DNA of 64,000 nucleotides, from NCBI RefSeq assembly GCF_001485535.1, contig NZ_BCMZ01000001.1, positions 1,612,001 through 1,676,000 on the forward strand. The letters are read 5' to 3'. This stretch comes from Halobacterium sp. CBA1132. Lineage in GTDB: Archaea; Halobacteriota; Halobacteria; Halobacteriales; Halobacteriaceae. Numbering within the stretch: position 1 is the first letter of the stretch; the number at the start of each line of letters is the position of its first letter. The notes below the pieces were generated by a model, which saw nothing but the letters and a program-made list of their open reading frames with translations, had not been told where the DNA came from and made no database searches. The position numbers were made by a program, and so were the translations under genes. This document shows, one piece after another, positions 1-64,000 of this stretch.

Positions 1-543
1 CACTCCACGCAGTCCCACGCCGACCCGTTCGCCATCACCGCGGGCTTCGACGGCGCGATTCCGGACATCGTCCCGCGACTCCCCATAGTCGCGACCGTCG
101 ACACGCAGGGCTTCGGCGAAGGTCGACTGTTCGCGTCGGACGCGGACATCATCGAAGCCGAAGCCGGCCTGCAGGGCACCGAGACGGCCGCGGAGAACGC
201 GTTCCGCCTCGCCCGCGAGTTCCTCACCGCGGTCGGCGCGCTTCCCGGCAGCGCCGTCGAGCGAGAGATTCCGGTCTTCGAGATGGGCGAGTCGATTCCC
301 AAACCGCCGGCCGACGAGTACGAGGTGTTCGTCGAGAACTTCGAGCGCGTCGAGCGCGGCGAGACGTTCGCTGCCGCCGACGGCCACGAACTCGTCGCCG
401 ACGACCCCTTCTTCCCGGTGCTGTTGTCGCCGTACGGCTACGCGAGCCAGTTCGGCTACCGCGGCCAACATCGCGGCACCGTCGGTCAGTCCTCGGACGG
501 CGCGAACTCCACGAGCGTCAACTCCCTGTCCAGCGCGCAGTAG
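1..543 (+). CDS. Succinylglutamate desuccinylase/aspartoacylase-family protein, C-terminal part
   Basis: The frame is open from base 1, so the start lies outside the window; 180 codons remain. The visible N-terminus HSTQSHADPF resembles the metal-binding segment of AstE/AspA zinc carboxypeptidase-like enzymes (M14 fold). A later segment reads EAGLQGTETAAENAFRLARE, typical of the haloarchaeal branch. Such enzymes hydrolyse N-acyl amino acids, but the substrate cannot be read here. The C-terminal 58 bases overlap the 3' end of the convergent UPF0179 gene, and the Ser/Asn-rich tail may be a late extension. Family assignment is from memory of the motif; the missing N-terminal half would hold the other zinc ligands. 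Confidence 0.6.
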   Translation, partial: HSTQSHADPFAITAGFDGAIPDIVPRLPIVATVDTQGFGEGRLFASDADIIEAEAGLQGTETAAENAFRLAREFLTAVGALPGSAVEREIPVFEMGESIPKPPADEYEVFVENFERVERGETFAAADGHELVADDPFFPVLLSPYGYASQFGYRGQHRGTVGQSSDGANSTSVNSLSSAQ

Positions 544-932
544 TCGTGGGGCGGGTCCCCGAGAATCTCCTGAATCTGGTACTCCTCGTCGAACGCCGCG
601 CCCGCCGGCTCACAGTACTCGTGGCTCGGGCACTCCGTGTGCGGGCACGCCCCCGCTAGCTTCCCCTTGCTCCCCGCGTACGCGCCCTTCGACGGCACGT
701 TCGCTTTCACGGACGCCGGCTCCACGTCCACCGCGACCACGCCCTCGTCGTGGACCGCGCAGTCCAGCACCTGTCCGCCCTCCCGGACCTCGCTGACCTC
801 GTAGCGGACGCCCTCTTCGAGCGTCAGGCACTGCTTCCGGTACGGACACCCCTCGCAGGCCGACGACTCCCCGCGGTAGACGAACTCGGTGCCCGGCTCC
901 GCCAGCCGCGACCCGAGCAGCGTGATAGACAT
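486..932 (-). CDS. UPF0179 family cysteine-rich protein
   Basis: A 148-residue protein matching the archaeal UPF0179 family in length and in its opening (MSITLLGSRLAEPGTEFVYR). Conserved cysteines occur as CEGCPYRKQC near residues 26-35, a lone Cys near 57, then CPHTECPSHEYC near 96-107 and a final Cys near 132. This pattern suggests a metal or Fe-S binding site. The function of the family is unknown. The ATG at 932 is supported by a TATA-like GCTTAACC about 27 bases upstream, consistent with a leaderless mRNA. Its stop lies inside the convergent upstream gene, giving a 58-base 3' overlap. Confidence 0.85.
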   Translation of the reverse strand: MSITLLGSRLAEPGTEFVYRGESSACEGCPYRKQCLTLEEGVRYEVSEVREGGQVLDCAVHDEGVVAVDVEPASVKANVPSKGAYAGSKGKLAGACPHTECPSHEYCEPAGAAFDEEYQIQEILGDPPHDYCALDRELTLVEFAPSED

Positions 933-955
933 GGTCGGGGATTCGGCTCGCGCGT

Positions 956-964
956 GGTTAAGCC
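956..964 (-). promoter_or_regulatory. TATA element of the UPF0179 gene
   Basis: On the minus strand the sequence GGCTTAACC is centred about 28 bases from the ATG at 932, the spacing expected for a leaderless haloarchaeal transcript. Confidence 0.55.
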
Positions 965-1031
965 CCTCGCCAGCAGGACGGCTTCTTCTCGAGCACGATT
1001 TTGGTTCTCGGCGTTACGCGGTAGCAGTCTA

Positions 1032-1157
1032 GAACACCACCTCGAAAGCCCCGGATCGCTCGGCTCGTGCGCCTCGCTGCGCGCCTCGTTCGCTTCGCTC
1101 TCTCGGTGCTTACTTCGGCGTACTTCGCCGAGCGACCCGCCCCTTTCAATCCGCCCG
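1032..1157 (-). repeat. Structured repeat unit A
   Basis: Read on the minus strand, the unit opens with GGATTGAAAGGGGC and ends with GGGGCTTTCGAGGTGGTGTT, exactly as unit B (1183-1306) does on the plus strand. Just inside these ends lies a variable inverted pair, TCGCTCGGC with GCCGAGCGA, which can close the unit into a stem-loop. The centre has an AAGTAAGCAC block followed by AGAGCGAAGCGAAC and GCGCAGCGAG. A and B lie head to head about 25 bases apart. Together they fill the 450-base gene-free gap between UPF0179 and the P-loop kinase. Confidence 0.75.
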
Positions 1158-1182
1158 TAGCCGGTTGGTCAGCCGGTAGTTG

Positions 1183-1306
1183 GGTGGACTGAAAGGGGCG
1201 ACTGGCTTCGGGAAGCACGGCGACGTAAGCACTGCAGCGAACGGAGTGAGTGAAGGGCGCAGCGAGCCGCGCGACCGAAGCCAGTCGGGGCTTTCGAGGT
1301 GGTGTT
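1183..1306 (+). repeat. Structured repeat unit B
   Basis: This unit has the same terminal blocks as unit A but in direct orientation. A perfect 12-base inverted pair (GACTGGCTTCGG at 1200-1211, CCGAAGCCAGTC at 1275-1286) encloses the shared core AAGCACTGCAGCGAACGGAG / TGAGTGAAGGGCGCAGCGAG (near 1229-1268). The stem arms differ from those of units A and C, yet each unit keeps its own arms complementary. The kinase start lies 80 bases downstream. Confidence 0.8.
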
Positions 1307-1386
1307 GTCGACCACTCGTGCGAACACTCGTACGAACACCAGACCTAGCCCGAACATCTACCCGACCGAGCACCGACAGCATAGGT

Positions 1387-1863
1387 GTGATACTGGTCGT
1401 GTGTGGGCCGCCGGGCGCGGGGAAGACCACGGTCGCGCTGGGCCTGAATCGGCGGCTCGAAGCCGACGGCTACGACTTCCGGGTCGTGCATACGGACGAC
1501 CTCGCGACGCCAGTGTACGACCACTTGTTCGAGCGCGTTGCTGACGCTCCCGAAGCGAACTGGCTGCTCGACGGGACGTTCTACAAGGCGAAGTGGCAGG
1601 CGCGAATCCGGGAGTTCCCGGACGTCTACGTGGTGCTCGTGACCGCGGACCGGGACACCTGTATCCGGCGGAACTACGAGCGCGACGGCGTCTCGGACCG
1701 CGCGGTGAAGACGATTTACGACGAGTTCGACTGGCCCGACGCGGACTTCACCGTCGACACCGACATCCTGCGCGTGGAGACCGCCGTCGACCTCGCGTAC
1801 GAGCACGTGCAGGAATGGCTCCGCGAGGCAGAGACAGTCGATGTGGAACACACCCGAGAATAG
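1387..1863 (+). CDS. P-loop kinase-like ATP-binding protein (AAA_33 type)
   Basis: The GTG at 1387 gives 158 residues beginning VILVVCGPPGAGKTTVAL, which puts the Walker A motif GPPGAGKT at residues 7-14, where small kinases carry it. A longer frame opens upstream but would read through repeat unit B, so the short start is preferred. The rest resembles adenylate or shikimate kinase-like predicted kinases: LLDGTFYKAKWQAR in the middle and a lid-like RDTCIRRNYERDG. The substrate is unknown; small-molecule or nucleoside phosphorylation is a family inference. No obvious operon partner; the next gene is convergent. Confidence 0.75.
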   Translation: MILVVCGPPGAGKTTVALGLNRRLEADGYDFRVVHTDDLATPVYDHLFERVADAPEANWLLDGTFYKAKWQARIREFPDVYVVLVTADRDTCIRRNYERDGVSDRAVKTIYDEFDWPDADFTVDTDILRVETAVDLAYEHVQEWLREAETVDVEHTRE

Positions 1864-1875
1864 GAGTAGCGGCGG

Positions 1876-2259
1876 TCAGCCCGTGAGTTCGTCGAGTTCG
1901 TCGAGGTAGTCGTCGCGGGGGAGCTGGTAGGCACCGCGGTAGTCGACGTCGCCCGCGTCGAAGCGGACAGCGAGGTCGACCGCGCCGGTGTCGGCGGCTT
2001 CGCGGTCGTCGAAGCGCGCGTCGGCGTCCTTGAGGCGGACCTCGGGTTCGAGGCGGAGGGAAACGAACCAACTGTCGGGTGCGGAGTGCGAGCGGCGCTT
2101 GCGTTCCGTGGGCGGGCGGCGCGCGACGCGAATCGTCGGGAGACAGGGCGCGGGGAATTGCTGGGTGTCGAAGACATCGGGCCGGTAGACGAGAATCGCG
2201 CCGTCCTCGTCGTCGTTCCACACCCGCCAGCCCTCGGGGAGGTCGTCGAACGCGGTCAT
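1876..2259 (-). CDS. Haloarchaeal conserved protein, DUF5820-like
   Basis: A 127-residue soluble acidic protein starting MTAFDDLPEGWRVWNDDEDG and containing YRPDVFDTQQFPAPCLPTI. I recall this pattern from the haloarchaeal DUF5820 family, but the number is not certain. No catalytic motif, membrane segment or metal site is visible. The segment near residues 48-60 (RPPTERKRRSHS) is unusually basic for this proteome. It is convergent with the kinase gene, 12 bases apart, and no function can be proposed. Confidence 0.7.
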   Translation of the reverse strand: MTAFDDLPEGWRVWNDDEDGAILVYRPDVFDTQQFPAPCLPTIRVARRPPTERKRRSHSAPDSWFVSLRLEPEVRLKDADARFDDREAADTGAVDLAVRFDAGDVDYRGAYQLPRDDYLDELDELTG

Positions 2260-2336
2260 GAGCGTGCTATCCCGCGAGCGCCGTAAGGTCTGCCGGTTCG
2301 GGGTAGACGCGCGGCGACCGCTCGCGCCCGCTGGCG

Positions 2337-2443
2337 GTGAAAGTGAAACGCGAACTCCCTCGAAGTATAGCGGGGAGTCAGCAGCAGAAGCGTGCGTTAT
2401 CGAGAGGGTAGCCGCGCAGCGCGGCTCGTTCCACTTTCACTCC
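2337..2443. repeat. Inverted-repeat element, GTGAAAGTG ends
   Basis: GTGAAAGTGAAACG near 2337-2350 faces an imperfect inverted copy, CGTTCCACTTTCAC, near 2427-2440, with one mismatch in the 14 bases. A second hairpin (GCCGCG / CGCGGC, 2411-2425, loop CAG) sits near the right arm. The element fills the gap between two leftward genes and may act as a terminator or be a small palindromic insertion. Nothing else in the gap looks coding. Confidence 0.5.
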
Positions 2444-2461
2444 GCACCCCGGCCTATCCGT

Positions 2462-2824
2462 TCAGCTGTCGGCGAGCGTGGCGGCGGCATCGACGCTGTC
2501 GGCGTCGTCGCCGAGCCACTCCTCGGCCCACTCCTCGATGGCGTCGAACACCGGGAACAGGGACTCGCCTTTCGCGGTCAGCGAGTAGTACGTCGCCACC
2601 GGGGACTCCTCTTCGAGGCGTCGGTTGACGAACCCCATCTCTTGGAGGTCGTCGAGGACGCGCGAGAGCGTCCGCGAACTGGCGTCCGTGGAGCGCTTGA
2701 GTTCGTTGAACCGCTTCTCGCCCTCTTGGAGGTCGTGGAGCACGATGAGTCGCCACTGGGAGCCGATCTGTTCCAGCGAGTCGATGACGCTGCAGGCCTC
2801 CTCGCTGTATCGCTCGTCTGCCAT
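2462..2824 (-). CDS. HxlR-family winged-helix transcriptional regulator
   Basis: Start at the ATG of MADERYSEEACSVIDSLEQI gives 120 residues, the usual HxlR size; a 21-residue upstream extension with no family character is discarded. The HTH core runs through IGSQWRLIVLHDLQEGEKRF, then NELKRSTDASSRTLSRVLDD as recognition helix and ESPVATYYSLTAKGESL as the wing. The Cys in EEACSVIDSLEQIG corresponds to the position many HxlR members use for redox or thiol sensing. Targets are not evident: the neighbouring esterase is divergent and 141 bases away, so it is only a candidate. Confidence 0.85.
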   Translation of the reverse strand: MADERYSEEACSVIDSLEQIGSQWRLIVLHDLQEGEKRFNELKRSTDASSRTLSRVLDDLQEMGFVNRRLEEESPVATYYSLTAKGESLFPVFDAIEEWAEEWLGDDADSVDAAATLADS

Positions 2825-2965
2825 GTCACCGCGTAGGCGGCCGGCACCCATAGTGGTTCCGACTGGAATCAGGTATCGGAGTGACACTGCACTGGTGACG
2901 CCGCCGTCACCGGATAGCTCCGGGGTTAGCCCAACGGTTTACGTGTGCGTGGCCTACCCAGTGGC

Positions 2966-3601
2966 ATGAGCGACGCCGACCCCCACGCCGGACAGCCGGT
3001 CGAACACCGCGGCCCCGACCTCGAAGACGCCGAGCGCGCCGTGATTCTCCTGCACGGCCGCGGCGCTCGCGCGAGCGGGATGCTCGGGTTCGCCGACGAC
3101 CTCCCCAGCGAGGGCACCGCGTTCGTCGCGCCGCAGGCAGCCCGCGCGACGTGGTACCCGAACAGTTTCCTCGAACCGACCGAGGAGAACGAGCCGTGGT
3201 TCAGTTCCGCGCTCGGCCTCGTCAACGACGTCTTCGACGACGTCACCGAGCACGTCCCCGCAGAGAACGTCGCGCTCCTCGGATTCTCGCAGGGCGCGTG
3301 TCTGGGAAGTGAGTTCCTCGGGCGGAACCCCCGCGAGTACGGCGGCTTCGTCGCGTTCTCGGGCGGCCTCCACGGCCCCGAGGGCACCACGCACGACCAC
3401 GACGGCGACCTCGACGGCACCCCGATTTTCCTCGGTTGTAGCGACCGCGACCCCCACATTCCCGAGTCCCGCGTCCACGAGACCCGCGACGTCTTCGAGT
3501 CGATGCACGCCGATGTCACCGAGCGCATCTACGAGGGGATGGGACACACCGTCAACGAGGACGAACTCGACCACGCCGCCGACATCCTCGGCGACCTCTA
3601 G
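2966..3601 (+). CDS. Alpha/beta hydrolase, phospholipase/carboxylesterase type
   Basis: A 211-residue enzyme. The oxyanion strand reads VILLHGRGARASGM, the nucleophile elbow is GFSQGACLG (Ser), the acid lies in GCSDRDPHIP, and the catalytic His is in MGHTVNEDE. This matches the esterase D / YpfH-like carboxylesterase group acting on small acyl esters. The ATG at 2966 is chosen because a TATA-like GGTTTACG lies about 27 bases upstream; a GTG seven codons earlier would be less well placed. The gene is divergent from the HxlR regulator and followed 44 bases later by msrB in the same direction. Confidence 0.85.
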   Translation: MSDADPHAGQPVEHRGPDLEDAERAVILLHGRGARASGMLGFADDLPSEGTAFVAPQAARATWYPNSFLEPTEENEPWFSSALGLVNDVFDDVTEHVPAENVALLGFSQGACLGSEFLGRNPREYGGFVAFSGGLHGPEGTTHDHDGDLDGTPIFLGCSDRDPHIPESRVHETRDVFESMHADVTERIYEGMGHTVNEDELDHAADILGDL

Positions 3602-3645
3602 GCGCGACCTGTACGTTTACCCGCCGTCGGCACCTATCCGAATCC

Positions 3646-4074
3646 ATGAGTGACAGCCCCGAGACCGACGGCGCGGACACCCGTGATGTCCCCGAGAGCG
3701 ACGAGGAGTGGCGCGAGCGACTCACCGACGAGGAGTACGAGGTGCTGCGCGAAGCGGGCACCGAGCGCCCCTACTCGGGCGAGCACGTCGACCGCGACGA
3801 CGACGGCACGTACCGGTGTGCGGGCTGCGGCGAGGTGCTGTTCGACGCGGACACGAAGTTCGACGCGCACTGCGGGTGGCCGAGCTTCTGGGACGCCGCC
3901 GACAGCGACGCCGTCGAGCGCCGGCCCGACCACAGCAACGGCATGGTGCGCACGGAAGTCGTCTGCGCGACCTGCGGCGGCCACCTCGGCCACGTCTTCG
4001 AGGACGGCCCGGAGCCGACCGGCGAGCGCTTCTGCATCAACTCCGCCGCGCTCGACTTCGAGGCCGAGGACTAG
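3646..4074 (+). CDS. msrB: Peptide-methionine (R)-S-oxide reductase MsrB
   Basis: A 142-residue MsrB that reduces methionine-R-sulfoxide in proteins. The zinc-binding pairs CAGC (near 60-63) and CATC (near 108-111) are present, the substrate face reads HCGWPSFW, and the catalytic Cys is in RFCINSAALDF near the C-terminus. An acidic 30-residue N-terminal extension is typical of halophiles. A TATA-like CGTTTACC lies about 28 bases before the ATG. The stop TAG shares the tetranucleotide CTAG with the stop of the convergent MoaD-like gene. Confidence 0.95.
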   Translation: MSDSPETDGADTRDVPESDEEWRERLTDEEYEVLREAGTERPYSGEHVDRDDDGTYRCAGCGEVLFDADTKFDAHCGWPSFWDAADSDAVERRPDHSNGMVRTEVVCATCGGHLGHVFEDGPEPTGERFCINSAALDFEAED

Positions 4075-4466
4075 AAGCAGTACGAGAACGGGTACGTGAG
4101 CGCGACGCGGTCGCCCGCTTCAAGTTCAGTGGAGAACCCGTCGAGCAGTTCGTTGAATCGGCCGTTCACGAGCACTCGGGCGTACGCTCGCGTGCGCTCG
4201 CCCTCGGGGTTGCGCTCCCAGCGGCCCGGCGGGTCGCCGGGGTAGTTCACCCACGTCGCCGCCGTCTCCTCTTCCTCGCTCTCCGCGAGCAGCATCTCTT
4301 CGAGGCCGTACTCCTCGAAGAACGCGTCGAGGAACTCCCCGAGGGTGTCGCCCTCGAACGTGAACTCGAAGGTGTGCTCGCCGAGTTCGCGGCGGACGTG
4401 GCCGGTCGCGCCGACCTCCACGGTGGTCGTCGCAGTCTCGGCTTTGCCGCCATGCTGAACGCTCAT
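4071..4466 (-). CDS. MoaD/ThiS-fold protein lacking a C-terminal GG
   Basis: 131 residues. The body (TFEFTFEGDTLGEFLDAFFEEYGLEE, then RAYARVLVNGRFNELLDGFSTELEAGDRVALTYPFSYCF) follows the beta-grasp pattern of MoaD/ThiS proteins, including a final strand after the GD turn. It ends FSYCF rather than with a diglycine, so it cannot be adenylated as a classical sulfur carrier. The insert near residues 60-90 (acidic, then WVNYPGDPPGRWERNPEGER) is not in standard MoaD. It probably has a structural or regulatory role; no partner is adjacent. Convergent with msrB by a 4-base overlap. Confidence 0.65.
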   Translation of the reverse strand: MSVQHGGKAETATTTVEVGATGHVRRELGEHTFEFTFEGDTLGEFLDAFFEEYGLEEMLLAESEEEETAATWVNYPGDPPGRWERNPEGERTRAYARVLVNGRFNELLDGFSTELEAGDRVALTYPFSYCF

Positions 4467-4568
4467 ACAGAGATTTTCGAGGTCCCGCTGCGTAATCTCG
4501 GTCCCGAACGTGTTCGCGCCCGAGCGACTGGAAAACGCCTATGCTGCTCGCGGGCGACACCGTAGTCG

Positions 4569-4928
4569 ATGGACGAGGACCGCGAGTTCGCGCTCGAATC
4601 GCGACTCACGAACCACGGCTGCTACCTCCGCGAGGTCGCCGTCGACGACGACACCTACCACCTCACCTACCAGTCCGCCGCCGCCGACGCGAACGGCGAG
4701 ATTCCCCACCAGCAGGTCGGCGACGTCGTCAACGACTTCCGGAAACTGTTCGACCAGCGGGACTGGCCCGTGCGCAGCGTCGAGGCGACGGTCACGGACC
4801 TCGACGACGAACCGCTGGGCAGTTGGCGGGCCGAAGAATCGTGGTTCGTCGCGCTCGCGGACGGCGACCTCACCGAAGTCGAGTTCTCCCAGCGCCTCGT
4901 CGACAGCCTCGAAACCGTCGGCCCCTAG
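4569..4928 (+). CDS. Uncharacterised haloarchaeal protein
   Basis: A 119-residue acidic protein beginning MDEDREFALESRLTNHGCYL, without membrane segments, metal motifs or a recognised domain. Alternating strand-like stretches (YHLTYQSAAA, RSVEATVTDLDD) and a helical C-terminus suggest a small mixed alpha/beta fold. It is convergent with the three-gene SAMP3 group and shares its stop codon bases (CTAG) with the DUF1952-like gene. I do not recognise its function; the reading frame is well supported by codon bias and by the tight junction. Confidence 0.7.
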   Translation: MDEDREFALESRLTNHGCYLREVAVDDDTYHLTYQSAAADANGEIPHQQVGDVVNDFRKLFDQRDWPVRSVEATVTDLDDEPLGSWRAEESWFVALADGDLTEVEFSQRLVDSLETVGP

Positions 4929-5191
4929 CCGCCCGCGCGCATCGCCTTCCGGCGGAAGTCCTCGATTATCTCGTCGAAGGCGTCGTCGCCGAACGCCTCG
5001 TCGGCCTCGAAGGCGACCGTGACCTCCGTGAGTTCCAGCGACGGCCCGATGGCGACCTTCTCCGCGGACAGCTCCGCGCGCCAGCCGTCGGCTTCGACGG
5101 TGTGGTCGTCGACGGCGCTGCCGCCCAGACTCTCCAGATAGTTCCGCGCGAGGCGCACGGAGATACCGCGGAATTCCCGCTCCTCTCTCAT
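4925..5191 (-). CDS. MoaD-related C-terminal domain protein (DUF1952-like)
   Basis: 88 residues starting MREEREFRGISVRLARNYLE and ending IEDFRRKAMRAGG. It resembles the small domain described at the C-terminus of a Thermus MoaD-related protein (DUF1952); the assignment is from memory of the pattern. It is the last gene of a three-gene leftward operon: its ATG overlaps the TGA of the SAMP3-like gene as ATGA, so the two are probably translationally coupled. The frequent pairing in separate genes of a ubiquitin-fold carrier with this domain suggests a shared role in molybdopterin or tungstopterin chemistry. That fits the divergent aldehyde oxidoreductase but is inference. Confidence 0.7.
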   Translation of the reverse strand: MREEREFRGISVRLARNYLESLGGSAVDDHTVEADGWRAELSAEKVAIGPSLELTEVTVAFEADEAFGDDAFDEIIEDFRRKAMRAGG

Positions 5192-5472
5192 CTGTTCCCA
5201 CCTGCGACCGGCGGGAAGATGCTCAACTGGTCGCCGTCCTCCAGTTCCGTCGCCATGCCGTCGAGGTGGAGCACCTCCCGGCCGCTCTTCAGGACGTTGA
5301 TGTGCGGGCGGAGGTCGTCGTCCTCCACGAGTTGTCCGTCGAGACCCTCGTACTCGGCTTCGAGTCCGCGCAGCACCTCGCCGACAGTCGTCCCCTCGTC
5401 GTACTCGCGCTCGACGACCTTCTGACCGACTGCCTGCCGGAACGTCGCGAAGAAGCGGAGTTCGACGTTCAT
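5188..5472 (-). CDS. samp3: SAMP3-like ubiquitin-fold modifier / MoaD-family sulfur carrier
   Basis: 94 residues, MNVELRFFATFRQAVGQKVV at the start and LSIFPPVAGGNR at the end. The body closely matches what I remember of Haloferax SAMP3 (LRFFATFR, HINVLKSGREVLHLDGMATELEDGD). Such proteins are adenylated by the E1-like UbaA at a terminal GG, then become isopeptide-linked to proteins or carry sulfur for molybdopterin. Here two residues, Asn-Arg, follow the diglycine; the TGA is clear in the sequence. ATGA overlaps join it to both neighbouring genes. Either the tail is trimmed before activation or this copy is not a conjugated modifier. Confidence 0.8.
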   Translation of the reverse strand: MNVELRFFATFRQAVGQKVVEREYDEGTTVGEVLRGLEAEYEGLDGQLVEDDDLRPHINVLKSGREVLHLDGMATELEDGDQLSIFPPVAGGNR

Positions 5473-5855
5473 GCGTTCCCGAACCGGATGCCGTCCTCGA
5501 CGAGACGCTGGTTGCGCTCGCGGTCCAGCGCCGCGCCGAGTTCCTCGTGGTCGTAAATCTGGGCGACCAGTTCCGCGTAGAGGTTCCGCCACGCGATGGC
5601 GTAGATGGGCGACTGGCCCCACGCGCGCAGTTCCGGGACGAACTCGTCGAAGCGCTCCAGTCGCGACTCCAGTCGTTCGACGGCGTCCACGACGTACGAC
5701 ACCGCTTCCTCGTCGGTGTCGGCTGCCTCGATGGCGTCGTTGATGCGGCGCTCCCAGCCAGCGACGGCCTGCTGCATGTCCTTGGCCGTGTCCTCGCTGT
5801 CGGCGGGGAGTGTGTCGAGAATCGGTTCCGGAACGCCGAGTGACACCGTTTCCAT
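5469..5855 (-). CDS. Uncharacterised haloarchaeal helical protein in the SAMP3 operon
   Basis: 128 residues from METVSLGVPEPILDTLPADS to VEDGIRFGNA. Mostly helical, with long amphipathic stretches (AKDMQQAVAGWERRINDAIEA and VVDAVERLESRLERFDEFV); no catalytic motif and no membrane segment. A longer upstream frame is rejected because it runs into the intergenic palindrome region. It is the first gene of the operon and overlaps samp3 by ATGA. Conserved linkage would suggest a partner of the carrier or of the tungsten enzyme, but nothing in the sequence proves that. Confidence 0.65.
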   Translation of the reverse strand: METVSLGVPEPILDTLPADSEDTAKDMQQAVAGWERRINDAIEAADTDEEAVSYVVDAVERLESRLERFDEFVPELRAWGQSPIYAIAWRNLYAELVAQIYDHEELGAALDRERNQRLVEDGIRFGNA

Positions 5856-5953
5856 GCTTCGTCGTGGCGCGTCGACGAGCATAAATCCCCCGCTGGGCCC
5901 GACGTCCGCCGGAATCCGGAGTCGGGGACGGCGGTCGGGTGGGGGTGGCAATT

Positions 5954-5971
5954 GTAACCGGTATCGGTTAC
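5954..5971. promoter_or_regulatory. Perfect palindrome between the SAMP3 operon and aor
   Basis: GTAACCG-GTAT-CGGTTAC is an 18-base inverted repeat with 7-base arms. It lies 99 bases from the leftward start (5855) and 58 bases before the rightward aor ATG (6029). It is well placed to be an operator for one or both promoters. The binding protein is unknown. Confidence 0.5.
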
Positions 5972-6028
5972 GGTCGCGTGGGAATTACTATGCCGCCACG
6001 GTCCGTATGTAACGAAAGAGCACTAACT

Positions 6029-7963
6029 ATGACTGACCAAGGTGGGTACAAGGACAAACTCGCTCGCGTCGACCTCAGCGCGGGCGACGTCGAGTACGAG
6101 AGTATCGACGAGGCGGACGCCCGCAACTACATCGGCGGGCGCGGCCTCGGCGTGAAGTACGTCTTCGAGAACGGCCCCGACGTCGAGCCGCTCTCCGAGG
6201 ACAACCTCCTCACGTTCATGACCGGGCCGCTGACGGGCACCCAGACCCCGATGAGCGGCCGCATCGCCGTCGTCACGAAGTCCCCGCTGACGGACACCGT
6301 GACCGACTCCCACCACGGCGGGTGGAGCGGCGCGCGCCTCAAGTGGGCGGGCTTCGACGGCCTCCTCTTCGAGGGGAAAGCCGACGACCCCGTCTACGCC
6401 GTCGTCGAGGACGGCGAACTCGAACTCCGCGACGCCAGCCACCTCTGGGGCGAGGGAATCCACGCCACCATCGACACCCTCGAAGAGGAAGTTGAGGGCT
6501 CGTACGGCAAGAACCTCTCCACAATGGCCATCGGGCCGGGCGGCGAGAACGAGGTGCGCTTCGGCTGCATCATCAACGAGGACGACCGTGCCTCCGGCCG
6601 CGGCGGCACCGGCGCCGTCATGGGCTCGAAGAACCTCAAGGCGGTCGTCGTCAAGTCCGGCACCGACATGCCCAAACCCGCCGACCGCGAGACGTTCATG
6701 GAGGGCCACAAGGCCGCCATGCAGGCGATTCAGGAGTCCGACGTCACCGCGCCCAACGAGGGCGGCCTCTCCGTCTACGGGACGAACGTCCTGATGAACC
6801 TCACCGAGGAGATGGAGGGCCTCCCGACCCGGAACGGCCGGTTCACCTCCACGACCTCCGAGGCGACAGCCGAGCCCGACGAACCGAATATCGACTCCGA
6901 GAAGGTCTCCGGGGAGAACGTCGAGGAGAACATCCTCGTCGACGACCCGACGTGTCACTCCTGTCCCGTGGCGTGTAAGAAGGAAGTCGAGGTCGACGTC
7001 CACCACAAGGGCGAGGACCTCAACGTCCGCATGGAGTCCTACGAGTACGAGCCCGCGTGGGCGCTCGGCCCGAACTCCATGAACGACGACCGCGACCTCA
7101 TCGCGGTCATGATGGACCGGTGTAACGACATCGGCATCGACAGCATCGAGACCGGGAACCTCCTCGCGTTCGCGATGGAAGCCACCGAGAAGGGCTACAT
7201 CGACGACGGCGAGGGCATCGACTGGGGCGACACCGACGCGATGACCGAGATGATCGAGAAGATCGGCGAGCGCGAGACTCACCTCGCGGACACCCTCGCG
7301 GACGGGCAGAAGCGCGCCGCCGAGGAACTCGGCGCCCACGACTGCCGCCTCGACGTGAAGGGGCAGGCCATCGCCGCCTACGACCCGCGCGGCCTGAAAG
7401 GCATGGGCATCGGGTACGCGACGTCAAACCGCGGCGGCTGCCACCTCCGCGGGTACACGCCCGCCGCCGAGATTCTCGGCGTCCCGGAGAAAGTCGACCC
7501 CACCGACTGGGAGGGCAAAGGCGAACTCACCGCGACGTTCCAAGACCTCCACGCCATCTCGGACTCGTTCGACATCTGCAAGTTCAACGCGTTCGCGGAG
7601 GGCGTCCAGGAGTACATCGACCAGTACAACGGCATGACCGGCCGCGACGTCGGCGAGGAGGAACTGCTGGAAGCGGGCGAGCGCATCTACAACCTCGAAC
7701 GCTACTACAACAACCTCGCCGGCTTCGACGGCGACGACGACACGCTCCCGGACCGCTTCGTGAAGGGCGCCGAAGACGCGGTGCCCGCGGGCGGCGGCAT
7801 CGAGGGCGAACTCTGCGAACTGGACGCGATGAAAGACGAGTACTACCGGGACCGCGGCTGGGTGGACGGCGTCGTGCCCGACGAGAAACTCGACGAACTC
7901 GGCATCGACCTCGGCCCCGGCACGGGCGTCTCGTCGAGCGGCGCAGCGTCCGCGGACGACTAG
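6029..7963 (+). CDS. aor: Aldehyde:ferredoxin oxidoreductase (tungstopterin enzyme)
   Basis: 644 residues, near the ~600-residue AOR family size plus an acidic tail. The family converts aldehydes to carboxylates with ferredoxin as electron acceptor, using a bis-pterin tungsten centre and one 4Fe-4S cluster. Cluster ligands are visible as C309-x2-C312-x3-C316 (TCHSCPVACK) and C517 in DICKF. The N-terminal pterin region shows NYIGGRGLGVKY and TGPLTGTQTPMSGR, and the central part GPGGENEVRFGCI. The ATG of MTDQGGYK is chosen; an upstream GTG frame would cross the palindrome. Divergent from the SAMP3/DUF1952-like operon, which may serve its cofactor. Confidence 0.92.
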   Translation: MTDQGGYKDKLARVDLSAGDVEYESIDEADARNYIGGRGLGVKYVFENGPDVEPLSEDNLLTFMTGPLTGTQTPMSGRIAVVTKSPLTDTVTDSHHGGWSGARLKWAGFDGLLFEGKADDPVYAVVEDGELELRDASHLWGEGIHATIDTLEEEVEGSYGKNLSTMAIGPGGENEVRFGCIINEDDRASGRGGTGAVMGSKNLKAVVVKSGTDMPKPADRETFMEGHKAAMQAIQESDVTAPNEGGLSVYGTNVLMNLTEEMEGLPTRNGRFTSTTSEATAEPDEPNIDSEKVSGENVEENILVDDPTCHSCPVACKKEVEVDVHHKGEDLNVRMESYEYEPAWALGPNSMNDDRDLIAVMMDRCNDIGIDSIETGNLLAFAMEATEKGYIDDGEGIDWGDTDAMTEMIEKIGERETHLADTLADGQKRAAEELGAHDCRLDVKGQAIAAYDPRGLKGMGIGYATSNRGGCHLRGYTPAAEILGVPEKVDPTDWEGKGELTATFQDLHAISDSFDICKFNAFAEGVQEYIDQYNGMTGRDVGEEELLEAGERIYNLERYYNNLAGFDGDDDTLPDRFVKGAEDAVPAGGGIEGELCELDAMKDEYYRDRGWVDGVVPDEKLDELGIDLGPGTGVSSSGAASADD

Positions 7964-8043
7964 CGCTCCAATCGACGTTCCACGTTCTTTTGCTGTCCGA
8001 CTTGCCGGCGTAGCGACGCCCGCTCGACAATCGGCAGGGGCCT

Positions 8044-8227
8044 GGCGGATTGAAAGGGCGAGGCGTCCAGGACGAAGGCCGGCGAAGTAAGCACTGCAGC
8101 GAACGGAGTGAGCGAAGGGCGCAGCGAGTGCGAGGCCGACCGAAGGGAGGCCTCGACGTTCTCGAACGGTGAGCGTAGCGAGCCGTGAGAGCCGCCCGAG
8201 TCGTGGACGCCGAGGGCTTTCAGGTGT
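8044..8227 (+). repeat. Structured repeat unit C with nested hairpins
   Basis: This third copy of the unit opens GCGGATTGAAAGGG and ends GAGGGCTTTCAGGTGT. Its own arms, GGCGTCCA (8062-8069) and TGGACGCC (8204-8211), close it. The core AAGTAAGCACTGCAGCGAAC plus GGAGTGAGCGAAGGGCGCAG matches unit B almost base for base. It adds two nested hairpins absent from B: CGAGGCC/GGCCTCG (8131-8155, loop GACCGAAGGGA) and ACGGT/GCCGT (8166-8186, loop GAGCGTAGCGA). It fills most of the 345-base gap between aor and the helicase gene; the remainder looks featureless. Confidence 0.8.
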
Positions 8228-8308
8228 ATGAGAAGACAACGAATGCCCGACGTGCTCCGACACCTAGACCCGAAACCCGTTTTTCCGCGCGCGCCCTACG
8301 ACGCTGCA

Positions 8309-10108
8309 GTGACTGACATCTCCAAGGAGGCGTTCCACGACGCGCTCGAAGCCGTGGGTCGCCCGGTCGCGACCGCCGCGCAGGTCGCCCGAGAACTGGA
8401 CTGCACGCAGGCGGAGGCCGCCGACGCGCTCGCGGAACTCGCGGAGACGGGGGACGTGGAGCGCGCGGACGTGGAGAACGACCCCGTGGTGTGGTATCCT
8501 CGGGACTGGCTGGAACTCACGGACCGCGAGCGCGTCGTGCCGTTTCCGGACCGCCGGGAGATAGTCGTCGACCAGCCCGAGCAGTTCACGCGCGCCCAGT
8601 TGTCGCGGTTCGCGCACCTCGCTGACACCACCCGTACAGGGAGCTACCGGTACGTCGTCCGCGAGGAGGACGTGTGGGCGGCGCCGTTCGAGAGTCTGGA
8701 CGACTTGCTGGCGGCGATGGACCGCGTGCTCCCGCGGGACTGCCCCGGATTGAAGGACTGGGTCGAAGAGCAGTGGACGCGCGCGACGCGCTTCCGGCTC
8801 GTGACGCACGAGGACGGCTACGTCGTCCTCGAAGCGAAGACCGAGAGCCTGCTGGGGAACGTCGCCGACCAGCACCTCGCCGACGACGTGATTCGCGCGC
8901 CCATCTCGGACACGGAGGCGTGGGTCGCCGAGAACAAGGTCGCGGAGTTGAAGCGCACGCTCTACGAGGCCGGCTACCCCGTGCAGGACGAGCGCGACCT
9001 CGAATCCGGCGAGCCGCTGGACGTCGACCTCCACCTCGAACTCCGGGACTACCAGCAGGACTGGGTGGACCGCTTCGTCGACGCGAGTTCGGGCGTGCTC
9101 GTCGGGCCGCCGGGGTCGGGGAAGACGGTCGCCGCGATGGGCGTGCTGGAAGCCGTCGGCGGCGAGACGCTGATTCTGGTGCCGAGCCGCGAACTCGCGG
9201 CGCAGTGGCGCGAGGAACTACTCGCACACACCAGCCTCGAACCCGACCAAATCGGAGAGTACCACGGCGGCAGCAAGCAAGTCCGGCCGGTCACTATCGC
9301 GACCTACCAGACGGCGGGGATGGACCGCCACCGCCACGTCTTCGACGACCGCGAGTGGGGGCTGGTCGTCTACGACGAAGTCCATCACATCCCAGCGGAG
9401 GTGGCGCGCCGGTCGGCGGACCTCCAGAGCAAGCACCGCCTCGGCCTCACCGCGACGCCCGTCCGCGAGGACGACAAAGAGGAGGACATCTACACGCTCG
9501 TCGGGCCGCCCATCGGCACCGACTGGGACGCCCTCTTCGACGCGGGCTACGTCGCAGAGCCGACGGTGGAGATCCGGTACGTGCCGTGGCGCGACGAGGA
9601 CGCCCGCTACGAGTACGCCGCCGAGAGCGGGCACACGCGCCGCCGCCTCGCCGCCGAGAACCCCGCGAAAGACGACGAAGTCCGCCACCTCCTCGACCAG
9701 CACGGCGACAAGCAGGCGCTCGTGTTCGTGGACTACCTCGAACAGGGCGAACGGCTCGCCGACGCAATCGACGCGCCGTTCGTCAACGGCGAGACCCGCC
9801 ACGCCGAACGCGAGGCGCTGTTCGACCGCTTCCGCACGGGCGCGCTGGACACGCTCGTCGTCTCCCGCATCGGCGACGAGGGCATCGACCTGCCGGACGC
9901 CGAACTCGCCGTCGTCGCGTCGGGACTCGGTGGGAGTCGACGGCAGGGCGCTCAGCGCGCCGGCCGTACGATGCGGCCGGGTGGCCAGTCGCTGTTGTTC
10001 GTGCTGGCGACGCGCGGCACCGAGGAGGAGGACGACGCCCGCAGCAGGATGCGCCACCTCGCCGCGAAGGGCGTTCGCGTCACGGAGTCCGGCAGCGAAC
10101 AAGCCTGA
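8309..10108 (+). CDS. XPB/Rad25-type superfamily 2 DNA helicase
   Basis: 599 residues from the GTG of VTDISKEAFHDALEAVGRPV. In-frame ATGs at 8228 and 8243 exist, but the residues they would add look non-coding and one abuts repeat unit C. An N-terminal winged-helix-like region (TAAQVARELDCTQAEAADAL) precedes a helicase core: LRDYQQDWVDRF, Walker A GPPGSGKT, motif II YDEVHHIP, motif III LGLTATP, and motif VI QRAGRTMRPG. This matches archaeal XPB-like helicases in repair and transcription-linked unwinding. DEVH replaces the more usual DEAH/DEVH variants without loss of the catalytic DE. The thioesterase gene follows 52 bases later. Confidence 0.85.
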   Translation: MTDISKEAFHDALEAVGRPVATAAQVARELDCTQAEAADALAELAETGDVERADVENDPVVWYPRDWLELTDRERVVPFPDRREIVVDQPEQFTRAQLSRFAHLADTTRTGSYRYVVREEDVWAAPFESLDDLLAAMDRVLPRDCPGLKDWVEEQWTRATRFRLVTHEDGYVVLEAKTESLLGNVADQHLADDVIRAPISDTEAWVAENKVAELKRTLYEAGYPVQDERDLESGEPLDVDLHLELRDYQQDWVDRFVDASSGVLVGPPGSGKTVAAMGVLEAVGGETLILVPSRELAAQWREELLAHTSLEPDQIGEYHGGSKQVRPVTIATYQTAGMDRHRHVFDDREWGLVVYDEVHHIPAEVARRSADLQSKHRLGLTATPVREDDKEEDIYTLVGPPIGTDWDALFDAGYVAEPTVEIRYVPWRDEDARYEYAAESGHTRRRLAAENPAKDDEVRHLLDQHGDKQALVFVDYLEQGERLADAIDAPFVNGETRHAEREALFDRFRTGALDTLVVSRIGDEGIDLPDAELAVVASGLGGSRRQGAQRAGRTMRPGGQSLLFVLATRGTEEEDDARSRMRHLAAKGVRVTESGSEQA

Positions 10109-10160
10109 GTGGGCTGCCCCAACCACGGTCGTTAAGCCGCCGGCAGGCGCACTGCCGACG

Positions 10161-10559
10161 ATGACCGAGTTCCCGTTCGCGACCACCGTCGATGTGCGCT
10201 ACCAGGACCACGACACGCTCGGACACGTCAACAACGCCGTCTACGTGACGTACATGGAGGAAGCCCGCGTGGCGTACCTCTCGGAGTACGCCGGCCTCGC
10301 GATGGACGACATCTCGATGGTTGTCGCGCACCTCGACGTGGACTTCCGGCGGACCGTCGAGTACGCCGACAGCGTGGAGGTCGCTATCGGCGTCACGGAC
10401 GTCGGCGGGTCGAGTTTCACGATGGCCTACGAGGTCCGCGACGGCGATACGGTGGCCGTCGAGGGCGAGTCGGTGCAGGTCACTCTCAACCCCGAAACCG
10501 GGGAGAGCCAGCCGGTCCCGGACGAGTGGCGGGAGTCCTTCGAACCCGTGGACGGCTGA
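10161..10559 (+). CDS. Acyl-CoA thioesterase, hotdog fold (4HBT family)
   Basis: 132 residues. The family signature is clear: VRYQDHDTLGHVNNAVYVTYMEEAR, with the catalytic Asp in QDHD and GHVNN just after it. Members hydrolyse acyl-CoA thioesters; the chain-length preference cannot be read. A TATA-like CGTTAAG lies about 27 bases before the ATG, so the gene probably has its own leaderless promoter. It is convergent with the DICT-domain gene, with no gap between the stops. Confidence 0.88.
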   Translation: MTEFPFATTVDVRYQDHDTLGHVNNAVYVTYMEEARVAYLSEYAGLAMDDISMVVAHLDVDFRRTVEYADSVEVAIGVTDVGGSSFTMAYEVRDGDTVAVEGESVQVTLNPETGESQPVPDEWRESFEPVDG

Positions 10560-11300
10560 CTACGCCGGCCCGGTCTCGGGGAACGCGCGCAGTCGGTCGA
10601 GAATCGTGTCGACGAGGTCCGTGTCGAACGCCCAGAAGCCGTGGAATTGGCCGTCCTCGCGCTCCTCCGCGAGAAGCGCGCGCTTGTCCTCGTCGCGGTC
10701 GGCGTCCAAGACGACGAACCACGTGTCCGTGATTTCGTCGTCCTCGTAGGCGTGAATCGCGTGGGCGTCGGTCGGCACGTCCCAGTTCGGCCGCCCGTAG
10801 ATGTGCGTCTCCACGCCCGCGGCCGCGAGCCGTTCGTAGAGGCGGTACTGCGGCCGCAGGTTCGACAGCCGCTGGAAGCCCGCGTGCAGCGTCCCGCCGA
10901 GCTGGTGGGCGCTGGACTCGATTTCGCGGGACGCGACCACCATCCGGTCGCGGCCGTAGTCCGTGAATATCGACTGGTCGATGTGGCGGAACAACTCCGG
11001 GTACTCGATCTCCTCCGGGGCGGAGACGTCGATGAGCGGTGAGTCCGGTCGAACCACTCGGTACAACGACTGCAGCGACGACGACGCGAGGAACTTGCTG
11101 TCGTCGTGGAGCACGACAAAATTCCGCGGGATGCCGTCGTCGGTGGCGGCGCGCCGCAGGTTCACCGACTGCACGTCGAAGTACGACTGGATGTCCGAGA
11201 GCACGCCGCGGGGCACGTCGACGTTGTACAGCGTCAGCGTGAGCGCGCGCTCGTCGACGCCGTCGATGATGTCCGGCAACGGGGGTGCGTCGTCAGCCAT
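10560..11300 (-). CDS. DICT sensory domain protein
   Basis: 246 residues from MADDAPPLPDIIDGVDER. It looks like a stand-alone DICT domain: the N-terminal half holds VPRGVLSDIQSYFDVQSVNL and FVVLHDDSKFLASSSLQSLY, and the C-terminal half FVVLDADRDEDKRALLAEER. DICT domains occur with diguanylate cyclases and histidine kinases and are thought to bind a small ligand or light-linked signal. No output domain is attached here. An ATG ten codons upstream is possible but adds RATRHLYVV without family match. The adjacent 5'-nucleotidase runs in the same direction, 67 bases upstream. Confidence 0.75.
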   Translation of the reverse strand: MADDAPPLPDIIDGVDERALTLTLYNVDVPRGVLSDIQSYFDVQSVNLRRAATDDGIPRNFVVLHDDSKFLASSSLQSLYRVVRPDSPLIDVSAPEEIEYPELFRHIDQSIFTDYGRDRMVVASREIESSAHQLGGTLHAGFQRLSNLRPQYRLYERLAAAGVETHIYGRPNWDVPTDAHAIHAYEDDEITDTWFVVLDADRDEDKRALLAEEREDGQFHGFWAFDTDLVDTILDRLRAFPETGPA

Positions 11301-11366
11301 CACTACGTACAGGTGTCGTGTCGCGCGCACCCTATAAATCCGCGTGGCGGGGACACCCGCCGAGAA

Positions 11367-13427
11367 CTACTCGCGGCGTGCGAGCAGCGCTGCACCGAGC
11401 GCGGCGACGACGGCCGCGCCGAGGCCGAATCCGGGCGAGGTGCCGCCGGATTCGCCGCCAGTCGTCGCTGCGGTCGTCTCAGCCGCGGTCGTCGCGGGCG
11501 CCGTGGTCGTCGCCGCCGTCGTCTGCTGGATGACGTTCGCGTCGACCTCCGCGTTCACCACGGAGGACTCGAAGTACGGTCGATCGGTGCCGTCGACGCT
11601 GTACTGGCCGTACACTTCGACGTCGCCGGACGCCGCCAGCGACTGCAGGTCGCTGTCCGCGAACGTGACCGTGACCGTCCCGTCCGCGACGGACGCGCCG
11701 GACGCGTTCACGCGCTCGTTCGCCGCGTTCAGCGCGTAGAAGCTCTCGCTGTCGACGGACGTGGCGTTCTCGGCGGTCGGCTTCTCGAAGGACACCGAGG
11801 CGTCGCCCTCGCCGTCGAGTTCGACGCTGCCCGCGTCGGTCTCGTAGTCGATGCGGCGAATGCGGTTCTCACCGTCGGGCGAGACGGTTCCCTGCTCGTC
11901 CACGTAGTTGTAGACGACCTCGCCGTACATCGTGTAGTCGACGTTCGTGCGGGTCGCGTTCGCGAGCGGGGAGCCGTCCCAGCCCGCCATGTAGGAGTTC
12001 ACCGTGACCGTGTACGTCTCGTCCTGTTCGAGGGGCTCGCCGTTCACGTACGCGGACCGAATCTGGTCGTCCGTTCGCTCGTGGCCGAGCCACTCGTAGG
12101 TGACGCCGCTCACCTGGAGTTGGGCCTCGGCGTCGTACTGCTGGCCGGTCTCGCTCTCGGCGGTGACGACCTGACTCTGGAGCACCTGCTCCAGTTGCGC
12201 GCCGGTCAACTCCATCGTCACGAGGTGGTTGTTGAACGGCAGCACGCTGAACACGTCGCCAGCGGTGAGGTTCCCGGGGCCGTACTGGCCGTTCGAGCGG
12301 ATGCCGCCCGCGTTCGTGATGGCGACGTCCGCGCCGGACTTCCAGCGGAACGCGTCAGTGATGAGATTCCCGAAGTTCGTCTCGTCGTGGTAGTTCGAGG
12401 AGAACCGCGCGTCCAGTTGCACCTCGGTCTCACCGGCGACCCGCGAGAGCTGTTCGCCGCGGGCTTCCTCGATGATCTGCGAGACGTTCTCGTCGTGGGT
12501 GACGTTCTCCGTCGTCGGAATCAGGCGGCCGTTCCAGTCGGTTACCTCGCCGTCCTGCACGGTGAGGTTGAGTTCGCCGAGGTACGCCGCGCGCCCCGCG
12601 GCCTCGCTGATGACGACGCCGTCAGTCTCCTGTGGCGGGTACTTGATTTCGTCGTCACCGACCAACACCACGTCGACGTTGTCGGTGCTGTTCGCGAACT
12701 CCTCGGCGACGGGGACGCCGAAGTGTCCGAGCGCCACGACCACGTCGGCGTTCTCCTCCTGTTTCAGTTCCGTCGCGTGCTCCGAGCCGACCTCGGCGTA
12801 GTCCTGAAGCTCGTAGCCCTGTTTGGCGAAGTCCACCGCCGTCTTGGACTTGATTTTCTGGTCGACGAGGCCAACAACGCCGACGCGGACGCCGTTCTTC
12901 TCGACGACCGTGTACGGCTCGGTGCCGGGGACCGGCTCGCCAGTCTCGGCGTCGACAACGTTCGCGAGCAGCCACGGGAACTCCGAGGCGTCCGAGAAGT
13001 TCCCGACGGCCTCGAAGCCGTAGTCGAGGTCGTGGTTCCCGATGACCTCCGCGGCCGGGTCGAGTTCGTTCAGCACGTCGACGGGCGTGCGCCACTTGGA
13101 GATGGGCGACAGGGAGTTGGGGCTCACCTGGTCGCCAGCGCCGAGCAGCACCGTCGGGTTGTCGTGGGCGGCGCGACGCTGCTCGACGAGCGTCGCGAGT
13201 TGCGGCACCGTGCCGTTCTGTGCAATCGCCGTCTGGATGTCGTTGTACGACAGAATCGTGACCGTGGTGCCGTTGTCCTGGGTCGCGTTCGCTTCGGCGT
13301 CGACGCTCCCGACTGCGGGCGCGTCGACTGCCGGCGACGAAGCGTCCGCCGGGGCCGCTGCGGCCGGCGCGGCCGCCGCTGCCACCAGCAGGACACAGAC
13401 CACGAGCGCGGAGTGTACGCTTCGCAT
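11367..13427 (-). CDS. Secreted 5'-nucleotidase / 2',3'-cyclic phosphodiesterase with PGF-CTERM anchor
   Basis: 686 residues. A signal peptide (MRSVHSALVVCVLLVAAAAA) leads into a calcineurin-like metallophosphatase domain with SYNDIQTA, LGAGDQVSP, IGNHDLDYG and ALGHFGV. A 5'-nucleotidase C-terminal domain follows, with FGNLITDAFRW, ITNAGGIRSNG and FSVLPFNNHL. A Thr/Ala-rich linker ends in PGFGLGAAVVAALGAALLARRE, the PGF-CTERM signal that archaeosortase cleaves before lipid attachment. It probably scavenges phosphate and nucleosides at the cell surface. The start at MRSV is preferred over an ATG nine codons upstream because it gives a normal signal peptide. Confidence 0.9.
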   Translation of the reverse strand: MRSVHSALVVCVLLVAAAAAPAAAAPADASSPAVDAPAVGSVDAEANATQDNGTTVTILSYNDIQTAIAQNGTVPQLATLVEQRRAAHDNPTVLLGAGDQVSPNSLSPISKWRTPVDVLNELDPAAEVIGNHDLDYGFEAVGNFSDASEFPWLLANVVDAETGEPVPGTEPYTVVEKNGVRVGVVGLVDQKIKSKTAVDFAKQGYELQDYAEVGSEHATELKQEENADVVVALGHFGVPVAEEFANSTDNVDVVLVGDDEIKYPPQETDGVVISEAAGRAAYLGELNLTVQDGEVTDWNGRLIPTTENVTHDENVSQIIEEARGEQLSRVAGETEVQLDARFSSNYHDETNFGNLITDAFRWKSGADVAITNAGGIRSNGQYGPGNLTAGDVFSVLPFNNHLVTMELTGAQLEQVLQSQVVTAESETGQQYDAEAQLQVSGVTYEWLGHERTDDQIRSAYVNGEPLEQDETYTVTVNSYMAGWDGSPLANATRTNVDYTMYGEVVYNYVDEQGTVSPDGENRIRRIDYETDAGSVELDGEGDASVSFEKPTAENATSVDSESFYALNAANERVNASGASVADGTVTVTFADSDLQSLAASGDVEVYGQYSVDGTDRPYFESSVVNAEVDANVIQQTTAATTTAPATTAAETTAATTGGESGGTSPGFGLGAAVVAALGAALLARRE

Positions 13428-13529
13428 GCACGTCAGCCATCCGAAACCACCCACAAAAAATTACTCGTTCGTGGTCAAATCACGCGAAGGCGCTCGGAAT
13501 CTAGGGAGAACTATGCACGTCTATGGATG

Positions 13530-14417
13530 TCAGGTGGTTCTGCCCGTCGTCGTGACCGCGATGCCCGCGAGCACGACGACGCCGCCCACGACAGTGAACG
13601 CGCCCGGCACCTGTCCGAAGACAGCGAGCGCGAGCAGCGTGCTCCCGACCGGCTCACCCAGCAGGGAGACGCTGACGACGCTCGATTCGACGTACTTCAG
13701 CGCCCAGTTGACGACCGTGTGACCGAGCAGTCCTGGGCCGACTGCCATCCCAATGAACAGCACCCACTCGTGGGCCGGGTACGCCACGAGCGGCAGTCCG
13801 AGCGCGACCGCGACGGCGAACAACACGACCGTACAGACGCCGTAGACGGCGAACACGTACGGCGCCAGCGAGAGTCGCTGACGCACCGACCGCCCAGCGA
13901 GCACGTACCCGGCGCCGGCGACTGCACCGACGACCGCGAGCGCGTTCCCCAGTCCCGGGGCCGCACCGACCGCTGTGCCACCGAGGAAGTCACCCGCCGA
14001 CAGCAGCACGGACCCCGCGATGGCGACGAGGATGCCGCCGGCGACGCGCGCGCCGACGCGCTCGTCCAACAGCAGCCACGCACCCACCGCGACGAACGCC
14101 GGTTGCGTCTGCACGAGCGTCGTCGACGCTGCGATGCTCGTGAACTCGATGGACGCGAACCACGACGCGAAGTGGACCGCCAACAGTACGCCCGCTGCGC
14201 TCACGACCAGCCAGTCCGCACCGGGGATGTCAGCGAACTCGCGGCGGCGTCGGAACGCGAACGGCGCGACGAACGCGGTCGTGAACAACACCCGATAGCC
14301 CGCCTTCAAGACGCGCGGCGCGTCGCTGAGCTCCACGAGGATAGCGCTTGTGCTCACCGCAGCGACAGCGACCGCGACGGCGGCCATCGGCGGTACGACG
14401 GGGTCGTCGGCGCTCAC
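13530..14417 (-). CDS. EamA/DMT-family transporter
   Basis: 295 residues with about ten hydrophobic segments in two halves, as in drug/metabolite transporters. Typical motifs: the N-terminal half has STSAILVELSDAPRVLKAGYR and IEFTSIAASTTLVQTQPAFV; the C-terminal half has LKYVESSVVSVSLLGEPVGS with the usual Glu-Pro. The substrate is unknown; family members export amino acids, nucleotides or drugs. It stands alone between the nucleotidase (103 bases away) and the SRPBCC gene, all leftward. Confidence 0.85.
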   Translation of the reverse strand: MSADDPVVPPMAAVAVAVAAVSTSAILVELSDAPRVLKAGYRVLFTTAFVAPFAFRRRREFADIPGADWLVVSAAGVLLAVHFASWFASIEFTSIAASTTLVQTQPAFVAVGAWLLLDERVGARVAGGILVAIAGSVLLSAGDFLGGTAVGAAPGLGNALAVVGAVAGAGYVLAGRSVRQRLSLAPYVFAVYGVCTVVLFAVAVALGLPLVAYPAHEWVLFIGMAVGPGLLGHTVVNWALKYVESSVVSVSLLGEPVGSTLLALAVFGQVPGAFTVVGGVVVLAGIAVTTTGRTT

Positions 14418-14502
14418 GGCTGCACGTTGCCGGCCGCGCGAAAAGGAATTACGCTCGCGGTCCGCCGCGAGTCGCGCCCGCAGCGCGGACTCGCCGAGAG
14501 TG

Positions 14503-14979
14503 CTACGACCCGTCGAGGATGTCGCGAGTACGCCGATGACGGTACCAGAACATCGGCGCGAGTCCGAACACCGCGAGTTCGTCGCCGACGCCGCCGACCG
14601 GCGCGCTGTACTCGACGTGGTCGCGAATCAGCGTCTCGTCGCCGTCCGCGTAGAACAGGTGCGTGTGCTCCCACTCCGGGAACGGCCCCTCCTCCATCAC
14701 GTCCACGAAGTACGCGGTGTCCTCGTCCTCCTCGCGGGCGGTGATGTGCGAGACCCACGTCTGCCGCGGCCCGACGCCGAACGGCCGCACGGACGCGTGA
14801 ATCCGCGTTCCCGCCGTCAAGACGTGCGTCTCGGGTCCGTCACCCGGATGCTCGATTTCCTCCACGCGGAGGTTCATCCAACCCGGCGTCAACGACCGCA
14901 GTCCGTCGATGGTGGAGTGGAACGCCCACACGTCGGCAAGCGGCGCGCGAACCCGCAACTCCCGCTCGAAGGTCGCCAT
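14503..14979 (-). CDS. SRPBCC (START-like) ligand-binding family protein
   Basis: 158 residues, opening MATFERELRVRAPLADVWAF and continuing with GWMNLRVEEIEHPGDGPE and RQTWVSHITAREEDEDTAYF, the strand/helix pattern of polyketide-cyclase-like SRPBCC proteins. The C-terminal APMFWYRHRRTRDILDG is the usual amphipathic last helix. Members bind hydrophobic ligands; no ligand or reaction can be assigned. The start is the first ATG with the family beginning; 55 bases separate it from the upstream Lrp gene. Confidence 0.82.
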   Translation of the reverse strand: MATFERELRVRAPLADVWAFHSTIDGLRSLTPGWMNLRVEEIEHPGDGPETHVLTAGTRIHASVRPFGVGPRQTWVSHITAREEDEDTAYFVDVMEEGPFPEWEHTHLFYADGDETLIRDHVEYSAPVGGVGDELAVFGLAPMFWYRHRRTRDILDGS

Positions 14980-15034
14980 ACACGCTATTGGCGGGGCGCC
15001 GGCAAAACTCCAGCGGCGGTCACGTCGACTGCGG

Positions 15035-15463
15035 TTACTTGAGTCGCTCCTGCAGGAACGAGGGGTGGGCGGCGGTGACGCCGTCGATACCGAGAATCTC
15101 GTCGCTGATGACGTCGCCGAGCGCGTCGCCGTCGGCGGCCCGGACTTCAGCCATCAGCATGTGGTCGCCGCTGGACGTGTACAGCGCGTGGACCGCGTCC
15201 AACGCCTTCAGGTCACGCGTCGCCTCCACGTACCGCTCGGAGGCCACGTCGATGCCCACGAGCGCGATGGACTGCCCCGAGAGCTTCTTCGGGTCGACGT
15301 CCGCCGAGTAGCCGACGATGACGCCTTCGTCTTCGAGTTTGTCGATGTACTTCCGGACCGTCGGCTTCGAGACGTCCGCGCGAGCGGCGATGTCGGCGTA
15401 CGACGCCTGCGCGTCCTCCTCGAGCGCGGCGAGAATTCGGTCTTCCGTCGATTCGGTACTCAC
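15035..15463 (-). CDS. lrp: Lrp/AsnC-family regulator, LrpA1-like
   Basis: 142 residues: an N-terminal HTH (EDRILAALEEDAQASYADIA, then ARADVSKPTVRKYIDKLEDE as the recognition part) and a RAM ligand-binding domain (IVGYSADVDPKKLSGQSIAL through DHMLMAEVRAADGDALGDVI). It strongly resembles what I remember of Halobacterium LrpA1, which regulates amino-acid metabolism, but the exact orthology is unproven. A clear TATA (ATATTTTT on the minus strand) is centred 27 bases upstream of the ATG, indicating a leaderless transcript. Confidence 0.88.
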   Translation of the reverse strand: MSTESTEDRILAALEEDAQASYADIAARADVSKPTVRKYIDKLEDEGVIVGYSADVDPKKLSGQSIALVGIDVASERYVEATRDLKALDAVHALYTSSGDHMLMAEVRAADGDALGDVISDEILGIDGVTAAHPSFLQERLK

Positions 15464-15485
15464 ACCCCACGGTTTGGTGGCTGTG

Positions 15486-15494
15486 AAAAAATAT
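15486..15494 (-). promoter_or_regulatory. TATA element of the Lrp gene
   Basis: The AT block AAAAATAT (ATATTTTT on the coding strand) is centred about 27 bases from the start at 15463. It is among the cleanest TATA boxes in the window. Confidence 0.65.
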
Positions 15495-15692
15495 CTTCCG
15501 AATGAGAAAGTCGCGTCGGGGCCGCGAGAAGCGTCGTGGTCGCTCGCCGAAGCCGGCGGCTACTCGGACGTGTGGCGCGTGAAAGAAAATCGAGACCGAT
15601 CCACAGGGGAACGCTACCTGATTCAAAGAGAGAGTTCCCGGCGTTTGGGGCGGGCGTAAATCCGATACTCCTTCACAATCTACGTTCGATGA

Positions 15693-15830
15693 TTATTCTG
15701 GAGTATCTTCTCTGACTTTCTTCTCGCCTTCGAGGAGCAACCCTTTCCAGGTCAACCCACGGTGCTTTTTTAGTTCCTTTAGCCGTTCATACTGTTCCTC
15801 GTCATCGAACTCGATTCGGACTTCGACCAT
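15693..15830 (-). CDS. Small ribbon-helix-helix-like protein divergent from tnpB
   Basis: A 45-residue frame starting MVEVRIEFDDEEQYERLKEL and ending with VREDTPE before a TAA. The layout is that of a MetJ/Arc-type ribbon-helix-helix: a strand with alternating side chains (VEVRIEF), a first helix (EEQYERLKELKKHRG), then a second helix (TWKGLLLEGEKKVRE). I recall similar small frames beside haloarchaeal tnpB genes but no named family. The start codon is 53 bases from that of tnpB, and the two genes face away from each other across one palindrome. A DNA-binding repressor of the element is the simplest reading; this is inference from fold and position. Confidence 0.65.
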   Translation of the reverse strand: MVEVRIEFDDEEQYERLKELKKHRGLTWKGLLLEGEKKVREDTPE

Positions 15831-15848
15831 ATAGTAACACACAAGCCA

Positions 15849-15860
15849 CACATTTATGTG
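15849..15860. promoter_or_regulatory. Shared TATA/operator palindrome of the TnpB element
   Basis: CACAT-TT-ATGTG is an AT-rich palindrome whose centre is about 29 bases before the tnpB ATG and about 25 bases before the divergent small gene. Both distances suit a leaderless TATA box, so one palindrome may serve two promoters and could also be bound by the small ribbon-helix-helix-like protein. Confidence 0.5.
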
Positions 15861-15883
15861 CATTCCGATATAACCAGTAGTCG

Positions 15884-17158
15884 ATGAAGCGGACCAACAC
15901 GTTCGATGTGATTCCCCAGTCCGATGAGGACGAGGAGTTGCTTCGACACCTGTTGGACGCTTCTGCCGCTCTCTGGAACGAAATCAACTACGAACGCCGC
16001 GAACACTACGCTGACCCAGACGGCGACGTGTGGGACATCAGCGAGTACCGTGGGCGCTATGGCGGGACGGTCGGTGCTTCGACAGTTCAACAAATCGAAC
16101 GTAAGAACCGCGAAGCATGGAAGTCGTTCTTCGCGCTCAAGGAGAAGGGCGAAGCTAACGGCAAGCCCGGATTCTGGGGGAACTCGGAAGACGGACGCGA
16201 ACTCCGGGCGTACATTCGCAACACGTCGTACTCCGTCGAATGGGGCGAATACTCCCGGCTCGAAATTCTCGTCGGCCAAGACCTGAAAGACGAGTACGGA
16301 CTTGGATACCACGAACGCCTCCGGCTCGAAGTTCGAGGCGACCCGAACTGGAAGGAGTACGAAAAGCAGGGCCGGTTAGAGTTGTTCTACGACGAGCAAG
16401 CACAAACGTTCAGGGCCTTTCAGCCAGTCACCGTCGATGATTCTCGACTGGCACACCCACTGGCTTCGGAAGAAGCCGCTCTGGACATCGGTGCGAACAA
16501 CCTCGTCGCCTGCACAACCACAACCGGCACCCAACTCTTGTACGAAGGACGCGACCTGTTTGAGCGGTTCCGCGCAACGACGCGAGAAATCGCGCGACTC
16601 CAATCGCTCTTGGAGGAAGGTCGGTACAGTAGTCACCGTATCCGCCGCCTGTACGACCGACGTACCAAGCGGCGTGACCACGCCCAAGATGCGCTCGCCC
16701 GTGACCTCATCGAACGGCTGTACGACGAAGGCGTTTCGACAGTGTACGTCGGGGCGTTGACGGACGTACTTGAAACGCACTGGTCGGTGGAGACGAACGC
16801 GAAAACGCACAACTTCTGGGCGTTCCGAGCGTTCGTGAACCGGCTGGCGTGTACCGCCGAAGAATACGGCATCTCAGTGGAAGTACGGTCTGAGGCGTGG
16901 ACGAGTCAGGAGTGTCCGAACTGTGGTTCGACAGAAGATACGACGCGCCACCGCGACACGCTGACGTGCCCGTGTGGATTCGAGGGTCACGCTGACCTCG
17001 TGGCGTCAGAGACGTTCTTGAGACGGCAGACAACGGTAACACGGTCGATGGCACGACCTGTATGCCTCAAGTGGGACGACCATCACTGGTCAGAGTCGCC
17101 ACGCTCAGTTCCCAACGAGGAACATACGAACCCGCAAGTTGCCTCCGTGGGCCGGTAA
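15884..17158 (+). CDS. tnpB: TnpB, RNA-guided endonuclease of IS1341 type
   Basis: 424 residues, full length for haloarchaeal TnpB. The RuvC-I Asp is D201 in [12 protein letters not shown]. The zinc ribbon is CPNC (344, 347) with CPC (362, 364). The RuvC-III Asp is D371 in [13 protein letters not shown]. At the RuvC-II position the protein reads [13 protein letters not shown] (A291 where I remember an acidic residue in related copies); E297 lies six residues further on. Family members cut DNA guided by an RNA from the element's right end. The N-terminus [20 protein letters not shown] is the family start. Nuclease activity of this copy is uncertain because of the RuvC-II change. Confidence 0.9.
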
Positions 17159-17254
17159 GCGATACCCCCAGCGCGAGGAAACCCCGGCGTCGTCGGGCTT
17201 GCCCGACTGCTTGAGGGACTTCGTCCCTCTCTGTTCACGCCGGGGAGGATGTCA
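17159..17254 (+). ncRNA. Folded right end of the TnpB element, probable omega-RNA (reRNA) scaffold
   Basis: Directly after the tnpB stop, an outer stem (CCCCGGCGT, 17182-17190, with ACGCCGGGG, 17237-17245) encloses two perfect hairpins: GTCGGGC/GCCCGAC (17192-17207) and GAGGGAC/GTCCCTC (17213-17229). This three-way fold followed by GAGGATGTCA is the layout expected for a TnpB guide RNA scaffold. The true 5' end probably lies inside tnpB. The guide would be read from the flank, starting TTTGTGGCGGTCGATG inside korB. The structure is seen; the RNA itself is inferred. Confidence 0.65.
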
Positions 17255-18190
17255 TTTGTGGCGGTCGATGATGTCGTACGAGCGCTCCCAGTCGTAGTCC
17301 TCGTCGAAGTACCGCTCCGCGAGGGGTTCCTCGGGCATGTCGCCGCGCTGCTGCTTCTCCTGCTGGTAGGAGTTGCGCTCCTCGTCCTTGTAGTAGCGAC
17401 CGGTGAGGACGGTGCCCTCGTAGAGGGCGTCCTCGGTCTCGTGCATCAGTTCGGCCGCCTCGCGGCGGTCGGTGATGTCGAAGTCGTAGTCGTCGCTGTC
17501 CTGCACGTCGACGTAGGGGACGTACTGCTTGGCGTCCTTGTTCCACGTCGGGCACTGGGTCAGGAAGTCGACGTGGGAGAAGCCGTCGTGCTCGATGGCT
17601 TCCACGATGATTTCCTGGGCCTGATTCGGGTTCACGGCCGCCGTGCGAGCGACGAAGGACGCACCGGACGTCAGACTCAGGGAGAGCGGACGAATCGGGT
17701 CCTTCGCGGAGCCGTGAGGCTGGGTCTTCGACTTGTGGCCCTTCGGCGACGTCGGCGACGTCTGGCCCTTCGTGAGTCCGAAGACCTCGTTGTTGAACAC
17801 GATGTAGGTCATGTCGTGGTTCTCCCGGGCGGTGTGCATGAAGTGGTTCCCGCCGATGCCGTAGCCGTCGCCGTCGCCGCCCGCCGCCACGACTTCGACG
17901 CCGTCGTTGGCGAGCTTCGCGGCGCGGGCCACGGGGAGCGACCGACCGTGAATCGTGTGGAAGCCGTAGCTCTCGAAGTAGCTGTTGAGCTTCCCGGAGC
18001 AGCCGATACCGGTACACAGCAGGACCTCTTCGGGGTCCTTGCCGAGTTCCGCCATCGCACCCTTCAGCGCCTTCAGGACGCCGAAGTCACCGCAGCCAGG
18101 ACACCACGTCGGCTGCGGCTCGATGCCGGGCGTGAACTCGTCCCGTTCGACCTCCCGATCCTCTCCGATTGCGCTGAACGCTTTACTCAT
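17252..18190 (-). CDS. korB: 2-oxoacid:ferredoxin oxidoreductase, beta subunit
   Basis: 312 residues with the thiamine-diphosphate site of beta subunits: PTWCPGCGDFGVLKAL, CTGIGCSGKLNSYFESYGFH, VVAAGGDGDGYGIGGNHF and NNEVFGLTKGQTSPTSPKGH. Four cysteines (the CPGC pair, C in CTGIGC, and a later one in TQCPTW) suit a 4Fe-4S cluster. With the alpha subunit it oxidises a 2-oxoacid to the acyl-CoA and reduces ferredoxin. I call it the 2-oxoglutarate enzyme by resemblance to haloarchaeal KorB; pyruvate is the alternative. Its ATG lies four bases after the korA stop. The TGA stop is formed at the very edge of the TnpB element. Confidence 0.88.
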   Translation of the reverse strand: MSKAFSAIGEDREVERDEFTPGIEPQPTWCPGCGDFGVLKALKGAMAELGKDPEEVLLCTGIGCSGKLNSYFESYGFHTIHGRSLPVARAAKLANDGVEVVAAGGDGDGYGIGGNHFMHTARENHDMTYIVFNNEVFGLTKGQTSPTSPKGHKSKTQPHGSAKDPIRPLSLSLTSGASFVARTAAVNPNQAQEIIVEAIEHDGFSHVDFLTQCPTWNKDAKQYVPYVDVQDSDDYDFDITDRREAAELMHETEDALYEGTVLTGRYYKDEERNSYQQEKQQRGDMPEEPLAERYFDEDYDWERSYDIIDRHK

Positions 18191-18193
18191 GGA

Positions 18194-20080
18194 TTAGTCA
18201 CCTGTCGCAGGTTCGAGGGTAGTCTGAGCGGTCGGTTCCCCGCCGCCGTCCTGTTCGAGCTCGACCGCTTCGACGATTTCGGCGGGCTCGAACGGGTTGC
18301 CGTTGTACTTCAGGAGGCTGGAGAGCTTGCCGCCGAAGTCCCCGACCTCCTTCTGGATGAGGCCGCGGAACTGCTTCGTCGAGGACATCTCCACGACGAT
18401 GGCTTCGTCGACGCTGTCGACGAACTCCCGCACGCGCTCGACCGGGAACGGCGCGAGGTCGCTGACGCCCAGCGCCTTCACCGCGTTCCCGTCGTCGTTC
18501 ATGCGTGCGACGGCTTCCTCGACGGTGCCCTGCTGGCTGCCCCAGACGATGAGCCCGAAGTCCGCGTCCTCGTCGCCGTAGACGACCTGCTGGTCGCGGT
18601 CGTCGAGGTCGTCGCGGATGGCGTCGAGCTTCTGAAGCCGGCGTTCGACCTGCGCGACGCGGTTGTCGGGGTCTTCTGCGATGTGGCCGGTCGGCCAGTG
18701 CTCGTTGCCGGACGCCAGATACCGGCCGCCCGACTGGCCGGGAATCGAGCGCGGGCTGACGCCGTCCTCGACGCCGTCCGTCCGGAAGCGCTCGAACTTC
18801 CCGGTCTCGTCGTGGGCCGCCTCCGCAATCTCGTCCTCGGTGAGCGTGCTCCCGAGGTCCGGCTTCGGGTCGCGGTCGAAGAACGACGCGTCCACGTTCC
18901 GGTACTCGCCGGAGAGCTTCTGGTCGTAGACCACGATGGCCGGAATCTGGTAGTCGTAGGCGAGCTCGAACGCGGTCCGCGTCTGCTCGTAGCACTCCTT
19001 CGGGTCGCTGGGACCGAAGGCGACGCGGTGGCTGTCACCCTGAGACGTGTACAGGATGTGTTCGAGGTCGGCCTGCTCGGGCTTCGTCGGCATCCCCGTC
19101 GAGGGACCCGCGCGCATCGCTTCGAGCAGGACCAGCGGCGTCTCGGTCATCTCCGCGAGACCGAGCGGCTCGCTCATCAGCGCGAAGCCGCCGCCGGACG
19201 ACCCGGACATCGACTTTACGCCGGAGTGGCTCGCGCCGACCGCGAGCGCCGCCGCCGCGATTTCGTCCTCGACCTGCTCGGAGATGCCGCCCATGTCCGG
19301 CAGGAGGTTCGTCATGATGGTGAAGACGTCCGTCCACGGCGTCATCGGGTACCCGGAGATGAACCGACACCCGGCGTCGATGGCCGCGTACGCGATGCCG
19401 TGGCTGCCGGAGACGAGGACCTGCTCCTCGTCGTGGTCGCCCTTCGGCACCGTCAGGTCAGGCTGGTCGTCGATGTCGTTGACCTGCTCGTAGGCGTCGT
19501 GGAGGACTTCGAGGTTCTGTTCGAGAATCTCGCCGCCCATCGCGTCCGACATCAGGTCCTCGATGTGGTCGAGGTCCATGTCGACGAGCGCGGCCGTCGC
19601 GCCCACGCCCGCGGTGTTGCGCATGACCTCGCGGCCGTGCTCTTTGGCGAGCGACCGGAGGTCGAGCGGATAGACGTGCCAGTTGTTCTCCTCGGCGCGC
19701 TCCTCGAAGTTCGGGACGTCCTCTACGTCGAGGAGGCCCTCGTCGTAGACGATGACCCCGCCCTCGCGGAGGTCGTCGAGGTTCTCGGAGAGCGGCTTCA
19801 CTTCCTCGTCGCCGTAGACGGCGTGCTCGCTGGGGTTGCGTGCGAACGAGTCCCCGAGCGCGAGCAGGAAGTTGTAACCGTCGCCGCGCGACGTTACGTT
19901 CTCGTCCCGCGCACGAATCTCGACGTACGTGTGGCCGCCGCGGATGCGGGACGGGTAGTGTCGGTGCGTGAAGACGTCGAGGCCCGAACGCATCAACGCC
20001 TTCGCGAAGTTCTGGCTCGTGGAGTCGATTCCGTCGCCGGAACCCCCCGCCACTCGCCAAATGAGTTCATCATCAGTCAT
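18194..20080 (-). CDS. korA: 2-oxoacid:ferredoxin oxidoreductase, alpha (gamma-alpha fusion) subunit
   Basis: 628 residues, the usual haloarchaeal fused subunit. The N-terminal gamma domain begins WRVAGGSGDGIDSTSQNFAK, and the alpha domain has FISGYPMTPWTDVFTIM, QVEDEIAAAALAVGASHSGV and SGSSGGGFALMSEPLGLAEM. A C-terminal domain carries VWGSQQGTVEEAVARMNDDG. Catalysis needs the beta subunit encoded next. The start MTDDELIWRVAGGSGDG is the family start. A palindrome at 20113-20132 lies in its promoter region. The 220 bases upstream contain no other gene. Confidence 0.92.
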   Translation of the reverse strand: MTDDELIWRVAGGSGDGIDSTSQNFAKALMRSGLDVFTHRHYPSRIRGGHTYVEIRARDENVTSRGDGYNFLLALGDSFARNPSEHAVYGDEEVKPLSENLDDLREGGVIVYDEGLLDVEDVPNFEERAEENNWHVYPLDLRSLAKEHGREVMRNTAGVGATAALVDMDLDHIEDLMSDAMGGEILEQNLEVLHDAYEQVNDIDDQPDLTVPKGDHDEEQVLVSGSHGIAYAAIDAGCRFISGYPMTPWTDVFTIMTNLLPDMGGISEQVEDEIAAAALAVGASHSGVKSMSGSSGGGFALMSEPLGLAEMTETPLVLLEAMRAGPSTGMPTKPEQADLEHILYTSQGDSHRVAFGPSDPKECYEQTRTAFELAYDYQIPAIVVYDQKLSGEYRNVDASFFDRDPKPDLGSTLTEDEIAEAAHDETGKFERFRTDGVEDGVSPRSIPGQSGGRYLASGNEHWPTGHIAEDPDNRVAQVERRLQKLDAIRDDLDDRDQQVVYGDEDADFGLIVWGSQQGTVEEAVARMNDDGNAVKALGVSDLAPFPVERVREFVDSVDEAIVVEMSSTKQFRGLIQKEVGDFGGKLSSLLKYNGNPFEPAEIVEAVELEQDGGGEPTAQTTLEPATGD

Positions 20081-20112
20081 AGTGTAACCCTCTGGCCCGT
20101 GCTCGGACCGTT

Positions 20113-20132
20113 AGTATGGTGTTCGTCATACT
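20113..20132. promoter_or_regulatory. Palindrome upstream of korA
   Basis: AGTATG and CATACT (8-base spacer) form a perfect inverted repeat 33-52 bases before the korA ATG. One arm overlaps the best TATA-like sequence on the minus strand (CATACTAAC), so a bound protein could block or aid transcription. The regulator is unknown. Confidence 0.35.
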
Positions 20133-20259
20133 CACACTAAATCGTTTGCTATCCATTATCACGGAAAGATGATTAAGGAATGCTGTAGGCGACCCTGAAC
20201 TTCGACACGGTAACCGAGGCCGGCGCTCACACCCGCAATTATAATACTTGAGATTCAGC

Positions 20260-20274
20260 TACGAATTTTTAAAT
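20260..20274 (+). promoter_or_regulatory. TATA-like element of the PKD-domain gene
   Basis: The AT-rich run TTTTTAAATAA ends about 30 bases before the GTG at 20304 and about 6 before the alternative GTG at 20280. Its position favours the later start. A further AT block, ATTATAATAC, lies near 20236-20245. Confidence 0.45.
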
Positions 20275-20303
20275 AACAGGTGTCGATTTCAACTTCGTGT
20301 AGC

Positions 20304-23300
20304 GTGAAAGCAGATTGGTTGTTCACCGCGTGTCTCGTCATCGCGGCCGTTACGACCGCTGGAATCGCCCCCACGAACGGTACCGCCACCGCCAACGAAG
20401 CGCCGCTCGCCGACGCCGGCCTCGACCAGACGGTAACTCGCGCCACGACCGTCTACCTCGACGCCGGCGGGTCCCGCGACCCCGACGGAACAATCCGACA
20501 CTACGAGTGGACCGTCACCGCGGAGTCCGGCGACGCGACGAACGCCACGACGCCACAGTGCCAGAACTGCCAGCAGACCAACTTCGAAGCAGAAGCCACC
20601 GGCACGTACCGCGTCACCCTCAAAGTCATCGACGACGACGGTGCCACGGCGAACGACACTCTCTACGTCACCGTCGAACCCGGCGACCCACCCGCCGTGT
20701 CGCTCGCTGGACCAACAGCGACGACGACTAGCGAACCCGTCAGATTCACCGCCGACGCAAACGCCGGTAACGCGCCCCTCGACCGACTCGTCTGGCGCGT
20801 CGACGGCGAACGCGTCACAACTGACGCGATTGCTGGCGACGCGAACACCACGACACGAACTGTCCGGTTCCCGACCACCGGAACGCACGCCGTCTCCGTC
20901 ACCGTAATCGACGAAGACGGCCAGCGAGACAACGCCAAAACGTCCATTAGCGTCACCGAACCCTCGAATACAGGCACGACAACCGGTGGCTCGGGCGGAA
21001 ATCCCGATAATGCCGACATTGTCGGTCCGCAGCTCGTGACCGGGCACGGCGAACTCGTCGCCGACTACGAACTCACGAACGGCGTCTCCGGCTCGTGGTT
21101 CCAAGACGGGCGACGAGTCGGCATTGGAACCAGCACCACGCGTTTGCTCACTGCAGGTACTCACGAACTATACGCGGCGACTGACGCCGGTGTCGCCACG
21201 TTCGCGGACGGCAGCCGAACTATCGTTGCCGACCCGGCACCCAAACTGACGACTGTCGAAGTCGAAAATGCTAGTGTCGTCCCCGTCACTATCGACGCCA
21301 CGGACGACTACGGGAACCTCCACACTGTGACCGTGCACGTGGACGGAGAATCGGTCGAGACGCACACCACAGACAATCTCGGTGGCCGCGTTAGCGGGGA
21401 CAGCCTAACCACGATCACGTACCTCGAGTCCCTCGAACCAGGAACCCACACGATTACCGTCCGGGCACGTGACGCCCGCGGTCAGACCGACGTCGCCATT
21501 CGTACTGTCAACGTTCCGGGACCACCCGAAGTCGTCTCGGCTGGATTCGTACAAGAGGGCCCGCTCGACCAGTATCATCCACGCATCGACGAATCACGGT
21601 ACACGGCTACGTATCGGGTTAAGGTCGACCTGAACGGGGTCGAGCCAGATGAAATAGAATCAACGATACGTATGCCAGGAACCAAGTGGAGTTCCAACCT
21701 CATCAAAGAATCAAAATCGGAGAATATGTTGGTTCTGAAGAAATCCACATATAGAGACGAAGTCAGACCCATTGAATCGAGTTCTAAGGTGGCTTGGCGC
21801 ATTGATGACTATACGAACAGAACTAACGACTCAATTCAGGTTACTTTCGCTCCGCCAGAAATCCAGATTGAGACTGTTGACCCGCAGACCGAGCACAATC
21901 GGATAAAAGGGATGGTTCTCGATGCGGGTGGGTCGTTCGACCCCGACGGCTCGCCGGTAGACTACCACTGGCAAGGAGTCGATAGCAATCAGCATGAAGA
22001 CTCCCAAATAGCTCTTTCAGCTACCAGCGTCATATGGCTGCAAGTGGTGGATGGGCAACACCAGAAAACCAATTCGTCGGGCTTGTTAGATTGGTTTGCC
22101 CCAGATCTAATCGAGGCCACGATCGAGGATACGGGACCGTTCTACCCGAACGAGACAGTTACTGTCTCGGTATATTCTGAGCGGTACTATCTGACAAAGA
22201 TGACGTACGAGAATGCCACCTCGTTCAAAGTTCGTCCGGAGCGGGGATACGTAACCGATCATACGCTCTTCAAGGAGCAACCGGGCGAACTTGATGACCC
22301 AGATCCAGAGGCTATGGGACGACATCATCGATGGACCGTCGAGATTCCTGCGAAAGCGTTCCGTGACGGCCCGATTAACCTCTCGTCGTACCCCACAGAG
22401 CACCCCCACATGGAGTACAACACGACGGTGCCTCAGCCAGTGGTGTACGCGTCTGCGTACCGCGAGGTAACAGATGTCTCGACGACGATATCGTATCTGG
22501 TCGAACGTCCCGAATACACGAACCGACGAACGACCAACGGGGCCGTTCGCGATAACCTGATGGATTCTGGATACGAGGTTCGGCAAGTAGACGACACGGG
22601 TCGCGAGTACCAGTTAGAGAAGTACGTGAAGACCAATCCCGCGAAATACGACGTAGACCAGACGCGGTTCTACGAGCAGGGTCGACGAGGATTTTTCCTC
22701 GAATCGAATCCAGAGTGGTCCGCGAAGGGGACGACGACAGAAACGCAAACGTGGACCACGACAGAAACAGAGTGGCGGTCAGATAGAGGTGGTACTGGGA
22801 CGTTTACCGGGGACACCCGTCAGCAAAAGATCAGAGATGCTCGATACCGAACCGAGAAGAAGTACAGCTACGAGACGACCGAGTACTACGAGACGAGCGT
22901 CAGTTACGAGGACACGTACACCACCACAGAGACTGAAATCGTCCTCAAAGAGAAGTGCGGTATGTTCGGCTGCATGGTGTACCAGACGAGGGAGACAGTA
23001 GAGGAGGAACACACGGTCACCCGAACGAAGGAAGTCACGCGAAGTAGAACAGTCGAAGAAACATACTGGTCGACACGCCCCCGAAGCATCACTCACGACT
23101 ACACCGGTGAGCTTCGGCGAGTCACCGTCCGCGAACCGGAGTACGAACGCCAGTACGAGTACGAAGTGGAACGCCAGCACTCCAAGACTAGAACAGTGTA
23201 CTTGGCGGAGAACCGAACTCTAGTCGAGCCTGCATCGTACGAATGGCAACCGTGGAAGACGGTTCACGGGCGGTTCCAAGCGCAGAGCGCGGCGAAGTCT

Positions 23301-23597
23301 GCAGACGTGCACATCAGTGGAATTTCACTGAGCAAGCAGTGGACGCTCAGCAAGCAGACTGGAACGAAGACGGTGGAAACAAGCTCCCCCAGAGATCGTA
23401 GCTCGGTTTCGAGAACCATCGGCCGAGCAGACGTCACGCTCACCAAGTACTACGCACGCGAAGGCACGAAACAACTGCCAGAGATGGAGAGTCAGGATAT
23501 CTACCGGACGGTCAAACATACCGAGGGCGGGCTATTCGATGTAGAAAAGATTGAAGATATATTAACCGAGAAAGTTGAGGAAAAGTATGGCGAGTAA
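20304..23597 (+). CDS. Large secreted PKD-domain protein of unknown function
   Basis: 1,097 residues from the GTG of VKADWLFTACLVIAAVTTAG, which gives a proper signal peptide; a GTG eight codons upstream is less likely. Two PKD-type domains follow (YLDAGGSRDPDGTIRHYEW near residue 45; VWRVDGERVTTDAIAG later), then Ig-like repeats, and a third PKD-like motif (LDAGGSFDPDGSPVDYHWQG) near residue 540. The C-terminal third is unlike the rest: Tyr/Thr/Glu-rich repeats (KYSYETTEYYETSVSYEDTY) and one CGMFGC. There is no C-terminal membrane anchor. It overlaps the next gene by 11 bases. Codon and base usage shift to AT-rich from about 21,600, suggesting transfer or relaxed constraint. Confidence 0.75.
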   Translation: MKADWLFTACLVIAAVTTAGIAPTNGTATANEAPLADAGLDQTVTRATTVYLDAGGSRDPDGTIRHYEWTVTAESGDATNATTPQCQNCQQTNFEAEATGTYRVTLKVIDDDGATANDTLYVTVEPGDPPAVSLAGPTATTTSEPVRFTADANAGNAPLDRLVWRVDGERVTTDAIAGDANTTTRTVRFPTTGTHAVSVTVIDEDGQRDNAKTSISVTEPSNTGTTTGGSGGNPDNADIVGPQLVTGHGELVADYELTNGVSGSWFQDGRRVGIGTSTTRLLTAGTHELYAATDAGVATFADGSRTIVADPAPKLTTVEVENASVVPVTIDATDDYGNLHTVTVHVDGESVETHTTDNLGGRVSGDSLTTITYLESLEPGTHTITVRARDARGQTDVAIRTVNVPGPPEVVSAGFVQEGPLDQYHPRIDESRYTATYRVKVDLNGVEPDEIESTIRMPGTKWSSNLIKESKSENMLVLKKSTYRDEVRPIESSSKVAWRIDDYTNRTNDSIQVTFAPPEIQIETVDPQTEHNRIKGMVLDAGGSFDPDGSPVDYHWQGVDSNQHEDSQIALSATSVIWLQVVDGQHQKTNSSGLLDWFAPDLIEATIEDTGPFYPNETVTVSVYSERYYLTKMTYENATSFKVRPERGYVTDHTLFKEQPGELDDPDPEAMGRHHRWTVEIPAKAFRDGPINLSSYPTEHPHMEYNTTVPQPVVYASAYREVTDVSTTISYLVERPEYTNRRTTNGAVRDNLMDSGYEVRQVDDTGREYQLEKYVKTNPAKYDVDQTRFYEQGRRGFFLESNPEWSAKGTTTETQTWTTTETEWRSDRGGTGTFTGDTRQQKIRDARYRTEKKYSYETTEYYETSVSYEDTYTTTETEIVLKEKCGMFGCMVYQTRETVEEEHTVTRTKEVTRSRTVEETYWSTRPRSITHDYTGELRRVTVREPEYERQYEYEVERQHSKTRTVYLAENRTLVEPASYEWQPWKTVHGRFQAQSAAKSADVHISGISLSKQWTLSKQTGTKTVETSSPRDRSSVSRTIGRADVTLTKYYAREGTKQLPEMESQDIYRTVKHTEGGLFDVEKIEDILTEKVEEKYGE

Positions 23598-24528
23598 AGG
23601 CATCATTCTCACAGTACTCGTAGTCTGTCTCGTGGTTGTTCCGCCTGCGACAAGCGTTCCTATAGAAGATAACCACAAACAGTCCGAAAACTCCTGTGTA
23701 GATGCAGCGAAGCATGTTGCTACTGAAAAGAAGCCTGGAGTTGGACTCCATGTGACGTATACAATACAATTCTCTAAGCATGAAAATAGGATATGCGTGA
23801 ACGTAGAGAATAAGGGAGAGATGAAGGTTTCAAGTGCATTTGGATTATTGGTTGATGATACCGGATTCAGCCCTAAAATGCCTGATTTGGAAAGCGGAGA
23901 GTCCAAATCCATCTCAGACAACATCACGCCATATCTGAGCGTTGCTCAAGATAACCACACAGTTAGTGTGAATGCTGGTGGGCAGGAGTTTGACTTCAAT
24001 TTCACTCAGAACTTAAACGCATCAAGCCCAGAGACATCAACCCCATATATCAAAAATATTCAACTTGTTCGAAGAGGTAATCAAACAAAGTTATTCGCTA
24101 CAGTCCACAACCCGGGGAAGCGAGCCTACGGCATCCACGTAAGAGCGGAGACATTCGGAACAGAGGGAGAATTCGAAATCGGGGCTCCACAGCCTGGAAA
24201 CACGAGCGAGTTTAGATTGGATTTGAACGAGGGACCGGGCGAAGTTGTGGCTGGGAAAGTGATGGTCTACGACGATTACAACCAATCAGCGGGGAAGTTC
24301 GACCAGAAGGAGTTCCTCGCGAAGCCGAACGAGACGGCAAACGCGTGGGACGACGACTTCGAGCAAGTTCCGGGGGGAACGGCCGATGTCAGTTACAGTA
24401 ACGAGACGGCGCGGCAGTACCGCGAGGGGTATGTCGACGACGAGGCGTTGTCACCGTTCCAGCGGCGTGCGGGCGCGGTACTCGTGGTTGTCGTGTTAGT
24501 TGGGGCAGTTCTCTGGCGACGACGGTAG
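23587..24528 (+). CDS. Membrane-anchored surface protein, partner of the PKD protein
   Basis: 313 residues from MASKGIILTVLVVCLVVVPP, an N-terminal signal segment, to a C-terminal anchor AGAVLVVVVLVGAVLWRRR. Between them lie two beta-rich, CARDB-like segments (CVNVENKGEMKVSSAFGLLV and LFATVHNPGKRAYGIHVRAE). The ATG is 11 bases inside the preceding gene and is preceded at 6 bases by GAGG, an unusual clear Shine-Dalgarno for this genome, so translation is probably coupled. The first half is markedly AT-rich, the last third returns to normal composition. The pair may form one surface complex with the second protein as anchor; function unknown. Confidence 0.75.
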   Translation: MASKGIILTVLVVCLVVVPPATSVPIEDNHKQSENSCVDAAKHVATEKKPGVGLHVTYTIQFSKHENRICVNVENKGEMKVSSAFGLLVDDTGFSPKMPDLESGESKSISDNITPYLSVAQDNHTVSVNAGGQEFDFNFTQNLNASSPETSTPYIKNIQLVRRGNQTKLFATVHNPGKRAYGIHVRAETFGTEGEFEIGAPQPGNTSEFRLDLNEGPGEVVAGKVMVYDDYNQSAGKFDQKEFLAKPNETANAWDDDFEQVPGGTADVSYSNETARQYREGYVDDEALSPFQRRAGAVLVVVVLVGAVLWRRR

Positions 24529-24531
24529 GCG

Positions 24532-24747
24532 TCAGCGCTCGATACCGCCCTGCTCGGAGATTTGGAGGATATTCCGCATGTTGAGGTAGACGTGCTGGGC
24601 GTCGACGTCCTCGTCTTCGTCGTAGATGTCGCTGACGCGGTGGACGATGGCAGCGACGCGTTCGGCTTCCTCGGAGTCTTCTTCCCGGAGGTCGTCGGCG
24701 ACGTCTCGGAGGACGTCGCGTTTGTCGGCGTGGTCGTAGTCAGGCAT
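24532..24747 (-). CDS. Small uncharacterised haloarchaeal protein
   Basis: 71 residues, MPDYDHADKRDVLRDVADDL to ISEQGGIER. Highly charged and helical; no Cys, no membrane segment, no recognised domain. It lies 12 bases downstream of the Mrp ATPase gene in the same direction and probably shares its transcript. Its 3' end is 3 bases from the stop of the convergent membrane protein gene. Confidence 0.7.
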   Translation of the reverse strand: MPDYDHADKRDVLRDVADDLREEDSEEAERVAAIVHRVSDIYDEDEDVDAQHVYLNMRNILQISEQGGIER

Positions 24748-24759
24748 CGTCGTGGGTCG

Positions 24760-25803
24760 TCAGTGTTTCGCCGGTTGGCTGGCGCTGCGCCGGTGGACGA
24801 GGCCGATCATGTCCGCGGTTTCCGCGACGAACTCGCGGAACGCTTCGCCGGTCTGGTTGTCGTCGTCGAGGACGACTGGTTCGCCGCTGTCGCCGCCTTG
24901 GCGGACGCTGGGGTCGAGCGGGATGGAGCCGAGGAACGGGAGTTCGTTCTCGTCGGCGAAGTCTTGGCCGCCGCCGCTGCCGAAGATGTCGTGGGTGCCG
25001 CCGCAGTCGGGGCAGACGAACCCGCTCATGTTCTCGGCGATGCCGAGGACGGTGGTGTCGTGCCGACCGAACATGCGTAGTCCTTTGCGGGCGTCGTCGA
25101 CGGCGACGTCCTGCGGAGTGGTGACGACGACGGCGCCGGTGAGCGGAACCGTCTGGAGCATGGTGAGTTGGGTGTCGCCGGTGCCCGGTGGGAGGTCGAC
25201 GATGAGGTAGTCGAGGTTCCCCCATTCGACGTCTTCGACGAGTTGCGTGAGGACCTTGTGGACCATGGGGCCGCGCCAGATGACGGGGTCGTCGTCGCCG
25301 ACCATGAACGCCATACTCATGAGTTTCATGCCGTGGCGCTCGGGCGGGACGATGGTGTCGCTCTCGGTGGCTCGTGGGTGGTCGTCGGCGTCGACCATGC
25401 GGGGGACGTTGGGGCCGTAGATGTCGGCGTCGAAGAGGCCGACGCGGGCGCCGCGGTCGGAGAGCCCGGCCGCGAGGTTGACGGCGACAGTGGACTTGCC
25501 GACGCCGCCTTTGCCGGAGGCGACCGCGATGACGTTCTTGACGCCGGGGAGGACATCGCCGCCGTTGCGGTCGGCGATGGCGGCGGTGAGGTCGGGTTCG
25601 AGGCCGGCGTCGGAGAGGACTTCGCGGACGCGGCCGGCAATGTCGGTTTCGGTCGGCGAGTAGGGGGCGCCGAGTGCGAGCGAGAGCGTGACTTTGTCGC
25701 CGTCGACGTCGAGGTCGTTGACGAGGCCGAGGGAGACGATGTCGTCGTCGAGGGAGGGGTCCTCGACGTCGCGGAGGAGGTCCAGCACGTCGTCTTCGTT
25801 CAT
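24760..25803 (-). CDS. mrp: Mrp/NBP35-family Fe-S cluster carrier ATPase
   Basis: 347 residues. An N-terminal MIP18/DUF59-like domain ([20 protein letters not shown]) is fused to a Mrp-type P-loop ATPase with deviant Walker [18 protein letters not shown], switch [14 protein letters not shown] and [20 protein letters not shown]-terminal CPDC in [11 protein letters not shown] is the cluster-binding CxxC of this family. The protein assembles and delivers Fe-S clusters. Upstream frame extensions to 25869 lack family match, so the ATG at 25803 is used. Divergent from moaA, an Fe-S enzyme, 152 bases away; a functional link is plausible but unproven. Confidence 0.92.
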
Positions 25804-25923
25804 GCCCGCGAGTAGGAGACGGTGCGCCGATAAGGGTTGTGTCGAACGAACGTGCGGCCGCAAGCACACACTGCAACCCGAACGTAACGTCTAGGGGTTA
25901 CGAAATCCCCGCTTACACCCACG

Positions 25924-25932
25924 AGTTTAAGC
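25924..25932 (+). promoter_or_regulatory. TATA element of moaA
   Basis: AGTTTAAGC is centred about 28 bases before the ATG at 25956, consistent with leaderless transcription of moaA. Confidence 0.55.
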
Positions 25933-25955
25933 GTCTGTGCGTGCCACATACCAGC

Positions 25956-26993
25956 ATGCTCTCGGACTCGTTCGGGCGCGAGGTCTCCGGCGTCCGGGTC
26001 TCCCTGACGGACCGCTGTAACTTCGACTGTGTCTACTGCCACAACGAGGGGCTGGGGGACACGCGCGGGCCGATGGACCCACGGGACCACGAGATGAGCG
26101 CGGACGACGTGGTGCGGTTCCTCGAAGTCGTCGAGGAGTTCGGCGTCGAGAAGGTGAAACTCACTGGCGGCGAGCCGATGCTCCGGGACGACCTCGAAGA
26201 GATTATTCGACGCACTCCGGATTCGATGGAGGTGTCGATGACGACCAACGGGACGTTCCTCCCGGGACGCGCCGAGGACCTCGTGGACGCGGGCCTCGAA
26301 CGAGTGAACGTCTCTCAGGACGCGCTGGACGCCGAGGACTTCAAGGCGCTCACGAAGAGCGGCGCCTACGAGAAGGTCCTCGAAGGCGTGCGGGCGGCCG
26401 TCGACGCCGGGCTGGACCCCGTGAAACTGAACATGGTCGTGTTCCGGAAGACGGCGGGCTACGTGCCGGAGATGGTCGACCACGTCGCGGAGAACGACGC
26501 GCTCCAACTCCAGCTCATCGAGTACATGCCGGAAATCGCGGGCCACCCGGAGTGGGCCGTCGACATCGACGACGTCCACGACTGGCTCGAAGAGCGCGCG
26601 GACCGCGTCGAACACCGCGAGATGCACGACCGACGGCGGTACTACGTGAACGGTGGTGTCGCGAGCGACGCGAGCGACACCTCGTCGGACGAGTCCGACG
26701 GTGGGATGGTCGAAATCGTCGACCCCGTCGGCAACGAGGAGTTCTGCGCGAACTGCCACCGCGTGCGCGTGACACACGAAGGCTACCTGAAGGGGTGTCT
26801 GAACCGCAACGACGACCTGCGGTCGATGGGCGAGATGTCGAGGGACGAGATTCGCGAGGCGTTCCGCGAGACCGTCGAGAACCGCGTGCCGTACTACGGC
26901 GAGTACATGGTCGAGGACGGCGACGGCGGCTGGGAGGTCAACGACGACTACGTCGAAGTGTATGCGGACGGCGGCACCGACCACACGAACTGA
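25956..26993 (+). CDS. moaA: GTP 3',8-cyclase MoaA
   Basis: 345 residues. The radical-SAM motif is C21-x3-C25-x2-C28 (RCNFDCVYC), with the SAM-binding GGEP in KLTGGEPML. The second cluster site is [19 protein letters not shown] near residues 265-285. The enzyme makes the first molybdopterin precursor, as needed by the aor product and other enzymes. Residues about 231-250 ([19 protein letters not shown]) form a low-complexity linker encoded by two perfect DNA hairpins; this looks like an in-frame insertion. The C-terminus DGGTDHTN departs from the usual GG tail. Start at [10 protein letters not shown] is set by the TATA distance. Confidence 0.92.
26655..26699. repeat. Two tandem perfect hairpins inside moaA
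   Basis: GGTGTCGC/GCGACACC (26655-26681) has an 11-base loop GAGCGACGCGA; GTCGGAC/GTCCGAC (26684-26699) follows after two bases. Both keep the reading frame and encode the Ala/Ser/Asp linker of MoaA. The loop matches the intergenic hairpin family elsewhere in the window. Confidence 0.75.
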
Positions 26994-27067
26994 CGCCGCT
27001 CAGTTGTCGGTCGAAGGGATGCAGTCGTGGGTCCGGTTGGCAGGCTCCACCAACGCCCTTTCGTGAT

Positions 27068-27075
27068 GTTTAAGT
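27068..27075 (+). promoter_or_regulatory. TATA element upstream of tRNA-Ser and the rps13 operon
   Basis: GTTTAAGT lies about 90 bases before tRNA-Ser. If used, the transcript starts near 27,098 and runs through the tRNA into rps13, which would then be released by tRNA processing. Confidence 0.45.
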
Positions 27076-27159
27076 ACGGGCCGCGATTTCTCACGAACGC
27101 AGTCACTGTAGGGGCGCCAGGTCCCGAGTCCGAGAGGGCGAAGATACACCCGAAAGCGT

Positions 27160-27242
27160 GTCGTGGTAGCCTAGCCTGGTCAAGGCGCAGGGTTGCTAAC
27201 TCTGTGGCGTAAGCCTCCGGGGTTCAAATCCCCGCCACGACG
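27160..27242 (+). tRNA. trnS: tRNA-Ser (GCU)
   Basis: The acceptor arms GTCGTGG (27160-27166) and CCACGAC (27235-27241) pair, with a G discriminator at 27242. The anticodon loop reads TTGCTAA, anticodon GCU, decoding AGC/AGU. A long variable arm (TGGCGTAAGCCTC) identifies a class II tRNA, and the T-loop is GGTTCAAATCC. No CCA is encoded. It lies 22 bases before rps13, so it is probably part of the ribosomal operon transcript. Confidence 0.93.
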
Positions 27243-27264
27243 CCTTTCCACACAACACCAAAAC

Positions 27265-27771
27265 ATGAGTTCGGAAGAACAAGACGCGGACGAGGACATT
27301 CAGTACTTCGTCCGCATCGGGCAGACAGACCTCGACGGTACCAAGTCCGTCGAGCGTGCGCTCGCGGAACTCGACGGCATCGGCCGACGAGTCTCGCGAG
27401 TCGTCGCGGAGAACGCGGATGTCGACCGCACCGCGACGATTGGCCGTCTTGATGACGACATCATCGACGACATCAAGACAGCCGTCAACGAGTTCGCAGA
27501 CCACGCTCCGGAGTGGCTCACGAACCGTCGGAACGACTTTTACTCCGGCGAGACCCAGCACGTCACCGGCAACGACGTCAACCTGACGCGCGACCAGGAC
27601 ATCAATCGGATGCAGATGATTCGGTCCTACAAGGGCATCCGACACGAGCGCGGACAGAAGGTCCGCGGTCAGCGCACCAAGTCCACCGGTCGTACGGAAG
27701 GTACCATCGGCGTCAACGTCGAGGCTATCAAGGAAGAACAGGCAGAAGAAGCAGCGGGTGAGGAAGAATAA
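27265..27771 (+). CDS. rps13: 30S ribosomal protein S13 (uS13)
   Basis: 168 residues. The archaeal S13 pattern is clear: [20 protein letters not shown], then [20 protein letters not shown] and the basic [20 protein letters not shown] that contacts 16S rRNA and tRNA. An acidic tail ([12 protein letters not shown]) is a halophile feature. It begins a long operon, and its TAA overlaps the rps4 ATG as TAATG, favouring coupled translation. The start at 27265 is the family start; frames opening inside tRNA-Ser are excluded. Confidence 0.97.
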
Positions 27772-28283
27772 TGGCGCTCCCAGGTGAGAACACCAAGTTC
27801 TACGAGACGCCGAATCACCCGTATCAGGGCGAACGCATCTCCGAGGAGAGCGACCTCGTCTCCCGGTACGGCCTGAAGAACAAGGAGGAACTCTGGCGTG
27901 CGCAGTCCGAACTGCGCAACTTCCGCCGCGAGGCGCGCCGCCTGCTCGGCCGCACGGAGGCCGTCAGCGGCGAGGAGTTCGTCTCGCGCCTGCAGCGCAT
28001 CGGCGTGCTCTCCAATCAGGAGAGCCTCGACGACGTCCTGTCGCTCGACGTGACGGATGTCCTCGAACGCCGCCTGCAGACGGTCGTCTACCGCGAGGGT
28101 CTCGCGAACACTGTCGGGCAAGCCCGTCAGTTCATCTCCCACGGCCACATCACGGTCGACGGGAGTCGCGTCACGGAACCCTCCTACAAGGTCGACGTCT
28201 CCGAGGAGGACGCCATCGCGTTCGACGAACGAAGCGACCTCACAGACGAACTGCACCCGGCTCGCGCCGGTGCACAGGAGTAA
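27771..28283 (+). CDS. rps4: 30S ribosomal protein S4 (uS4)
   Basis: 170 residues, the archaeal S4 length. The N-terminal part ([20 protein letters not shown]) leads into the S4 RNA-binding domain [34 protein letters not shown] in two consecutive stretches. S4 nucleates 30S assembly and often represses its own operon. It overlaps rps13 by two bases at the start and precedes rps11 by 6 bases. Confidence 0.97.
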
Positions 28284-28289
28284 CACAAT

Positions 28290-28673
28290 ATGGCTGACGA
28301 CACCAAATGGGGCATCGCGCACATCCACGCCTCGTTCAACAACACCATCATGACGGTCACCGACGAGACGGGCGCCGAGACGCTCGCAAAGTCGAGTGGC
28401 GGTACCGTGGTGAAGCAGAACCGTGACGAGGCGTCGCCGTACGCCGCGATGCAGATGGCCGAACAGCTCGCCGAAGACGTCTTAGACCAGGGCATCGACA
28501 AAGTGCACGTTCGCGTGCGCGGCCCCGGTGGTAACCTCCAGCGCAGCCCGGGTCCGGGCGCGCAGGCCGCCATCCGCGCGCTCGCTCGCGCCGGTCTCGA
28601 AATCGGCCGCATCGAGGACGTGACCCCCGTCCCCCACGACGGGACGCGTCCGCCGAAGAACAGCGGGTACTAA
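28290..28673 (+). CDS. rps11: 30S ribosomal protein S11 (uS11)
   Basis: 127 residues. [20 protein letters not shown] at the start and [20 protein letters not shown] in the second half are signature S11 segments, ending [15 protein letters not shown]11 lines the mRNA exit channel of the 30S platform. Three bases separate its stop from rpoD. Confidence 0.97.
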
Positions 28674-28676
28674 GCC

Positions 28677-29420
28677 ATGAGCACGGACTTCGACGTCGAA
28701 TTCATCGACCGCGACGAACGGGAAGCCCGGTTCGTCGTTCGCAACATCACGCCGGCGTTCGCGAACGGTATTCGGCGAGCGATTATCGCCGACGTTCCGA
28801 CGCTGTCTATCGACAGCGTCCGGTTCGTCGAGAACTCCAGTGTGATGTTCGACGAACAGCTCGCGCTGCGCCTCGGCCTCGTCCCGCTGACGACGCCCGA
28901 GGACTTCGCGGAGGGTGACACGGTCACGCTCGCGCTCGACGTCGAGGGCCCGGGGACGGCGTACTCCGGGGACCTGGTCTGTCAGGACCCCGAAGTGGCA
29001 GCCGCCGACGAGAACATCCCCATCATCGAGCTCAAAGACGACCAGCGTCTCGAACTGGAGGCCGACGCGGAACTCGGCTACGGCCGCGACCACGCCAAAC
29101 ACCAAGGCGGCGTCGCGGTCGGCTACCGACACCTCCAGCGCGTGAACGTCGTCGGCGACGCCGACGAGTACGCCGACGAGGAGCCACAGATGCTCCGCGG
29201 CGTTCTCGAGGAGGACGGCGAACTCGTGCCGACCGACGACTTCGACAACGACCTCACGAACCGGTACCCCGGCAAGGAGCTCGAAGTCGAGGACGTCCCC
29301 GGCGCGTTCGTCTTCCACGTCGAATCCGACGGCTCGATGCCCGTAACAGAGCTAGTTCTCCGAGCAGTCGACTCCCTGGTCGACCGCGCGGACGAACTCG
29401 AACAGGCAGTCCAAATATAA
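28677..29420 (+). CDS. rpoD: DNA-directed RNA polymerase subunit D (Rpo3)
   Basis: 247 residues; archaeal Rpo3, the counterpart of bacterial alpha, which nucleates polymerase assembly. Typical parts are [40 protein letters not shown] and [14 protein letters not shown]. No Fe-S cluster cysteine domain is present; the middle section holds one Cys (LVCQDPEV), as in other haloarchaea. It lies in the same operon as S13-S4-S11; tRNA-Leu follows 125 bases later. Confidence 0.97.
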
Positions 29421-29545
29421 CATGATTGCTCCGACCCACACTACCGCGCCGACGCCCACTCCTGCCCCTGGAGCCTCGGGCCCGGCAATCGAAATCGGTA
29501 AAAAGGGTCGGGAGCTACAGAGAAGCGAAGCGCCACCGCGGCCGT

Positions 29546-29630
29546 GCAGGGATAGCCAAGTTAGGCCAAAGGCGCAGCGTTCAGGGCGCTGTCCCGTAGG
29601 GGTTCGCAGGTTCAAATCCTGCTCCCTGCA
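29546..29630 (+). tRNA. trnL: tRNA-Leu (CAG)
   Basis: The acceptor arms GCAGGGA and TCCCTGC pair, with A as discriminator at 29630. The anticodon stem-loop GCGTTCAGGGCGC gives CAG, decoding CUG. The long variable arm (TGTCCCGTAGGGG) marks a class II tRNA, and the T-loop is GGTTCAAATCC. It sits between rpoD and rpl18e, so the two halves of the operon are separated by a tRNA that needs processing. Confidence 0.93.
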
Positions 29631-29663
29631 CTCGACTTCTCACAACTTTCCAGGAGTACGAGC

Positions 29664-30017
29664 ATGAGTAAGACAAGTCCGAGACTCAGCAGTCTCATCG
29701 CCGAACTGAAGTCCGTCGCCCGAGATTCGGGCACGGACGTCTGGCACGACGTCGCGGGTCGGCTGGAGAAGCCGCGCCGCACGCACGCCGAGGTGAACCT
29801 GAGTCGCATCGAACGTTACGCGAACGAGGACGAGACCGTCGTCGTCCCCGGCAAAGTGCTGGGGTCCGGCGCGCTTCGAAAGTCCGTCACCGTTGCTGCC
29901 GTGGATTTCTCCGGCAGCGCGAAGACGAAAATCGAGCACGCCGACGGCGAGGCCGTCCATCTGGAACAGGCAGTCGAACAGAACCCCGAAGGATCCGACG
30001 TGCGGGTGATGCGATGA
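29664..30017 (+). CDS. rpl18e: 50S ribosomal protein L18e (eL18)
   Basis: 117 residues. [20 protein letters not shown] and [20 protein letters not shown] are typical of archaeal L18e, with [20 protein letters not shown] in the core. It overlaps rpl13 by ATGA at 30014-30017. The start lies 33 bases after tRNA-Leu. Confidence 0.96.
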
Positions 30018-30451
30018 GTCTCGCAGAATTCGACGCCGACGTGGTTGTCGACGCGCGAGACTGCATCATGGGTCGCGTGGCGAGCAACGTCGCCGAACGC
30101 GCCCTCGACGGCGAGTCCATCGCTGTCGTCAACGCCGAGGAGGCAGTCATCACCGGCACCGAGGAGGACATCTTCGAGACGTACAACAAGCGAGCGGAGC
30201 TGGGCTCCGACAGCGGTCCGTACTATCCGAAACGCCCGGACGGCGTGTTCAAGCGCGCCATCCGTGGCATGCTGCCGTACAAGCAGCAGGACGGCCGCGA
30301 GGCGTTCGAGAACGTCCGCGTGTACGTCGGTAACCCGTTCGACGATGACGGCGAAGTCATCGAGGGAACGTCGCTTGACCGACTCTCGACGATTCGCTTC
30401 GTCACCGTCGGCGATGTCTCCAAGGAACTAGGTGCTAACGTCACATGGTAA
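30014..30451 (+). CDS. rpl13: 50S ribosomal protein L13 (uL13)
   Basis: 145 residues. The pattern [20 protein letters not shown], then [40 protein letters not shown], is archaeal L13. It binds 23S rRNA early in assembly. The start overlaps rpl18e by 4 bases and the end overlaps rps9 by 7. Confidence 0.96.
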
Positions 30452-30843
30452 CCAACACGTCCGGTAAGAAGAAGACGGCTGTCGCTCGCGCGACAGTCAG
30501 CGACGGAGAGGGTCGTGTCCGAATCAACTCCAAGCCCGTCGAACTCGTCGACCCGGAGATGTCGCGCCTGAAGATGCTGGAGCCGTTCCGCATCGCTGGC
30601 GAGGACCTCCGAGACGACGTCGACGTCGATATCGACGTCTCGGGTGGCGGGTTCGCGGGTCAGGCTGACGCCGTCCGCACCGCCATCGCGCGCGGGCTGG
30701 TCGAGCATTACGGCGACGCCGAACTCCGGGACGCGTACCGTGAGTTCGACCGCAGTCTGCTGGTCAACGACGTCCGGCAGTCCGAGTCCAAGAAGTGGGG
30801 CGGCCCCGGTGCCCGCGCCCGCTACCAGAAGTCCTACCGCTGA
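30445..30843 (+). CDS. rps9: 30S ribosomal protein S9 (uS9)
   Basis: 132 residues with the S9 features [40 protein letters not shown] and a basic C-terminus [15 protein letters not shown], whose last residues reach the P-site tRNA. It overlaps rpl13 by 7 bases and is followed 15 bases later by rpoN. Confidence 0.97.
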
Positions 30844-30858
30844 GGTGACCAAATCATG

Positions 30859-31056
30859 ATGGTACCAGTCCGGTGTTTCACGTGCGGTAACGTCGTCGGC
30901 GAGTACTGGGAAGAGTTCAAGGCACGCGCCGAGACCCACGACGGCGACGAGGACCCAGCGGACGTGCTGGACGACCTCGGCGTGGACCGGCACTGCTGTC
31001 GACGCATGATGGTCTCCCACCAGGACCTCGTGGACGTCGTCTCGCCCTACCAGTAA
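30859..31056 (+). CDS. rpoN: DNA-directed RNA polymerase subunit N (Rpo10)
   Basis: 65 residues from the second of two adjacent ATGs (30856 is the alternative). The zinc-binding motif is CFTCGN at the N-terminus with HCCRRMM near residues 45-51. Rpo10 is a small assembly subunit equivalent to eukaryotic Rpb10. Its TAA overlaps the ATG of rpoK (TAATG). Confidence 0.96.
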
Positions 31057-31235
31057 TGAGCGACACACAACACTTCAATCGGTACGAGAAGGCCCGCATC
31101 ATCGGTGCGCGAGCGCTGCAGGTGTCGTACGGGGCGCCCGTGCTGGTCGACACCGACCAGACGGAGCCCATCCTCATCGCGGCCGAGGAGTACGACGCGG
31201 ACGCGCTCCCGTTCACTGTCCGGAGGGACAACTGA
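31056..31235 (+). CDS. rpoK: DNA-directed RNA polymerase subunit K (Rpo6)
   Basis: 59 residues, [20 protein letters not shown] to LPFTVRRDN. The core [16 protein letters not shown] is the omega/Rpb6 fold that clamps the largest subunit. The start overlaps the rpoN stop, and enolase begins two bases after its TGA. The frame is clear in the DNA even though it is short. Confidence 0.95.
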
Positions 31236-31236
31236 G

Positions 31237-32433
31237 ATGACGCGCATCGAGTCCGTCCGATTCCGGCCGATTCTGGACTCCCGCGGCAACAAGACCGTGG
31301 AAGCCGAGGTCGTGACCGAGGACGGCGGGTTCGGCCGTGCTGCGGCGCCGTCGGGCGCCAGCACGGGCGAGCACGAGGCAGTCGAACTCCCCGTCGAGGA
31401 GGCGATTGCGGCGGCGCGCGAACACGTCGCACCGCGCCTCGAGGGCCGGGAGTTCGCCGGCGACCAGCGCGGCGTCGACGCCGCACTGCACGCCGCCGAC
31501 GGCACGGAGGACTTCTCCGACGTCGGGGCGAACAGCGCGGTCGCCACTAGCATGGCGGCCGCGAAGGCCGCCGCGGACGTGCTCGGTGTGCAGCTGTACC
31601 AGCATCTCGGCGGCGCCTTCCGCGGGCGGAACTTCCCGGTGCCGCTCGGGAACGTCGTCGGCGGCGGCGAACACGCCGCCGACGCGACCGCGATTCAGGA
31701 GTTCCTCGCAGCGCCCGTCGGCGCGCCGAGCGTCCGGCAGGCGGTGTTCGCGAACGCCGCGGTCCACGAGCGCGTGGGCGAACTCCTCGAAGAGCGCGGC
31801 GAGGCCGCCGCGAAAGGCGACGAGGGTGCGTGGGCGCCGTCCATCGACGACGCCGCCGCCTTCGAAATCGTCGACGAGGCCACCAGCGACGTCGCCGAAG
31901 AGTTCGGCTTCGACGTCCAGTTCGGTCTCGACATGGCGGCCGCCGAGCGCTACGACGGTGGCGAGTACGTCTACGGTGACGAGGTCCGCTCCACCGAGGA
32001 GCAGATCGAGTACGTCGCCGGACTCGTCGAGGAGTACGACCTCGCGTACGTCGAGGACCCGCTCGACGAGAACGACTTCGAGGCGTTCGCGACGCTGACC
32101 GAGCAGGTCGGCGACGACACGCTCGTCTGCGGGGACGACCTCTTCGTGACGAGCGTGGAGCGACTCCGCGACGGCATCGAGGTCGGCGCGGCCAACAGCA
32201 TCCTCGTAAAGCCCAACCAGATCGGGACGCTCTCGGACGCGTTCGACGCGATCGAGTTGGCGACCCGGAACGGCTACGAGGCCGTGGTCTCCCACCGCAG
32301 CGGCGAGACCGAGGACACGACAATCGCACACCTCGCCGTGGCGGCCGACGCTCCGTTCATCAAGACGGGGACGGTCGGCGGCGAGCGAACCGCCAAGCTG
32401 AACGAACTCATCCGCATCGCGGACGAAGCATGA
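31237..32433 (+). CDS. eno: Enolase (phosphopyruvate hydratase)
   Basis: 398 residues converting 2-phosphoglycerate to phosphoenolpyruvate. Diagnostic segments: [37 protein letters not shown] region, [15 protein letters not shown] with metal ligands, [20 protein letters not shown] with the catalytic Lys and [18 protein letters not shown] with the His-Arg-Ser loop. The family start [17 protein letters not shown] is used. A 3' ATGA overlap joins it to rps2. Confidence 0.97.
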
Positions 32434-33173
32434 GCGAGAACGAATCCGACACAGAGGCCGACCTCGAGGACGCCCCGGAGCAGGCAGCGGAGTCTGCCGC
32501 CGAGGCCGCCGAGAGCGACGCCCAGACAGACGAACAGCCCACCGAAGAGGAGCCGGGAGCGGCGGTCACCGAGGACGTCATGTCCGACGAGGAGGCCGAC
32601 CTGCTCATCCCCGTCGAGGACTACCTCGGCGCCGGTGTCCACATCGGTACCCAGCAGAAGACAAACGACATGGACCGGTTCATCCACCGCGTCCGCACGG
32701 ACGGCCTCTACGTGCTCGACGTCTCGAAGACGGACGAGCGCATCCGGACGGCCGCCGACTTCCTGGCGAACTACGACCCGGAGCAGATTCTGGTCACGTC
32801 GTCGCGCCAGTACGGTCGCTTCCCCGCGGAGAAGTTCGCGGAAGCGGTCGGCGCACGCGCCCGGACGGGACGGTTCATCCCGGGAACGCTGACGAACCCG
32901 CAGTACGACGGCTACATCGAGCCGGACGTCCTCGTCGTCACCGACCCCATCGGCGACGCGCAGGCCGTCAAGGAAGCCATCACGGTCGGCATTCCCGTGA
33001 TCGCGATGTGCGACTCGAACAACCAGACGAGCAACGTCGACCTCGTCGTCCCGACGAACAACAAGGGGCGGCGCGCGCTGTCGGTGGTCTACTGGCTGCT
33101 CGCCAACGAGACGCTCGACCGCCGCGGCGCAGAGCCGACGTACGGCCTCGACGACTTCGAGGACGGACTGTAG
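32430..33173 (+). CDS. rps2: 30S ribosomal protein S2 (uS2)
   Basis: 247 residues. An acidic extension of about 60 residues precedes the S2 core: [60 protein letters not shown] and [20 protein letters not shown]. It is the last gene of the long ribosomal/polymerase/enolase operon and overlaps eno by 4 bases. Confidence 0.97.
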
Positions 33174-33218
33174 GCTTCCGCGTTCGTACTTTTCAGTAAT
33201 CAGACCGACCAGCGACGG

Positions 33219-34031
33219 CTACAGCGAGACGAGGCCGAGGTGGCCGTCGAGCCCATCGACGAAGCGCACGCGCCGCCCGAACCACTCGCGGCCGCCGCCG
33301 AGGGGGTGGCGGTGGCGCGCGTCGTCGATGTCCGCGCTCAACAGCACGGCGGCGGGTCCGGGGCCGAGTTCGTCGAGGCGTTCGCGGACGCGGCCGCCGT
33401 CGGGGTCGCACAGCACCACGTCCTGTCCGGGGAATTGCGCGAGGTCGCCGTAGGTGTCGTCGTAGTCGCGTTCCGGTTCGGGGAGGCGATAGAGCCGCTG
33501 GAAGCGTTCGATAGCGCTGGCGATGTCGTCGGTGGCGAGGACGACCCACGAGATGCCCGACACGGGCGACCCGTAGAGGTCGCTGTCGGGGACGCGGTAC
33601 TCGCGGGGCGTGCGGTCGCTGACGACGAACGGGAGGAGGCTGTCGTCGCCGCCGAGGAACGCGTGGTCCCACTCGACGAGCGTGCCGTCCGGACGTTCGC
33701 GGCGGCCCTGAATCGGGCCGTGAACGGTGACGTCGTGGTCGATGACGCGCTGACACTCGGCGTGGACGCTGCCCGTCTCCACGCACCAGTCACAGGGGCC
33801 GGCGATGGGGTCGGCGGCCTCGAAGTACGCCGGCCAGCGGTCGGGGTCTTCGCGCGTGGGCGCGACCAGTTCGAGATACGAGCCGTCCGGGAGCACGACC
33901 GCCGCCATCTCCGTGCCGGCGCCGGGGTGGGCGCCGCCGTACGTGGGGTCGAAGCCGGCGGCTTCGAATCGCTCGACGAGGGCGTCGAGGTCGCTGGCGG
34001 CGAACGGCACGTGGTCGATGACGGGGCGCAT
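33219..34031 (-). CDS. VOC-family (glyoxalase-like) protein
   Basis: 270 residues from MRPVIDHVPFAASDLDALVE. It has two halves of vicinal-oxygen-chelate type: HVPFAASDLDALVERFEAAG with LPDGSYLELVAP, then ISWVVLATDDIASAIERFQR. Members include glyoxalases, dioxygenases and antibiotic-binding proteins; no specific substrate is evident. A longer frame upstream (to 34106) lacks family match. It is divergent from the mevalonate kinase gene, with 85 bases between starts. Confidence 0.75.
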   Translation of the reverse strand: MRPVIDHVPFAASDLDALVERFEAAGFDPTYGGAHPGAGTEMAAVVLPDGSYLELVAPTREDPDRWPAYFEAADPIAGPCDWCVETGSVHAECQRVIDHDVTVHGPIQGRRERPDGTLVEWDHAFLGGDDSLLPFVVSDRTPREYRVPDSDLYGSPVSGISWVVLATDDIASAIERFQRLYRLPEPERDYDDTYGDLAQFPGQDVVLCDPDGGRVRERLDELGPGPAAVLLSADIDDARHRHPLGGGREWFGRRVRFVDGLDGHLGLVSL

Positions 34032-34116
34032 ACCGCCCCGTTCGGCGCGCGCACGCAAAAGCCTGCGGCGGGGGCGTTCCGGAACTTCTGTAACGGCGTG
34101 GACCACACGGCGAAGT

Positions 34117-35103
34117 ATGACAACGACTTCGAGCGCGCCGGGGAAGGTCTACCTCTTCGGCGAGCACGCCGTCGTCTACGGTGAGCCCGCGGTTCCCTGT
34201 GCCATCGAGCGACGGGCGCGGGTGACGGTGACGGCCCGCGACGACGACCGCGTGCGGGTGTCCGCCGACGACCTCTCGCTGGACGGGTTCACGGTCGAGT
34301 ACGGCTCGAGCGCCGACGCGAAGCCGGACGTGGACGTGCCGACGCCGCTCATCGAGGCAGCGATGGGGTACGTGGAAGCGTCGCTCGAACAGGCACGAGA
34401 CGCCGCAGACAGGCCGGATGCGGGCTTCGACGTGGAAATCGAGAGCGGGATTCCGCTCGGGGCGGGACTCGGGTCGAGCGCGGCCGTCGCCGTCGCGGGC
34501 ATCGACGCCGCCACGCGCGAACTCGGTGCGCCGCTCGACGCCGAGGCGGTGGCGGAGCGCGCGTACCGCGTCGAACACGAGGTGCAGGACGGGCAAGCCT
34601 CCCGGGCGGACACGTTCTGTTCGGCGGTGGGTGGCGCAGTCCGCGTGGAGGGCGACGACTGTCGAGCCATCGACGCGCCGGACTTGCCGTTCGTCGTGGG
34701 GTACGATGGCGCGAGCCACGACACGGGGAAGTTGGTCGCGGGAGTACGAGACCTCCGCGACGAGTACGACTTCGCCGCGAACACCGTGGGCGCAATCGGC
34801 GACCTCGTGCGCGAGGGCGAGCAGGCGCTCGCGGACGGCGACCTCGACGCGCTCGGCCGCCTGATGGACTTCAATCACGGTCTGCTCGCGGCGCTCGACG
34901 TGTCCTCGCGGTCGCTGGACACCCTCGTGTGGGCGGCCCGGGACGGCGGGGCGCTCGGCGCGAAACTGACCGGCGCGGGCGGCGGCGGCTGCATCGTCGC
35001 GCTCGACCGGGAGGACGGCGTGGAGACCGCGCTGTCGCTGGCGCCGGAGTGCGAGCAGGCGTTCCAGGCGGAGCTCGCGACGGAGGGCGTGCGCGTCGAA
35101 TGA
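34117..35103 (+). CDS. mvk: Mevalonate kinase
   Basis: 328 residues of the GHMP family: SAPGKVYLFGEHAVVYGEPA at the N-terminus, the ATP loop GIPLGAGLGSSAAVAVAGID, and a C-terminal GAKLTGAGGGGCIVAL. It phosphorylates mevalonate, the first kinase step of the archaeal isoprenoid route to membrane lipids. The ATG is the family start (MTTTSSAPGKVYLFGEH). It overlaps ipk by ATGA, so the two kinases are probably made together. Confidence 0.96.
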   Translation: MTTTSSAPGKVYLFGEHAVVYGEPAVPCAIERRARVTVTARDDDRVRVSADDLSLDGFTVEYGSSADAKPDVDVPTPLIEAAMGYVEASLEQARDAADRPDAGFDVEIESGIPLGAGLGSSAAVAVAGIDAATRELGAPLDAEAVAERAYRVEHEVQDGQASRADTFCSAVGGAVRVEGDDCRAIDAPDLPFVVGYDGASHDTGKLVAGVRDLRDEYDFAANTVGAIGDLVREGEQALADGDLDALGRLMDFNHGLLAALDVSSRSLDTLVWAARDGGALGAKLTGAGGGGCIVALDREDGVETALSLAPECEQAFQAELATEGVRVE

Positions 35104-35840
35104 CCGTCGTCGTGAAACTCGGTGGGAGCGTCGTCACCGAGAAAGACCAGCCCGAAACCGTCGCCGACGACCGACTGGCAGCGCTCGCGGGCGCGCTCGG
35201 AGAGGCGGCCGTCGACGACCTCGTGGTGGTCCACGGCGGCGGGAGCTTCGGGCACCCGCACGCTGCCGACCACGGTATCTCCAGCAGCGAGGGGTCCGCG
35301 GAGGCTGCTGCGGCCCGCGACGTCGCGAGCGCGATGGAGGAACTGAACGGGAGAGTTGTCGGTGCGCTCGCCGATGCGGGCGTGCCGGCGGTGCCCGTAC
35401 ATCCGTTCTCTGTCGGCCACCGAACTGTGGACGGCGAACTCCGCTTCGAGACCGCGCAGTTGGAAGCGATGCTGGGTGAGGGGTTCGTGCCGGTGCTGCA
35501 CGGCGACGTGCTCACGCAGGTCGGAGACGGAGCGACTATCGTCAGCGGCGACGAACTCGTCACGCACGTCGCGCGAGCGTTGGACGCCGAGCGGGTGGGC
35601 CTCTGCTCGACGGTCCCCGGCGTCCTCGACGAGTCCGGGGACGTAGTCGCCGAGATTACGGACTACGACGACGTGGCCGCCGCGCTCGGGGGCAGCGACG
35701 CCACCGACGTCACCGGCGGGATGGCCGCGAAAGTCCGCGCGCTGTTGGCGCTCGGCGCGCCCGCGTTCGTGTTCGGCCCGGACGCCCTCTCGGCGTTTCT
35801 CGCGGGCGAGGACGCCGGAACGCGCATCGAGGGGCGCTAG
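35100..35840 (+). CDS. ipk: Isopentenyl phosphate kinase
   Basis: 246 residues of the amino-acid-kinase fold. [16 protein letters not shown] and [15 protein letters not shown] carry the nucleotide-binding Lys and the His that binds isopentenyl phosphate; [15 protein letters not shown] is the C-terminal motif. The enzyme makes isopentenyl diphosphate in the archaeal mevalonate route. It overlaps mvk at the start and the convergent YegP-like gene at the stop, sharing CTAG. Confidence 0.96.
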
Positions 35841-36031
35841 GCGTCGGGTTCGCCGACTTCCACGTCGGCGTCCGGCGCGTTCTCCTTGACGCTCTTCAGG
35901 CCCTGTTTGGCCTTCTGCTCGGAGGCGTACCCCTCGCCGCTGTCCGCGATGATGTTGCCGTTTCGGTGAACGAGGCGCCACCGGTACTGACCCGCTTCGT
36001 CCTCGTAGACGTGGAACGTCGCGTTCGCCAT
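35837..36031 (-). CDS. HVO_2922/YegP-type small protein (DUF1508)
   Basis: 64 residues: [20 protein letters not shown] and [20 protein letters not shown] are the YegP repeat pattern of a single DUF1508 unit. YegP proteins are small beta-rich proteins, of unknown role in haloarchaea. The ATG at 36031 is preferred to a GTG three codons earlier. A perfect 9-bp hairpin lies 13-34 bases upstream and may be in its leader. The stop overlaps ipk by 4 bases. Confidence 0.88.
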
Positions 36032-36043
36032 AGACGCCACGAG

Positions 36044-36065
36044 AACCGCCTTCGTGAAGGCGGTT
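36044..36065. promoter_or_regulatory. Perfect hairpin upstream of the YegP-like gene
   Basis: AACCGCCTT-CGTG-AAGGCGGTT, 9 base pairs with a 4-base loop. If transcription starts about 27 bases after the TATA-like GTTAAAAAC near 36,098-36,106 on the minus strand, this hairpin lies in the 5' leader just before the start codon. Confidence 0.5.
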
Positions 36066-36154
36066 GTGGCCGACGGGCCGACGCCGCGGCAATCCCCGCT
36101 GTTTTTAACACCGCGGGACGTAGGGCAGCCAAGAGCAGCGTCGCGGGCGTTGAC

Positions 36155-36197
36155 GCGACGGCGGCCGACGGCTGTAAGACGCCGCGGCCGCCGTCGC
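36155..36197. promoter_or_regulatory. Strong hairpin upstream of the RNase J gene
   Basis: GCGACGGCGGCC (36155-36166) and GGCCGCCGTCGC (36186-36197) form a perfect 12-bp stem with a 19-base loop. It lies just upstream of the RNase J promoter (CTTACC near 36,229-36,234, 26 bases before the ATG), so it is probably an insulator or a regulator site rather than part of the mRNA. Confidence 0.5.
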
Positions 36198-36256
36198 CAG
36201 CGCGCGGCTGTTTCGAGACACGACTCCCCTTACCGGGGTTTCAGTGCTTCAAAACC

Positions 36257-37603
36257 ATGGAAATCGAAATCGCAACAATCGGCGGATACGAAGAAGTCGG
36301 TCGGCAGATGACTGCCGTCCGAGCCGGTGACGACATTGTCATTTTCGACATGGGCCTCAACCTCTCGCAGGTCCTGATTCACGACAACGTCGAGACCGAG
36401 AAGATGCACAGCCTCGACCTCATCGACATGGGCGCCATCCCGGACGACCGCGTCATGTCCGACCTCGAGGGCGACGTGCAGGCAATCGTGCCGACGCACG
36501 GCCACCTCGACCACATCGGTGCCATCTCGAAGCTCGCGCACCGATACGACGCGCCCATCGTCGCGTCGCCGTTCACGCTGGAACTCGTGAAAGGCCAGAT
36601 CGAGGGCGAGCAGAAGTTCGGCGTCGACAACGAACTCGTGGAGATGGAGTCCGGCGAGACGATGTCCATCGGCGACGAGTGCGAACTCGAGTTCGTCCAC
36701 GTCACACACTCCATCATCGACGCCATCAACCCGGTCCTCCACACGCCGGAGGGGTCGGTCGTCTACGGCCTCGACAAGCGCATCGACCACGACCCGGTTC
36801 TCGAAGACCCCATCGACATGGAGCGCTTCCGAGAGATCGGCCGCGAGGGCGAGGGCGTCCTCTGTTACATCGAGGACTGTACGAACGCCGGCCGGAAGGG
36901 CCGCACGCCGTCCGAGAGCGTGGCGCGGCGCCACCTCAAGGACGCGATGCAGAGCATGGAGGACTACGACGGCGGCATCGTCGCGACGACGTTCTCCAGC
37001 CACGTCTCCCGGGTCTCCTCGCTCGTGGAGTTCGCGAAGGACATCGGCCGGGAGCCGATTCTGCTCGGTCGCTCGATGGAGCAGTACTCGGGTACCGCCG
37101 AGCGCATGGGCCGCGTGAACTTCCCGGACGACCTCGGGATGTTCGGCCACCGCAAGAGCGTCGACCGCGCGTTCAAGCGCGTGATGGACGAGGGCAAGGA
37201 GAACTTCCTGCCCATCGTCACGGGCCACCAGGGCGAGCCGCGCGCGATGCTCACTCGGATGGGTCGCGGCGAGACGCCCTACGACATCGAGAACGGTGAC
37301 AAGATCATCTTCTCGGCGCGCGTGATTCCGGAGCCGACCAACGAGGGCCAGCGCTACCAGAGCGAGCAGCTGCTGCGGATGCAGGGCGCTCGCATCTACG
37401 ACGACATCCACGTCTCCGGCCACCTCCGCGAGGAGGGCCACTACGAGATGATGAAAACGCTCCAGCCCGAGCACATCATCCCCGCCCACCAGAACATGAA
37501 GGGCTTCGCGCCGTACGTCAGTCTCGCGGAGAGCCAGGGGTACAAGGTCGGTCGCGACCTCCACGTGACCTCGAACGGCAACACCATCCAGCTCGTCGAG
37601 TAG
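36257..37603 (+). CDS. rnj: Ribonuclease J (beta-CASP metallo-beta-lactamase fold)
   Basis: 448 residues. The metallo-beta-lactamase motifs are [16 protein letters not shown] (HxHxDH), HVTHSIIDA and a late [11 protein letters not shown]. The beta-CASP part includes [18 protein letters not shown] and [15 protein letters not shown]. aRNase J degrades and matures RNA 5' to 3'. The start [18 protein letters not shown] is the family start; TATA spacing supports a leaderless message. idsA follows with no intergenic base. Confidence 0.95.
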
Positions 37604-38650
37604 ATGTCCAAGAACGCCCGCGAACAAGCGGTGCTCAGCGCGGTCCGCGAGCGCCGCGAGAAGGTCAACGCCGCCATCGACGAGGACCTCCCGGCGCAGC
37701 GCCCGGAGCGCCTCTACGAGGCGGCCCGCTACCTCTTGGAGGCCGGCGGGAAGCGCCTGCGTCCAGCAGTCCTGTTGTTGACCGCGGAGGCGCTGGCGGA
37801 CGTCGAACCCGGGAGTACGGACTACCGGGCGTTCCCGGACCTGACGGGCGGCGAGGTGGACGTGATGTCGTCGGCGGTGTCCATCGAGGTCATCCAGTCG
37901 TTCACGCTCATCCACGACGACATCATGGACGACGACGACCTCCGGCGCGGCGTGCCGGCGGTCCACCGCGAGTACGACACCGAGACCGCGATTCTCGCGG
38001 GCGACACGCTCTACTCGAAGGCGTTCGAAATCATGCTGCGGACGGGCGCGCCGCCCGAGCGCGGCATGGGCGCGATGCAGACGCTCGCGGAGACGTGCAC
38101 CCACATCTGTGAGGGCCAAGCCCTCGACGTGGACTTCGAGACGCGGACGGACGTCCTCTCCGACGAGTACATGGAGATGGTGGAGTTGAAGACCGCGGTG
38201 TTGTACGCCGCGGCGGCGTCGATTCCCGCGGTCCTGCTGGGCGCCGACGACGACACCGTCGAGGCGCTGTACGACTACGGGGTCAAAGCCGGGCAAGCGT
38301 TCCAGATTCACGACGACGTCCTCGACCTCACGGTGCCGTCCGAGAAACTCGGCAAGCAGCGCGGGTCGGACCTCGTGGAAGGCAAGAAGACGGTCGTGAC
38401 GCTGCACGCCAGCGAGCACGGCGTCGACGTCGATAATCTGCTGGACGCCGACGACCCCGAGAACGTCACCGACGACGACATCGAGGACGCCGTCCAGCGA
38501 CTCCGCGAGGTCGGTAGCATCGAGTACGCCCGCGAGTGCGCGGACGAACTCGTCGCCGAAGCCAAAGCCCACCTCGACGTGCTGCCGGACAACGAGGCCC
38601 ACCGTCGACTCGAACAGGTCGCGGACTACCTCGTCGAACGGGGCTACTAA
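37604..38650 (+). CDS. idsA: Geranylgeranyl/farnesyl diphosphate synthase
   Basis: 348 residues. The first Asp-rich motif is HDDIMDDDDLRRG and the second is IHDDVLDLTVPSEKLGK; GGKRLRPAVLLLTAEAL is the substrate-binding part. It builds C15-C20 prenyl diphosphates for archaeal lipids. Its position after ipk and RNase J matches the standard isoprenoid cluster. A long hairpin with T and A runs at 38,658-38,726 is the probable terminator. Confidence 0.96.
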   Translation: MSKNAREQAVLSAVRERREKVNAAIDEDLPAQRPERLYEAARYLLEAGGKRLRPAVLLLTAEALADVEPGSTDYRAFPDLTGGEVDVMSSAVSIEVIQSFTLIHDDIMDDDDLRRGVPAVHREYDTETAILAGDTLYSKAFEIMLRTGAPPERGMGAMQTLAETCTHICEGQALDVDFETRTDVLSDEYMEMVELKTAVLYAAAASIPAVLLGADDDTVEALYDYGVKAGQAFQIHDDVLDLTVPSEKLGKQRGSDLVEGKKTVVTLHASEHGVDVDNLLDADDPENVTDDDIEDAVQRLREVGSIEYARECADELVAEAKAHLDVLPDNEAHRRLEQVADYLVERGY

Positions 38651-38657
38651 CGTACCT

Positions 38658-38726
38658 TTTTTTGCGCTCGGGTTTCCTCGCTCGCGGCCACCGGCCGCTC
38701 GCTGCGGGAACCTCTCGCGCAAAAAA
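38658..38726. terminator. Long bidirectional terminator-like hairpin after idsA
   Basis: TTTTTTGCGC (38658-38667) faces GCGCAAAAAA (38717-38726). Inside, GGTTTCC pairs imperfectly with GGAACC and GCGGCC with GGCCGC. T runs on both strands next to the stem fit termination of idsA and, from the other side, of the FAD-oxidoreductase gene. Confidence 0.6.
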
Positions 38727-38742
38727 TCTACGCTAAAAAAGC

Positions 38743-38840
38743 CCGCTCGCCGCAGGCGAGCGGTGGTCACGCGAGCGTCAGCGAGCGTGACGTCGTCAAC
38801 GCGCAGCGTTGACGGAAAACCGCGCGGCGAAGCCGCGCGG
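38743..38840. repeat. Array of four tandem perfect hairpins
   Basis: Four unrelated stems follow one another: CCGCTCGCC/GGCGAGCGG (38743-38763, loop GCA); GTCACGC/GCGTGAC (38766-38791, loop GAGCGTCAGCGA); GTCAACGC/GCGTTGAC (38795-38813, loop GCA); CCGCGCGGC/GCCGCGCGG (38820-38840, loop GAA). Three of the four end in a GNA triloop closed by C-G. They fill the gap between idsA and the convergent oxidoreductase, which has no coding sequence. Confidence 0.85.
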
Positions 38841-38866
38841 ATGCTCTCCGCGCCGCACAGCTGTCG

Positions 38867-39772
38867 CTACGGACCGTCTTCGTCCGTCCGGTCGAGGTAC
38901 GCGCGGATGCGGTCGTCGTCGAGGTGTTCCAGGATTCGGTCGTGGGCTTCCTGCCGGCGGCGTTCGATTTCCTCGTCGTCGACGTACCTGCCGAGGCGGT
39001 CGTCTACTTCCGACTCGCGTAGCGCGTCCAGTTCGTCGTCGCTGAGGTCGTGGTCGGCCGGGACGTGCTCGTCGAAGTACTCGCGCCAGCGGTCCGGGTC
39101 GGCCCACTCCTCGTCGCGAGCGCGCTCCTGTCGGAGCCAGTCGACGCGCTCGGCCAATCCCTCGGGATACCCGCGTTCGCGGCGGGCGTCCCCGACGACG
39201 TGGCGGCCGACGAGCGCGCCGAAGCCCGCCGCGGCGATGGCCTGCGTCGACCACTCTTCGACCGGTGACGCGATGTAGAGGCCGTCTATCGGCGTTCTGC
39301 CGTCGCTGTCGGCGTACGTCCGGTCGAAGTGTTCGTGTTCCTCGCCGCCGTGGTCGTGGGTCTCGTACATCTCGTCGTCGGCGTCCAGCGGCCGGAGGTA
39401 GTCTGCGTCGTAGCGGGTCGCCGCGACGACGCGACTCGCGCGGATTGGGTCACCGGACTGGGGTTCGACGACGAATCCGCCGCCGTCCGCGCGTTCGACC
39501 GACTCGACGAAGTCCTCGACGACCTCGCAGCCGACTGCTTCGGCGTGGTCGTGGGCGAGCGCGTAGAACGTCTCGATGTCGATACCCGCAGGGAAGCCGA
39601 GGTAGTTCTGTAGGTGCGCGCACTGCCGGAGCGACGAGCGCCCGCGGTCGAAAACCACCGTGTCCAGTCCTTCGCGAGCGGTGAAGACGCCCGTCGAACA
39701 GCCCGCGGGGCCGCCGCCGACGACCGCCACGTCCCACTCTGTGTCGTCGGCGTTCGCGTCGGGTTCAGTCAC
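38867..39772 (-). CDS. FAD-dependent thioredoxin-reductase-like oxidoreductase, iron-regulated
   Basis: 301 residues. The FAD-binding GxGxxG is DVAVVGGGPAGCSTGVFTAR, and the second site is DGLYIASPVEEWSTQAIAAA. No redox-active CxxC pair is present, so it is not a classical thioredoxin reductase. The C-terminal 100 residues are an acidic helical extension. A perfect DtxR-type palindrome (TTAGGCTAGCCTAA) lies in its promoter, suggesting repression by iron and a role in iron acquisition or reduction; that is inference. The start is the GTG of VTEPDANADD. Confidence 0.8.
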   Translation of the reverse strand: MTEPDANADDTEWDVAVVGGGPAGCSTGVFTAREGLDTVVFDRGRSSLRQCAHLQNYLGFPAGIDIETFYALAHDHAEAVGCEVVEDFVESVERADGGGFVVEPQSGDPIRASRVVAATRYDADYLRPLDADDEMYETHDHGGEEHEHFDRTYADSDGRTPIDGLYIASPVEEWSTQAIAAAGFGALVGRHVVGDARRERGYPEGLAERVDWLRQERARDEEWADPDRWREYFDEHVPADHDLSDDELDALRESEVDDRLGRYVDDEEIERRRQEAHDRILEHLDDDRIRAYLDRTDEDGP

Positions 39773-39856
39773 GCGTCCCCCCGCTGACCCCGACTCGTCG
39801 TTCGGTCGTGGCGTCTCGTCTCGGTCGCCGGGTTCGGTCGCACTGGTGCACGATTT

Positions 39857-39870
39857 TTAGGCTAGCCTAA
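39857..39870. promoter_or_regulatory. Iron box for a DtxR/SirR-type repressor
   Basis: TTAGGCTAGCCTAA is a perfect 14-base palindrome of the type bound by archaeal DtxR-family iron regulators (Idr in Halobacterium). It overlaps the likely TATA (CCTAAAAATC on the minus strand), 85-98 bases before the oxidoreductase start, leaving a leader of roughly 60 bases. Confidence 0.75.
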
Positions 39871-39960
39871 TCCAACATAAACGCATCGGGACCGCGCAGC
39901 AACTGTTATGCGGCGGGCGACGCCACCGTAAATATTAATCCAGAAACGGCCGGGAGAGGC

Positions 39961-40926
39961 CTATTCGACGCGTTTGAGGCCTTCGCGCTCTACGTAGACG
40001 TCCATCTCCTCGGAGAGTTCTTCGAGTTCGTCCAGTAGCCGCTCTTGGTGCTCGCCGAGTTCGTCCCGAGTGCCCCGGGGCAGCTGCTCCTCTAGGAGGT
40101 CAGTGTACCGAACGCGCAGTTCGAACGTGTCGTTCAGCGTTCCCTGTAGCGCCTGCACGGTCGCACGGTCACTGTCCGCACTCCGGTTCGCCCACGCGCT
40201 CAGATTCGAGACGAACCCCTCGTCAATGTCCACGCGGTCGTGCTCGTCGACGAGCTGGTTGTACCACTTCTTTACCTGCGTCGTCAGCGTGCGGCGGAGC
40301 GTCCACGGCATGTCATCAAACCGCGACACCGGCACCTGAAGGAGAGAATCCCCCGCATAGATGACGCTCATGTTCGCGAAAATGTCCGTCCGCGTCTCGT
40401 CGTCGTCCTCAATAGTGCGCTCGCTCACTTCGCCAGTCATCAGCGCGCGAATCACGTCCTCGCGCTCGACAGCGAAGGATGCGGTTTCCTTCTTGAAGTA
40501 GAGGTAACCACCACCTATGAGGAGAATCAACCCGAGTAGAATCGGAAGGAGTTCGCCGCTCAGCCCGAAGAACGCGAAGATAGCGCCGACGACGAGCGCG
40601 CCTGCGCCGTGGGGACCGTACGGTTTGTATTCGAGTTCGCCTTGGCCGACGGGGTGTGGTTCCGAGGACGCAGCGAGACGGCCTTTGACGCGGCCGGTTT
40701 TCTCACCGACATCCTCGCTCTCGATACTGAGATCGGTTTCTTGGTTGCCAACGGTTTCGTACTTGAAGTCACCGTCCTGCTGGATTTCCTCCAGGCTGCG
40801 TTTGAGGGACCGATAGAACTGGCGTGGGTTAATGCCAGTGTAGTCGCCCTCTACGAACTTCGTTGCCTTTCGGAGAGACTGCCGTCCATATGATAGGTCC
40901 CTCTTACTGGGGTTGTTTCTCGACAT
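39961..40926 (-). CDS. Uncharacterised membrane protein with cytoplasmic domains
   Basis: 321 residues from MSRNNPSKRDLSYGRQSLRK. Two adjacent hydrophobic segments (ALVVGAIFAFFGLSGELLPI and LLGLILLIGGGYLYF, near residues 110-145) form a membrane hairpin. The N-terminal part is charged, and the long C-terminal part ends in acidic coiled-coil-like helices (DELGEHQERLLDELEELSEE). No known domain is recognised. A TATA-like CTTTATACC lies about 27 bases upstream. Lysine and asparagine are more frequent than in its neighbours, a mild sign of transfer. Confidence 0.7.
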   Translation of the reverse strand: MSRNNPSKRDLSYGRQSLRKATKFVEGDYTGINPRQFYRSLKRSLEEIQQDGDFKYETVGNQETDLSIESEDVGEKTGRVKGRLAASSEPHPVGQGELEYKPYGPHGAGALVVGAIFAFFGLSGELLPILLGLILLIGGGYLYFKKETASFAVEREDVIRALMTGEVSERTIEDDDETRTDIFANMSVIYAGDSLLQVPVSRFDDMPWTLRRTLTTQVKKWYNQLVDEHDRVDIDEGFVSNLSAWANRSADSDRATVQALQGTLNDTFELRVRYTDLLEEQLPRGTRDELGEHQERLLDELEELSEEMDVYVEREGLKRVE

Positions 40927-40949
40927 ACACATTCCAACTGATAGGACTG

Positions 40950-40958
40950 GTATAAAGG
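40950..40958 (+). promoter_or_regulatory. Overlapping divergent TATA element
   Basis: GGTATAAAGG on the plus strand reads CCTTTATACC on the minus strand, where it sits 27 bases before the membrane protein start at 40926. On the plus strand it could also serve the small frame starting near 40,999. Confidence 0.5.
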
Positions 40959-40998
40959 TTGTACCCTACACTAGGCCACGGCAATCAGCGTTGCCGAA

Positions 40999-41166
40999 AT
41001 GCAGGCGAGGCCGCAGCGACGACTGCCACGAGTGCTGTCAATGCCCCGAATACCGACGCGGCACCACTGGACTCACCTCATCGGCATCCCGCTGCTGCTC
41101 GGCATCTGGCTGTACGGCATCTACGACGCCTACCACCTCGCCGAGGACCCGGAGCGCGCCGGGTAG
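40999..41166 (+). CDS. Possible small single-span membrane protein
   Basis: A 55-residue frame, MQARPQRRLPRVLSMPRIPT then one hydrophobic span (LIGIPLLLGIWLYGIY) and a short acidic tail DAYHLAEDPERAG. The alternative ATG at 41041 gives 41 residues. Positive charges before and negative charges after the span fit an inserted membrane peptide. A TATA-like GTATAAAGG lies about 45 bases before. It could also be the remnant of a larger gene. Short length makes this uncertain. Confidence 0.4.
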   Translation: MQARPQRRLPRVLSMPRIPTRHHWTHLIGIPLLLGIWLYGIYDAYHLAEDPERAG

Positions 41167-41215
41167 TCGGCGCGAATCCCAACGGATTTGCCCGCCTCGG
41201 GCGAACGACCACGTA

Positions 41216-42973
41216 ATGGACGACGAACTCCGCGAGCGCGTCCGCCGCGAAGCCGAGACGGCGGCCTTGTTCAACGCGCTCAAACACGACAGCGACGCCC
41301 AAGTCGGGGCCATCATGGGGCCGCTGATGGGCGAGAACCCCGGGTTCCGCGAGCACGGCGACGAGATTCCCGGCACCATCGCGCCCGTCATCGACGACGT
41401 GAACGCGATGGACCGCGACGAGAAACGCGAGCGCCTCACCGAACTCGCGCCCGAGCGCGTCGAGGAACTCGACGCCGAGGACGAGGAAGACGACCAAGTG
41501 CTTCCGGACCTCCCGAACGCCGACGACTACGACGACATTCGGATGCGCTGCGCGCCGAACCCGAACGGCCCGTGGCACATCGGCCATGCGCGGATGCCCG
41601 CGGTCATCGGCACCTACGCCGAGGAGTACGACGGCGAGTTCATCGTGCGCTTCGACGACACCGACCCCGAGACCAAGCGCCCGCTGGTGTGGGCGTACGA
41701 CGAGATTCTCGACGAAATCGAGTACCTCGGCTTCGAACCCGCGGAGGTCTACCGCGCGAGCGACCGACTGGAGACGTACTACGAGCACGCCCGCGACCTC
41801 ATCGAGAAGGGCGGCGCGTACACGTGTAGCTGTCCCGGCGAGGAGTTCTCGGAGTTGAAGAACAGCGCCGAGGCGTGCCCGCACCGCGAGAAGGACGTCG
41901 AGACGGTCCGAGAGGAGTTCGCGGCGATGGTCGACGGCGAGTACGACTCCGGCGAGATGGTGCTGCGCGTGAAGACCGATATCGAGCACAAGAACCCCGC
42001 GCTCCGGGACTGGGTGGCGTTCCGCATCATCGACACCCCGCACCCGCGCGAGGAGGCCGAACAGTACCGCTGCTGGCCGATGCTGGACTTCCAGTCCGGC
42101 GTCGACGACCACCTCACAGGCGTCACGCACATCGTCCGCGGCATCGACCTGCAGGACTCCGCGAAGCGTCAGCAGTTCGTCTACGACTACTTCGACTGGG
42201 AGTACCCCGAGGTCATCCACTGGGGCCACGTGCAGGTCGACGCCTACGACGTGAAGATGTCCACGTCGACCATCGGGGAACTCATCGACGCGGGCGAACT
42301 CGACGGCTGGGACGACCCGCGCGCGCCGACGCTCCCGAGCGTCCAGCGCCGCGGCATCCGCGGGGAAGCCATCGTGGACGCGATGGTCGAGTTGGGAACG
42401 TCGACGAGCAACGTCGACCTCTCGATGTCCGCCATCTACTCGAACAACCGCGACCTCGTCGACGACGACGCACCCCGGCAGTTCCTCGTTCGGGACGGCT
42501 TCGATCCGCGCGGCTCCGACGCCGAGCAGTCCTTCTCCGCCACCGAAGTCCCCGTCGAGGGCGGCCCGGACAGCGCGCACCCGCCGGTCCACCCCGAGCA
42601 CGAGGACCGCGGCGAGCGCGACATTCCGGTCGGTGACGCCGTGCTAATCGAGGAGGACGACCTGCCGGCGGTCGGTGAGCGCGTCTGGCTGAAGGGGTAC
42701 GGTCCGGTTCGCTACGACGGCGAGCGCTTCGAGTACCTCGACGCCGACATCGACGTCGTCCGCGAGGAGGGTGTCGACGTCGTCCACTGGGTGCCCGCCG
42801 ACGACAACGTCCGCGTCCGCCTGCGGACGATGGACGGCGACGTCACGGGCTACGCCGAACCCGGATTCGCGGCCGTCGACCCGGACGACGTCGTGCAGTT
42901 CGTTCGCGTCGGGTTCGCGCGCTGTGACCGCCACGACGCCGACGAGTCGGTCGCGTACTACGCGCACCCCTAG
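41216..42973 (+). CDS. gltX: Glutamyl-tRNA synthetase (archaeal type)
   Basis: 585 residues. An archaeal N-terminal region of about 100 residues precedes the catalytic core: MRCAPNPNGPWHIGHARMPA holds the HIGH motif, RFDDTDPETKRP is the ATP/Glu site, and VKMSTSTIGELI is the KMSKS equivalent. The C-terminal part is the all-beta anticodon domain of GlnRS/archaeal GluRS. It charges tRNA-Glu and, in archaea, tRNA-Gln with Glu. The stop TAG shares CTAG with the convergent DUF456 gene. Confidence 0.95.
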   Translation: MDDELRERVRREAETAALFNALKHDSDAQVGAIMGPLMGENPGFREHGDEIPGTIAPVIDDVNAMDRDEKRERLTELAPERVEELDAEDEEDDQVLPDLPNADDYDDIRMRCAPNPNGPWHIGHARMPAVIGTYAEEYDGEFIVRFDDTDPETKRPLVWAYDEILDEIEYLGFEPAEVYRASDRLETYYEHARDLIEKGGAYTCSCPGEEFSELKNSAEACPHREKDVETVREEFAAMVDGEYDSGEMVLRVKTDIEHKNPALRDWVAFRIIDTPHPREEAEQYRCWPMLDFQSGVDDHLTGVTHIVRGIDLQDSAKRQQFVYDYFDWEYPEVIHWGHVQVDAYDVKMSTSTIGELIDAGELDGWDDPRAPTLPSVQRRGIRGEAIVDAMVELGTSTSNVDLSMSAIYSNNRDLVDDDAPRQFLVRDGFDPRGSDAEQSFSATEVPVEGGPDSAHPPVHPEHEDRGERDIPVGDAVLIEEDDLPAVGERVWLKGYGPVRYDGERFEYLDADIDVVREEGVDVVHWVPADDNVRVRLRTMDGDVTGYAEPGFAAVDPDDVVQFVRVGFARCDRHDADESVAYYAHP

Positions 42974-43443
42974 GCGAACCGGAGCCACGCGACGACCGCG
43001 AACACGGTCGTCGTGAGCACGACCTGCATTCCTGCGGACGCGAGCACCCCGACAGTCGCGTAGCCGGCGCGCCGCGCGCTCCCGGGCACGTCGTTACTCG
43101 CGCGGAGTTCGACAGCGAAGACGGTAGCGGCGACGCCGACCAGGAGCCCGAGCGGACCACCCGGAAGCATGAGCACGAAGCCGACGACGCCCGCCATCGC
43201 CGCCGTCCGTGTGCTGGTGCCGCCGGCGCGAGCACCGACGAAGCCGGCGAGCCAGTCGACGAGCGTAGCGACGACCGCGAGACCGACGAGCACGGCGAGC
43301 AAGAGGAAGCCGGGCTCACCGGTCGTCCACCAGTAGACGAGGACACCGGCCAGCGAGAGCAGGCCGCTCGGGAGCAGCGGGAGGACGCTCCCCACGACGC
43401 CGGCGGCGAGGAGCACGAACGCGACCGCGACGAGCGGGTCCAT
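42970..43443 (-). CDS. DUF456 family membrane protein
   Basis: 157 residues from MDPLVAVAFVLLAAGVVGSV with about four membrane segments. The motif LPLLPSGLLSLAGVLVYWWT and GARAGGTSTRTAAMAGVVGF fit DUF456, a small membrane family of unknown role. The frame upstream of this ATG is non-specific. Its start is 23 bases after the tmcA stop, so it may be co-transcribed with tmcA. Confidence 0.85.
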   Translation of the reverse strand: MDPLVAVAFVLLAAGVVGSVLPLLPSGLLSLAGVLVYWWTTGEPGFLLLAVLVGLAVVATLVDWLAGFVGARAGGTSTRTAAMAGVVGFVLMLPGGPLGLLVGVAATVFAVELRASNDVPGSARRAGYATVGVLASAGMQVVLTTTVFAVVAWLRFA

Positions 43444-43466
43444 AGCGGGAATACGCGAGGGCGTCG

Positions 43467-45701
43467 TTAGTCTTCGTCGGTGAAGCGTGCGAGTTCCTCG
43501 CGGGCCGCGGCCGTCCCGTACGCGTCGACCAGCGGGCGGAGCGCGTCGCCGAGCGCGCGCATCGCCTGACTCGTGGAGTGGAAGTCGAGGTCGGCGGCGA
43601 CGGCGTCCCACGGTCGAACTTGGAGGAGTTTCGCGACGAGGAGGCGCTCCTCACGGGCCGACAGGAGGTCGGCGTCGCCGGCGACGAGGTGGTGGACGGC
43701 GAGGCGTCGGAACGGTTCGGGGTCGACGCTGTACATTCCGGGGCCGTGGGCGGCGCCAGCGACGACGCGCCACGACGAGTCCGCGAGGGCCAGTTCCGGG
43801 GCGGCGTCGCAGGCGCGGAGCGCGGCGCGCGCGACGTCCGGGTCGAGGTCTCGTAGCGAGTCAGCGAGCACGCCCGCGGCGCGGTCGGCGAACCAGTCGG
43901 CGTGGCGGCCGTGGAGGCGCTCGCCGAGGTGAGAGAGCGGGTCGAGCATAATCGCCGAGTACTCGCCGCTGGTGTCGTTGCGGGTCGTCGAGACGTGGAC
44001 CGTCGAGTAGCCGTTCGCGCGCCAGAACGACAGCAGTTCGGGGGTGGCGCCGTAGCCGACGCCAAGCCAGTCGGCGTCGGCCTCGTACTCCGCGCGCAGT
44101 TCGCCGAGCAGCCGCGACCCCAGTCCTCGGGAGCGGGCGGCGTGGTGGGTGGCGATGCGCATCACGCGGTAGCCCACCGGAACCGCGGCGTCCTCGTCGC
44201 GGAGTTGGCTGGTGAGTACGTCGGGAATCATGTTCCCCTTCACGCGGGCGCCCTCGTACATGTCCGCGCGGAGCTCCGCGTCGAGGCCGCCCTCCCGGGC
44301 GAGCAGCGCGACGGAAACGACGTGGCCGTCGTGGACGAGCGCGCGCACGGCGAGGTTCGGTGCGTCCAGCAGGCGTGCGAGGTCGTTGGGTTCCGTGCGG
44401 TAGTGCGCGTACACGAGCAGGCCGAACGTCTCCCTGAGCAAGTTCTCGTCCGCGAGGAGGTCGTCCGGAGTGAGCGCCTCGTACGTAACGCTCTCCGTAG
44501 TCGCGTCCTCGACGAGCAGGTCGACGGCGGGGCGGGAGTCCAACAGGAGCGCGCGGAACGCCCAGACTTCGACGGGGTCGCCGGCCGCGTACCGAATCGG
44601 GTCCGCGAGCGTCACGTCCGCGACGTCGTGGGCGGCGTCGGCGAGTCGGTCCCGGAAGCGCACGTCGAACCCGCGGCCCGCGCCCTCGTAGCCGTGGACA
44701 GTGGTTGTGAACGCGAGGCGCTCGCAGTCCAGCAGGGATTCGAGCAGGCGCACGGGGATTGCGGCGGCTTCGTCGGCGAATACGGCGTCGGGGTCGCCGG
44801 GGAGGTCTGCGGCCACCGGCGGTTTCGCGAACCGGATGCGGCCGCCGGCCGGCGTCTCGATGGCGCCGTCGTCGGCAACGAGCGCGTCGAGGTCAGCGAG
44901 CAGTTCCCGGGCGCGGGCGAACAGTTCGCTGGCGCTCCGGCGGCCCGGCGCGGTGACGAGCACGTCCAGTCCCTCGCGGGCGAGACACGCCGCGGCGAGG
45001 CCGGCAGCGCTGGACTTCCCGCGGCCGCGGTCGGCCTCCGCGACGACCGCAGCGGGCGGGTCGCGCAGCGACTCGAAGGCAGCGAGCACGTCCATCTGGT
45101 CGCCCGTGAGACACGCCTCGTAGGCCTCGCGGGGGAACGCGCTGTCCGCGGGCGGTTCGGGTAGTGGTTCGGCGAGGCGGGGCGCTGGGTCCATCAGACC
45201 GTCCCGTTCGAGAGTGTCGGCGTCCACGTCGTAGATACCGATGCCGGGATGCGCTCGGAGCGTCTCGACGAGCCGACGGCGGAATCGGCCCGCGACGTCC
45301 GCCACGCCGAACGGCGGGACGGCCAGCCCCTCGTCGAACGCGTCCCGTCGATTCGGCCAGTCGTCGAGCGGCGGCGTGAGCACGAGCAGGAGGCCACCGC
45401 CGTCGACGGCACCGACGATGCGCCCGAGCGCGTTCGGTCGGCAGTCGGCGTGCGCGTCGAAGACGACGGCGTCGCGGGTCGTCCCGAGGAGTTCGTCGGC
45501 GTTCCGCGGGCCGACCCGCTCGCAGGCGAGTGCGTCCCGCGTGGAGACGAGCGTCGTCCCGGTCAGCGGAATCGCGAGCGCGTCGAGAACGCGGTCGGCC
45601 GCCGACACGCACGCCTCGCGGTCGCCCGTGAGGACGAGCACGCGGCGTTCGTTCGCGGCGCGGGCTTCCTCGCGGAGCGCCCGTGCGGCCTCGACGACCA
45701 T
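43467..45701 (-). CDS. tmcA: tRNA(Met) cytidine acetyltransferase TmcA
   Basis: 744 residues. An N-terminal DUF1726-type domain is followed by a P-loop ATPase (VVAEADRGRGKSSAAGLAAA; VFADEAAAIPVRLL), a GNAT acetyltransferase core (RIATHHAARSRGLGSRLLGE) and a C-terminal tRNA-binding region. It makes N4-acetylcytidine in tRNA and, in some archaea, rRNA. A GTG at 45785 would add 28 residues without family match and lies before the start site implied by the TATA-like GTTAAAAGC near 45,800, so the ATG at 45701 is preferred. Confidence 0.88.
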   Translation of the reverse strand: MVVEAARALREEARAANERRVLVLTGDREACVSAADRVLDALAIPLTGTTLVSTRDALACERVGPRNADELLGTTRDAVVFDAHADCRPNALGRIVGAVDGGGLLLVLTPPLDDWPNRRDAFDEGLAVPPFGVADVAGRFRRRLVETLRAHPGIGIYDVDADTLERDGLMDPAPRLAEPLPEPPADSAFPREAYEACLTGDQMDVLAAFESLRDPPAAVVAEADRGRGKSSAAGLAAACLAREGLDVLVTAPGRRSASELFARARELLADLDALVADDGAIETPAGGRIRFAKPPVAADLPGDPDAVFADEAAAIPVRLLESLLDCERLAFTTTVHGYEGAGRGFDVRFRDRLADAAHDVADVTLADPIRYAAGDPVEVWAFRALLLDSRPAVDLLVEDATTESVTYEALTPDDLLADENLLRETFGLLVYAHYRTEPNDLARLLDAPNLAVRALVHDGHVVSVALLAREGGLDAELRADMYEGARVKGNMIPDVLTSQLRDEDAAVPVGYRVMRIATHHAARSRGLGSRLLGELRAEYEADADWLGVGYGATPELLSFWRANGYSTVHVSTTRNDTSGEYSAIMLDPLSHLGERLHGRHADWFADRAAGVLADSLRDLDPDVARAALRACDAAPELALADSSWRVVAGAAHGPGMYSVDPEPFRRLAVHHLVAGDADLLSAREERLLVAKLLQVRPWDAVAADLDFHSTSQAMRALGDALRPLVDAYGTAAAREELARFTDED

Positions 45702-45819
45702 CGGTCGTGTTTCGGCGAGCCGCGGGAAGGGCGTTTCGTCCCACGCACCCGGCGACGGCCCTGCGGCGGCGTCGCACGGCGACACGCATTGAAAGCGCTT
45801 TTAACTGAGGGGCACCCAG

Positions 45820-45829
45820 ATATAGGATA
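45820..45829 (+). promoter_or_regulatory. TATA element of the rpl7ae operon
   Basis: GATATAGGAT is centred about 27 bases before 45,851. Transcription from there leaves a leader of about 70 bases before the rpl7ae ATG, unusual in a genome where most messages look leaderless. Confidence 0.5.
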
Positions 45830-45833
45830 CAGT

Positions 45834-45904
45834 CCACGGGGGTCGATGATGCTCCTAGCCGTCAGGGATTCCGCACCGGCAGGGGAGCGCAAGCCCGTCC
45901 GTGG
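45834..45904 (+). promoter_or_regulatory. Structured leader of rpl7ae
   Basis: Nested complementary pairs: CCACGG (45834-45839) with CCGTGG (45899-45904), GCTCC (45851-45855) with GGAGC (45884-45888), and GCCG (45858-45861) with CGGC (45877-45880). The internal asymmetry could form a kink-turn for L7Ae autoregulation, but no clear tandem G-A pair is visible, so this is a hypothesis. Confidence 0.4.
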
Positions 45905-45921
45905 AACTAGGTGAACAATAC

Positions 45922-46284
45922 ATGCCAGTGTACGTAGACTACGACGTTCCAGCAGACCTCCAGGAACGAGCCCTCGAAGCGCTCGAAGTGGCTCGTGACA
46001 CGGGTACAGTCAAGAAGGGAACCAACGAGACGACGAAGGCCGTCGAACGCGGCAACGCGGACCTCGTCTTCGTCGCCGAGGACGTCTCCCCCGAGGAGAT
46101 CGTCATGCACCTCCCCGAAATCGCCGAAGAGAAGGGCATTCAGGTCGTCTTCGTGGAGACGCAGGACGAACTCGGCAACGCCGCCGGCCTCGAAGTCGGC
46201 AGCGCCGCCGCGGCCGTCGTCGACGCCGGCGACGCCGAGGGCGACGTCGAGGACATCTCGACCAAAATCGAGGACCTCCAGTAA
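45922..46284 (+). CDS. rpl7ae: 50S ribosomal protein L7Ae
   Basis: 120 residues, [20 protein letters not shown] to [28 protein letters not shown] and [20 protein letters not shown] are signature segments of L7Ae, which binds kink-turns in rRNA, box C/D guide RNAs and RNase P. The ATG is preferred over a GTG seven codons before. It is the first gene of a four-gene operon with rps28e, rpl24e and ndk. Confidence 0.96.
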
Positions 46285-46290
46285 CCACCC

Positions 46291-46518
46291 ATGAGTGCTG
46301 AGGAAACTGAAGAAGAGGGCTCCACGCCCGCCGAAGTCATCGAGGTCGTCGGCAAGACCGGGATGCACGGCGAGGCGATGCAGGTGAAGTGCCGCATTCA
46401 AGAGGGCTCCAACCAGGGACGAATCATCACGCGAAACGTCCTCGGTCCCGTCCGCGTGGGCGACGTCCTCCAGCTCAAGGAGACGGCCCGCGAGGCGGAC
46501 TCCATTGGTGGTCAGTAA
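46291..46518 (+). CDS. rps28e: 30S ribosomal protein S28e (eS28)
   Basis: 75 residues. [20 protein letters not shown] and [20 protein letters not shown] are the S28e core. It lies near the mRNA exit of the small subunit. Its TAA overlaps the rpl24e ATG (TAATG). Confidence 0.96.
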
Positions 46519-46703
46519 TGGTCCAGACACGCACCTGTGACTACTGTGGCGACGACATCGAACCCGGCACGGGGACGATGTTCGTCCACAACGACGGCAG
46601 CACCGTCCACTTCTGCTCTGCGAAGTGCGAGAAGAACGCGGACCTCGGCCGCGAACCGCGCGACGTCGAGTGGACCGACGAAGAGTCCGAGGTCGAAGAG
46701 TAG
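46518..46703 (+). CDS. rpl24e: 50S ribosomal protein L24e (eL24)
   Basis: 61 residues. The zinc finger CDYCGDDIEPGTGTMFVHND, then HFCSAKCEKNADLGREPRDV, gives four Cys ligands typical of L24e. The overlap with rps28e and the zero gap to ndk indicate one transcript. Confidence 0.96.
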   Translation: MVQTRTCDYCGDDIEPGTGTMFVHNDGSTVHFCSAKCEKNADLGREPRDVEWTDEESEVEE

Positions 46704-47186
46704 ATGAGCCACCACGACGAGCGCACGTTCGTGATGGTCAAGCCCGACGGCGTCCAGCGCGGTCTCATCGGCGATGTCGTCTCGCGGCTCGAGGACAAGG
46801 GCTTGAAGATGGTCGGCGGGAAGTTCATGCAGATCAGCGAGGAACTCGCCCACGAGCACTACGGCGAGCACGAGGGCAAGCCGTTCTTCGACGGGCTCGT
46901 CGAGTTCATCACGTCCGGTCCCGTCTTCGCGATGGTCTGGGAGGGCGCCGACGCCACCCGCCAGGTCCGCCGCATGATGGGCGCGACCGACCCGCAGGAC
47001 GCCGCACCCGGCACGATTCGCGGCGACTACGGTAACGACCTCGGGCAGAACATCATCCACGGTAGCGACCACGAAGACGAAGGCGCGAACGAGCGCGAAA
47101 TCGAGTTGTTCTTCGACGAGGACGAACTCGTCGACTACGAACTCGACACGGCGACGTGGGTCTACGAAGACGCCGGCGACCACTAA
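46704..47186 (+). CDS. ndk: Nucleoside diphosphate kinase
   Basis: 160 residues. [20 protein letters not shown] at the start, the nucleotide-binding [20 protein letters not shown], and the active-site His in [20 protein letters not shown]. It transfers phosphate between nucleoside tri- and diphosphates. It is the last gene of the rpl7ae operon, starting right after the rpl24e stop. Confidence 0.97.
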
Positions 47187-47321
47187 CTCCGGCCGTCTCT
47201 ACTGCTGCTTTTTCCGGACGCAACGTTCGTAGCGACGGCGTTCGCTCGCGGTTCGACAGAAGGGCTCGTCGCCGAACGCGACACCCGGTAGGTTCTCCCG
47301 TCGGAAGCCCCACGGTGGTGC

Positions 47322-47594
47322 ATGGACTGCGTCGTCTGTAACAGAACTGGCACGACGTACCGGCTCGTGGACGAGAGCGCACAACCGCTGGGCGTCTGCG
47401 AGCAGTGCGTCGCCGAACACCTCACGAGCGCAGCCGACGACGCGTGCGTCTACTGCGCGAATTCGGGCGACTACGACCTCGTAGAAGACACGAGCGCGGT
47501 CGTGGCGTCCGAGTCGCAGGCCGAACGCGTGGTCGTGACGCCGGGCGTCGTCTGTCGCAACCACGTCGGCGACCTCCGCCGCGAGAACGTGTGA
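47322..47594 (+). CDS. Small zinc-ribbon-like protein
   Basis: 90 residues with three CxxC pairs: CVVC (3-6), CEQC (near 26-29) and CVYC (near 42-45), and a later CRNH. This is the pattern of one or two zinc ribbons, with no recognised enzymatic domain. It stands alone between ndk and the methionine synthase genes. A nucleic-acid or protein-binding role is likely but unproven. Confidence 0.7.
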   Translation: MDCVVCNRTGTTYRLVDESAQPLGVCEQCVAEHLTSAADDACVYCANSGDYDLVEDTSAVVASESQAERVVVTPGVVCRNHVGDLRRENV

Positions 47595-47600
47595 GCGCCG

Positions 47601-48662
47601 TCAGTCGTCGGCGGGCGCGGCCGGGACGTCGATAGCGCCATTGTCGAGGTCGGCTTCGACGTTGCGCGCGGCTTCCACGAGGTTCGCCATCTTCTCGTAG
47701 GCGACCTCCCTCGGGAGGAGTTTCACGCCGCAATCGGGGCTGACCGTGAGCCGCTCCGGCGGGACGACTTCCAGTCCCTTCCGGATGTTGGCCTCGATCT
47801 GCTCGACGGACTCCACTTCGGCGACGTGGGCGTCGACGACGCCGAGCGCGAGGTCCTTCGAGAACTCGGGGTCGGTGAACACGTCGAGTTGCTCGTAGTC
47901 GCCGTTCGCGAGTTCGAGGTCGAACTCGTCGACCGGGAACTCCAGTATCTCGGGGTAGATGCGGGAGTAGTCGCCGTAGCAGACGTGGAGACCGATGCGG
48001 ACGTCGTCGGGGATGCCGGCGGCGATGCGTTCGAGGCACTCGCCGACGATGGCGTGGTCGTCCGGGGTCGTCGCGAGCGCGGGTTCGTCGATCTGGATGT
48101 AGCGCGCGCCGGCGTCGACGAGCTTCTCGATCTCCTCGTTGACGAGGTCAGCGAGGTCGTACGCGAGGTCGTCGTCGCCGTCGTAGGCCTCGTTGAAACT
48201 CCAGGACGCGAGCGTGTATGGCCCCGTAATCGGGACTTTCACGGGGCTGTCCGCGACGCTGGCGGTGAACTCGTACTCGTCGACGAGCCACGACTCGTCG
48301 TAGGCGACGTCGCTGACGACGCTGGGCTTGTCGAAGTAGTTGTGGCCCCACACTTTGACGGGGCCGTTGAACTCGTAGCCCTCGATGCGGTCGGCGAAGA
48401 ACTCCACCATCTCGTTGCGTCGCATCTCGCCGTCCACGACGACGTCGAGGCCGGCGCGCTCGTGCTCCTCGGTGATGAGGCGGGCGGCGTCGTCCTCGGC
48501 TTCGGCGAGCTCGTCGTCGCCGAAGTCCGCGTCGGGGTCTTCGAACAGGTCGTTCGCGCGGTCGAGCCACTTCGGCTTCGGGTAGGAGCCGACGACGGTC
48601 GTCAGGAGGAAGTGGTCGTTGTCGTGGCCGTCGGGGCGGAACTGCTCGCGGTTCGAGCTCAT
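47601..48662 (-). CDS. metE: Cobalamin-independent methionine synthase, catalytic (C-terminal-type) protein
   Basis: 353 residues. TTVVGSYPKPKWLDRANDLF and VDGEMRRNEMVEFFADRIEG are the MetE C-terminal domain start, and zinc ligands are visible as HVCYGDYSRIYPE and SPDCGVKLLPREV. It transfers a methyl group to homocysteine. Archaeal short MetE proteins use a methyl donor that is not the bacterial polyglutamate folate, so the donor is uncertain. It overlaps the upstream gene by ATGA (48659-48662). Confidence 0.9.
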   Translation of the reverse strand: MSSNREQFRPDGHDNDHFLLTTVVGSYPKPKWLDRANDLFEDPDADFGDDELAEAEDDAARLITEEHERAGLDVVVDGEMRRNEMVEFFADRIEGYEFNGPVKVWGHNYFDKPSVVSDVAYDESWLVDEYEFTASVADSPVKVPITGPYTLASWSFNEAYDGDDDLAYDLADLVNEEIEKLVDAGARYIQIDEPALATTPDDHAIVGECLERIAAGIPDDVRIGLHVCYGDYSRIYPEILEFPVDEFDLELANGDYEQLDVFTDPEFSKDLALGVVDAHVAEVESVEQIEANIRKGLEVVPPERLTVSPDCGVKLLPREVAYEKMANLVEAARNVEADLDNGAIDVPAAPADD

Positions 48663-49648
48663 GCTGTCACCTCGCGGGTGGCGTCGGCGAGCGCCTGTAG
48701 TTTCTGCTCGAAGCGGTTCACCGGCAGGTAGAACAGGCCGGTGTTGGCGGTCACGTACGCGTCGTCGAATTCGATGGCGTCCGGCACCGAGTCGCGGAAC
48801 CAGTCGACGCGCTCGCGGATGGTCTCCGGGGATTCGACGAGCGTGTTCTGCCCGTCGACGACGCCCAGCGCGACGGAGTCTTTGGTGCCGTACTCGGTGA
48901 CGTTGTAGAGGTTGTCCTCGTGGCTCGTGACGAAGTCGTAGCCGATGGCGTCGACGCCGGCGTCGAGGAGGTGGGCGTGGACTTTCTCTTCGAGGGCGCC
49001 CCAGTACGTGTGCGCGACGACGTCGGCGTCGGCCGCCTGTGCGACGGTGTCGATGGCGTCGCTGGCGCGCTCGTCCTCGCCCTCTTCGGGCGGGTCCGTG
49101 ACCAGCGACGGTTCGAGGACGAAGACGGTCTCGACGTCGGGGAACGCCTCGACCTCGCCGGCGAGGAAGTCGGCGACGGCGGCGAGGAACTGCTCGTCGT
49201 CGCCGTAGTAGTCGTCGGTCGCGAGTTCCGACAGCGAGTACGGGCCGGGGACGACGGCCTGCAGGTCGTCAGTGAGCTCGCTTGCGGCTTCGAGGTCCGC
49301 AGCGAGGTCACCGGAGAACGTGAGTTCGCCCTGGACGATGGGGTCGCGGTAGAAGTTGTTGTTGTCGTAATAGCGGACGATGCCGCCCGTCTCGACGTTC
49401 TCGTGGACGGTCAGGGGGTGGGCGAGCATGTCGTCCCACCGCGCTTGTCCTTCGACGACGCGGTTGAGGCCGGCGTCGCGCTGGAGGGCGACGAGTTCCT
49501 CGCGGACGTCGTCGTAGGCGGCTTCGATTTCGGGGGCCTCGTCGCCGCTGACGAGGTCGTGCTTCTGGTGGCCCTTGAGGTCCGACAACGTCTCTTTGGC
49601 GTCGTCGGGGAGGGGGAACAGGCCGGGTGTTGTCGCGATTCGGTTCAT
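48659..49648 (-). CDS. MetE-related protein (second methionine synthase gene)
   Basis: 329 residues, MNRIATTPGLFPLPDDAKET then QARWDDMLAHPLTVHENVET and GGIVRYYDNNNFYRDPIVQG. It shows the same TIM-barrel family as MetE but not the full zinc site of the downstream protein (only VAHTYWGALEEKVHAHL and GYDFVTS at the equivalent places). The pair may form one enzyme, with this partner giving the non-catalytic half or substrate channel. A TATA-like AAATATTAAA is 27 bases upstream, so the two-gene operon is leaderless. Confidence 0.82.
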   Translation of the reverse strand: MNRIATTPGLFPLPDDAKETLSDLKGHQKHDLVSGDEAPEIEAAYDDVREELVALQRDAGLNRVVEGQARWDDMLAHPLTVHENVETGGIVRYYDNNNFYRDPIVQGELTFSGDLAADLEAASELTDDLQAVVPGPYSLSELATDDYYGDDEQFLAAVADFLAGEVEAFPDVETVFVLEPSLVTDPPEEGEDERASDAIDTVAQAADADVVAHTYWGALEEKVHAHLLDAGVDAIGYDFVTSHEDNLYNVTEYGTKDSVALGVVDGQNTLVESPETIRERVDWFRDSVPDAIEFDDAYVTANTGLFYLPVNRFEQKLQALADATREVTA

Positions 49649-49669
49649 ACCCGTCGCTACGCAATGCCC

Positions 49670-49681
49670 CTGTTTAATATT
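49670..49681 (-). promoter_or_regulatory. TATA element of the methionine synthase operon
   Basis: The minus strand reads CAAATATTAAAC, centred about 27 bases before the start at 49648. Confidence 0.65.
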
Positions 49682-49702
49682 TGCTGTCGAGGGATATGTC
49701 CT

Positions 49703-50284
49703 TCAGTTATTCCAGAGTTTGAGGACGGTCAGCGTCTCGAAGGAGTGCGACTCCTCGCGGACGGCCGCCGCGGAGAACCCGCACTCGCCGGCGTACTCCA
49801 CGACCTCCTCGACGCCCGTCAGCGTGCTCACCAGCACCAACACGAACCCGTCGGGCGCGAGTACGCGGCCCACGCTGTCGAGGAACGACTCCACGACTTC
49901 TCGACCGGTCTCCCCGCCCGACAGCGCGACCTCCATCCAGTCGTCCCGGGCGGCGTCCTCGTCCCGCGGCAGGTACGGCGGATTGAACAACACCACGTCG
50001 AAGGCGTCCTCGCGGAACGGCGCGACGAGGTCCGCCCGAACCACGGGCACGCCGCGATCCCGAGCCTGCGCGCACGCGAAGGGGTTCAAGTCCGACCCGA
50101 CGACCTCCGCGCCGGCCTCGTCGGCGACTGTCGCCGCCACGTACCCCGAGCCGGTGCCGACATCCAGCACGCGCGCTCGCGGGCCAATCTCCGCTACCGC
50201 GGCCTTCGCGAGCAGCAGCGAGTCCTCGGCAGGCTGGTAGACCGTCGTCTCCGTGCCGCGTCGGTCGGCGAGCCCGTCACTCAT
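49703..50284 (-). CDS. HemK2/MTQ2-type protein methyltransferase
   Basis: 193 residues. SAM-binding motif ARVLDVGTGSGYVAATVADE, acidic turn VVGSDLNPFACAQA, and the glutamine methyltransferase signature VVLFNPPYLP. Short length without the PrmC N-terminal domain fits HemK2, which methylates the release factor. Its ATG lies inside the mscS tail (8-base overlap), so translation is coupled. It ends the rpl21e-rpoF-DUF655-ksgA-mscS-hemK2 run. Confidence 0.9.
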   Translation of the reverse strand: MSDGLADRRGTETTVYQPAEDSLLLAKAAVAEIGPRARVLDVGTGSGYVAATVADEAGAEVVGSDLNPFACAQARDRGVPVVRADLVAPFREDAFDVVLFNPPYLPRDEDAARDDWMEVALSGGETGREVVESFLDSVGRVLAPDGFVLVLVSTLTGVEEVVEYAGECGFSAAAVREESHSFETLTVLKLWNN

Positions 50285-51419
50285 CGTCGTCCTCCACGCG
50301 ACGGACCGCCGACGGCGGCTCCTCGTCGCTTCTGGTGTCGGCCGGCGGCTGGTCGCGCACGTGGAACCCGCCGGTCTCCGCGCGCCCGGAGACCTCCCGC
50401 TGCGGGAACGGGATCTTCATTCCCGCCTCGTCGAAGGCCGACTTCACCGCGGAGATGACCGCGGTCTGGGCGCGCCACTTCCGGCGCGCGCTCGGCTTGT
50501 CGATCCAGAACCGCAAGTCCAGCACGACCGCCGAGTCGCCGAACTCCTTCAACACGACCTGCGGCCGTGGCACGGTCAGGATGTCCTCGACGTCGCCCAT
50601 CGCCTCCTTCGCGAGGTCCATCGCCTCGTCGACGTCGGCCGTGTAGTCGACGCCGACCTCCACGTGGATGCGAAGCCGGCCCTTCCGCGAGCGGTTCACG
50701 ACCTCGTCGGATCCCACGAGGTCGTTGGGCAACATCACGTACTCGCCGTCGAACGTCTGCAAGCGCGTGTTCACGATAGTGATGTCCGTGACGATGCCGT
50801 CCTTGTCGCCGATTTTCACCCAGTCCCCGATTTCGAACGGCCGCGAGAACATCAACACGAGCCCCGCGATGACCGCGCCAAGCGTCTGCCGGGCGGCCAT
50901 CCCGAGCACGATGCCGGCGAACCCCGCCCCGATGAGCAGGCCGCCGAGCTCGATGCCCCAGAGGTTGAGGACGATGACTAACGCGATGACGTACACCGAA
51001 ATCTGGATGATGCGGTACGTGATTTCGGCTTGGTGGTCGCTGATGCCCTCCGTGCGCTTGACGAATCGGCTGACAGCGCGGTGGAGGACGCCGGTGCCGA
51101 CGTAGACGCCGACGAGGAACATCACGGAGAGGAACGCGCGGACGAGCATCGTCGCCTGCACTTGGAAGCTCGCGACAGCCGCCCACGCCACGGTCTCGGC
51201 GTCCCACGCGACGACAACGACGACGGTCGTCGCGACGACCACGAGGAGCGCACCGAGGGCTGCGACGACAGTAGAGAGTCGCGAGTCGCGGCGCGCGGAC
51301 TGCTGGCGGGAGAACAGAATCGCGGCGACGAGCGCGCCCATCGACAGCGCCGTCACGACCACGCGCTCGACCGTCGAGAGGTCGTTCACCGCGACGTCCA
51401 CGAACTCCGGCGCGCTCAC
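50277..51419 (-). CDS. mscS: MscS-family mechanosensitive channel
   Basis: 380 residues. Five or so hydrophobic segments precede the pore and beta domain: GGLLIGAGFAGIVLGMAARQ TLGAVIAGLVLMFSRPFEIG DWVKIGDKDGIVTDI and VMLPNDLVGSDEVVNRSRKG are canonical MscS. It releases solutes on hypo-osmotic shock, an important protection for a halophile. The C-terminal tail is acidic and unstructured. The ATG overlaps the ksgA stop (ATGA). Confidence 0.92.
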   Translation of the reverse strand: MSAPEFVDVAVNDLSTVERVVVTALSMGALVAAILFSRQQSARRDSRLSTVVAALGALLVVVATTVVVVVAWDAETVAWAAVASFQVQATMLVRAFLSVMFLVGVYVGTGVLHRAVSRFVKRTEGISDHQAEITYRIIQISVYVIALVIVLNLWGIELGGLLIGAGFAGIVLGMAARQTLGAVIAGLVLMFSRPFEIGDWVKIGDKDGIVTDITIVNTRLQTFDGEYVMLPNDLVGSDEVVNRSRKGRLRIHVEVGVDYTADVDEAMDLAKEAMGDVEDILTVPRPQVVLKEFGDSAVVLDLRFWIDKPSARRKWRAQTAVISAVKSAFDEAGMKIPFPQREVSGRAETGGFHVRDQPPADTRSDEEPPSAVRRVEDDDE

Positions 51420-52255
51420 GGTGTGTTCCCCTCCTGAATGCCGAGCGCGACGTTCGCCAGCGCCGCGAACGTCCCCGGCGCGAGGTCACCGGGCCGCTTC
51501 GAGAGCACGGCCTCCTCGACAGCGTCGACGACCGCGTCCGGGTCGTCCAGCCCCGAGATGTGGCCGGTGTTCCGGATGGCGTTGCGCACGGTCTTGCGGC
51601 GCTGCGTGAACAGCGCCTTCACGAAGTCGAAGAAGAACTGCTCGTCGGCGACCTCGTAGTCGGGTTCGCGGGGCGTCAACCGGACGACCGCGCTCTCGAC
51701 GCGGGGCTGTGGCTCGAACGCTTCCGGGGGAACCGTCTCGACGAGTTCGACGTCGGCGTAGTGCTGGGTGGCGACCGAGAGCCGACCGTAGTCGCTCGTC
51801 CCGGGTTCGGCGGCCATCCGCTCGGCGAACTCCAGTTGGTACATCAACACCGCTGGCTCGTGCTCGGGCAGCAGCCGGAACGTGACCCCGCTGGAGACGC
51901 CGTACGGGAGATTCGAGATACAGCAAGTGTAGTCGGGGAGGTCCACGTCGAGGGCGTCACCCTGCACGACGGTGAGACGGCCGGCGTCGATTTCGTCGCT
52001 GAACTCCTCGCGGAGGAACTGGGCGTACCCGCGGTCGCGCTCGACGGTTGTCACGTGGTCTGCGTGTTCGAGCAGTCGGTCAGTGAGCGCGCCCGTCCCC
52101 GCGCCGATTTCGAGGACGTGCGAGCGGTCGAACGACTCGGCGTACGTCGGAATCCGGTCGAGGACGCGGTCGTCGACGAGGAAGTGCTGGTCGCGCTCGG
52201 GGTCGGGGCGGCCGGCGCGACGAATCAACGCGTCCGGGTCCCGCGAATCAGTCAT
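51416..52255 (-). CDS. ksgA: rRNA small-subunit adenine N6,N6-dimethyltransferase KsgA/RsmA
   Basis: 279 residues. QHFLVDDRVLDRIPTYAESF, the SAM site VLEIGAGTGALTDRLLEHAD, and the catalytic CCISNLPYGVSSGV (NLPY), with the RNA-binding C-terminal domain KALFTQRRKTVRNAIRN. It dimethylates two adenines near the 3' end of 16S rRNA. It is followed by mscS by ATGA overlap and preceded by DUF655 at 51 bases. Confidence 0.95.
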   Translation of the reverse strand: MTDSRDPDALIRRAGRPDPERDQHFLVDDRVLDRIPTYAESFDRSHVLEIGAGTGALTDRLLEHADHVTTVERDRGYAQFLREEFSDEIDAGRLTVVQGDALDVDLPDYTCCISNLPYGVSSGVTFRLLPEHEPAVLMYQLEFAERMAAEPGTSDYGRLSVATQHYADVELVETVPPEAFEPQPRVESAVVRLTPREPDYEVADEQFFFDFVKALFTQRRKTVRNAIRNTGHISGLDDPDAVVDAVEEAVLSKRPGDLAPGTFAALANVALGIQEGNTP

Positions 52256-52306
52256 TGCCGGGTGTATCCGCCGGCGTTCCCTAAAGCCTACCTTCTGTGG
52301 GGCCGC

Positions 52307-52873
52307 TCACTCGCCCACGAAGTTCTGGTACTTCAGGTCGTCTTCGGTCATCTCGTCGAGGATGCGCTCGACGATGATCTCCTCGGGGTTGTGGAGGCCG
52401 TCGACGCGCTCCTCGATGTCCGCGAAGCTCTCGAAGGGGCCGTTGCGCTTGCGCTCGTCGAGGATGTTGTCGCGGAGTTTGTCGCCGATGCCCGGCAGGA
52501 GGTTCAACTGGTGGAGGCGCAGGGAGATGGGCTGGGCGTCGTTGTAGAAGTCCACGAAGCGCTGCTCGTTGGCTTCCACGACGTCCTCGACGACGTAGTC
52601 CAGTTCCGAGCGCGCGCCGTCCGAGAGGTCGTCGTAGTCGACGACGTGGCCGCGCTCGATGCCGTCCTCGAAGTCCGGGCGGATGCGCACTCGGTCCAGA
52701 ATGGAGATATCCGCGTCCGGTTCGAGACTCAGTTCGTAGAGGACGAACCGGTCAGTAGAGACGGCGTACGCGAGCGGGCCGTCCCCGTAGCCGCGACCGC
52801 CGTTCGAGCGGCCGTGCGCGAGGAAGTCGAGGACGACGGCACGCTCTTCGTCCGTCGAAGACGAATCACTCAT
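52307..52873 (-). CDS. DUF655 family RNA/DNA-binding protein
   Basis: 188 residues. An OB-like N-terminal part (ERAVVLDFLAHGRSN; VRIRPDFEDGIERGHVVDYD) is followed by a helix-hairpin-helix segment LHQLNLLPGIGDKLRDNILD. This is archaeal DUF655, conserved beside rpoF, rpl21e and ksgA. It probably binds nucleic acid; a specific role is not established. Confidence 0.92.
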   Translation of the reverse strand: MSDSSSTDEERAVVLDFLAHGRSNGGRGYGDGPLAYAVSTDRFVLYELSLEPDADISILDRVRIRPDFEDGIERGHVVDYDDLSDGARSELDYVVEDVVEANEQRFVDFYNDAQPISLRLHQLNLLPGIGDKLRDNILDERKRNGPFESFADIEERVDGLHNPEEIIVERILDEMTEDDLKYQNFVGE

Positions 52874-52924
52874 ACGAACCGCTACGCCCAGCCGACACTT
52901 AAACGGTCGGCCACTCGGGACGAG

Positions 52925-53284
52925 TTAGGCGTACTTCGCGACGACGTCGAGAATGTCGTCGAGTTCGTCGCCGGAGAGCGCGTACCGCTCCTGTGCGAAC
53001 ACCGCGCGCAGTTCCGTGCGGGTTCGCGGGAGGAGGTCGGTAATCTTGTACGCGACGGCTTCGTCGCTGACGTGTTCGAGCGCGAGCAGGTCGTCGACGA
53101 GTTCGCCGGACTCCTCGGGTTCGAGGACGGCGAACCGATTGACGTGCTCGACCGCGCGCGCCAGCTCGAAGCGGAGTTCGCGGTCCTCGTCGGCGGCGCG
53201 CTCGGCTTCGACGTCCGTCAGCAGCTCCTTCGCCTCGGAGACGGTGAGGAACTCCTCGTCGAGCGTTTCCTTGAAGATGGTCAT
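52925..53284 (-). CDS. rpoF: DNA-directed RNA polymerase subunit F (Rpo4)
   Basis: 119 residues. DEEFLTVSEAKELLTDVEAE and EAVAYKITDLLPRTRTELRA, then LSGDELDDILDVVAKYA, are the Rpo4/Rpb4 pattern. It forms the polymerase stalk with Rpo7. It follows rpl21e with a one-base gap and precedes DUF655 by 51 bases. Confidence 0.93.
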   Translation of the reverse strand: MTIFKETLDEEFLTVSEAKELLTDVEAERAADEDRELRFELARAVEHVNRFAVLEPEESGELVDDLLALEHVSDEAVAYKITDLLPRTRTELRAVFAQERYALSGDELDDILDVVAKYA

Positions 53285-53285
53285 G

Positions 53286-53579
53286 CTAGTCCTGCTGTGC
53301 GCGGAGGTGGGCTGCCTTCGCGATGACGACCTTCTCCTTGCCGTTGTCGTTGATCTGGACCTTGAACGCCTCGCCCTGCTTCCCGACGACTTCGCCGGTG
53401 AGCCCGTCGAATCGAGCGTGGAAGCGGCCCTTCGCCGTGCTCGGGTCGGTTTTGAGGTGGACTTTCTGTCCTTCGTCGAACTCGGCGATGGCGCGCTGGG
53501 GCGGGGACGTGCCGCGGTCGCGGGGGTCGTTCGAGAGCTTCTCGCGCGTGCTGTTGAGGGGTCCGTTGGAGCTCGGCAT
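53286..53579 (-). CDS. rpl21e: 50S ribosomal protein L21e (eL21)
   Basis: 97 residues. [20 protein letters not shown], then [20 protein letters not shown] and [20 protein letters not shown], match archaeal L21e. The ATG is fixed by a clear TATA (TTTTATAACC on the minus strand) centred 27 bases upstream. It is the first gene of the operon. Confidence 0.95.
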
Positions 53580-53602
53580 AGTCGTACGCACGATTACTCC
53601 CG

Positions 53603-53612
53603 TCGCGGTTAT
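53603..53612 (-). promoter_or_regulatory. TATA element of rpl21e
   Basis: TTTTATAACC on the minus strand is centred about 28 bases from the ATG at 53579. It directly abuts the hairpin cluster at 53616-53684. Confidence 0.7.
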
Positions 53613-53615
53613 AAA

Positions 53616-53684
53616 ACGCACGTTACGTGCGTGGGTGAGCGAAGCGAACCCACGTTTCTGCGAACGGCGAACGAAGTGAGCCGT
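53616..53684. repeat. Cluster of three hairpins behind the rpl21e promoter
   Basis: ACGCACG/CGTGCGT (53616-53632, loop TTA), CGTGGGT/ACCCACG (53630-53654, loop GAGCGAAGCGA) and ACGGC/GCCGT (53664-53684, loop GAACGAAGTGA). The first two share three bases, so they are alternatives. The last two carry the same 11-base loop pattern as the hairpins in unit C and moaA. Confidence 0.8.
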
Positions 53685-53773
53685 GAGCAGCGTGAACGAA
53701 CGACCACACGTCGATGCGAGCAGCACGGCCGGCGCCGACGCACTCAAGTCGACCTGTGCGTTAGTCACTGGTA

Positions 53774-54322
53774 ATGCGAGTACGGGACTGGGAGGACATC
53801 GTTTCGGACGTCGTGGAGTCGAACGCGGACCCGCAGGGGTGGCGCGCGCTCGCCGGCGACCGCGAGTCCGGCGTCGGCGAGGACTTCTATTTGGGCCACC
53901 CGTCACAGGGCGTCTACCACTTGAAGACGTACGCGAAGAACCCCTTCGAGGTTCGCGGCGTGGGGGCGCGGGTCGCGCGGAAGGTCGACGACGGGCTGTC
54001 GCAGTACCTCCCGGACGACGACAGCGGCCGCTTCGCCGTCCGGCAGGCCGTCGAAGACGAGGACGAGGCCGAGGACCGCGCGAGCAAACTCGAACAGGTA
54101 GTGCGGGCGCACGCGGACGCGCCGACGACGCCCGACGACTTCTTCGACGACGTGATGGACGCCTTAGAGAGTCCGGCGTTCGGGCCGATGGAGTACGACC
54201 CGTACGGGCGACCGGACGCGATGGACGACCTCAGCGACGAGTTCGCGGACGCCGAGGAGCTACTCGACGCGGAACTCGACGACATCGTCGAGGAGGACGA
54301 CGTCGGCCGCGGCTTCCGCTAG
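53774..54322 (+). CDS. Uncharacterised haloarchaeal protein
   Basis: 182 residues, [20 protein letters not shown] to DDVGRGFR. I recall close relatives across haloarchaea without a functional name. [20 protein letters not shown] and [20 protein letters not shown] form a compact domain; the rest is acidic and helical ([20 protein letters not shown]). No catalytic motif. It starts 195 bases from the divergent rpl21e and shares CTAG with the convergent zinc-ribbon gene. Confidence 0.75.
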
Positions 54323-54471
54323 GCCTCGAACAGCGGCGCGAGTTCGCCCTCGTAGCACGGCTGACAGACGTAGTAGTCGACGACGCCGTCGTCGGTTTTG
54401 GTGTTGATGGTGGCGTGGACAGCGTGGTCGAGGCCCACGTCGTCCCCGCAGACGCCACAGGTAGCTGGCAT
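54319..54471 (-). CDS. Small zinc-ribbon protein
   Basis: 50 residues: MPATCGVCGDDVGLDHAVHA then [18 protein letters not shown]. Two CxxC pairs at 5-8 and 36-39 make a single zinc ribbon. It resembles the small DUF7558-type ribbons of haloarchaea, from memory. The stop overlaps the convergent gene by CTAG; the ATG is the only good start. Role unknown. Confidence 0.75.
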   Translation of the reverse strand: MPATCGVCGDDVGLDHAVHATINTKTDDGVVDYYVCQPCYEGELAPLFEA

Positions 54472-54534
54472 GGCATCACCTAGTCGGACAACGGGGCTGC
54501 CGGAACGTATATCTGCGGGCGGAGGAGGAGCGCG

Positions 54535-54768
54535 TTAGTCGTCGCTGGACTTCGAGACGACTTCCGCGTCGGGTTTGCGGTTTTTGACGTCGTCGACCAT
54601 CGTCCCGACGTCGACTCGCTTCTCGCCGACGACCGCGCCGACGAGCGCGCCGACGCCTGCGGCCGTGCTGGCGGCGTTGCGGCTGACGATACCGCCGAGT
54701 GCGCCGCCGACGGCGGCGCCGATAGCTGCGTACTTCGCACGACTGAACACTCGCTTGAGTCGGCTCAT
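54535..54768 (-). CDS. Small glycine-zipper membrane protein
   Basis: 77 residues. The N-terminus is basic (MSRLKRVFSRAKYA), followed by two glycine/alanine-rich spans (AIGAAVGGALGGIVS and AAGVGALVGAVVG), as in glycine-zipper proteins, then a charged tail. It lies 30 bases from the upstream metalloprotease gene, same direction. Function unknown. Confidence 0.7.
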   Translation of the reverse strand: MSRLKRVFSRAKYAAIGAAVGGALGGIVSRNAASTAAGVGALVGAVVGEKRVDVGTMVDDVKNRKPDAEVVSKSSDD

Positions 54769-54798
54769 ACCAGACAGTTGGACGCGGAGACGGAAAAC

Positions 54799-55770
54799 CT
54801 ACTCGGCAGTTCCGTCGGACGCCGCCGGGACGCGCGCGAGCCACTGCCGGGGCGCGTCCAGTTCTGCGTCTGTCGGGAGGTACTCGGGCGCGTCCCAGAC
54901 GCGGCTGGCGCCGACGAGGCCGCGCTCGGCGGCGACCGCGTCGAAGAACTCGCGGCCGCGCTCGTACTGCTCGCGCTTGAGTTGGAGGCCGAGCGCGCGC
55001 TTGACGAGGTTCGTCACCGGGCTGCCGCCCTGCCGGCGCGCGTCGAGTTTCGCGCGCAAGTCGGCGTACTCGCCGTCGAACGCCTCGTCCATCAGCAGTT
55101 CCGCGTACCCCTCGACGGCGGTCATCGCGACGTGTAACTCCTCGAACGCCTCGCGCCGAATCTCACCCTCAGAGAGTGCATCGACGCCGGCTTCGAGGCG
55201 GTCTTCGAGGTGGTCGGCGAGCCACGGCGCGGCACCGAACTCGGCGGCGTGGGTGACCTCGTGGAACGCGATCCAGCGGCGGAACCGCGGGAACGCGACG
55301 TCGAGGCTGTCCGCGGCGCTGACGACGTTCGGGTGAACGAAGTACAGCGCGTGGTCGGACGTGTCGGCCAGCAGGAGCGGGTCGTACTGGCCGAGGACGT
55401 GCCGGGAGACGAACGCGAGCGCGCCCGCTGTGGTCGCGGTGTTCAGCGACCGCGCGACGCCGGGGAGGTAGGTCGCGCGCTCGTTCAGCGGTTCGAACGC
55501 GCGTCGGAACGTCCGGACGTTGGCGTCGACCCAGTGGTGGCGGTTCTGAATCTCGACGGTCTCGGGGATGTCGAAGTCGAGTCCGGAGACCGAGCGGAGT
55601 TCTCGCCGGGCGTCTCGGACGTCGGCGGCGTACGCCTCGGCGTCCGCTTCGGAGAGGTCGAGGTCGCCGGGGTCGGTGGCGGCTTTCGCGGCGTCGGCGA
55701 CGGCGTTCCAGTCGACGGCGCCGTCACCGCTCGCGCCCGCGACGGCGCGCGCACTGTCGAGAAGCGTCAT
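54799..55770 (-). CDS. Zinc-dependent metalloprotease-like protein (F420-associated family)
   Basis: 323 residues with a zinc site RWIAFHEVTHAAEFGAAPWL (HExxH) and the remote acidic EGYAELLMDEAF. It resembles the family described as coenzyme F420 biosynthesis associated (DUF2342-like), found in archaea and actinobacteria; the link to F420 comes from genome distribution, not biochemistry. No signal peptide, so probably cytoplasmic. It is followed by the glycine-zipper gene. Confidence 0.85.
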   Translation of the reverse strand: MTLLDSARAVAGASGDGAVDWNAVADAAKAATDPGDLDLSEADAEAYAADVRDARRELRSVSGLDFDIPETVEIQNRHHWVDANVRTFRRAFEPLNERATYLPGVARSLNTATTAGALAFVSRHVLGQYDPLLLADTSDHALYFVHPNVVSAADSLDVAFPRFRRWIAFHEVTHAAEFGAAPWLADHLEDRLEAGVDALSEGEIRREAFEELHVAMTAVEGYAELLMDEAFDGEYADLRAKLDARRQGGSPVTNLVKRALGLQLKREQYERGREFFDAVAAERGLVGASRVWDAPEYLPTDAELDAPRQWLARVPAASDGTAE

Positions 55771-55817
55771 AGGGGAAGTCGGCGACGAACGGGCAAAGCC
55801 CTTCTGCCGGGCGCAGA

Positions 55818-56099
55818 CTACTCGTCGAGTTCGACGTCTTCGTCGTCGCTGCCGCGGCGCTTCCAGCCGACAACCGCGCCGAGCGCGACGAGTACGACGA
55901 GCGCGACGACCGCGCCCAGTCCTGCGGAGCTACCCTGCTCTGGTTCGGCGTCGTCCTCCCAGCCGGCGCTCTCGACGTCCTCGTCCGCGGCTTCGTCGTC
56001 TGCCTCGGTTTCGAGCGCCGACGCCTCGCTGGCGTCCGTAATCAGCGACGGGGCGAAGTCGAACTCCGATTCGTGGAAGTGTACTTCGATGAGACTCAT
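55818..56099 (-). CDS. Small membrane-anchored acidic protein
   Basis: 93 residues. The N-terminus [20 protein letters not shown] has no signal peptide; an acidic linker ([20 protein letters not shown]) leads to one C-terminal span [20 protein letters not shown] and KRRGS. The topology is that of a tail-anchored protein. It is divergent from the M42 peptidase and leftward like the metalloprotease. Role unknown. Confidence 0.7.
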
Positions 56100-56190
56100 A
56101 CGAGACAGTTCGCCGAGAAGCCATATATCCGTTGTGGGGTCCGCACGTCGCTCCCGGAGGATTCTTGTCCGCGGCTTCGACAGAGGGCGT

Positions 56191-57249
56191 ATGGACGAGA
56201 CGCGAGACGCCTTCCTGCGCCGCCTGCTCGACGCGCCCAGTCCCTCCGGGTTCGAGACGGCGGGCCAGCGCGTGTGGGTCGACTACGTCGCGGAGTTCGC
56301 CGACGACGTTCGCACGGACGCCTACGGGAACGCAGTGGCCGTCTACGACGGCGGCGACACCGAAGTCGCGTTCGCCGGCCACGCCGACGAACTCGGGTTC
56401 GTCGTGACCGCCATCACGGACGACGGCTTCCTGCGCGTGCGGCCGCTGGGCGGCGTCGACCGCTCGGTCACGCAGGGCACGCAGGTCGCAGTCCACACGG
56501 GCGATGGCACGGTCAACGGCGTCGTCGGGCAGACTGCGATTCACCTCCGGGACGCCGGCGACGACGAGCCCGCGGACGTCACCGAGCAGCACGTCGACGT
56601 CGGCGCCGAGGACGGCGAACACGCCCGCGAACTCGTGGCGGTCGGCGACCCGGCGACGCTGGCGGCGGGCGTCCACGACCTCGCTGGGACGCGCATCGCG
56701 GGCCGCGGCCTCGACAACCGCACGGGGTCGTGGGTCGCCGCGGAGGCGCTCCGCCGGGCCGCCGAGCGCGGCGCGGACTGCACGGTGTACGCGGTCAACA
56801 CGGTCCAAGAGGAACTCGGGACGCGGGGCGCGAGCATGGTGGCGTTCGACCTCGACCCGGACGTCGCGCTCGTCGTCGACGTCACGCACGCCGCCGACAA
56901 TCCGTCGTATCCCAGCGACCACGCCAGCGAGGTCGAACTGGGCGGCGGGCCGACCGTGACTCGCGGCGGGTCCAGCCACCCCGAGGTGACACAGGCAGTC
57001 CGAGAAGCGGGGGACGCCGAAGGCGTCGACGTGCAGGTCGAGGCGATGTCCACAACCACGGGGACGGACGCAGACACGTTCTTCCGGGCGCGCAGCGGCA
57101 TCCCGACGGCCGCTATCGGCATCCCGAATCGGTACATGCACACGCCCGCAGAGGTTGTCGACACCGAGGACGTGGAGGACGCCGCGGACCTGCTGGCGGC
57201 GTTCGCGGTCCGCGAGGCCGACCGGGAGTCGTTCGCCGTCGACGTGTGA
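56191..57249 (+). CDS. M42-family aminopeptidase (TET-like)
   Basis: 352 residues. The N-terminus [20 protein letters not shown] is the family start, [20 protein letters not shown] holds a metal-binding His-x-Asp, [14 protein letters not shown] the bridging Asp, [15 protein letters not shown] the catalytic Glu pair, and [15 protein letters not shown] another Asp. M42 enzymes trim peptides from the proteasome and form large tetrahedral particles. The start [11 protein letters not shown] is used; longer frames upstream lie in the divergent gene's promoter. Confidence 0.92.
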
Positions 57250-57289
57250 GCGACGAGGAGCGTCGCTGGCGCTGGTCGTCGCGGTCCGG

Positions 57290-57299
57290 TACGCTTATA
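57290..57299 (+). promoter_or_regulatory. TATA element of lsm-rpl37e
   Basis: CGCTTATAGA is centred about 28 bases before the lsm ATG at 57324, consistent with a leaderless transcript. Confidence 0.6.
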
Positions 57300-57323
57300 G
57301 ACGCGACACGCCCCGGTTGGTGT

Positions 57324-57506
57324 ATGAGCGGCCGACCACTCGACGTACTCGAGGAGTCCCTGGAGGAGACCGTCACAGTCAGACTCAAGGACGGCGAAGA
57401 GTTCACAGGCGTCCTCACGGGCTACGACCAGCACATGAACATCGTGCTGGAGGGCGAAGACACAACGATTATCCGTGGCGACAACGTCGTCACTATCAAA
57501 CCATGA
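57324..57506 (+). CDS. lsm: Sm-like archaeal protein (LSm)
   Basis: 60 residues, [20 protein letters not shown] to [12 protein letters not shown]. The Sm1 motif ([18 protein letters not shown]) and Sm2 motif ([10 protein letters not shown]) are both there, with a short loop between, as in haloarchaeal Lsm. It forms rings that bind U-rich RNA. It overlaps rpl37e by ATGA. Confidence 0.95.
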
Positions 57507-57679
57507 CGGGAGCTGGGACCCCGAGCCAAGGGAAGAAGAACACGACGACGCACACGAAGTGCCGTCGCTGCGGCGAGAAGTCTTACCACACGAAGAAGAA
57601 GGTCTGTTCGAGCTGTGGCTTCGGCAAGTCCGCGAAGCGCCGAGGCTACAACTGGCAGGGCAAGACCGGCGACAACTAA
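57503..57679 (+). CDS. rpl37e: 50S ribosomal protein L37e (eL37)
   Basis: 58 residues with a zinc finger [20 protein letters not shown] and a basic core [15 protein letters not shown]. It is coupled to lsm by a 4-base overlap, a conserved archaeal pair. Confidence 0.95.
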
Positions 57680-57883
57680 CGACGCGGTTTCTCCTGCGTT
57701 TCTCCCGACTCCGTAGCGACGCGGCCGTTTCGCTCTCGTGTTCTATACCGGTTTTGTACGTCACCAAGTAGCTGCTAGTGCAGTCGGATTCGGCGGTTGG
57801 TTCGTAACACCACCCACACACCAAATTAGCACGTTCGTGCATACAATCCGGGCGTGTCACGGCGAGTTCGACACGGTTGCGGA

Positions 57884-57891
57884 AGTTTTAC
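57884..57891 (+). promoter_or_regulatory. TATA element of purF
   Basis: GTTTTACC is centred about 29 bases before the purF ATG at 57917. The preceding 200 bases after rpl37e hold no gene; only a short palindrome (GCACG-TT-CGTGC, near 57,829-57,840) stands out. Confidence 0.55.
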
Positions 57892-57916
57892 CCTGCCTGC
57901 CGGGGTAGGAGGCTCC

Positions 57917-59386
57917 ATGTCACCCGGGCGCGAGGACGGCCCCGAGTTCGACCATCCCACAGAGAAGTGCGGCGTCGTCGGCGTCTCCCTCGCGGAGCGC
58001 GACGCCGCCTTCCCGACGTACTACGCGCTGTACGCGCTCCAACACCGCGGTCAGGAATCCGCCGGTATCGTCACCCACGACGGCTTCCAGCAACACCAAC
58101 ACGTCGAGATGGGGCTCGTCGGCGACGCCTTCGACGAGTCCGACATCGAGGAACTCGTCGGGAGCGCCGGCATCGGTCACGTGCGCTACCCGACCGCGGG
58201 CAGCGTCGACAAGTCCTGCGCACAGCCGTTCTCCGTCTCGTTCAAGGGCGGCGCGCTCGGGCTCAGCCACAACGGCAACCTCGTCAACGCCGACGAGATT
58301 CGCGACGACCTCGCCAGCAGCGGGCACGCGTTCACCAGCGACGGCGACACGGAGGTCATCGCGCACGACCTCGCGCGCAACCTCCTCGACGAGGACCTCG
58401 TCGCCGCCGTCGAGACGACGATGAACCGCGTGCACGGGTCGTACTCGCTGACCATCATGCACGACGACACCGTCCTCGGCGTGCGCGACCCGCTGGGCAA
58501 CCGCCCGCTCGTCATCGGGGAACTGGACGACGGCTACGTGCTCGCCAGCGAATCCGCGGCCATCGACACGCTCGGCGGCGACCTCGTTCGCGACGTCCGC
58601 CCCGGCGAGCTAGTCGTCCTCCACGAGGACGGCGAGGGTTTCGACTCCCACCAACTGGTCGAAGCCGACAACACCGCCAACTGCTTTTTCGAGTACGTCT
58701 ACTTCGCGCGCCCGGACTCCGTCATCGACGACGAACTCGTCTACGAGGTGCGACGCGAACTCGGCCGCCAGCTCTGGGCGGAGAACGGCGTCGACACGGA
58801 CGTCGTGATGCCCGTCCCGGACTCCGGCCGGGCGTTCGCGTCCGGCTACGCCGAGGCCGGGCAGGCCGACGGCGCCACCGTGGAGTTCGCGGAGGGCCTG
58901 ATGAAGAACCGGTACGTCGGGCGCACGTTCATCATGCCCACGCAGGAGGCCCGCGAGCAGGCCGTCCGCCTCAAACTCAACCCCATCAAGTCCACCGTCG
59001 AGGGCCGCACGGTCACCGTCATCGACGACTCCATCGTGCGCGGCACCACGAGCAGCCAACTGGTCGACTTGCTCCGGGAGGCGGGCGCCGAAGAAGTCCA
59101 CGTACGCATCGGCGCACCGCCGATTAGCGCGCCCTGCTACATGGGCATCGACATGGCGGACCGCGACGAGCTCATCGCCGCCGACAAGACAGCCGACGAA
59201 ATCGCCGAGCAGATCGGCGCGGACAGCCTCTCGTACCTCTCCTTGGACGCCGTCACGACCGCAATCGGTCGGTCGCAGGCGGACCTCTGTACGGGCTGTG
59301 TGACCGGCGAGTACCCCTACGACATCGCGGGTGAAGCCGCCGACCGCGACATCGACCGGCCGGTCGAAGCGCCCGCCGACGACTGA
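57917..59386 (+). CDS. purF: Amidophosphoribosyltransferase PurF
   Basis: 489 residues. A short propeptide precedes the catalytic Cys at position 18 (TEKCGVVGVSLAERD), the N-terminal nucleophile of the glutaminase domain. The phosphoribosyl domain has VMPVPDSGRAFASGYAEAGQ and the PRPP loop TVIDDSIVRGTTSSQLVDLL. It makes phosphoribosylamine, the first step of purine synthesis. The four-Cys C-terminus (DLCTGCVTGEYPYDI) suits the Fe-S cluster found in some PurF proteins. The ATG is set by TATA spacing; an upstream frame is not family-like. Confidence 0.96.
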   Translation: MSPGREDGPEFDHPTEKCGVVGVSLAERDAAFPTYYALYALQHRGQESAGIVTHDGFQQHQHVEMGLVGDAFDESDIEELVGSAGIGHVRYPTAGSVDKSCAQPFSVSFKGGALGLSHNGNLVNADEIRDDLASSGHAFTSDGDTEVIAHDLARNLLDEDLVAAVETTMNRVHGSYSLTIMHDDTVLGVRDPLGNRPLVIGELDDGYVLASESAAIDTLGGDLVRDVRPGELVVLHEDGEGFDSHQLVEADNTANCFFEYVYFARPDSVIDDELVYEVRRELGRQLWAENGVDTDVVMPVPDSGRAFASGYAEAGQADGATVEFAEGLMKNRYVGRTFIMPTQEAREQAVRLKLNPIKSTVEGRTVTVIDDSIVRGTTSSQLVDLLREAGAEEVHVRIGAPPISAPCYMGIDMADRDELIAADKTADEIAEQIGADSLSYLSLDAVTTAIGRSQADLCTGCVTGEYPYDIAGEAADRDIDRPVEAPADD

Positions 59387-59421
59387 AGCCTGCATCGTCG
59401 GGCACGGACGTCCAGCAGCCG

Positions 59422-60012
59422 TCAGTAGAGAACGTACAGCAGGAGGTAGACGACGATGCCGAGCGCGAACGACACCAGCCACAGCGACGCCGCGACGCGG
59501 CCGACCTTGGCGTGGTTCGTCTCGGGAATCTCGTGAATCTCGCGGGTGGCCGCGAGCAACAGCGCGTAGTAGACGAGCGGAATCGAGACCATCGCCAGCG
59601 CCATGTGAACCACGAGAATCGGGAGGTAGACGAACGTGTAGACGGTCTCCGGCCCGGCGAAACCCGTGGTTCCCTCGACGACGATGCGGTAGAGGTAGCA
59701 CGCGAGGAAGGCCGCGAACAGCAGCGTCGACGTCAGCATCGCGGCCTTGTGTCGTTCGACGTTCCCGTTGCGAATCGCGCGCCACCCGACGGTGATGGTG
59801 ACGATGGCGGCCGCGCTCAGGACGGCGTTCAGCGTCGGGAGCGCGTGGAGGACTGCGTCGGGCGCGTGCGGCACCGCGGACGCGGGGACGAACCCGCGAA
59901 CGACGGCGATTACGAGTGCCAGCGACGCCACCGAGAGCACCGCGGTCAGCGAGCGAACGTGGCGCCGCGCGAACCCGTCTGTCATGGCCGGCGGTTCGGA
60001 CGCGCGCCCCAT
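59422..60012 (-). CDS. DUF420 family membrane protein
   Basis: 196 residues with five hydrophobic segments; HAPDAVLHALPTLNAVLSAA and RNGNVERHKAAMLTSTLLFA are the DUF420 pattern, including conserved His residues that may bind a metal or haem. Related proteins (YozB) are often found with cytochrome oxidase genes, but none are nearby. Frames upstream of the ATG overlap the tRNA gene and are excluded. Confidence 0.85.
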   Translation of the reverse strand: MGRASEPPAMTDGFARRHVRSLTAVLSVASLALVIAVVRGFVPASAVPHAPDAVLHALPTLNAVLSAAAIVTITVGWRAIRNGNVERHKAAMLTSTLLFAAFLACYLYRIVVEGTTGFAGPETVYTFVYLPILVVHMALAMVSIPLVYYALLLAATREIHEIPETNHAKVGRVAASLWLVSFALGIVVYLLLYVLY

Positions 60013-60106
60013 AGCGGTTTCCGTGTCGGCGACTCGCAGGCGACGGCCAAATCGTAGGGGTTTTAATCGGGCGGTGGGTACGATGGGTTGCAAACGCACG
60101 TAGCGA

Positions 60107-60191
60107 GCGTGGGTAGCCAAGCTAGGTCAAAGGCGCAGCGTTGAGGGCGCTGTCCTGTAGAGGTTCGCCGGTTCAAATCCGGTCCCACGCA
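60107..60191 (+). tRNA. trnL: tRNA-Leu (GAG)
   Basis: The acceptor arms GCGTGGG and CCCACGC pair with A as discriminator at 60191. The anticodon loop gives GAG (GCGTTGAGGGCGC), decoding CUC/CUU. It has a long variable arm and T-loop GGTTCAAATCC. It closely resembles the CAG isoacceptor at 29,546. A TATA-like GTTTTAATC lies about 45 bases upstream. The 190 bases after it hold no gene; a GGCGG/CCGCC hairpin just downstream may be a terminator. Confidence 0.93.
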
Positions 60192-60381
60192 TCGCTCGGG
60201 CGGCGTGACCCGCCGCCGAAGCCGAGACGGTTCACCCGTCGAGGCCGACGCGATGCACGGTGATTTCCCTCTGGGACATCACCCACGCAACACTCCTGCT
60301 GACCCAACTTCGAACAGCGACGGTTCTATTCAGCGGAAATCGGTGACAGCGACACGCAGCGACGCGTTCGCACGAGGAGAG

Positions 60382-60582
60382 TCAGTTGTCGGTTTCGAGG
60401 TCGTCGATGGCGTCGTCGAGGCCGTGCTCGCGGGTGGCGTCGGCAACGTAGTCGGCGACGTCGCGTTCGTCGGCTGCTTCGACGCGCCGGGAGTCGTCGT
60501 CGCGCTGGGGTTCGGTAATCGTGTCCGTGCCGGTGACGTCGACGAACAGGGACGCGAAGTGCCCGTCAGTCGTCTGCGACAT
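60382..60582 (-). CDS. Small uncharacterised protein downstream of a winged-helix regulator
   Basis: 66 residues, MSQTTDGHFASLFVDVTGTD to DDAIDDLETDN. Acidic, no Cys or membrane segment. The ATG lies 17 bases inside the upstream regulator gene, so it is co-transcribed. The pairing with an HTH protein suggests a small partner or antagonist, but the sequence gives no fold assignment. Confidence 0.6.
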   Translation of the reverse strand: MSQTTDGHFASLFVDVTGTDTITEPQRDDDSRRVEAADERDVADYVADATREHGLDDAIDDLETDN

Positions 60583-60988
60583 TGGTCTGCGTGGAGAGGG
60601 AGTCGGCGAACGTCGCGGACGGTTCGGTGTCGGCGTGGTCGACGGTCAGAGAGACGCCGTCACCGTCGACGGAGAGAGTGACGTCCTCGATGCCGCAGTC
60701 GTACTCGCTGACGTGCTTGCCGGAGCGGCGCACGCGCAGCGACTCATCGAGGAGGCCCGCGTCCGCGAGGATGTCGACCTTGCGGTAGGCCGTCGACTGC
60801 GGGAGGTCACACGCCTCCGAGATTTCGCCGACCGTCATGGTGTCCTCGCGGGTGGCTTCCAGAATCGTCCGGCAGTCAGTGTCGTCGAGCGCGTCGAGGA
60901 CGTGCTGGACGTCCTCGGTGTCGGTGTGCGTGGTGGGTGCGTCGTCGCGGTCGGTGCGGATGCCGGCGGGGAGCTGACTCTGACTCAT
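60566..60988 (-). CDS. Winged-helix transcriptional regulator (ArsR/TrmB-like)
   Basis: 140 residues. The HTH runs VQHVLDALDDTDCRTILEAT, then MTVGEISEACDLPQSTAYRK VDILADAGLLDES, with a wing RVRRSGKHVSEYDCGIEDVT. It resembles haloarchaeal small regulators next to a short acidic partner gene. A palindrome (CCCCTC/GAGGGG) adjoins its TATA, so autoregulation is plausible. The start MSQSQLPAG is the first ATG; a leader of about 30 bases is implied. Confidence 0.78.
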   Translation of the reverse strand: MSQSQLPAGIRTDRDDAPTTHTDTEDVQHVLDALDDTDCRTILEATREDTMTVGEISEACDLPQSTAYRKVDILADAGLLDESLRVRRSGKHVSEYDCGIEDVTLSVDGDGVSLTVDHADTEPSATFADSLSTQTNVADD

Positions 60989-61025
60989 ATTTCGTAGAAT
61001 GCACTCCGGGGGGAGGAGTTGGCAG

Positions 61026-61050
61026 CCCCTCTATCGAGGGGGGTTTAAGT
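61026..61050. promoter_or_regulatory. Palindrome and TATA upstream of the winged-helix gene
   Basis: CCCCTC-TATC-GAGGGG (61026-61041) lies directly beside the TATA-like ACTTAAAC (61043-61050, minus strand). A protein bound there would cover the start-site region of the regulator gene ending at 60566. Confidence 0.5.
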
Positions 61051-61091
61051 ACGACCCGCGGAACGGCCGGCTCGCGACCCGCCGACGGAAC

Positions 61092-61739
61092 TCAAGAGCC
61101 TTCTTCGAGCACGTCAGCGAAGAGTTTGCGCTGGGCGGCTGTGAGGTGTTCGGTGAGCGTGGACGGCGTGATGTCGAGTTCGGCGGCGACGTCGGTGGCG
61201 TTGGCGTCGCGGGGCTGCGCGAAGTAGCCCATGTCGTAGGCGGTCTGGAGCACTTCGAGTTGGCGCTCGGTGAGTTTCCCGCGGTCGACGAACACCGAGT
61301 CGCGGGGGGCGCCGCCGGTCGGCGCCCGCACGAGGCGCTGGATGTCGACATCGTGGTAGCGGTCGCGGAACTCCCCGACGATGGTTTGGAGTTGGTCGAA
61401 GCTCTCGGCGTGGAAGACGACTTCGAGGTCGCCGGCGTGCGCGAAAAAGCGGTCGACGGGCGTCTCGAACTCGCCCAGACAGACGCAGGGGCAGTCCGCG
61501 TCGGCGTCGTGGGTGACCCGGTAGAGGTGGCGGTCGGCGTACTCGAACACCGGGTCGTCGTAGTCGTCAGGGACGGCGTCGGCGTCCACGAGGAACTCCG
61601 TGACGCAGGCCGCGGATTCGGCGGTCGCGACGCTCGTGGAGACGTCGCTGATGGTGGTGTTCGCGCGCTCGGAGAGGTCGGCGACGGGGCAGACCGCGGG
61701 CGCGGGGAACTCGACGGTGACCCGAATCCCGCCAGACAT
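61092..61739 (-). CDS. Bacterio-opsin-activator-type HTH regulator (HTH_10)
   Basis: 215 residues from MSGGIRVTVEFPAPAVCPVA. The C-terminal HTH_10 domain is clear: LTERQLEVLQTAYDMGYFAQ PRDANATDVAAELDITPSTL TEHLTAAQRKLFADVL. The N-terminal sensor part has CPV and CPCVCLGE cysteine clusters near residues 17 and 85-90 that could bind metal. Such proteins control bop-like and other haloarchaeal promoters. Target genes are not evident from context. An ATG eight codons upstream is less likely. Confidence 0.85.
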   Translation of the reverse strand: MSGGIRVTVEFPAPAVCPVADLSERANTTISDVSTSVATAESAACVTEFLVDADAVPDDYDDPVFEYADRHLYRVTHDADADCPCVCLGEFETPVDRFFAHAGDLEVVFHAESFDQLQTIVGEFRDRYHDVDIQRLVRAPTGGAPRDSVFVDRGKLTERQLEVLQTAYDMGYFAQPRDANATDVAAELDITPSTLTEHLTAAQRKLFADVLEEGS

Positions 61740-61823
61740 TGAGAGGGGGTTGGCCGGCTCCACACTTGAGCGTGCGGGTCTGCCGCGAGAAGTGGAGTGG
61801 CCCGGGAGAGAAGCAGCGAGCGG

Positions 61824-62288
61824 TCAGTCGTGGCGCTCGGAGAGCTCGATGTGGCGCCCGCTGATGGTGTCGGCGCGCAGTTCGTACAGTTTGATGTCGA
61901 GGTCGGGCTTGGACTCGCCCCAGATTTCGAACAGCGGGCGCTTGGCGTCGCCGTACTGTTCGACGTGCTCAACGGTCATCTCGTCGCGCGGAATCTCGGT
62001 GAGCGTGCCGGTGACGACGACGCTCTGGTACGTGGGTTCGTCCTCCTCGTAGACGACGAGGCGGGCGTCGGGGTTCGAGGAGAGGAACTCGCGTTTCTCG
62101 CTGTCCGGCGTGGAGACCAGACGGAGGTAGAACGTGCGGTCGTCGGTGTCGTAGCCGTACGAGATGGGGATGGCGTACGGGTCGTCGTCGCGGGCGAGTG
62201 AGAGTACGCCGGTTTCGTGGCGGCCGAGGAGCGCGTCCGTGTCCGACCGCGTCATCTCGGTCTGCTTCTCCAGGGCCATCGTAGACAT
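61824..62288 (-). CDS. Pyridoxamine 5'-phosphate oxidase-family FMN-binding protein
   Basis: 154 residues: ALLGRHETGVLSLARDDDPY AIPISYGYDTDDRTFYLRL, then YQSVVVTGTLTEIPRD, is the split-barrel FMN/F420-binding fold. The substrate is unknown; relatives include nitroreductase-like and F420-dependent enzymes. The first ATG (MSTMALEKQ) is chosen because a TATA (ACTATAAAGA on the minus strand) is centred 27 bases before it; a second ATG follows three codons later. Confidence 0.85.
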   Translation of the reverse strand: MSTMALEKQTEMTRSDTDALLGRHETGVLSLARDDDPYAIPISYGYDTDDRTFYLRLVSTPDSEKREFLSSNPDARLVVYEEDEPTYQSVVVTGTLTEIPRDEMTVEHVEQYGDAKRPLFEIWGESKPDLDIKLYELRADTISGRHIELSERHD

Positions 62289-62309
62289 GTCGGGGTTGTT
62301 CGGCAGTAT

Positions 62310-62320
62310 CTTTATAGTTG
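62310..62320 (-). promoter_or_regulatory. TATA element of the FMN-binding protein gene
   Basis: AACTATAAAGA on the minus strand is centred about 27 bases from 62288. Confidence 0.65.
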
Positions 62321-62396
62321 CCTATCTGGAGTGCGTAGACCGCGAAAACGCGTGCGGGCGCGTACGCCAGCCAGTGAGGGGGTGGCGTCGAGGAGG

Positions 62397-62555
62397 CTAC
62401 TCGGGAGCGTCGACGGGAGAGAACGCCGCGGTGGTCACCGAGGCCCCGCAGACGACGCACCCGTTCTCCACGAGGGCGTCCCGCATCGCGGGGTTGACCT
62501 CCATGGACTCCCCGCAACTCGGGCAGACGAAGGTGAACTCCTCACTGGCGGTCAT
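62397..62555 (-). CDS. Small zinc-ribbon protein
   Basis: 52 residues: MTASEEFTFVCPSCGESMEV and GCVVCGASVTTAAFSPVDAP. Two CxxC pairs (11-14, 33-36) form a zinc ribbon of the haloarchaeal DUF7560-like type, from memory. A frame extends 17 codons upstream but a TATA-like TCATTTACC 31 bases before this ATG supports the shorter form. Role unknown. Confidence 0.75.
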   Translation of the reverse strand: MTASEEFTFVCPSCGESMEVNPAMRDALVENGCVVCGASVTTAAFSPVDAPE

Positions 62556-62639
62556 CGCTACCTGAGCGTATGCTCGCTCCGGGTAAATGAACCCCCCTGT
62601 TTCCAAACGTCTGAGAACAACTCCGGGGCCGCCCGGCGG

Positions 62640-63887
62640 TCAGCGGAATCGGCTCGTCATCCCCGAGATACGGCGTTTCAGGGCGTCTAACCGACGGCCG
62701 ACGGAAGGAGTGGGGATCGCGCCCGACTGGGCGGCGTCGGGGAGCGCGGCGCGGACGTGGTGGCGGACAACGACGAGGGTCGCGGCGACGACGAGCACCG
62801 GGAAGCCGGCGAGCGCGACGGCCGAGAGCGGTTCGACCGACGGCGACACCTGCGCGCCGAGCCCGTACGCGACGTAGACGCAGCCGACGAGCACGGCGAC
62901 GGTGGCGGCCGCGACGGCGAATCCGAGACGGCGCGTGCGGGTGGCGAGGTGCGTGCAGAACGCTTCGACTTTCCCCGCGACGTGGGTGGCGGCGTCACCG
63001 GACGACTCTGTCGTGCCCGCGCGCCGGACGGCAGCGGCCTGTTCGCGCGTGAACGCGGCGAGTCCGGGCCGTGGCGCGACGGCCGCGTGGACGGCGACGC
63101 CCGCTGCAATCGCGGTGCCGACAGCGACCGCAGCGACGCCCGCGCTCACCGGTCCCGTGAGGACGAGTCGGGAGCCGTCCGGCGGGCGGAAGATTGCGAC
63201 GACGGCGAGCGTCGCGGCCAGCAGGAACGCCGCGAGGCCGAGCACCCGCCACGCGACCGCGTGGACGCTGTCGAGCGCGTCGAGGTGCGCGTCGAGGACG
63301 GTGTCGGTGCCGGTGAGCGGGGGCGCACCCGACTCGAAGCGCTCGGGGTCGGGCCGGCGGTCTCCGGGCGTCCCGTCGGGCGGCACGTCGAACGCGAGCG
63401 GGTTCGCGACGGCGTCCTCGACGAGTCGCGCAGGTGTCGTGTACGCCGCGCGGAGGTCCGCCGCAACCCCTTCTGGCAGCCGGTACAGCGAGTCGTCGCG
63501 GCGCGCGTCGTCCATCCCCAGCGAGAGCAGCGACACGTGGTCGAGGGCGGGCTGGACGTTCGTGAGCGTGACGAGGCCCCACTCGCCGGCGGGCGATTCG
63601 ATGTCCGTGTACCGGGCGACCTCGCTGCTGTCCGCGGTGGTCGACCAGACTTGGCCGACGCAGCGCAGGCCGAACTCGCGGTGGAAGAAGACGTAGTCGC
63701 CGCGGTCGAGGTCGGCGAGGACGTCCGTGTCGCGGGTCGCCCACGCCCGCGTGTCGGCGAGGCTGCGGAGGAGGTCCGAGACCGCCGGCGGCTCCGCGGC
63801 GGTCGCGTACCCCTCCCCGAAGGCGTCGGTGAGGTCCTCGCTGTGCAGGGAGGCGAGGTAGACGCTGTCGGCGAAGTCGGCTGGCAT
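62640..63887 (-). CDS. EVE/PUA-like domain fused to a four-span membrane module
   Basis: 415 residues. The N-terminal 150 residues look EVE-like: YLASLHSEDLTDAFGEGYAT, DRGDYVFFHREFGLRCVGQV WST and WGLVTLTNVQPALDHVSLLS, ending DSLYRLPEGVAADLR. EVE domains bind modified bases or nucleotides. Four hydrophobic segments follow (near 215-236, 243-270, 325-347, 358-378) with a basic C-terminus (RRLDALKRRISGMTSRFR). This combination is unfamiliar to me. A TATA-like GTATAAGTA lies about 30 bases upstream, supporting the first ATG. The assignment of the N-terminal domain is tentative. Confidence 0.65.
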   Translation of the reverse strand: MPADFADSVYLASLHSEDLTDAFGEGYATAAEPPAVSDLLRSLADTRAWATRDTDVLADLDRGDYVFFHREFGLRCVGQVWSTTADSSEVARYTDIESPAGEWGLVTLTNVQPALDHVSLLSLGMDDARRDDSLYRLPEGVAADLRAAYTTPARLVEDAVANPLAFDVPPDGTPGDRRPDPERFESGAPPLTGTDTVLDAHLDALDSVHAVAWRVLGLAAFLLAATLAVVAIFRPPDGSRLVLTGPVSAGVAAVAVGTAIAAGVAVHAAVAPRPGLAAFTREQAAAVRRAGTTESSGDAATHVAGKVEAFCTHLATRTRRLGFAVAAATVAVLVGCVYVAYGLGAQVSPSVEPLSAVALAGFPVLVVAATLVVVRHHVRAALPDAAQSGAIPTPSVGRRLDALKRRISGMTSRFR

Positions 63888-63911
63888 ACGGGAGCGCTAA
63901 CGCCCCGGCTA

Positions 63912-63922
63912 CTTATACTGTC
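63912..63922 (-). promoter_or_regulatory. TATA element of the EVE-like fusion gene
   Basis: AGTATAAGTAG on the minus strand is centred about 30 bases from the start at 63887. Confidence 0.6.
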
Positions 63923-63959
63923 CCCCGCGGGATTCTCCGCGTTTCCGGCCGGCAAGCGG

Positions 63960-63969
63960 GGTATTAAAA
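63960..63969 (+). promoter_or_regulatory. TATA element of a gene at the window edge
   Basis: GTATTAAAAT is centred about 30 bases before an ATG at 63995, the expected spacing for a leaderless transcript. Confidence 0.5.
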
Positions 63970-63994
63970 TGGTGGCACCTCCATACGGCAGGGT

Positions 63995-64000
63995 ATGCCG
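63995..64000 (+). CDS. Possible start of a rightward gene cut by the window edge
   Basis: Only ATG CCG is inside the window. The call rests on the TATA element at the right distance; the product cannot be read. Confidence 0.35.

What the first reader, a model, noticed from the sequence alone, without database searches (positions are those of the whole stretch)
15693..15884. A ribbon-helix-helix-like gene and tnpB driven from one palindrome
The 45-residue protein has the layout of an Arc/MetJ-type DNA-binding protein and is divergent from tnpB. CACAT-TT-ATGTG sits at TATA distance from both start codons. A dimeric ribbon-helix-helix protein would suit such a palindrome, giving a self-limiting control circuit for an RNA-guided nuclease. 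I know of no described regulator of this kind in TnpB elements.
Basis: partly seen in the sequence, partly recalled or inferred. Interest (0 to 1): 0.74.

Follow-up and report, generated by a model that had tools for sequence, protein, structure and literature searches.

The report
CopG-like regulator paired with haloarchaeal TnpB
Many mobile DNA elements of salt-loving archaea that carry the RNA-guided DNA cutter TnpB also carry, back to back with it, a tiny uncharacterised DNA-binding-type protein whose presumed binding sites sit over the start of the cutter's gene, so the element appears to bring its own dimmer switch for its nuclease.

Summary
The small gene is real. It encodes a 45-aa protein under strong purifying selection (pN/pS about 0.075). 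It occurs in 174 of 394 sampled haloarchaeal genomes and 60 of 86 genera, and lies divergent from a tnpB in 171 of 187 copies with room to judge, usually about 50-58 bp away. AlphaFold gives a confident extended N-terminus plus two helices; 12 of the 13 Foldseek PDB hits are ribbon-helix-helix (RHH) proteins, CopG first. Gene and tnpB lie in one 1638-bp element without tnpA; an empty site in relatives shows both ends.

Across relatives, a constant TTTAT core about 27-31 bp before tnpB is flanked by repeated half-sites that change with the RHH subfamily and not with TnpB (partial Mantel 0.73 versus -0.01). In one clade both operator arms change symmetrically as the RHH recognition strand changes.

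Best explanation: an element-encoded CopG-like autoregulator, probably a repressor, limiting its own transcription and tnpB's. It serves two very different TnpB clades. I found no published description. Binding and repression are inferred, not shown.

The parts
15618..17255 (+). IS200/IS605-type (IS1341 group) element of 1638 bp carrying RHH gene and tnpB, no tnpA
   Evidence: Empty site GGAACGCTAC|TTGTGGCGG in Halobacterium relatives L217-L219 (L218 and L220 alike) against the window; sharp loss of similarity at the same ends in many copies
15614..15617 (+). CTAC target sequence left of the element (TAM-like)
   Evidence: Present in the empty site and before nearly all related copies; role as TAM inferred
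15618..15692 (+). Left end with imperfect hairpin
   Evidence: Conserved CTGAMTCAAGGAGAGAGTCCCGCC..GGCGGGCGTGAATCCG in relatives
15693..15830 (-). 45-aa ribbon-helix-helix protein gene
15831..15883 (.). 53-bp divergent promoter/operator region
   Evidence: Sequence; co-variation with RHH
15838..15844 (.). Left half-site CACACAA
   Evidence: Dyad axis analysis, clade consensus
15847..15852 (.). Middle CACACA, possible third half-site (absent in part of the clade)
   Evidence: Gap comparison; inference
15853..15857 (+). TTTAT core, probable TATA box of tnpB and possibly of the RHH gene
   Evidence: Constant in several clades at 27-31 bp before tnpB; haloarchaeal TTWT motif (PMC4983044)
15854..15860 (.). 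Right half-site TTATGTG
15884..17158 (+). tnpB, 424 aa, RuvC-II glutamate in the alternative position (EAWTSQEC)
   Evidence: definition in PMC10711439
17159..17255 (+). Right end with long hairpin (arms 17182-17190 and 17237-17245), expected 3' part of the guide RNA
   Evidence: no Rfam match, guide RNA inferred

Best explanation
The 45-aa protein is a CopG-like ribbon-helix-helix autoregulator belonging to a two-gene, tnpA-less IS200/IS605-type element. It binds as dimers to half-sites about one helical turn apart that flank and overlap the TATA-like core between the two divergent genes, and so blocks transcription initiation of its own gene and of tnpB, holding the RNA-guided nuclease at a low, self-limited level. 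Shown: the gene, its selection, its predicted fold, its linkage to tnpB, its place inside the mobile element, and co-variation of the intergenic half-sites with the RHH and not with TnpB. Inferred: binding, dimerisation, repression rather than activation, and dosage control.
For: Protein-level conservation across 60 of 86 genera. RHH fold: pLDDT 92 and 12 of 13 PDB fold matches are RHH, CopG TM 0.73. 171 of 187 copies divergent from tnpB, 25 of 28 in eight whole genomes, with two unrelated-looking TnpB groups. Gap sequence follows RHH and not TnpB: partial Mantel 0.80 vs -0.10, 0.73 vs -0.01 in group I and 0.40 vs -0.07 in group II. Dyad axis conserved over the core promoter; half-site repeats at helical spacing z=4.5 in group I. 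Symmetric change of both operator arms with the recognition strand, CTATG..CATAG with NIHIE and CTACG..CGTAG with NHVNIE.
Against: No binding data. The window's own operator is weak (p=0.87). Foldseek E-values are above 1 and Pfam RHH_1 is reached by only 3 of 41 members at 0.036 or worse. Helical-repeat signal in group II is weak (z=1.7). KYINIE proteins (L259, L263) do not fit the simple H/N rule cleanly. The RHH gene's own TATA box is not clear. One tnpB-bearing copy in this genome has a frameshifted RHH (L239), so the regulator is dispensable at least there.
Confidence: 0.7

Rival explanations
1. The RHH protein represses its own gene but activates tnpB: dimers on the half-sites upstream of the tnpB core recruit or stabilise the initiation complex there.
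For: Most half-sites lie upstream of the TTTAT core as seen from tnpB, and between that core and the start codon as seen from the RHH gene.
Against: The right half-site overlaps the core itself. RHH proteins of this size, such as CopG and Arc, are known mainly as repressors (general knowledge).
Confidence: 0.13
2. The RHH protein acts mainly on the element's DNA or on TnpB itself (transposition accessory, nuclease inhibitor, or antitoxin-like partner), and control of transcription is secondary.
For: It travels inside the element; RHH domains are common in antitoxins (PMC8987985).
Against: Co-variation points to the intergenic DNA. The protein has only a few residues after the second helix, so no toxin-binding tail. 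The same RHH family accompanies TnpBs of about 30% identity, which argues against a specific protein contact.
Confidence: 0.1
3. The gap follows the RHH only because the two are adjacent and are exchanged together by recombination; the protein regulates something elsewhere.
For: RHH and gap are adjacent; even the tnpB-proximal 20 bp correlate with RHH, though less (0.50).
Against: Symmetric two-arm changes, a constant core with clade-specific flanks and excess repeats at helical spacing in group I are not predicted by linkage alone.
Confidence: 0.06
4. Chance ORF and chance palindrome.
For: The window's palindrome alone is at chance level.
Against: Purifying selection, wide conservation and tnpB linkage exclude a chance ORF.
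Confidence: 0.01

Closest known systems
CopG, 45-residue plasmid repressor (RHH superfamily: Arc, MetJ, CopG)
   Same: Length, predicted fold (TM 0.73), presence on mobile DNA, presumed autoregulation through half-sites over a promoter
   Different: No significant sequence similarity; controls a divergently transcribed RNA-guided nuclease gene and not a replication gene in the same operon; archaeal promoter; several operator types in one family
IS200/IS605 elements with TnpB (IS1341 group; ISDra2, haloarchaeal IS1341-type)
   Same: TnpB with RuvC and zinc-finger motifs, subterminal hairpins, target sequence on the left only, no terminal inverted repeats
   Different: Carries an RHH gene divergent from tnpB where two-gene relatives carry tnpA
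Type II antitoxins with RHH domain (ParD, VapB, CopASO)
   Same: RHH fold, likely autoregulation, found on mobile DNA
   Different: No toxin-binding tail, no toxin gene in operon, divergent order
TldR, TnpB-derived RNA-guided repressors
   Same: TnpB family protein linked to transcription control
   Different: Here TnpB keeps its catalytic motifs (alternative glutamate) and the regulator is a separate protein acting on tnpB

Membership tests
RHH (MetJ/Arc/CopG) superfamily | Strand-helix-helix of about 45 residues | tested here: met
   AlphaFold2 pLDDT 92, extended N-terminus, helices 11-24 and 28-42; Foldseek top hits RHH
RHH (MetJ/Arc/CopG) superfamily | Significant match to an RHH sequence profile | tested here: inconclusive
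   PF01402 in 3 of 41 members, best E 0.036; none for the window protein
RHH (MetJ/Arc/CopG) superfamily | Dimer with intertwined strands inserted in the major groove | not testable with these tools
   Only monomer prediction available
RHH (MetJ/Arc/CopG) superfamily | Recognition-strand residues determine operator sequence | tested here: inconclusive
   H/N in the strand predicts the operator arm in 14 of 15 loci, not corrected for ancestry; no binding data
IS200/IS605, tnpB-only (IS1341) element | TnpB with RuvC and TNB domains | tested here: met
   PF01385, PF07282, NF040570 over cut-off
IS200/IS605, tnpB-only (IS1341) element | Precise insertion next to a short target, subterminal hairpins, no target duplication | tested here: met
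   Empty site and ends
IS200/IS605, tnpB-only (IS1341) element | Guide RNA from the right end | tested here: inconclusive
   Stable fold z -2.5, no Rfam match
Type II toxin-antitoxin | Antitoxin with toxin-binding tail, in operon with a toxin gene | tested here: not met
   No tail; divergent from tnpB
TldR (nuclease-dead TnpB) | Lost RuvC catalytic residues | tested here: not met
   DIG, alternative E and HAD present in the window TnpB and across group I; activity itself not tested

The most novel reading that the evidence does not exclude
The RHH gene plus its cognate half-sites is an interchangeable control cassette among TnpB elements and defines immunity groups, as phage repressors do: a resident element's RHH would silence incoming elements of the same operator type, and swapping cassettes would let a TnpB element escape. 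This would be a dedicated copy-number and cross-silencing system for RNA-guided nucleases.
Probability: 0.3. Interest if true: 0.85.

Novelty: new variant of a known kind. Interest (0 to 1): 0.72.

Why it matters
How selfish RNA-guided nucleases keep their activity low enough to be tolerated is open. RNA-level control has been discussed for TnpB, but I found no dedicated protein regulator. A widespread family of roughly 45-aa proteins, annotated only as hypothetical or missed, with predicted operators of several specificities, makes the question testable in haloarchaea that can be manipulated genetically. Natural swaps of regulator and operator between close TnpB elements also offer a compact set for reading an RHH recognition code.

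Tried and rejected

Per-sequence palindrome tests: mostly not significant one by one; only pooled, positioned tests were informative.

Sequence search of solved structures with the family profile: only chance matches. Pfam, NCBIfam, PHROGs and PADLOC: no usable family for the small protein. Rfam for a guide RNA: nothing.

Nuclease-dead (TldR-like) TnpB: considered because the canonical RuvC-II glutamate position reads Gly in the window; rejected because the alternative glutamate is conserved in group I.

Spread outside haloarchaea: all 35 hits of a phylum-wide sample lie in the window's own order; none in phage records; two viral contigs carry it.

Literature: searches found no prior report. 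Subscription papers, supplementary tables and ISfinder were not searchable here.

Full report
OBSERVATION. The window holds a 45-codon ORF at 15693-15830(-) and tnpB at 15884-17158(+), divergent, with 53 bp between start codons. TnpB matches PF01385, PF07282 and NF040570; the small protein has no family match. The named palindrome CACAT-TT-ATGTG is present at 15849-15860. The best inverted repeat with 9-bp arms in this gap scores 6/9, which dinucleotide shuffles reach in 87% of cases, so in this window alone it is not evidence.

THE SMALL GENE IS REAL. A profile of the family finds it in 174 of 394 sampled genomes of the class and 60 of 86 genera; the single window protein finds 160. Within one subclade, 49 gene pairs differ at codon positions 1/2/3 by 75/47/421 changes, pN 0.023 and pS 0.313. 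Plasmid records list it as hypothetical protein or not at all. In a phylum-wide sample of 394 genomes all 35 hits are in the window's own order.

FOLD. AlphaFold2 with 43 family members gives mean pLDDT 92, an extended N-terminus and helices 11-24 and 28-42. Foldseek against the PDB returns 13 matches, 12 of them RHH proteins: CopG (TM 0.73), Arc (0.74), CopASO, PutA and CdbA. E-values are above 1, as can be expected at 45 residues; the agreement among hits is the evidence. Sequence profiles alone are inconclusive.

LINKAGE TO TNPB. Loci were chosen by the small protein and not by tnpB. Of 187 distinct copies with room to judge, 171 have a tnpB divergent within 200 bp. The exceptions include truncated or start-less copies and some distant members. 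In eight whole genomes 25 of 28 copies are adjacent, while those genomes hold 156 TnpB matches, so roughly one in six TnpBs has such a partner. Two TnpB groups of about 30% mutual identity share the arrangement. Group I (window type, about 425 aa) has the RuvC-II glutamate in the alternative position (definition in PMC10711439). A group II sequence (L192) encodes the canonical VIVLEDLS.

THE ELEMENT. Related copies share sequence up to sharp points: a left end beginning after CTAC with a hairpin, and a right end ...GGATGTCAT with a hairpin. Halobacterium relatives carry the empty site GGAACGCTAC|TTGTGGCGG next to the same korB gene; the window has 1638 bp (15618-17255) between CTAC and TTGTGG. 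The RHH gene is therefore inside the mobile element, and there is no tnpA. CTAC as TAM, and a guide starting at 17256, are inferences from known TnpB biology.

WHAT THE GAP SHOWS. The gap is usually 50-58 bp. Consensus by RHH clade: VRIEF CACAc.AA...TTATGTG; TVQIE CATTG...TTTATCAATG; NIHIEVP TCTATG...ACCATAGA; NHVNIEVP TCTACG...TCCGTAGG; NNIHI.VDD TAATAGA...CATAGATATTTATATCT. A TTTAT core roughly 27-33 bp before tnpB recurs; what flanks it is clade-specific. Haloarchaeal TATA motifs are TTWT and 72% of Haloferax protein-coding transcripts are leaderless (PMC4983044), so the core fits a tnpB promoter. The RHH gene's own TATA box is less clear.

CO-VARIATION. In group I, gap distance follows RHH distance with TnpB held fixed (partial Mantel 0.80, p 0.001, n=54) and not TnpB distance with RHH held fixed (-0.10). 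With more loci the values are 0.73 and -0.01 (n=61), and in group II 0.40 and -0.07 (n=48). RHH and TnpB distances are only moderately correlated in group I (0.41-0.45), because RHH types swap between close TnpBs: L048 has a TnpB 87% identical to the window's but an RHH only 57% identical. Half-sites at helical spacing exceed shuffles in group I (z=4.5), weakly in group II (z=1.7). In the -IEVP clade the strand reads NIHIE or NHVNIE and the operator CTATG..CATAG or CTACG..CGTAG. Left and right arms change together in 14 of 15 loci, and H/N in the strand predicts the arm in 14 of 15 (Fisher p 0.0014 each, not corrected for shared ancestry). L243 is the telling case: its body resembles the NHVNIE proteins, but its strand is NIHIE and its operator CTATG..CATAG.

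MECHANISM. The simplest reading is an autoregulator that occupies half-sites around and over the shared core promoter and lowers transcription both ways. Shown: gene, selection, predicted fold, linkage, element, co-variation. Inferred: binding, dimerisation, repression. Activation of tnpB, a protein-partner or transposition role, and mere linkage are weighed as rivals.

COMPARISON. It works like CopG, a repressor of the same length and predicted fold. Membership of the RHH superfamily is supported by predicted structure, inconclusive by sequence profile, and untested for dimerisation and DNA binding. By anatomy it is not a type II antitoxin, and by active-site motifs its TnpB is not a TldR. 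The passages I read in papers on haloarchaeal TnpB elements (PMC3119063, PMC12558985, PMC8303175) do not mention it, and my searches found no report. The library holds open-licence papers only, so novelty is provisional.

Noticed in passing
17252-17255 (korB 17252-18190, minus strand): The element inserted in the stop codon of a 2-oxoacid:ferredoxin oxidoreductase beta gene; the element's terminal TCAT supplies a new stop (AAG TAG becomes AAA TGA), so the protein end stays ...HK.
   Followed up: yes
L239 (own genome C1 about 208032-209375): A third RHH-tnpB pair in the same genome has a frame-broken RHH gene beside an intact tnpB.
   Followed up: partly
L237 (G046:C2 about 702900-703160): Two RHH domains in tandem in one reading frame, no tnpB adjacent.
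   Followed up: no
L230 (G060:C11 about 154016): RHH-like N-terminus on a longer protein of about 130 aa with no tnpB nearby; possible host recruitment.
   Followed up: no
L214, L215: RHH copies on two viral contigs of IMG/VR; L214 is 86% identical, L215 is a TVQIE type without adjacent tnpB.
   Followed up: no
15884-17158 and group I relatives: Group I haloarchaeal TnpBs combine a DIG RuvC-I motif with the alternative RuvC-II glutamate, and most have CxC in the second half of the zinc finger.
   Followed up: partly
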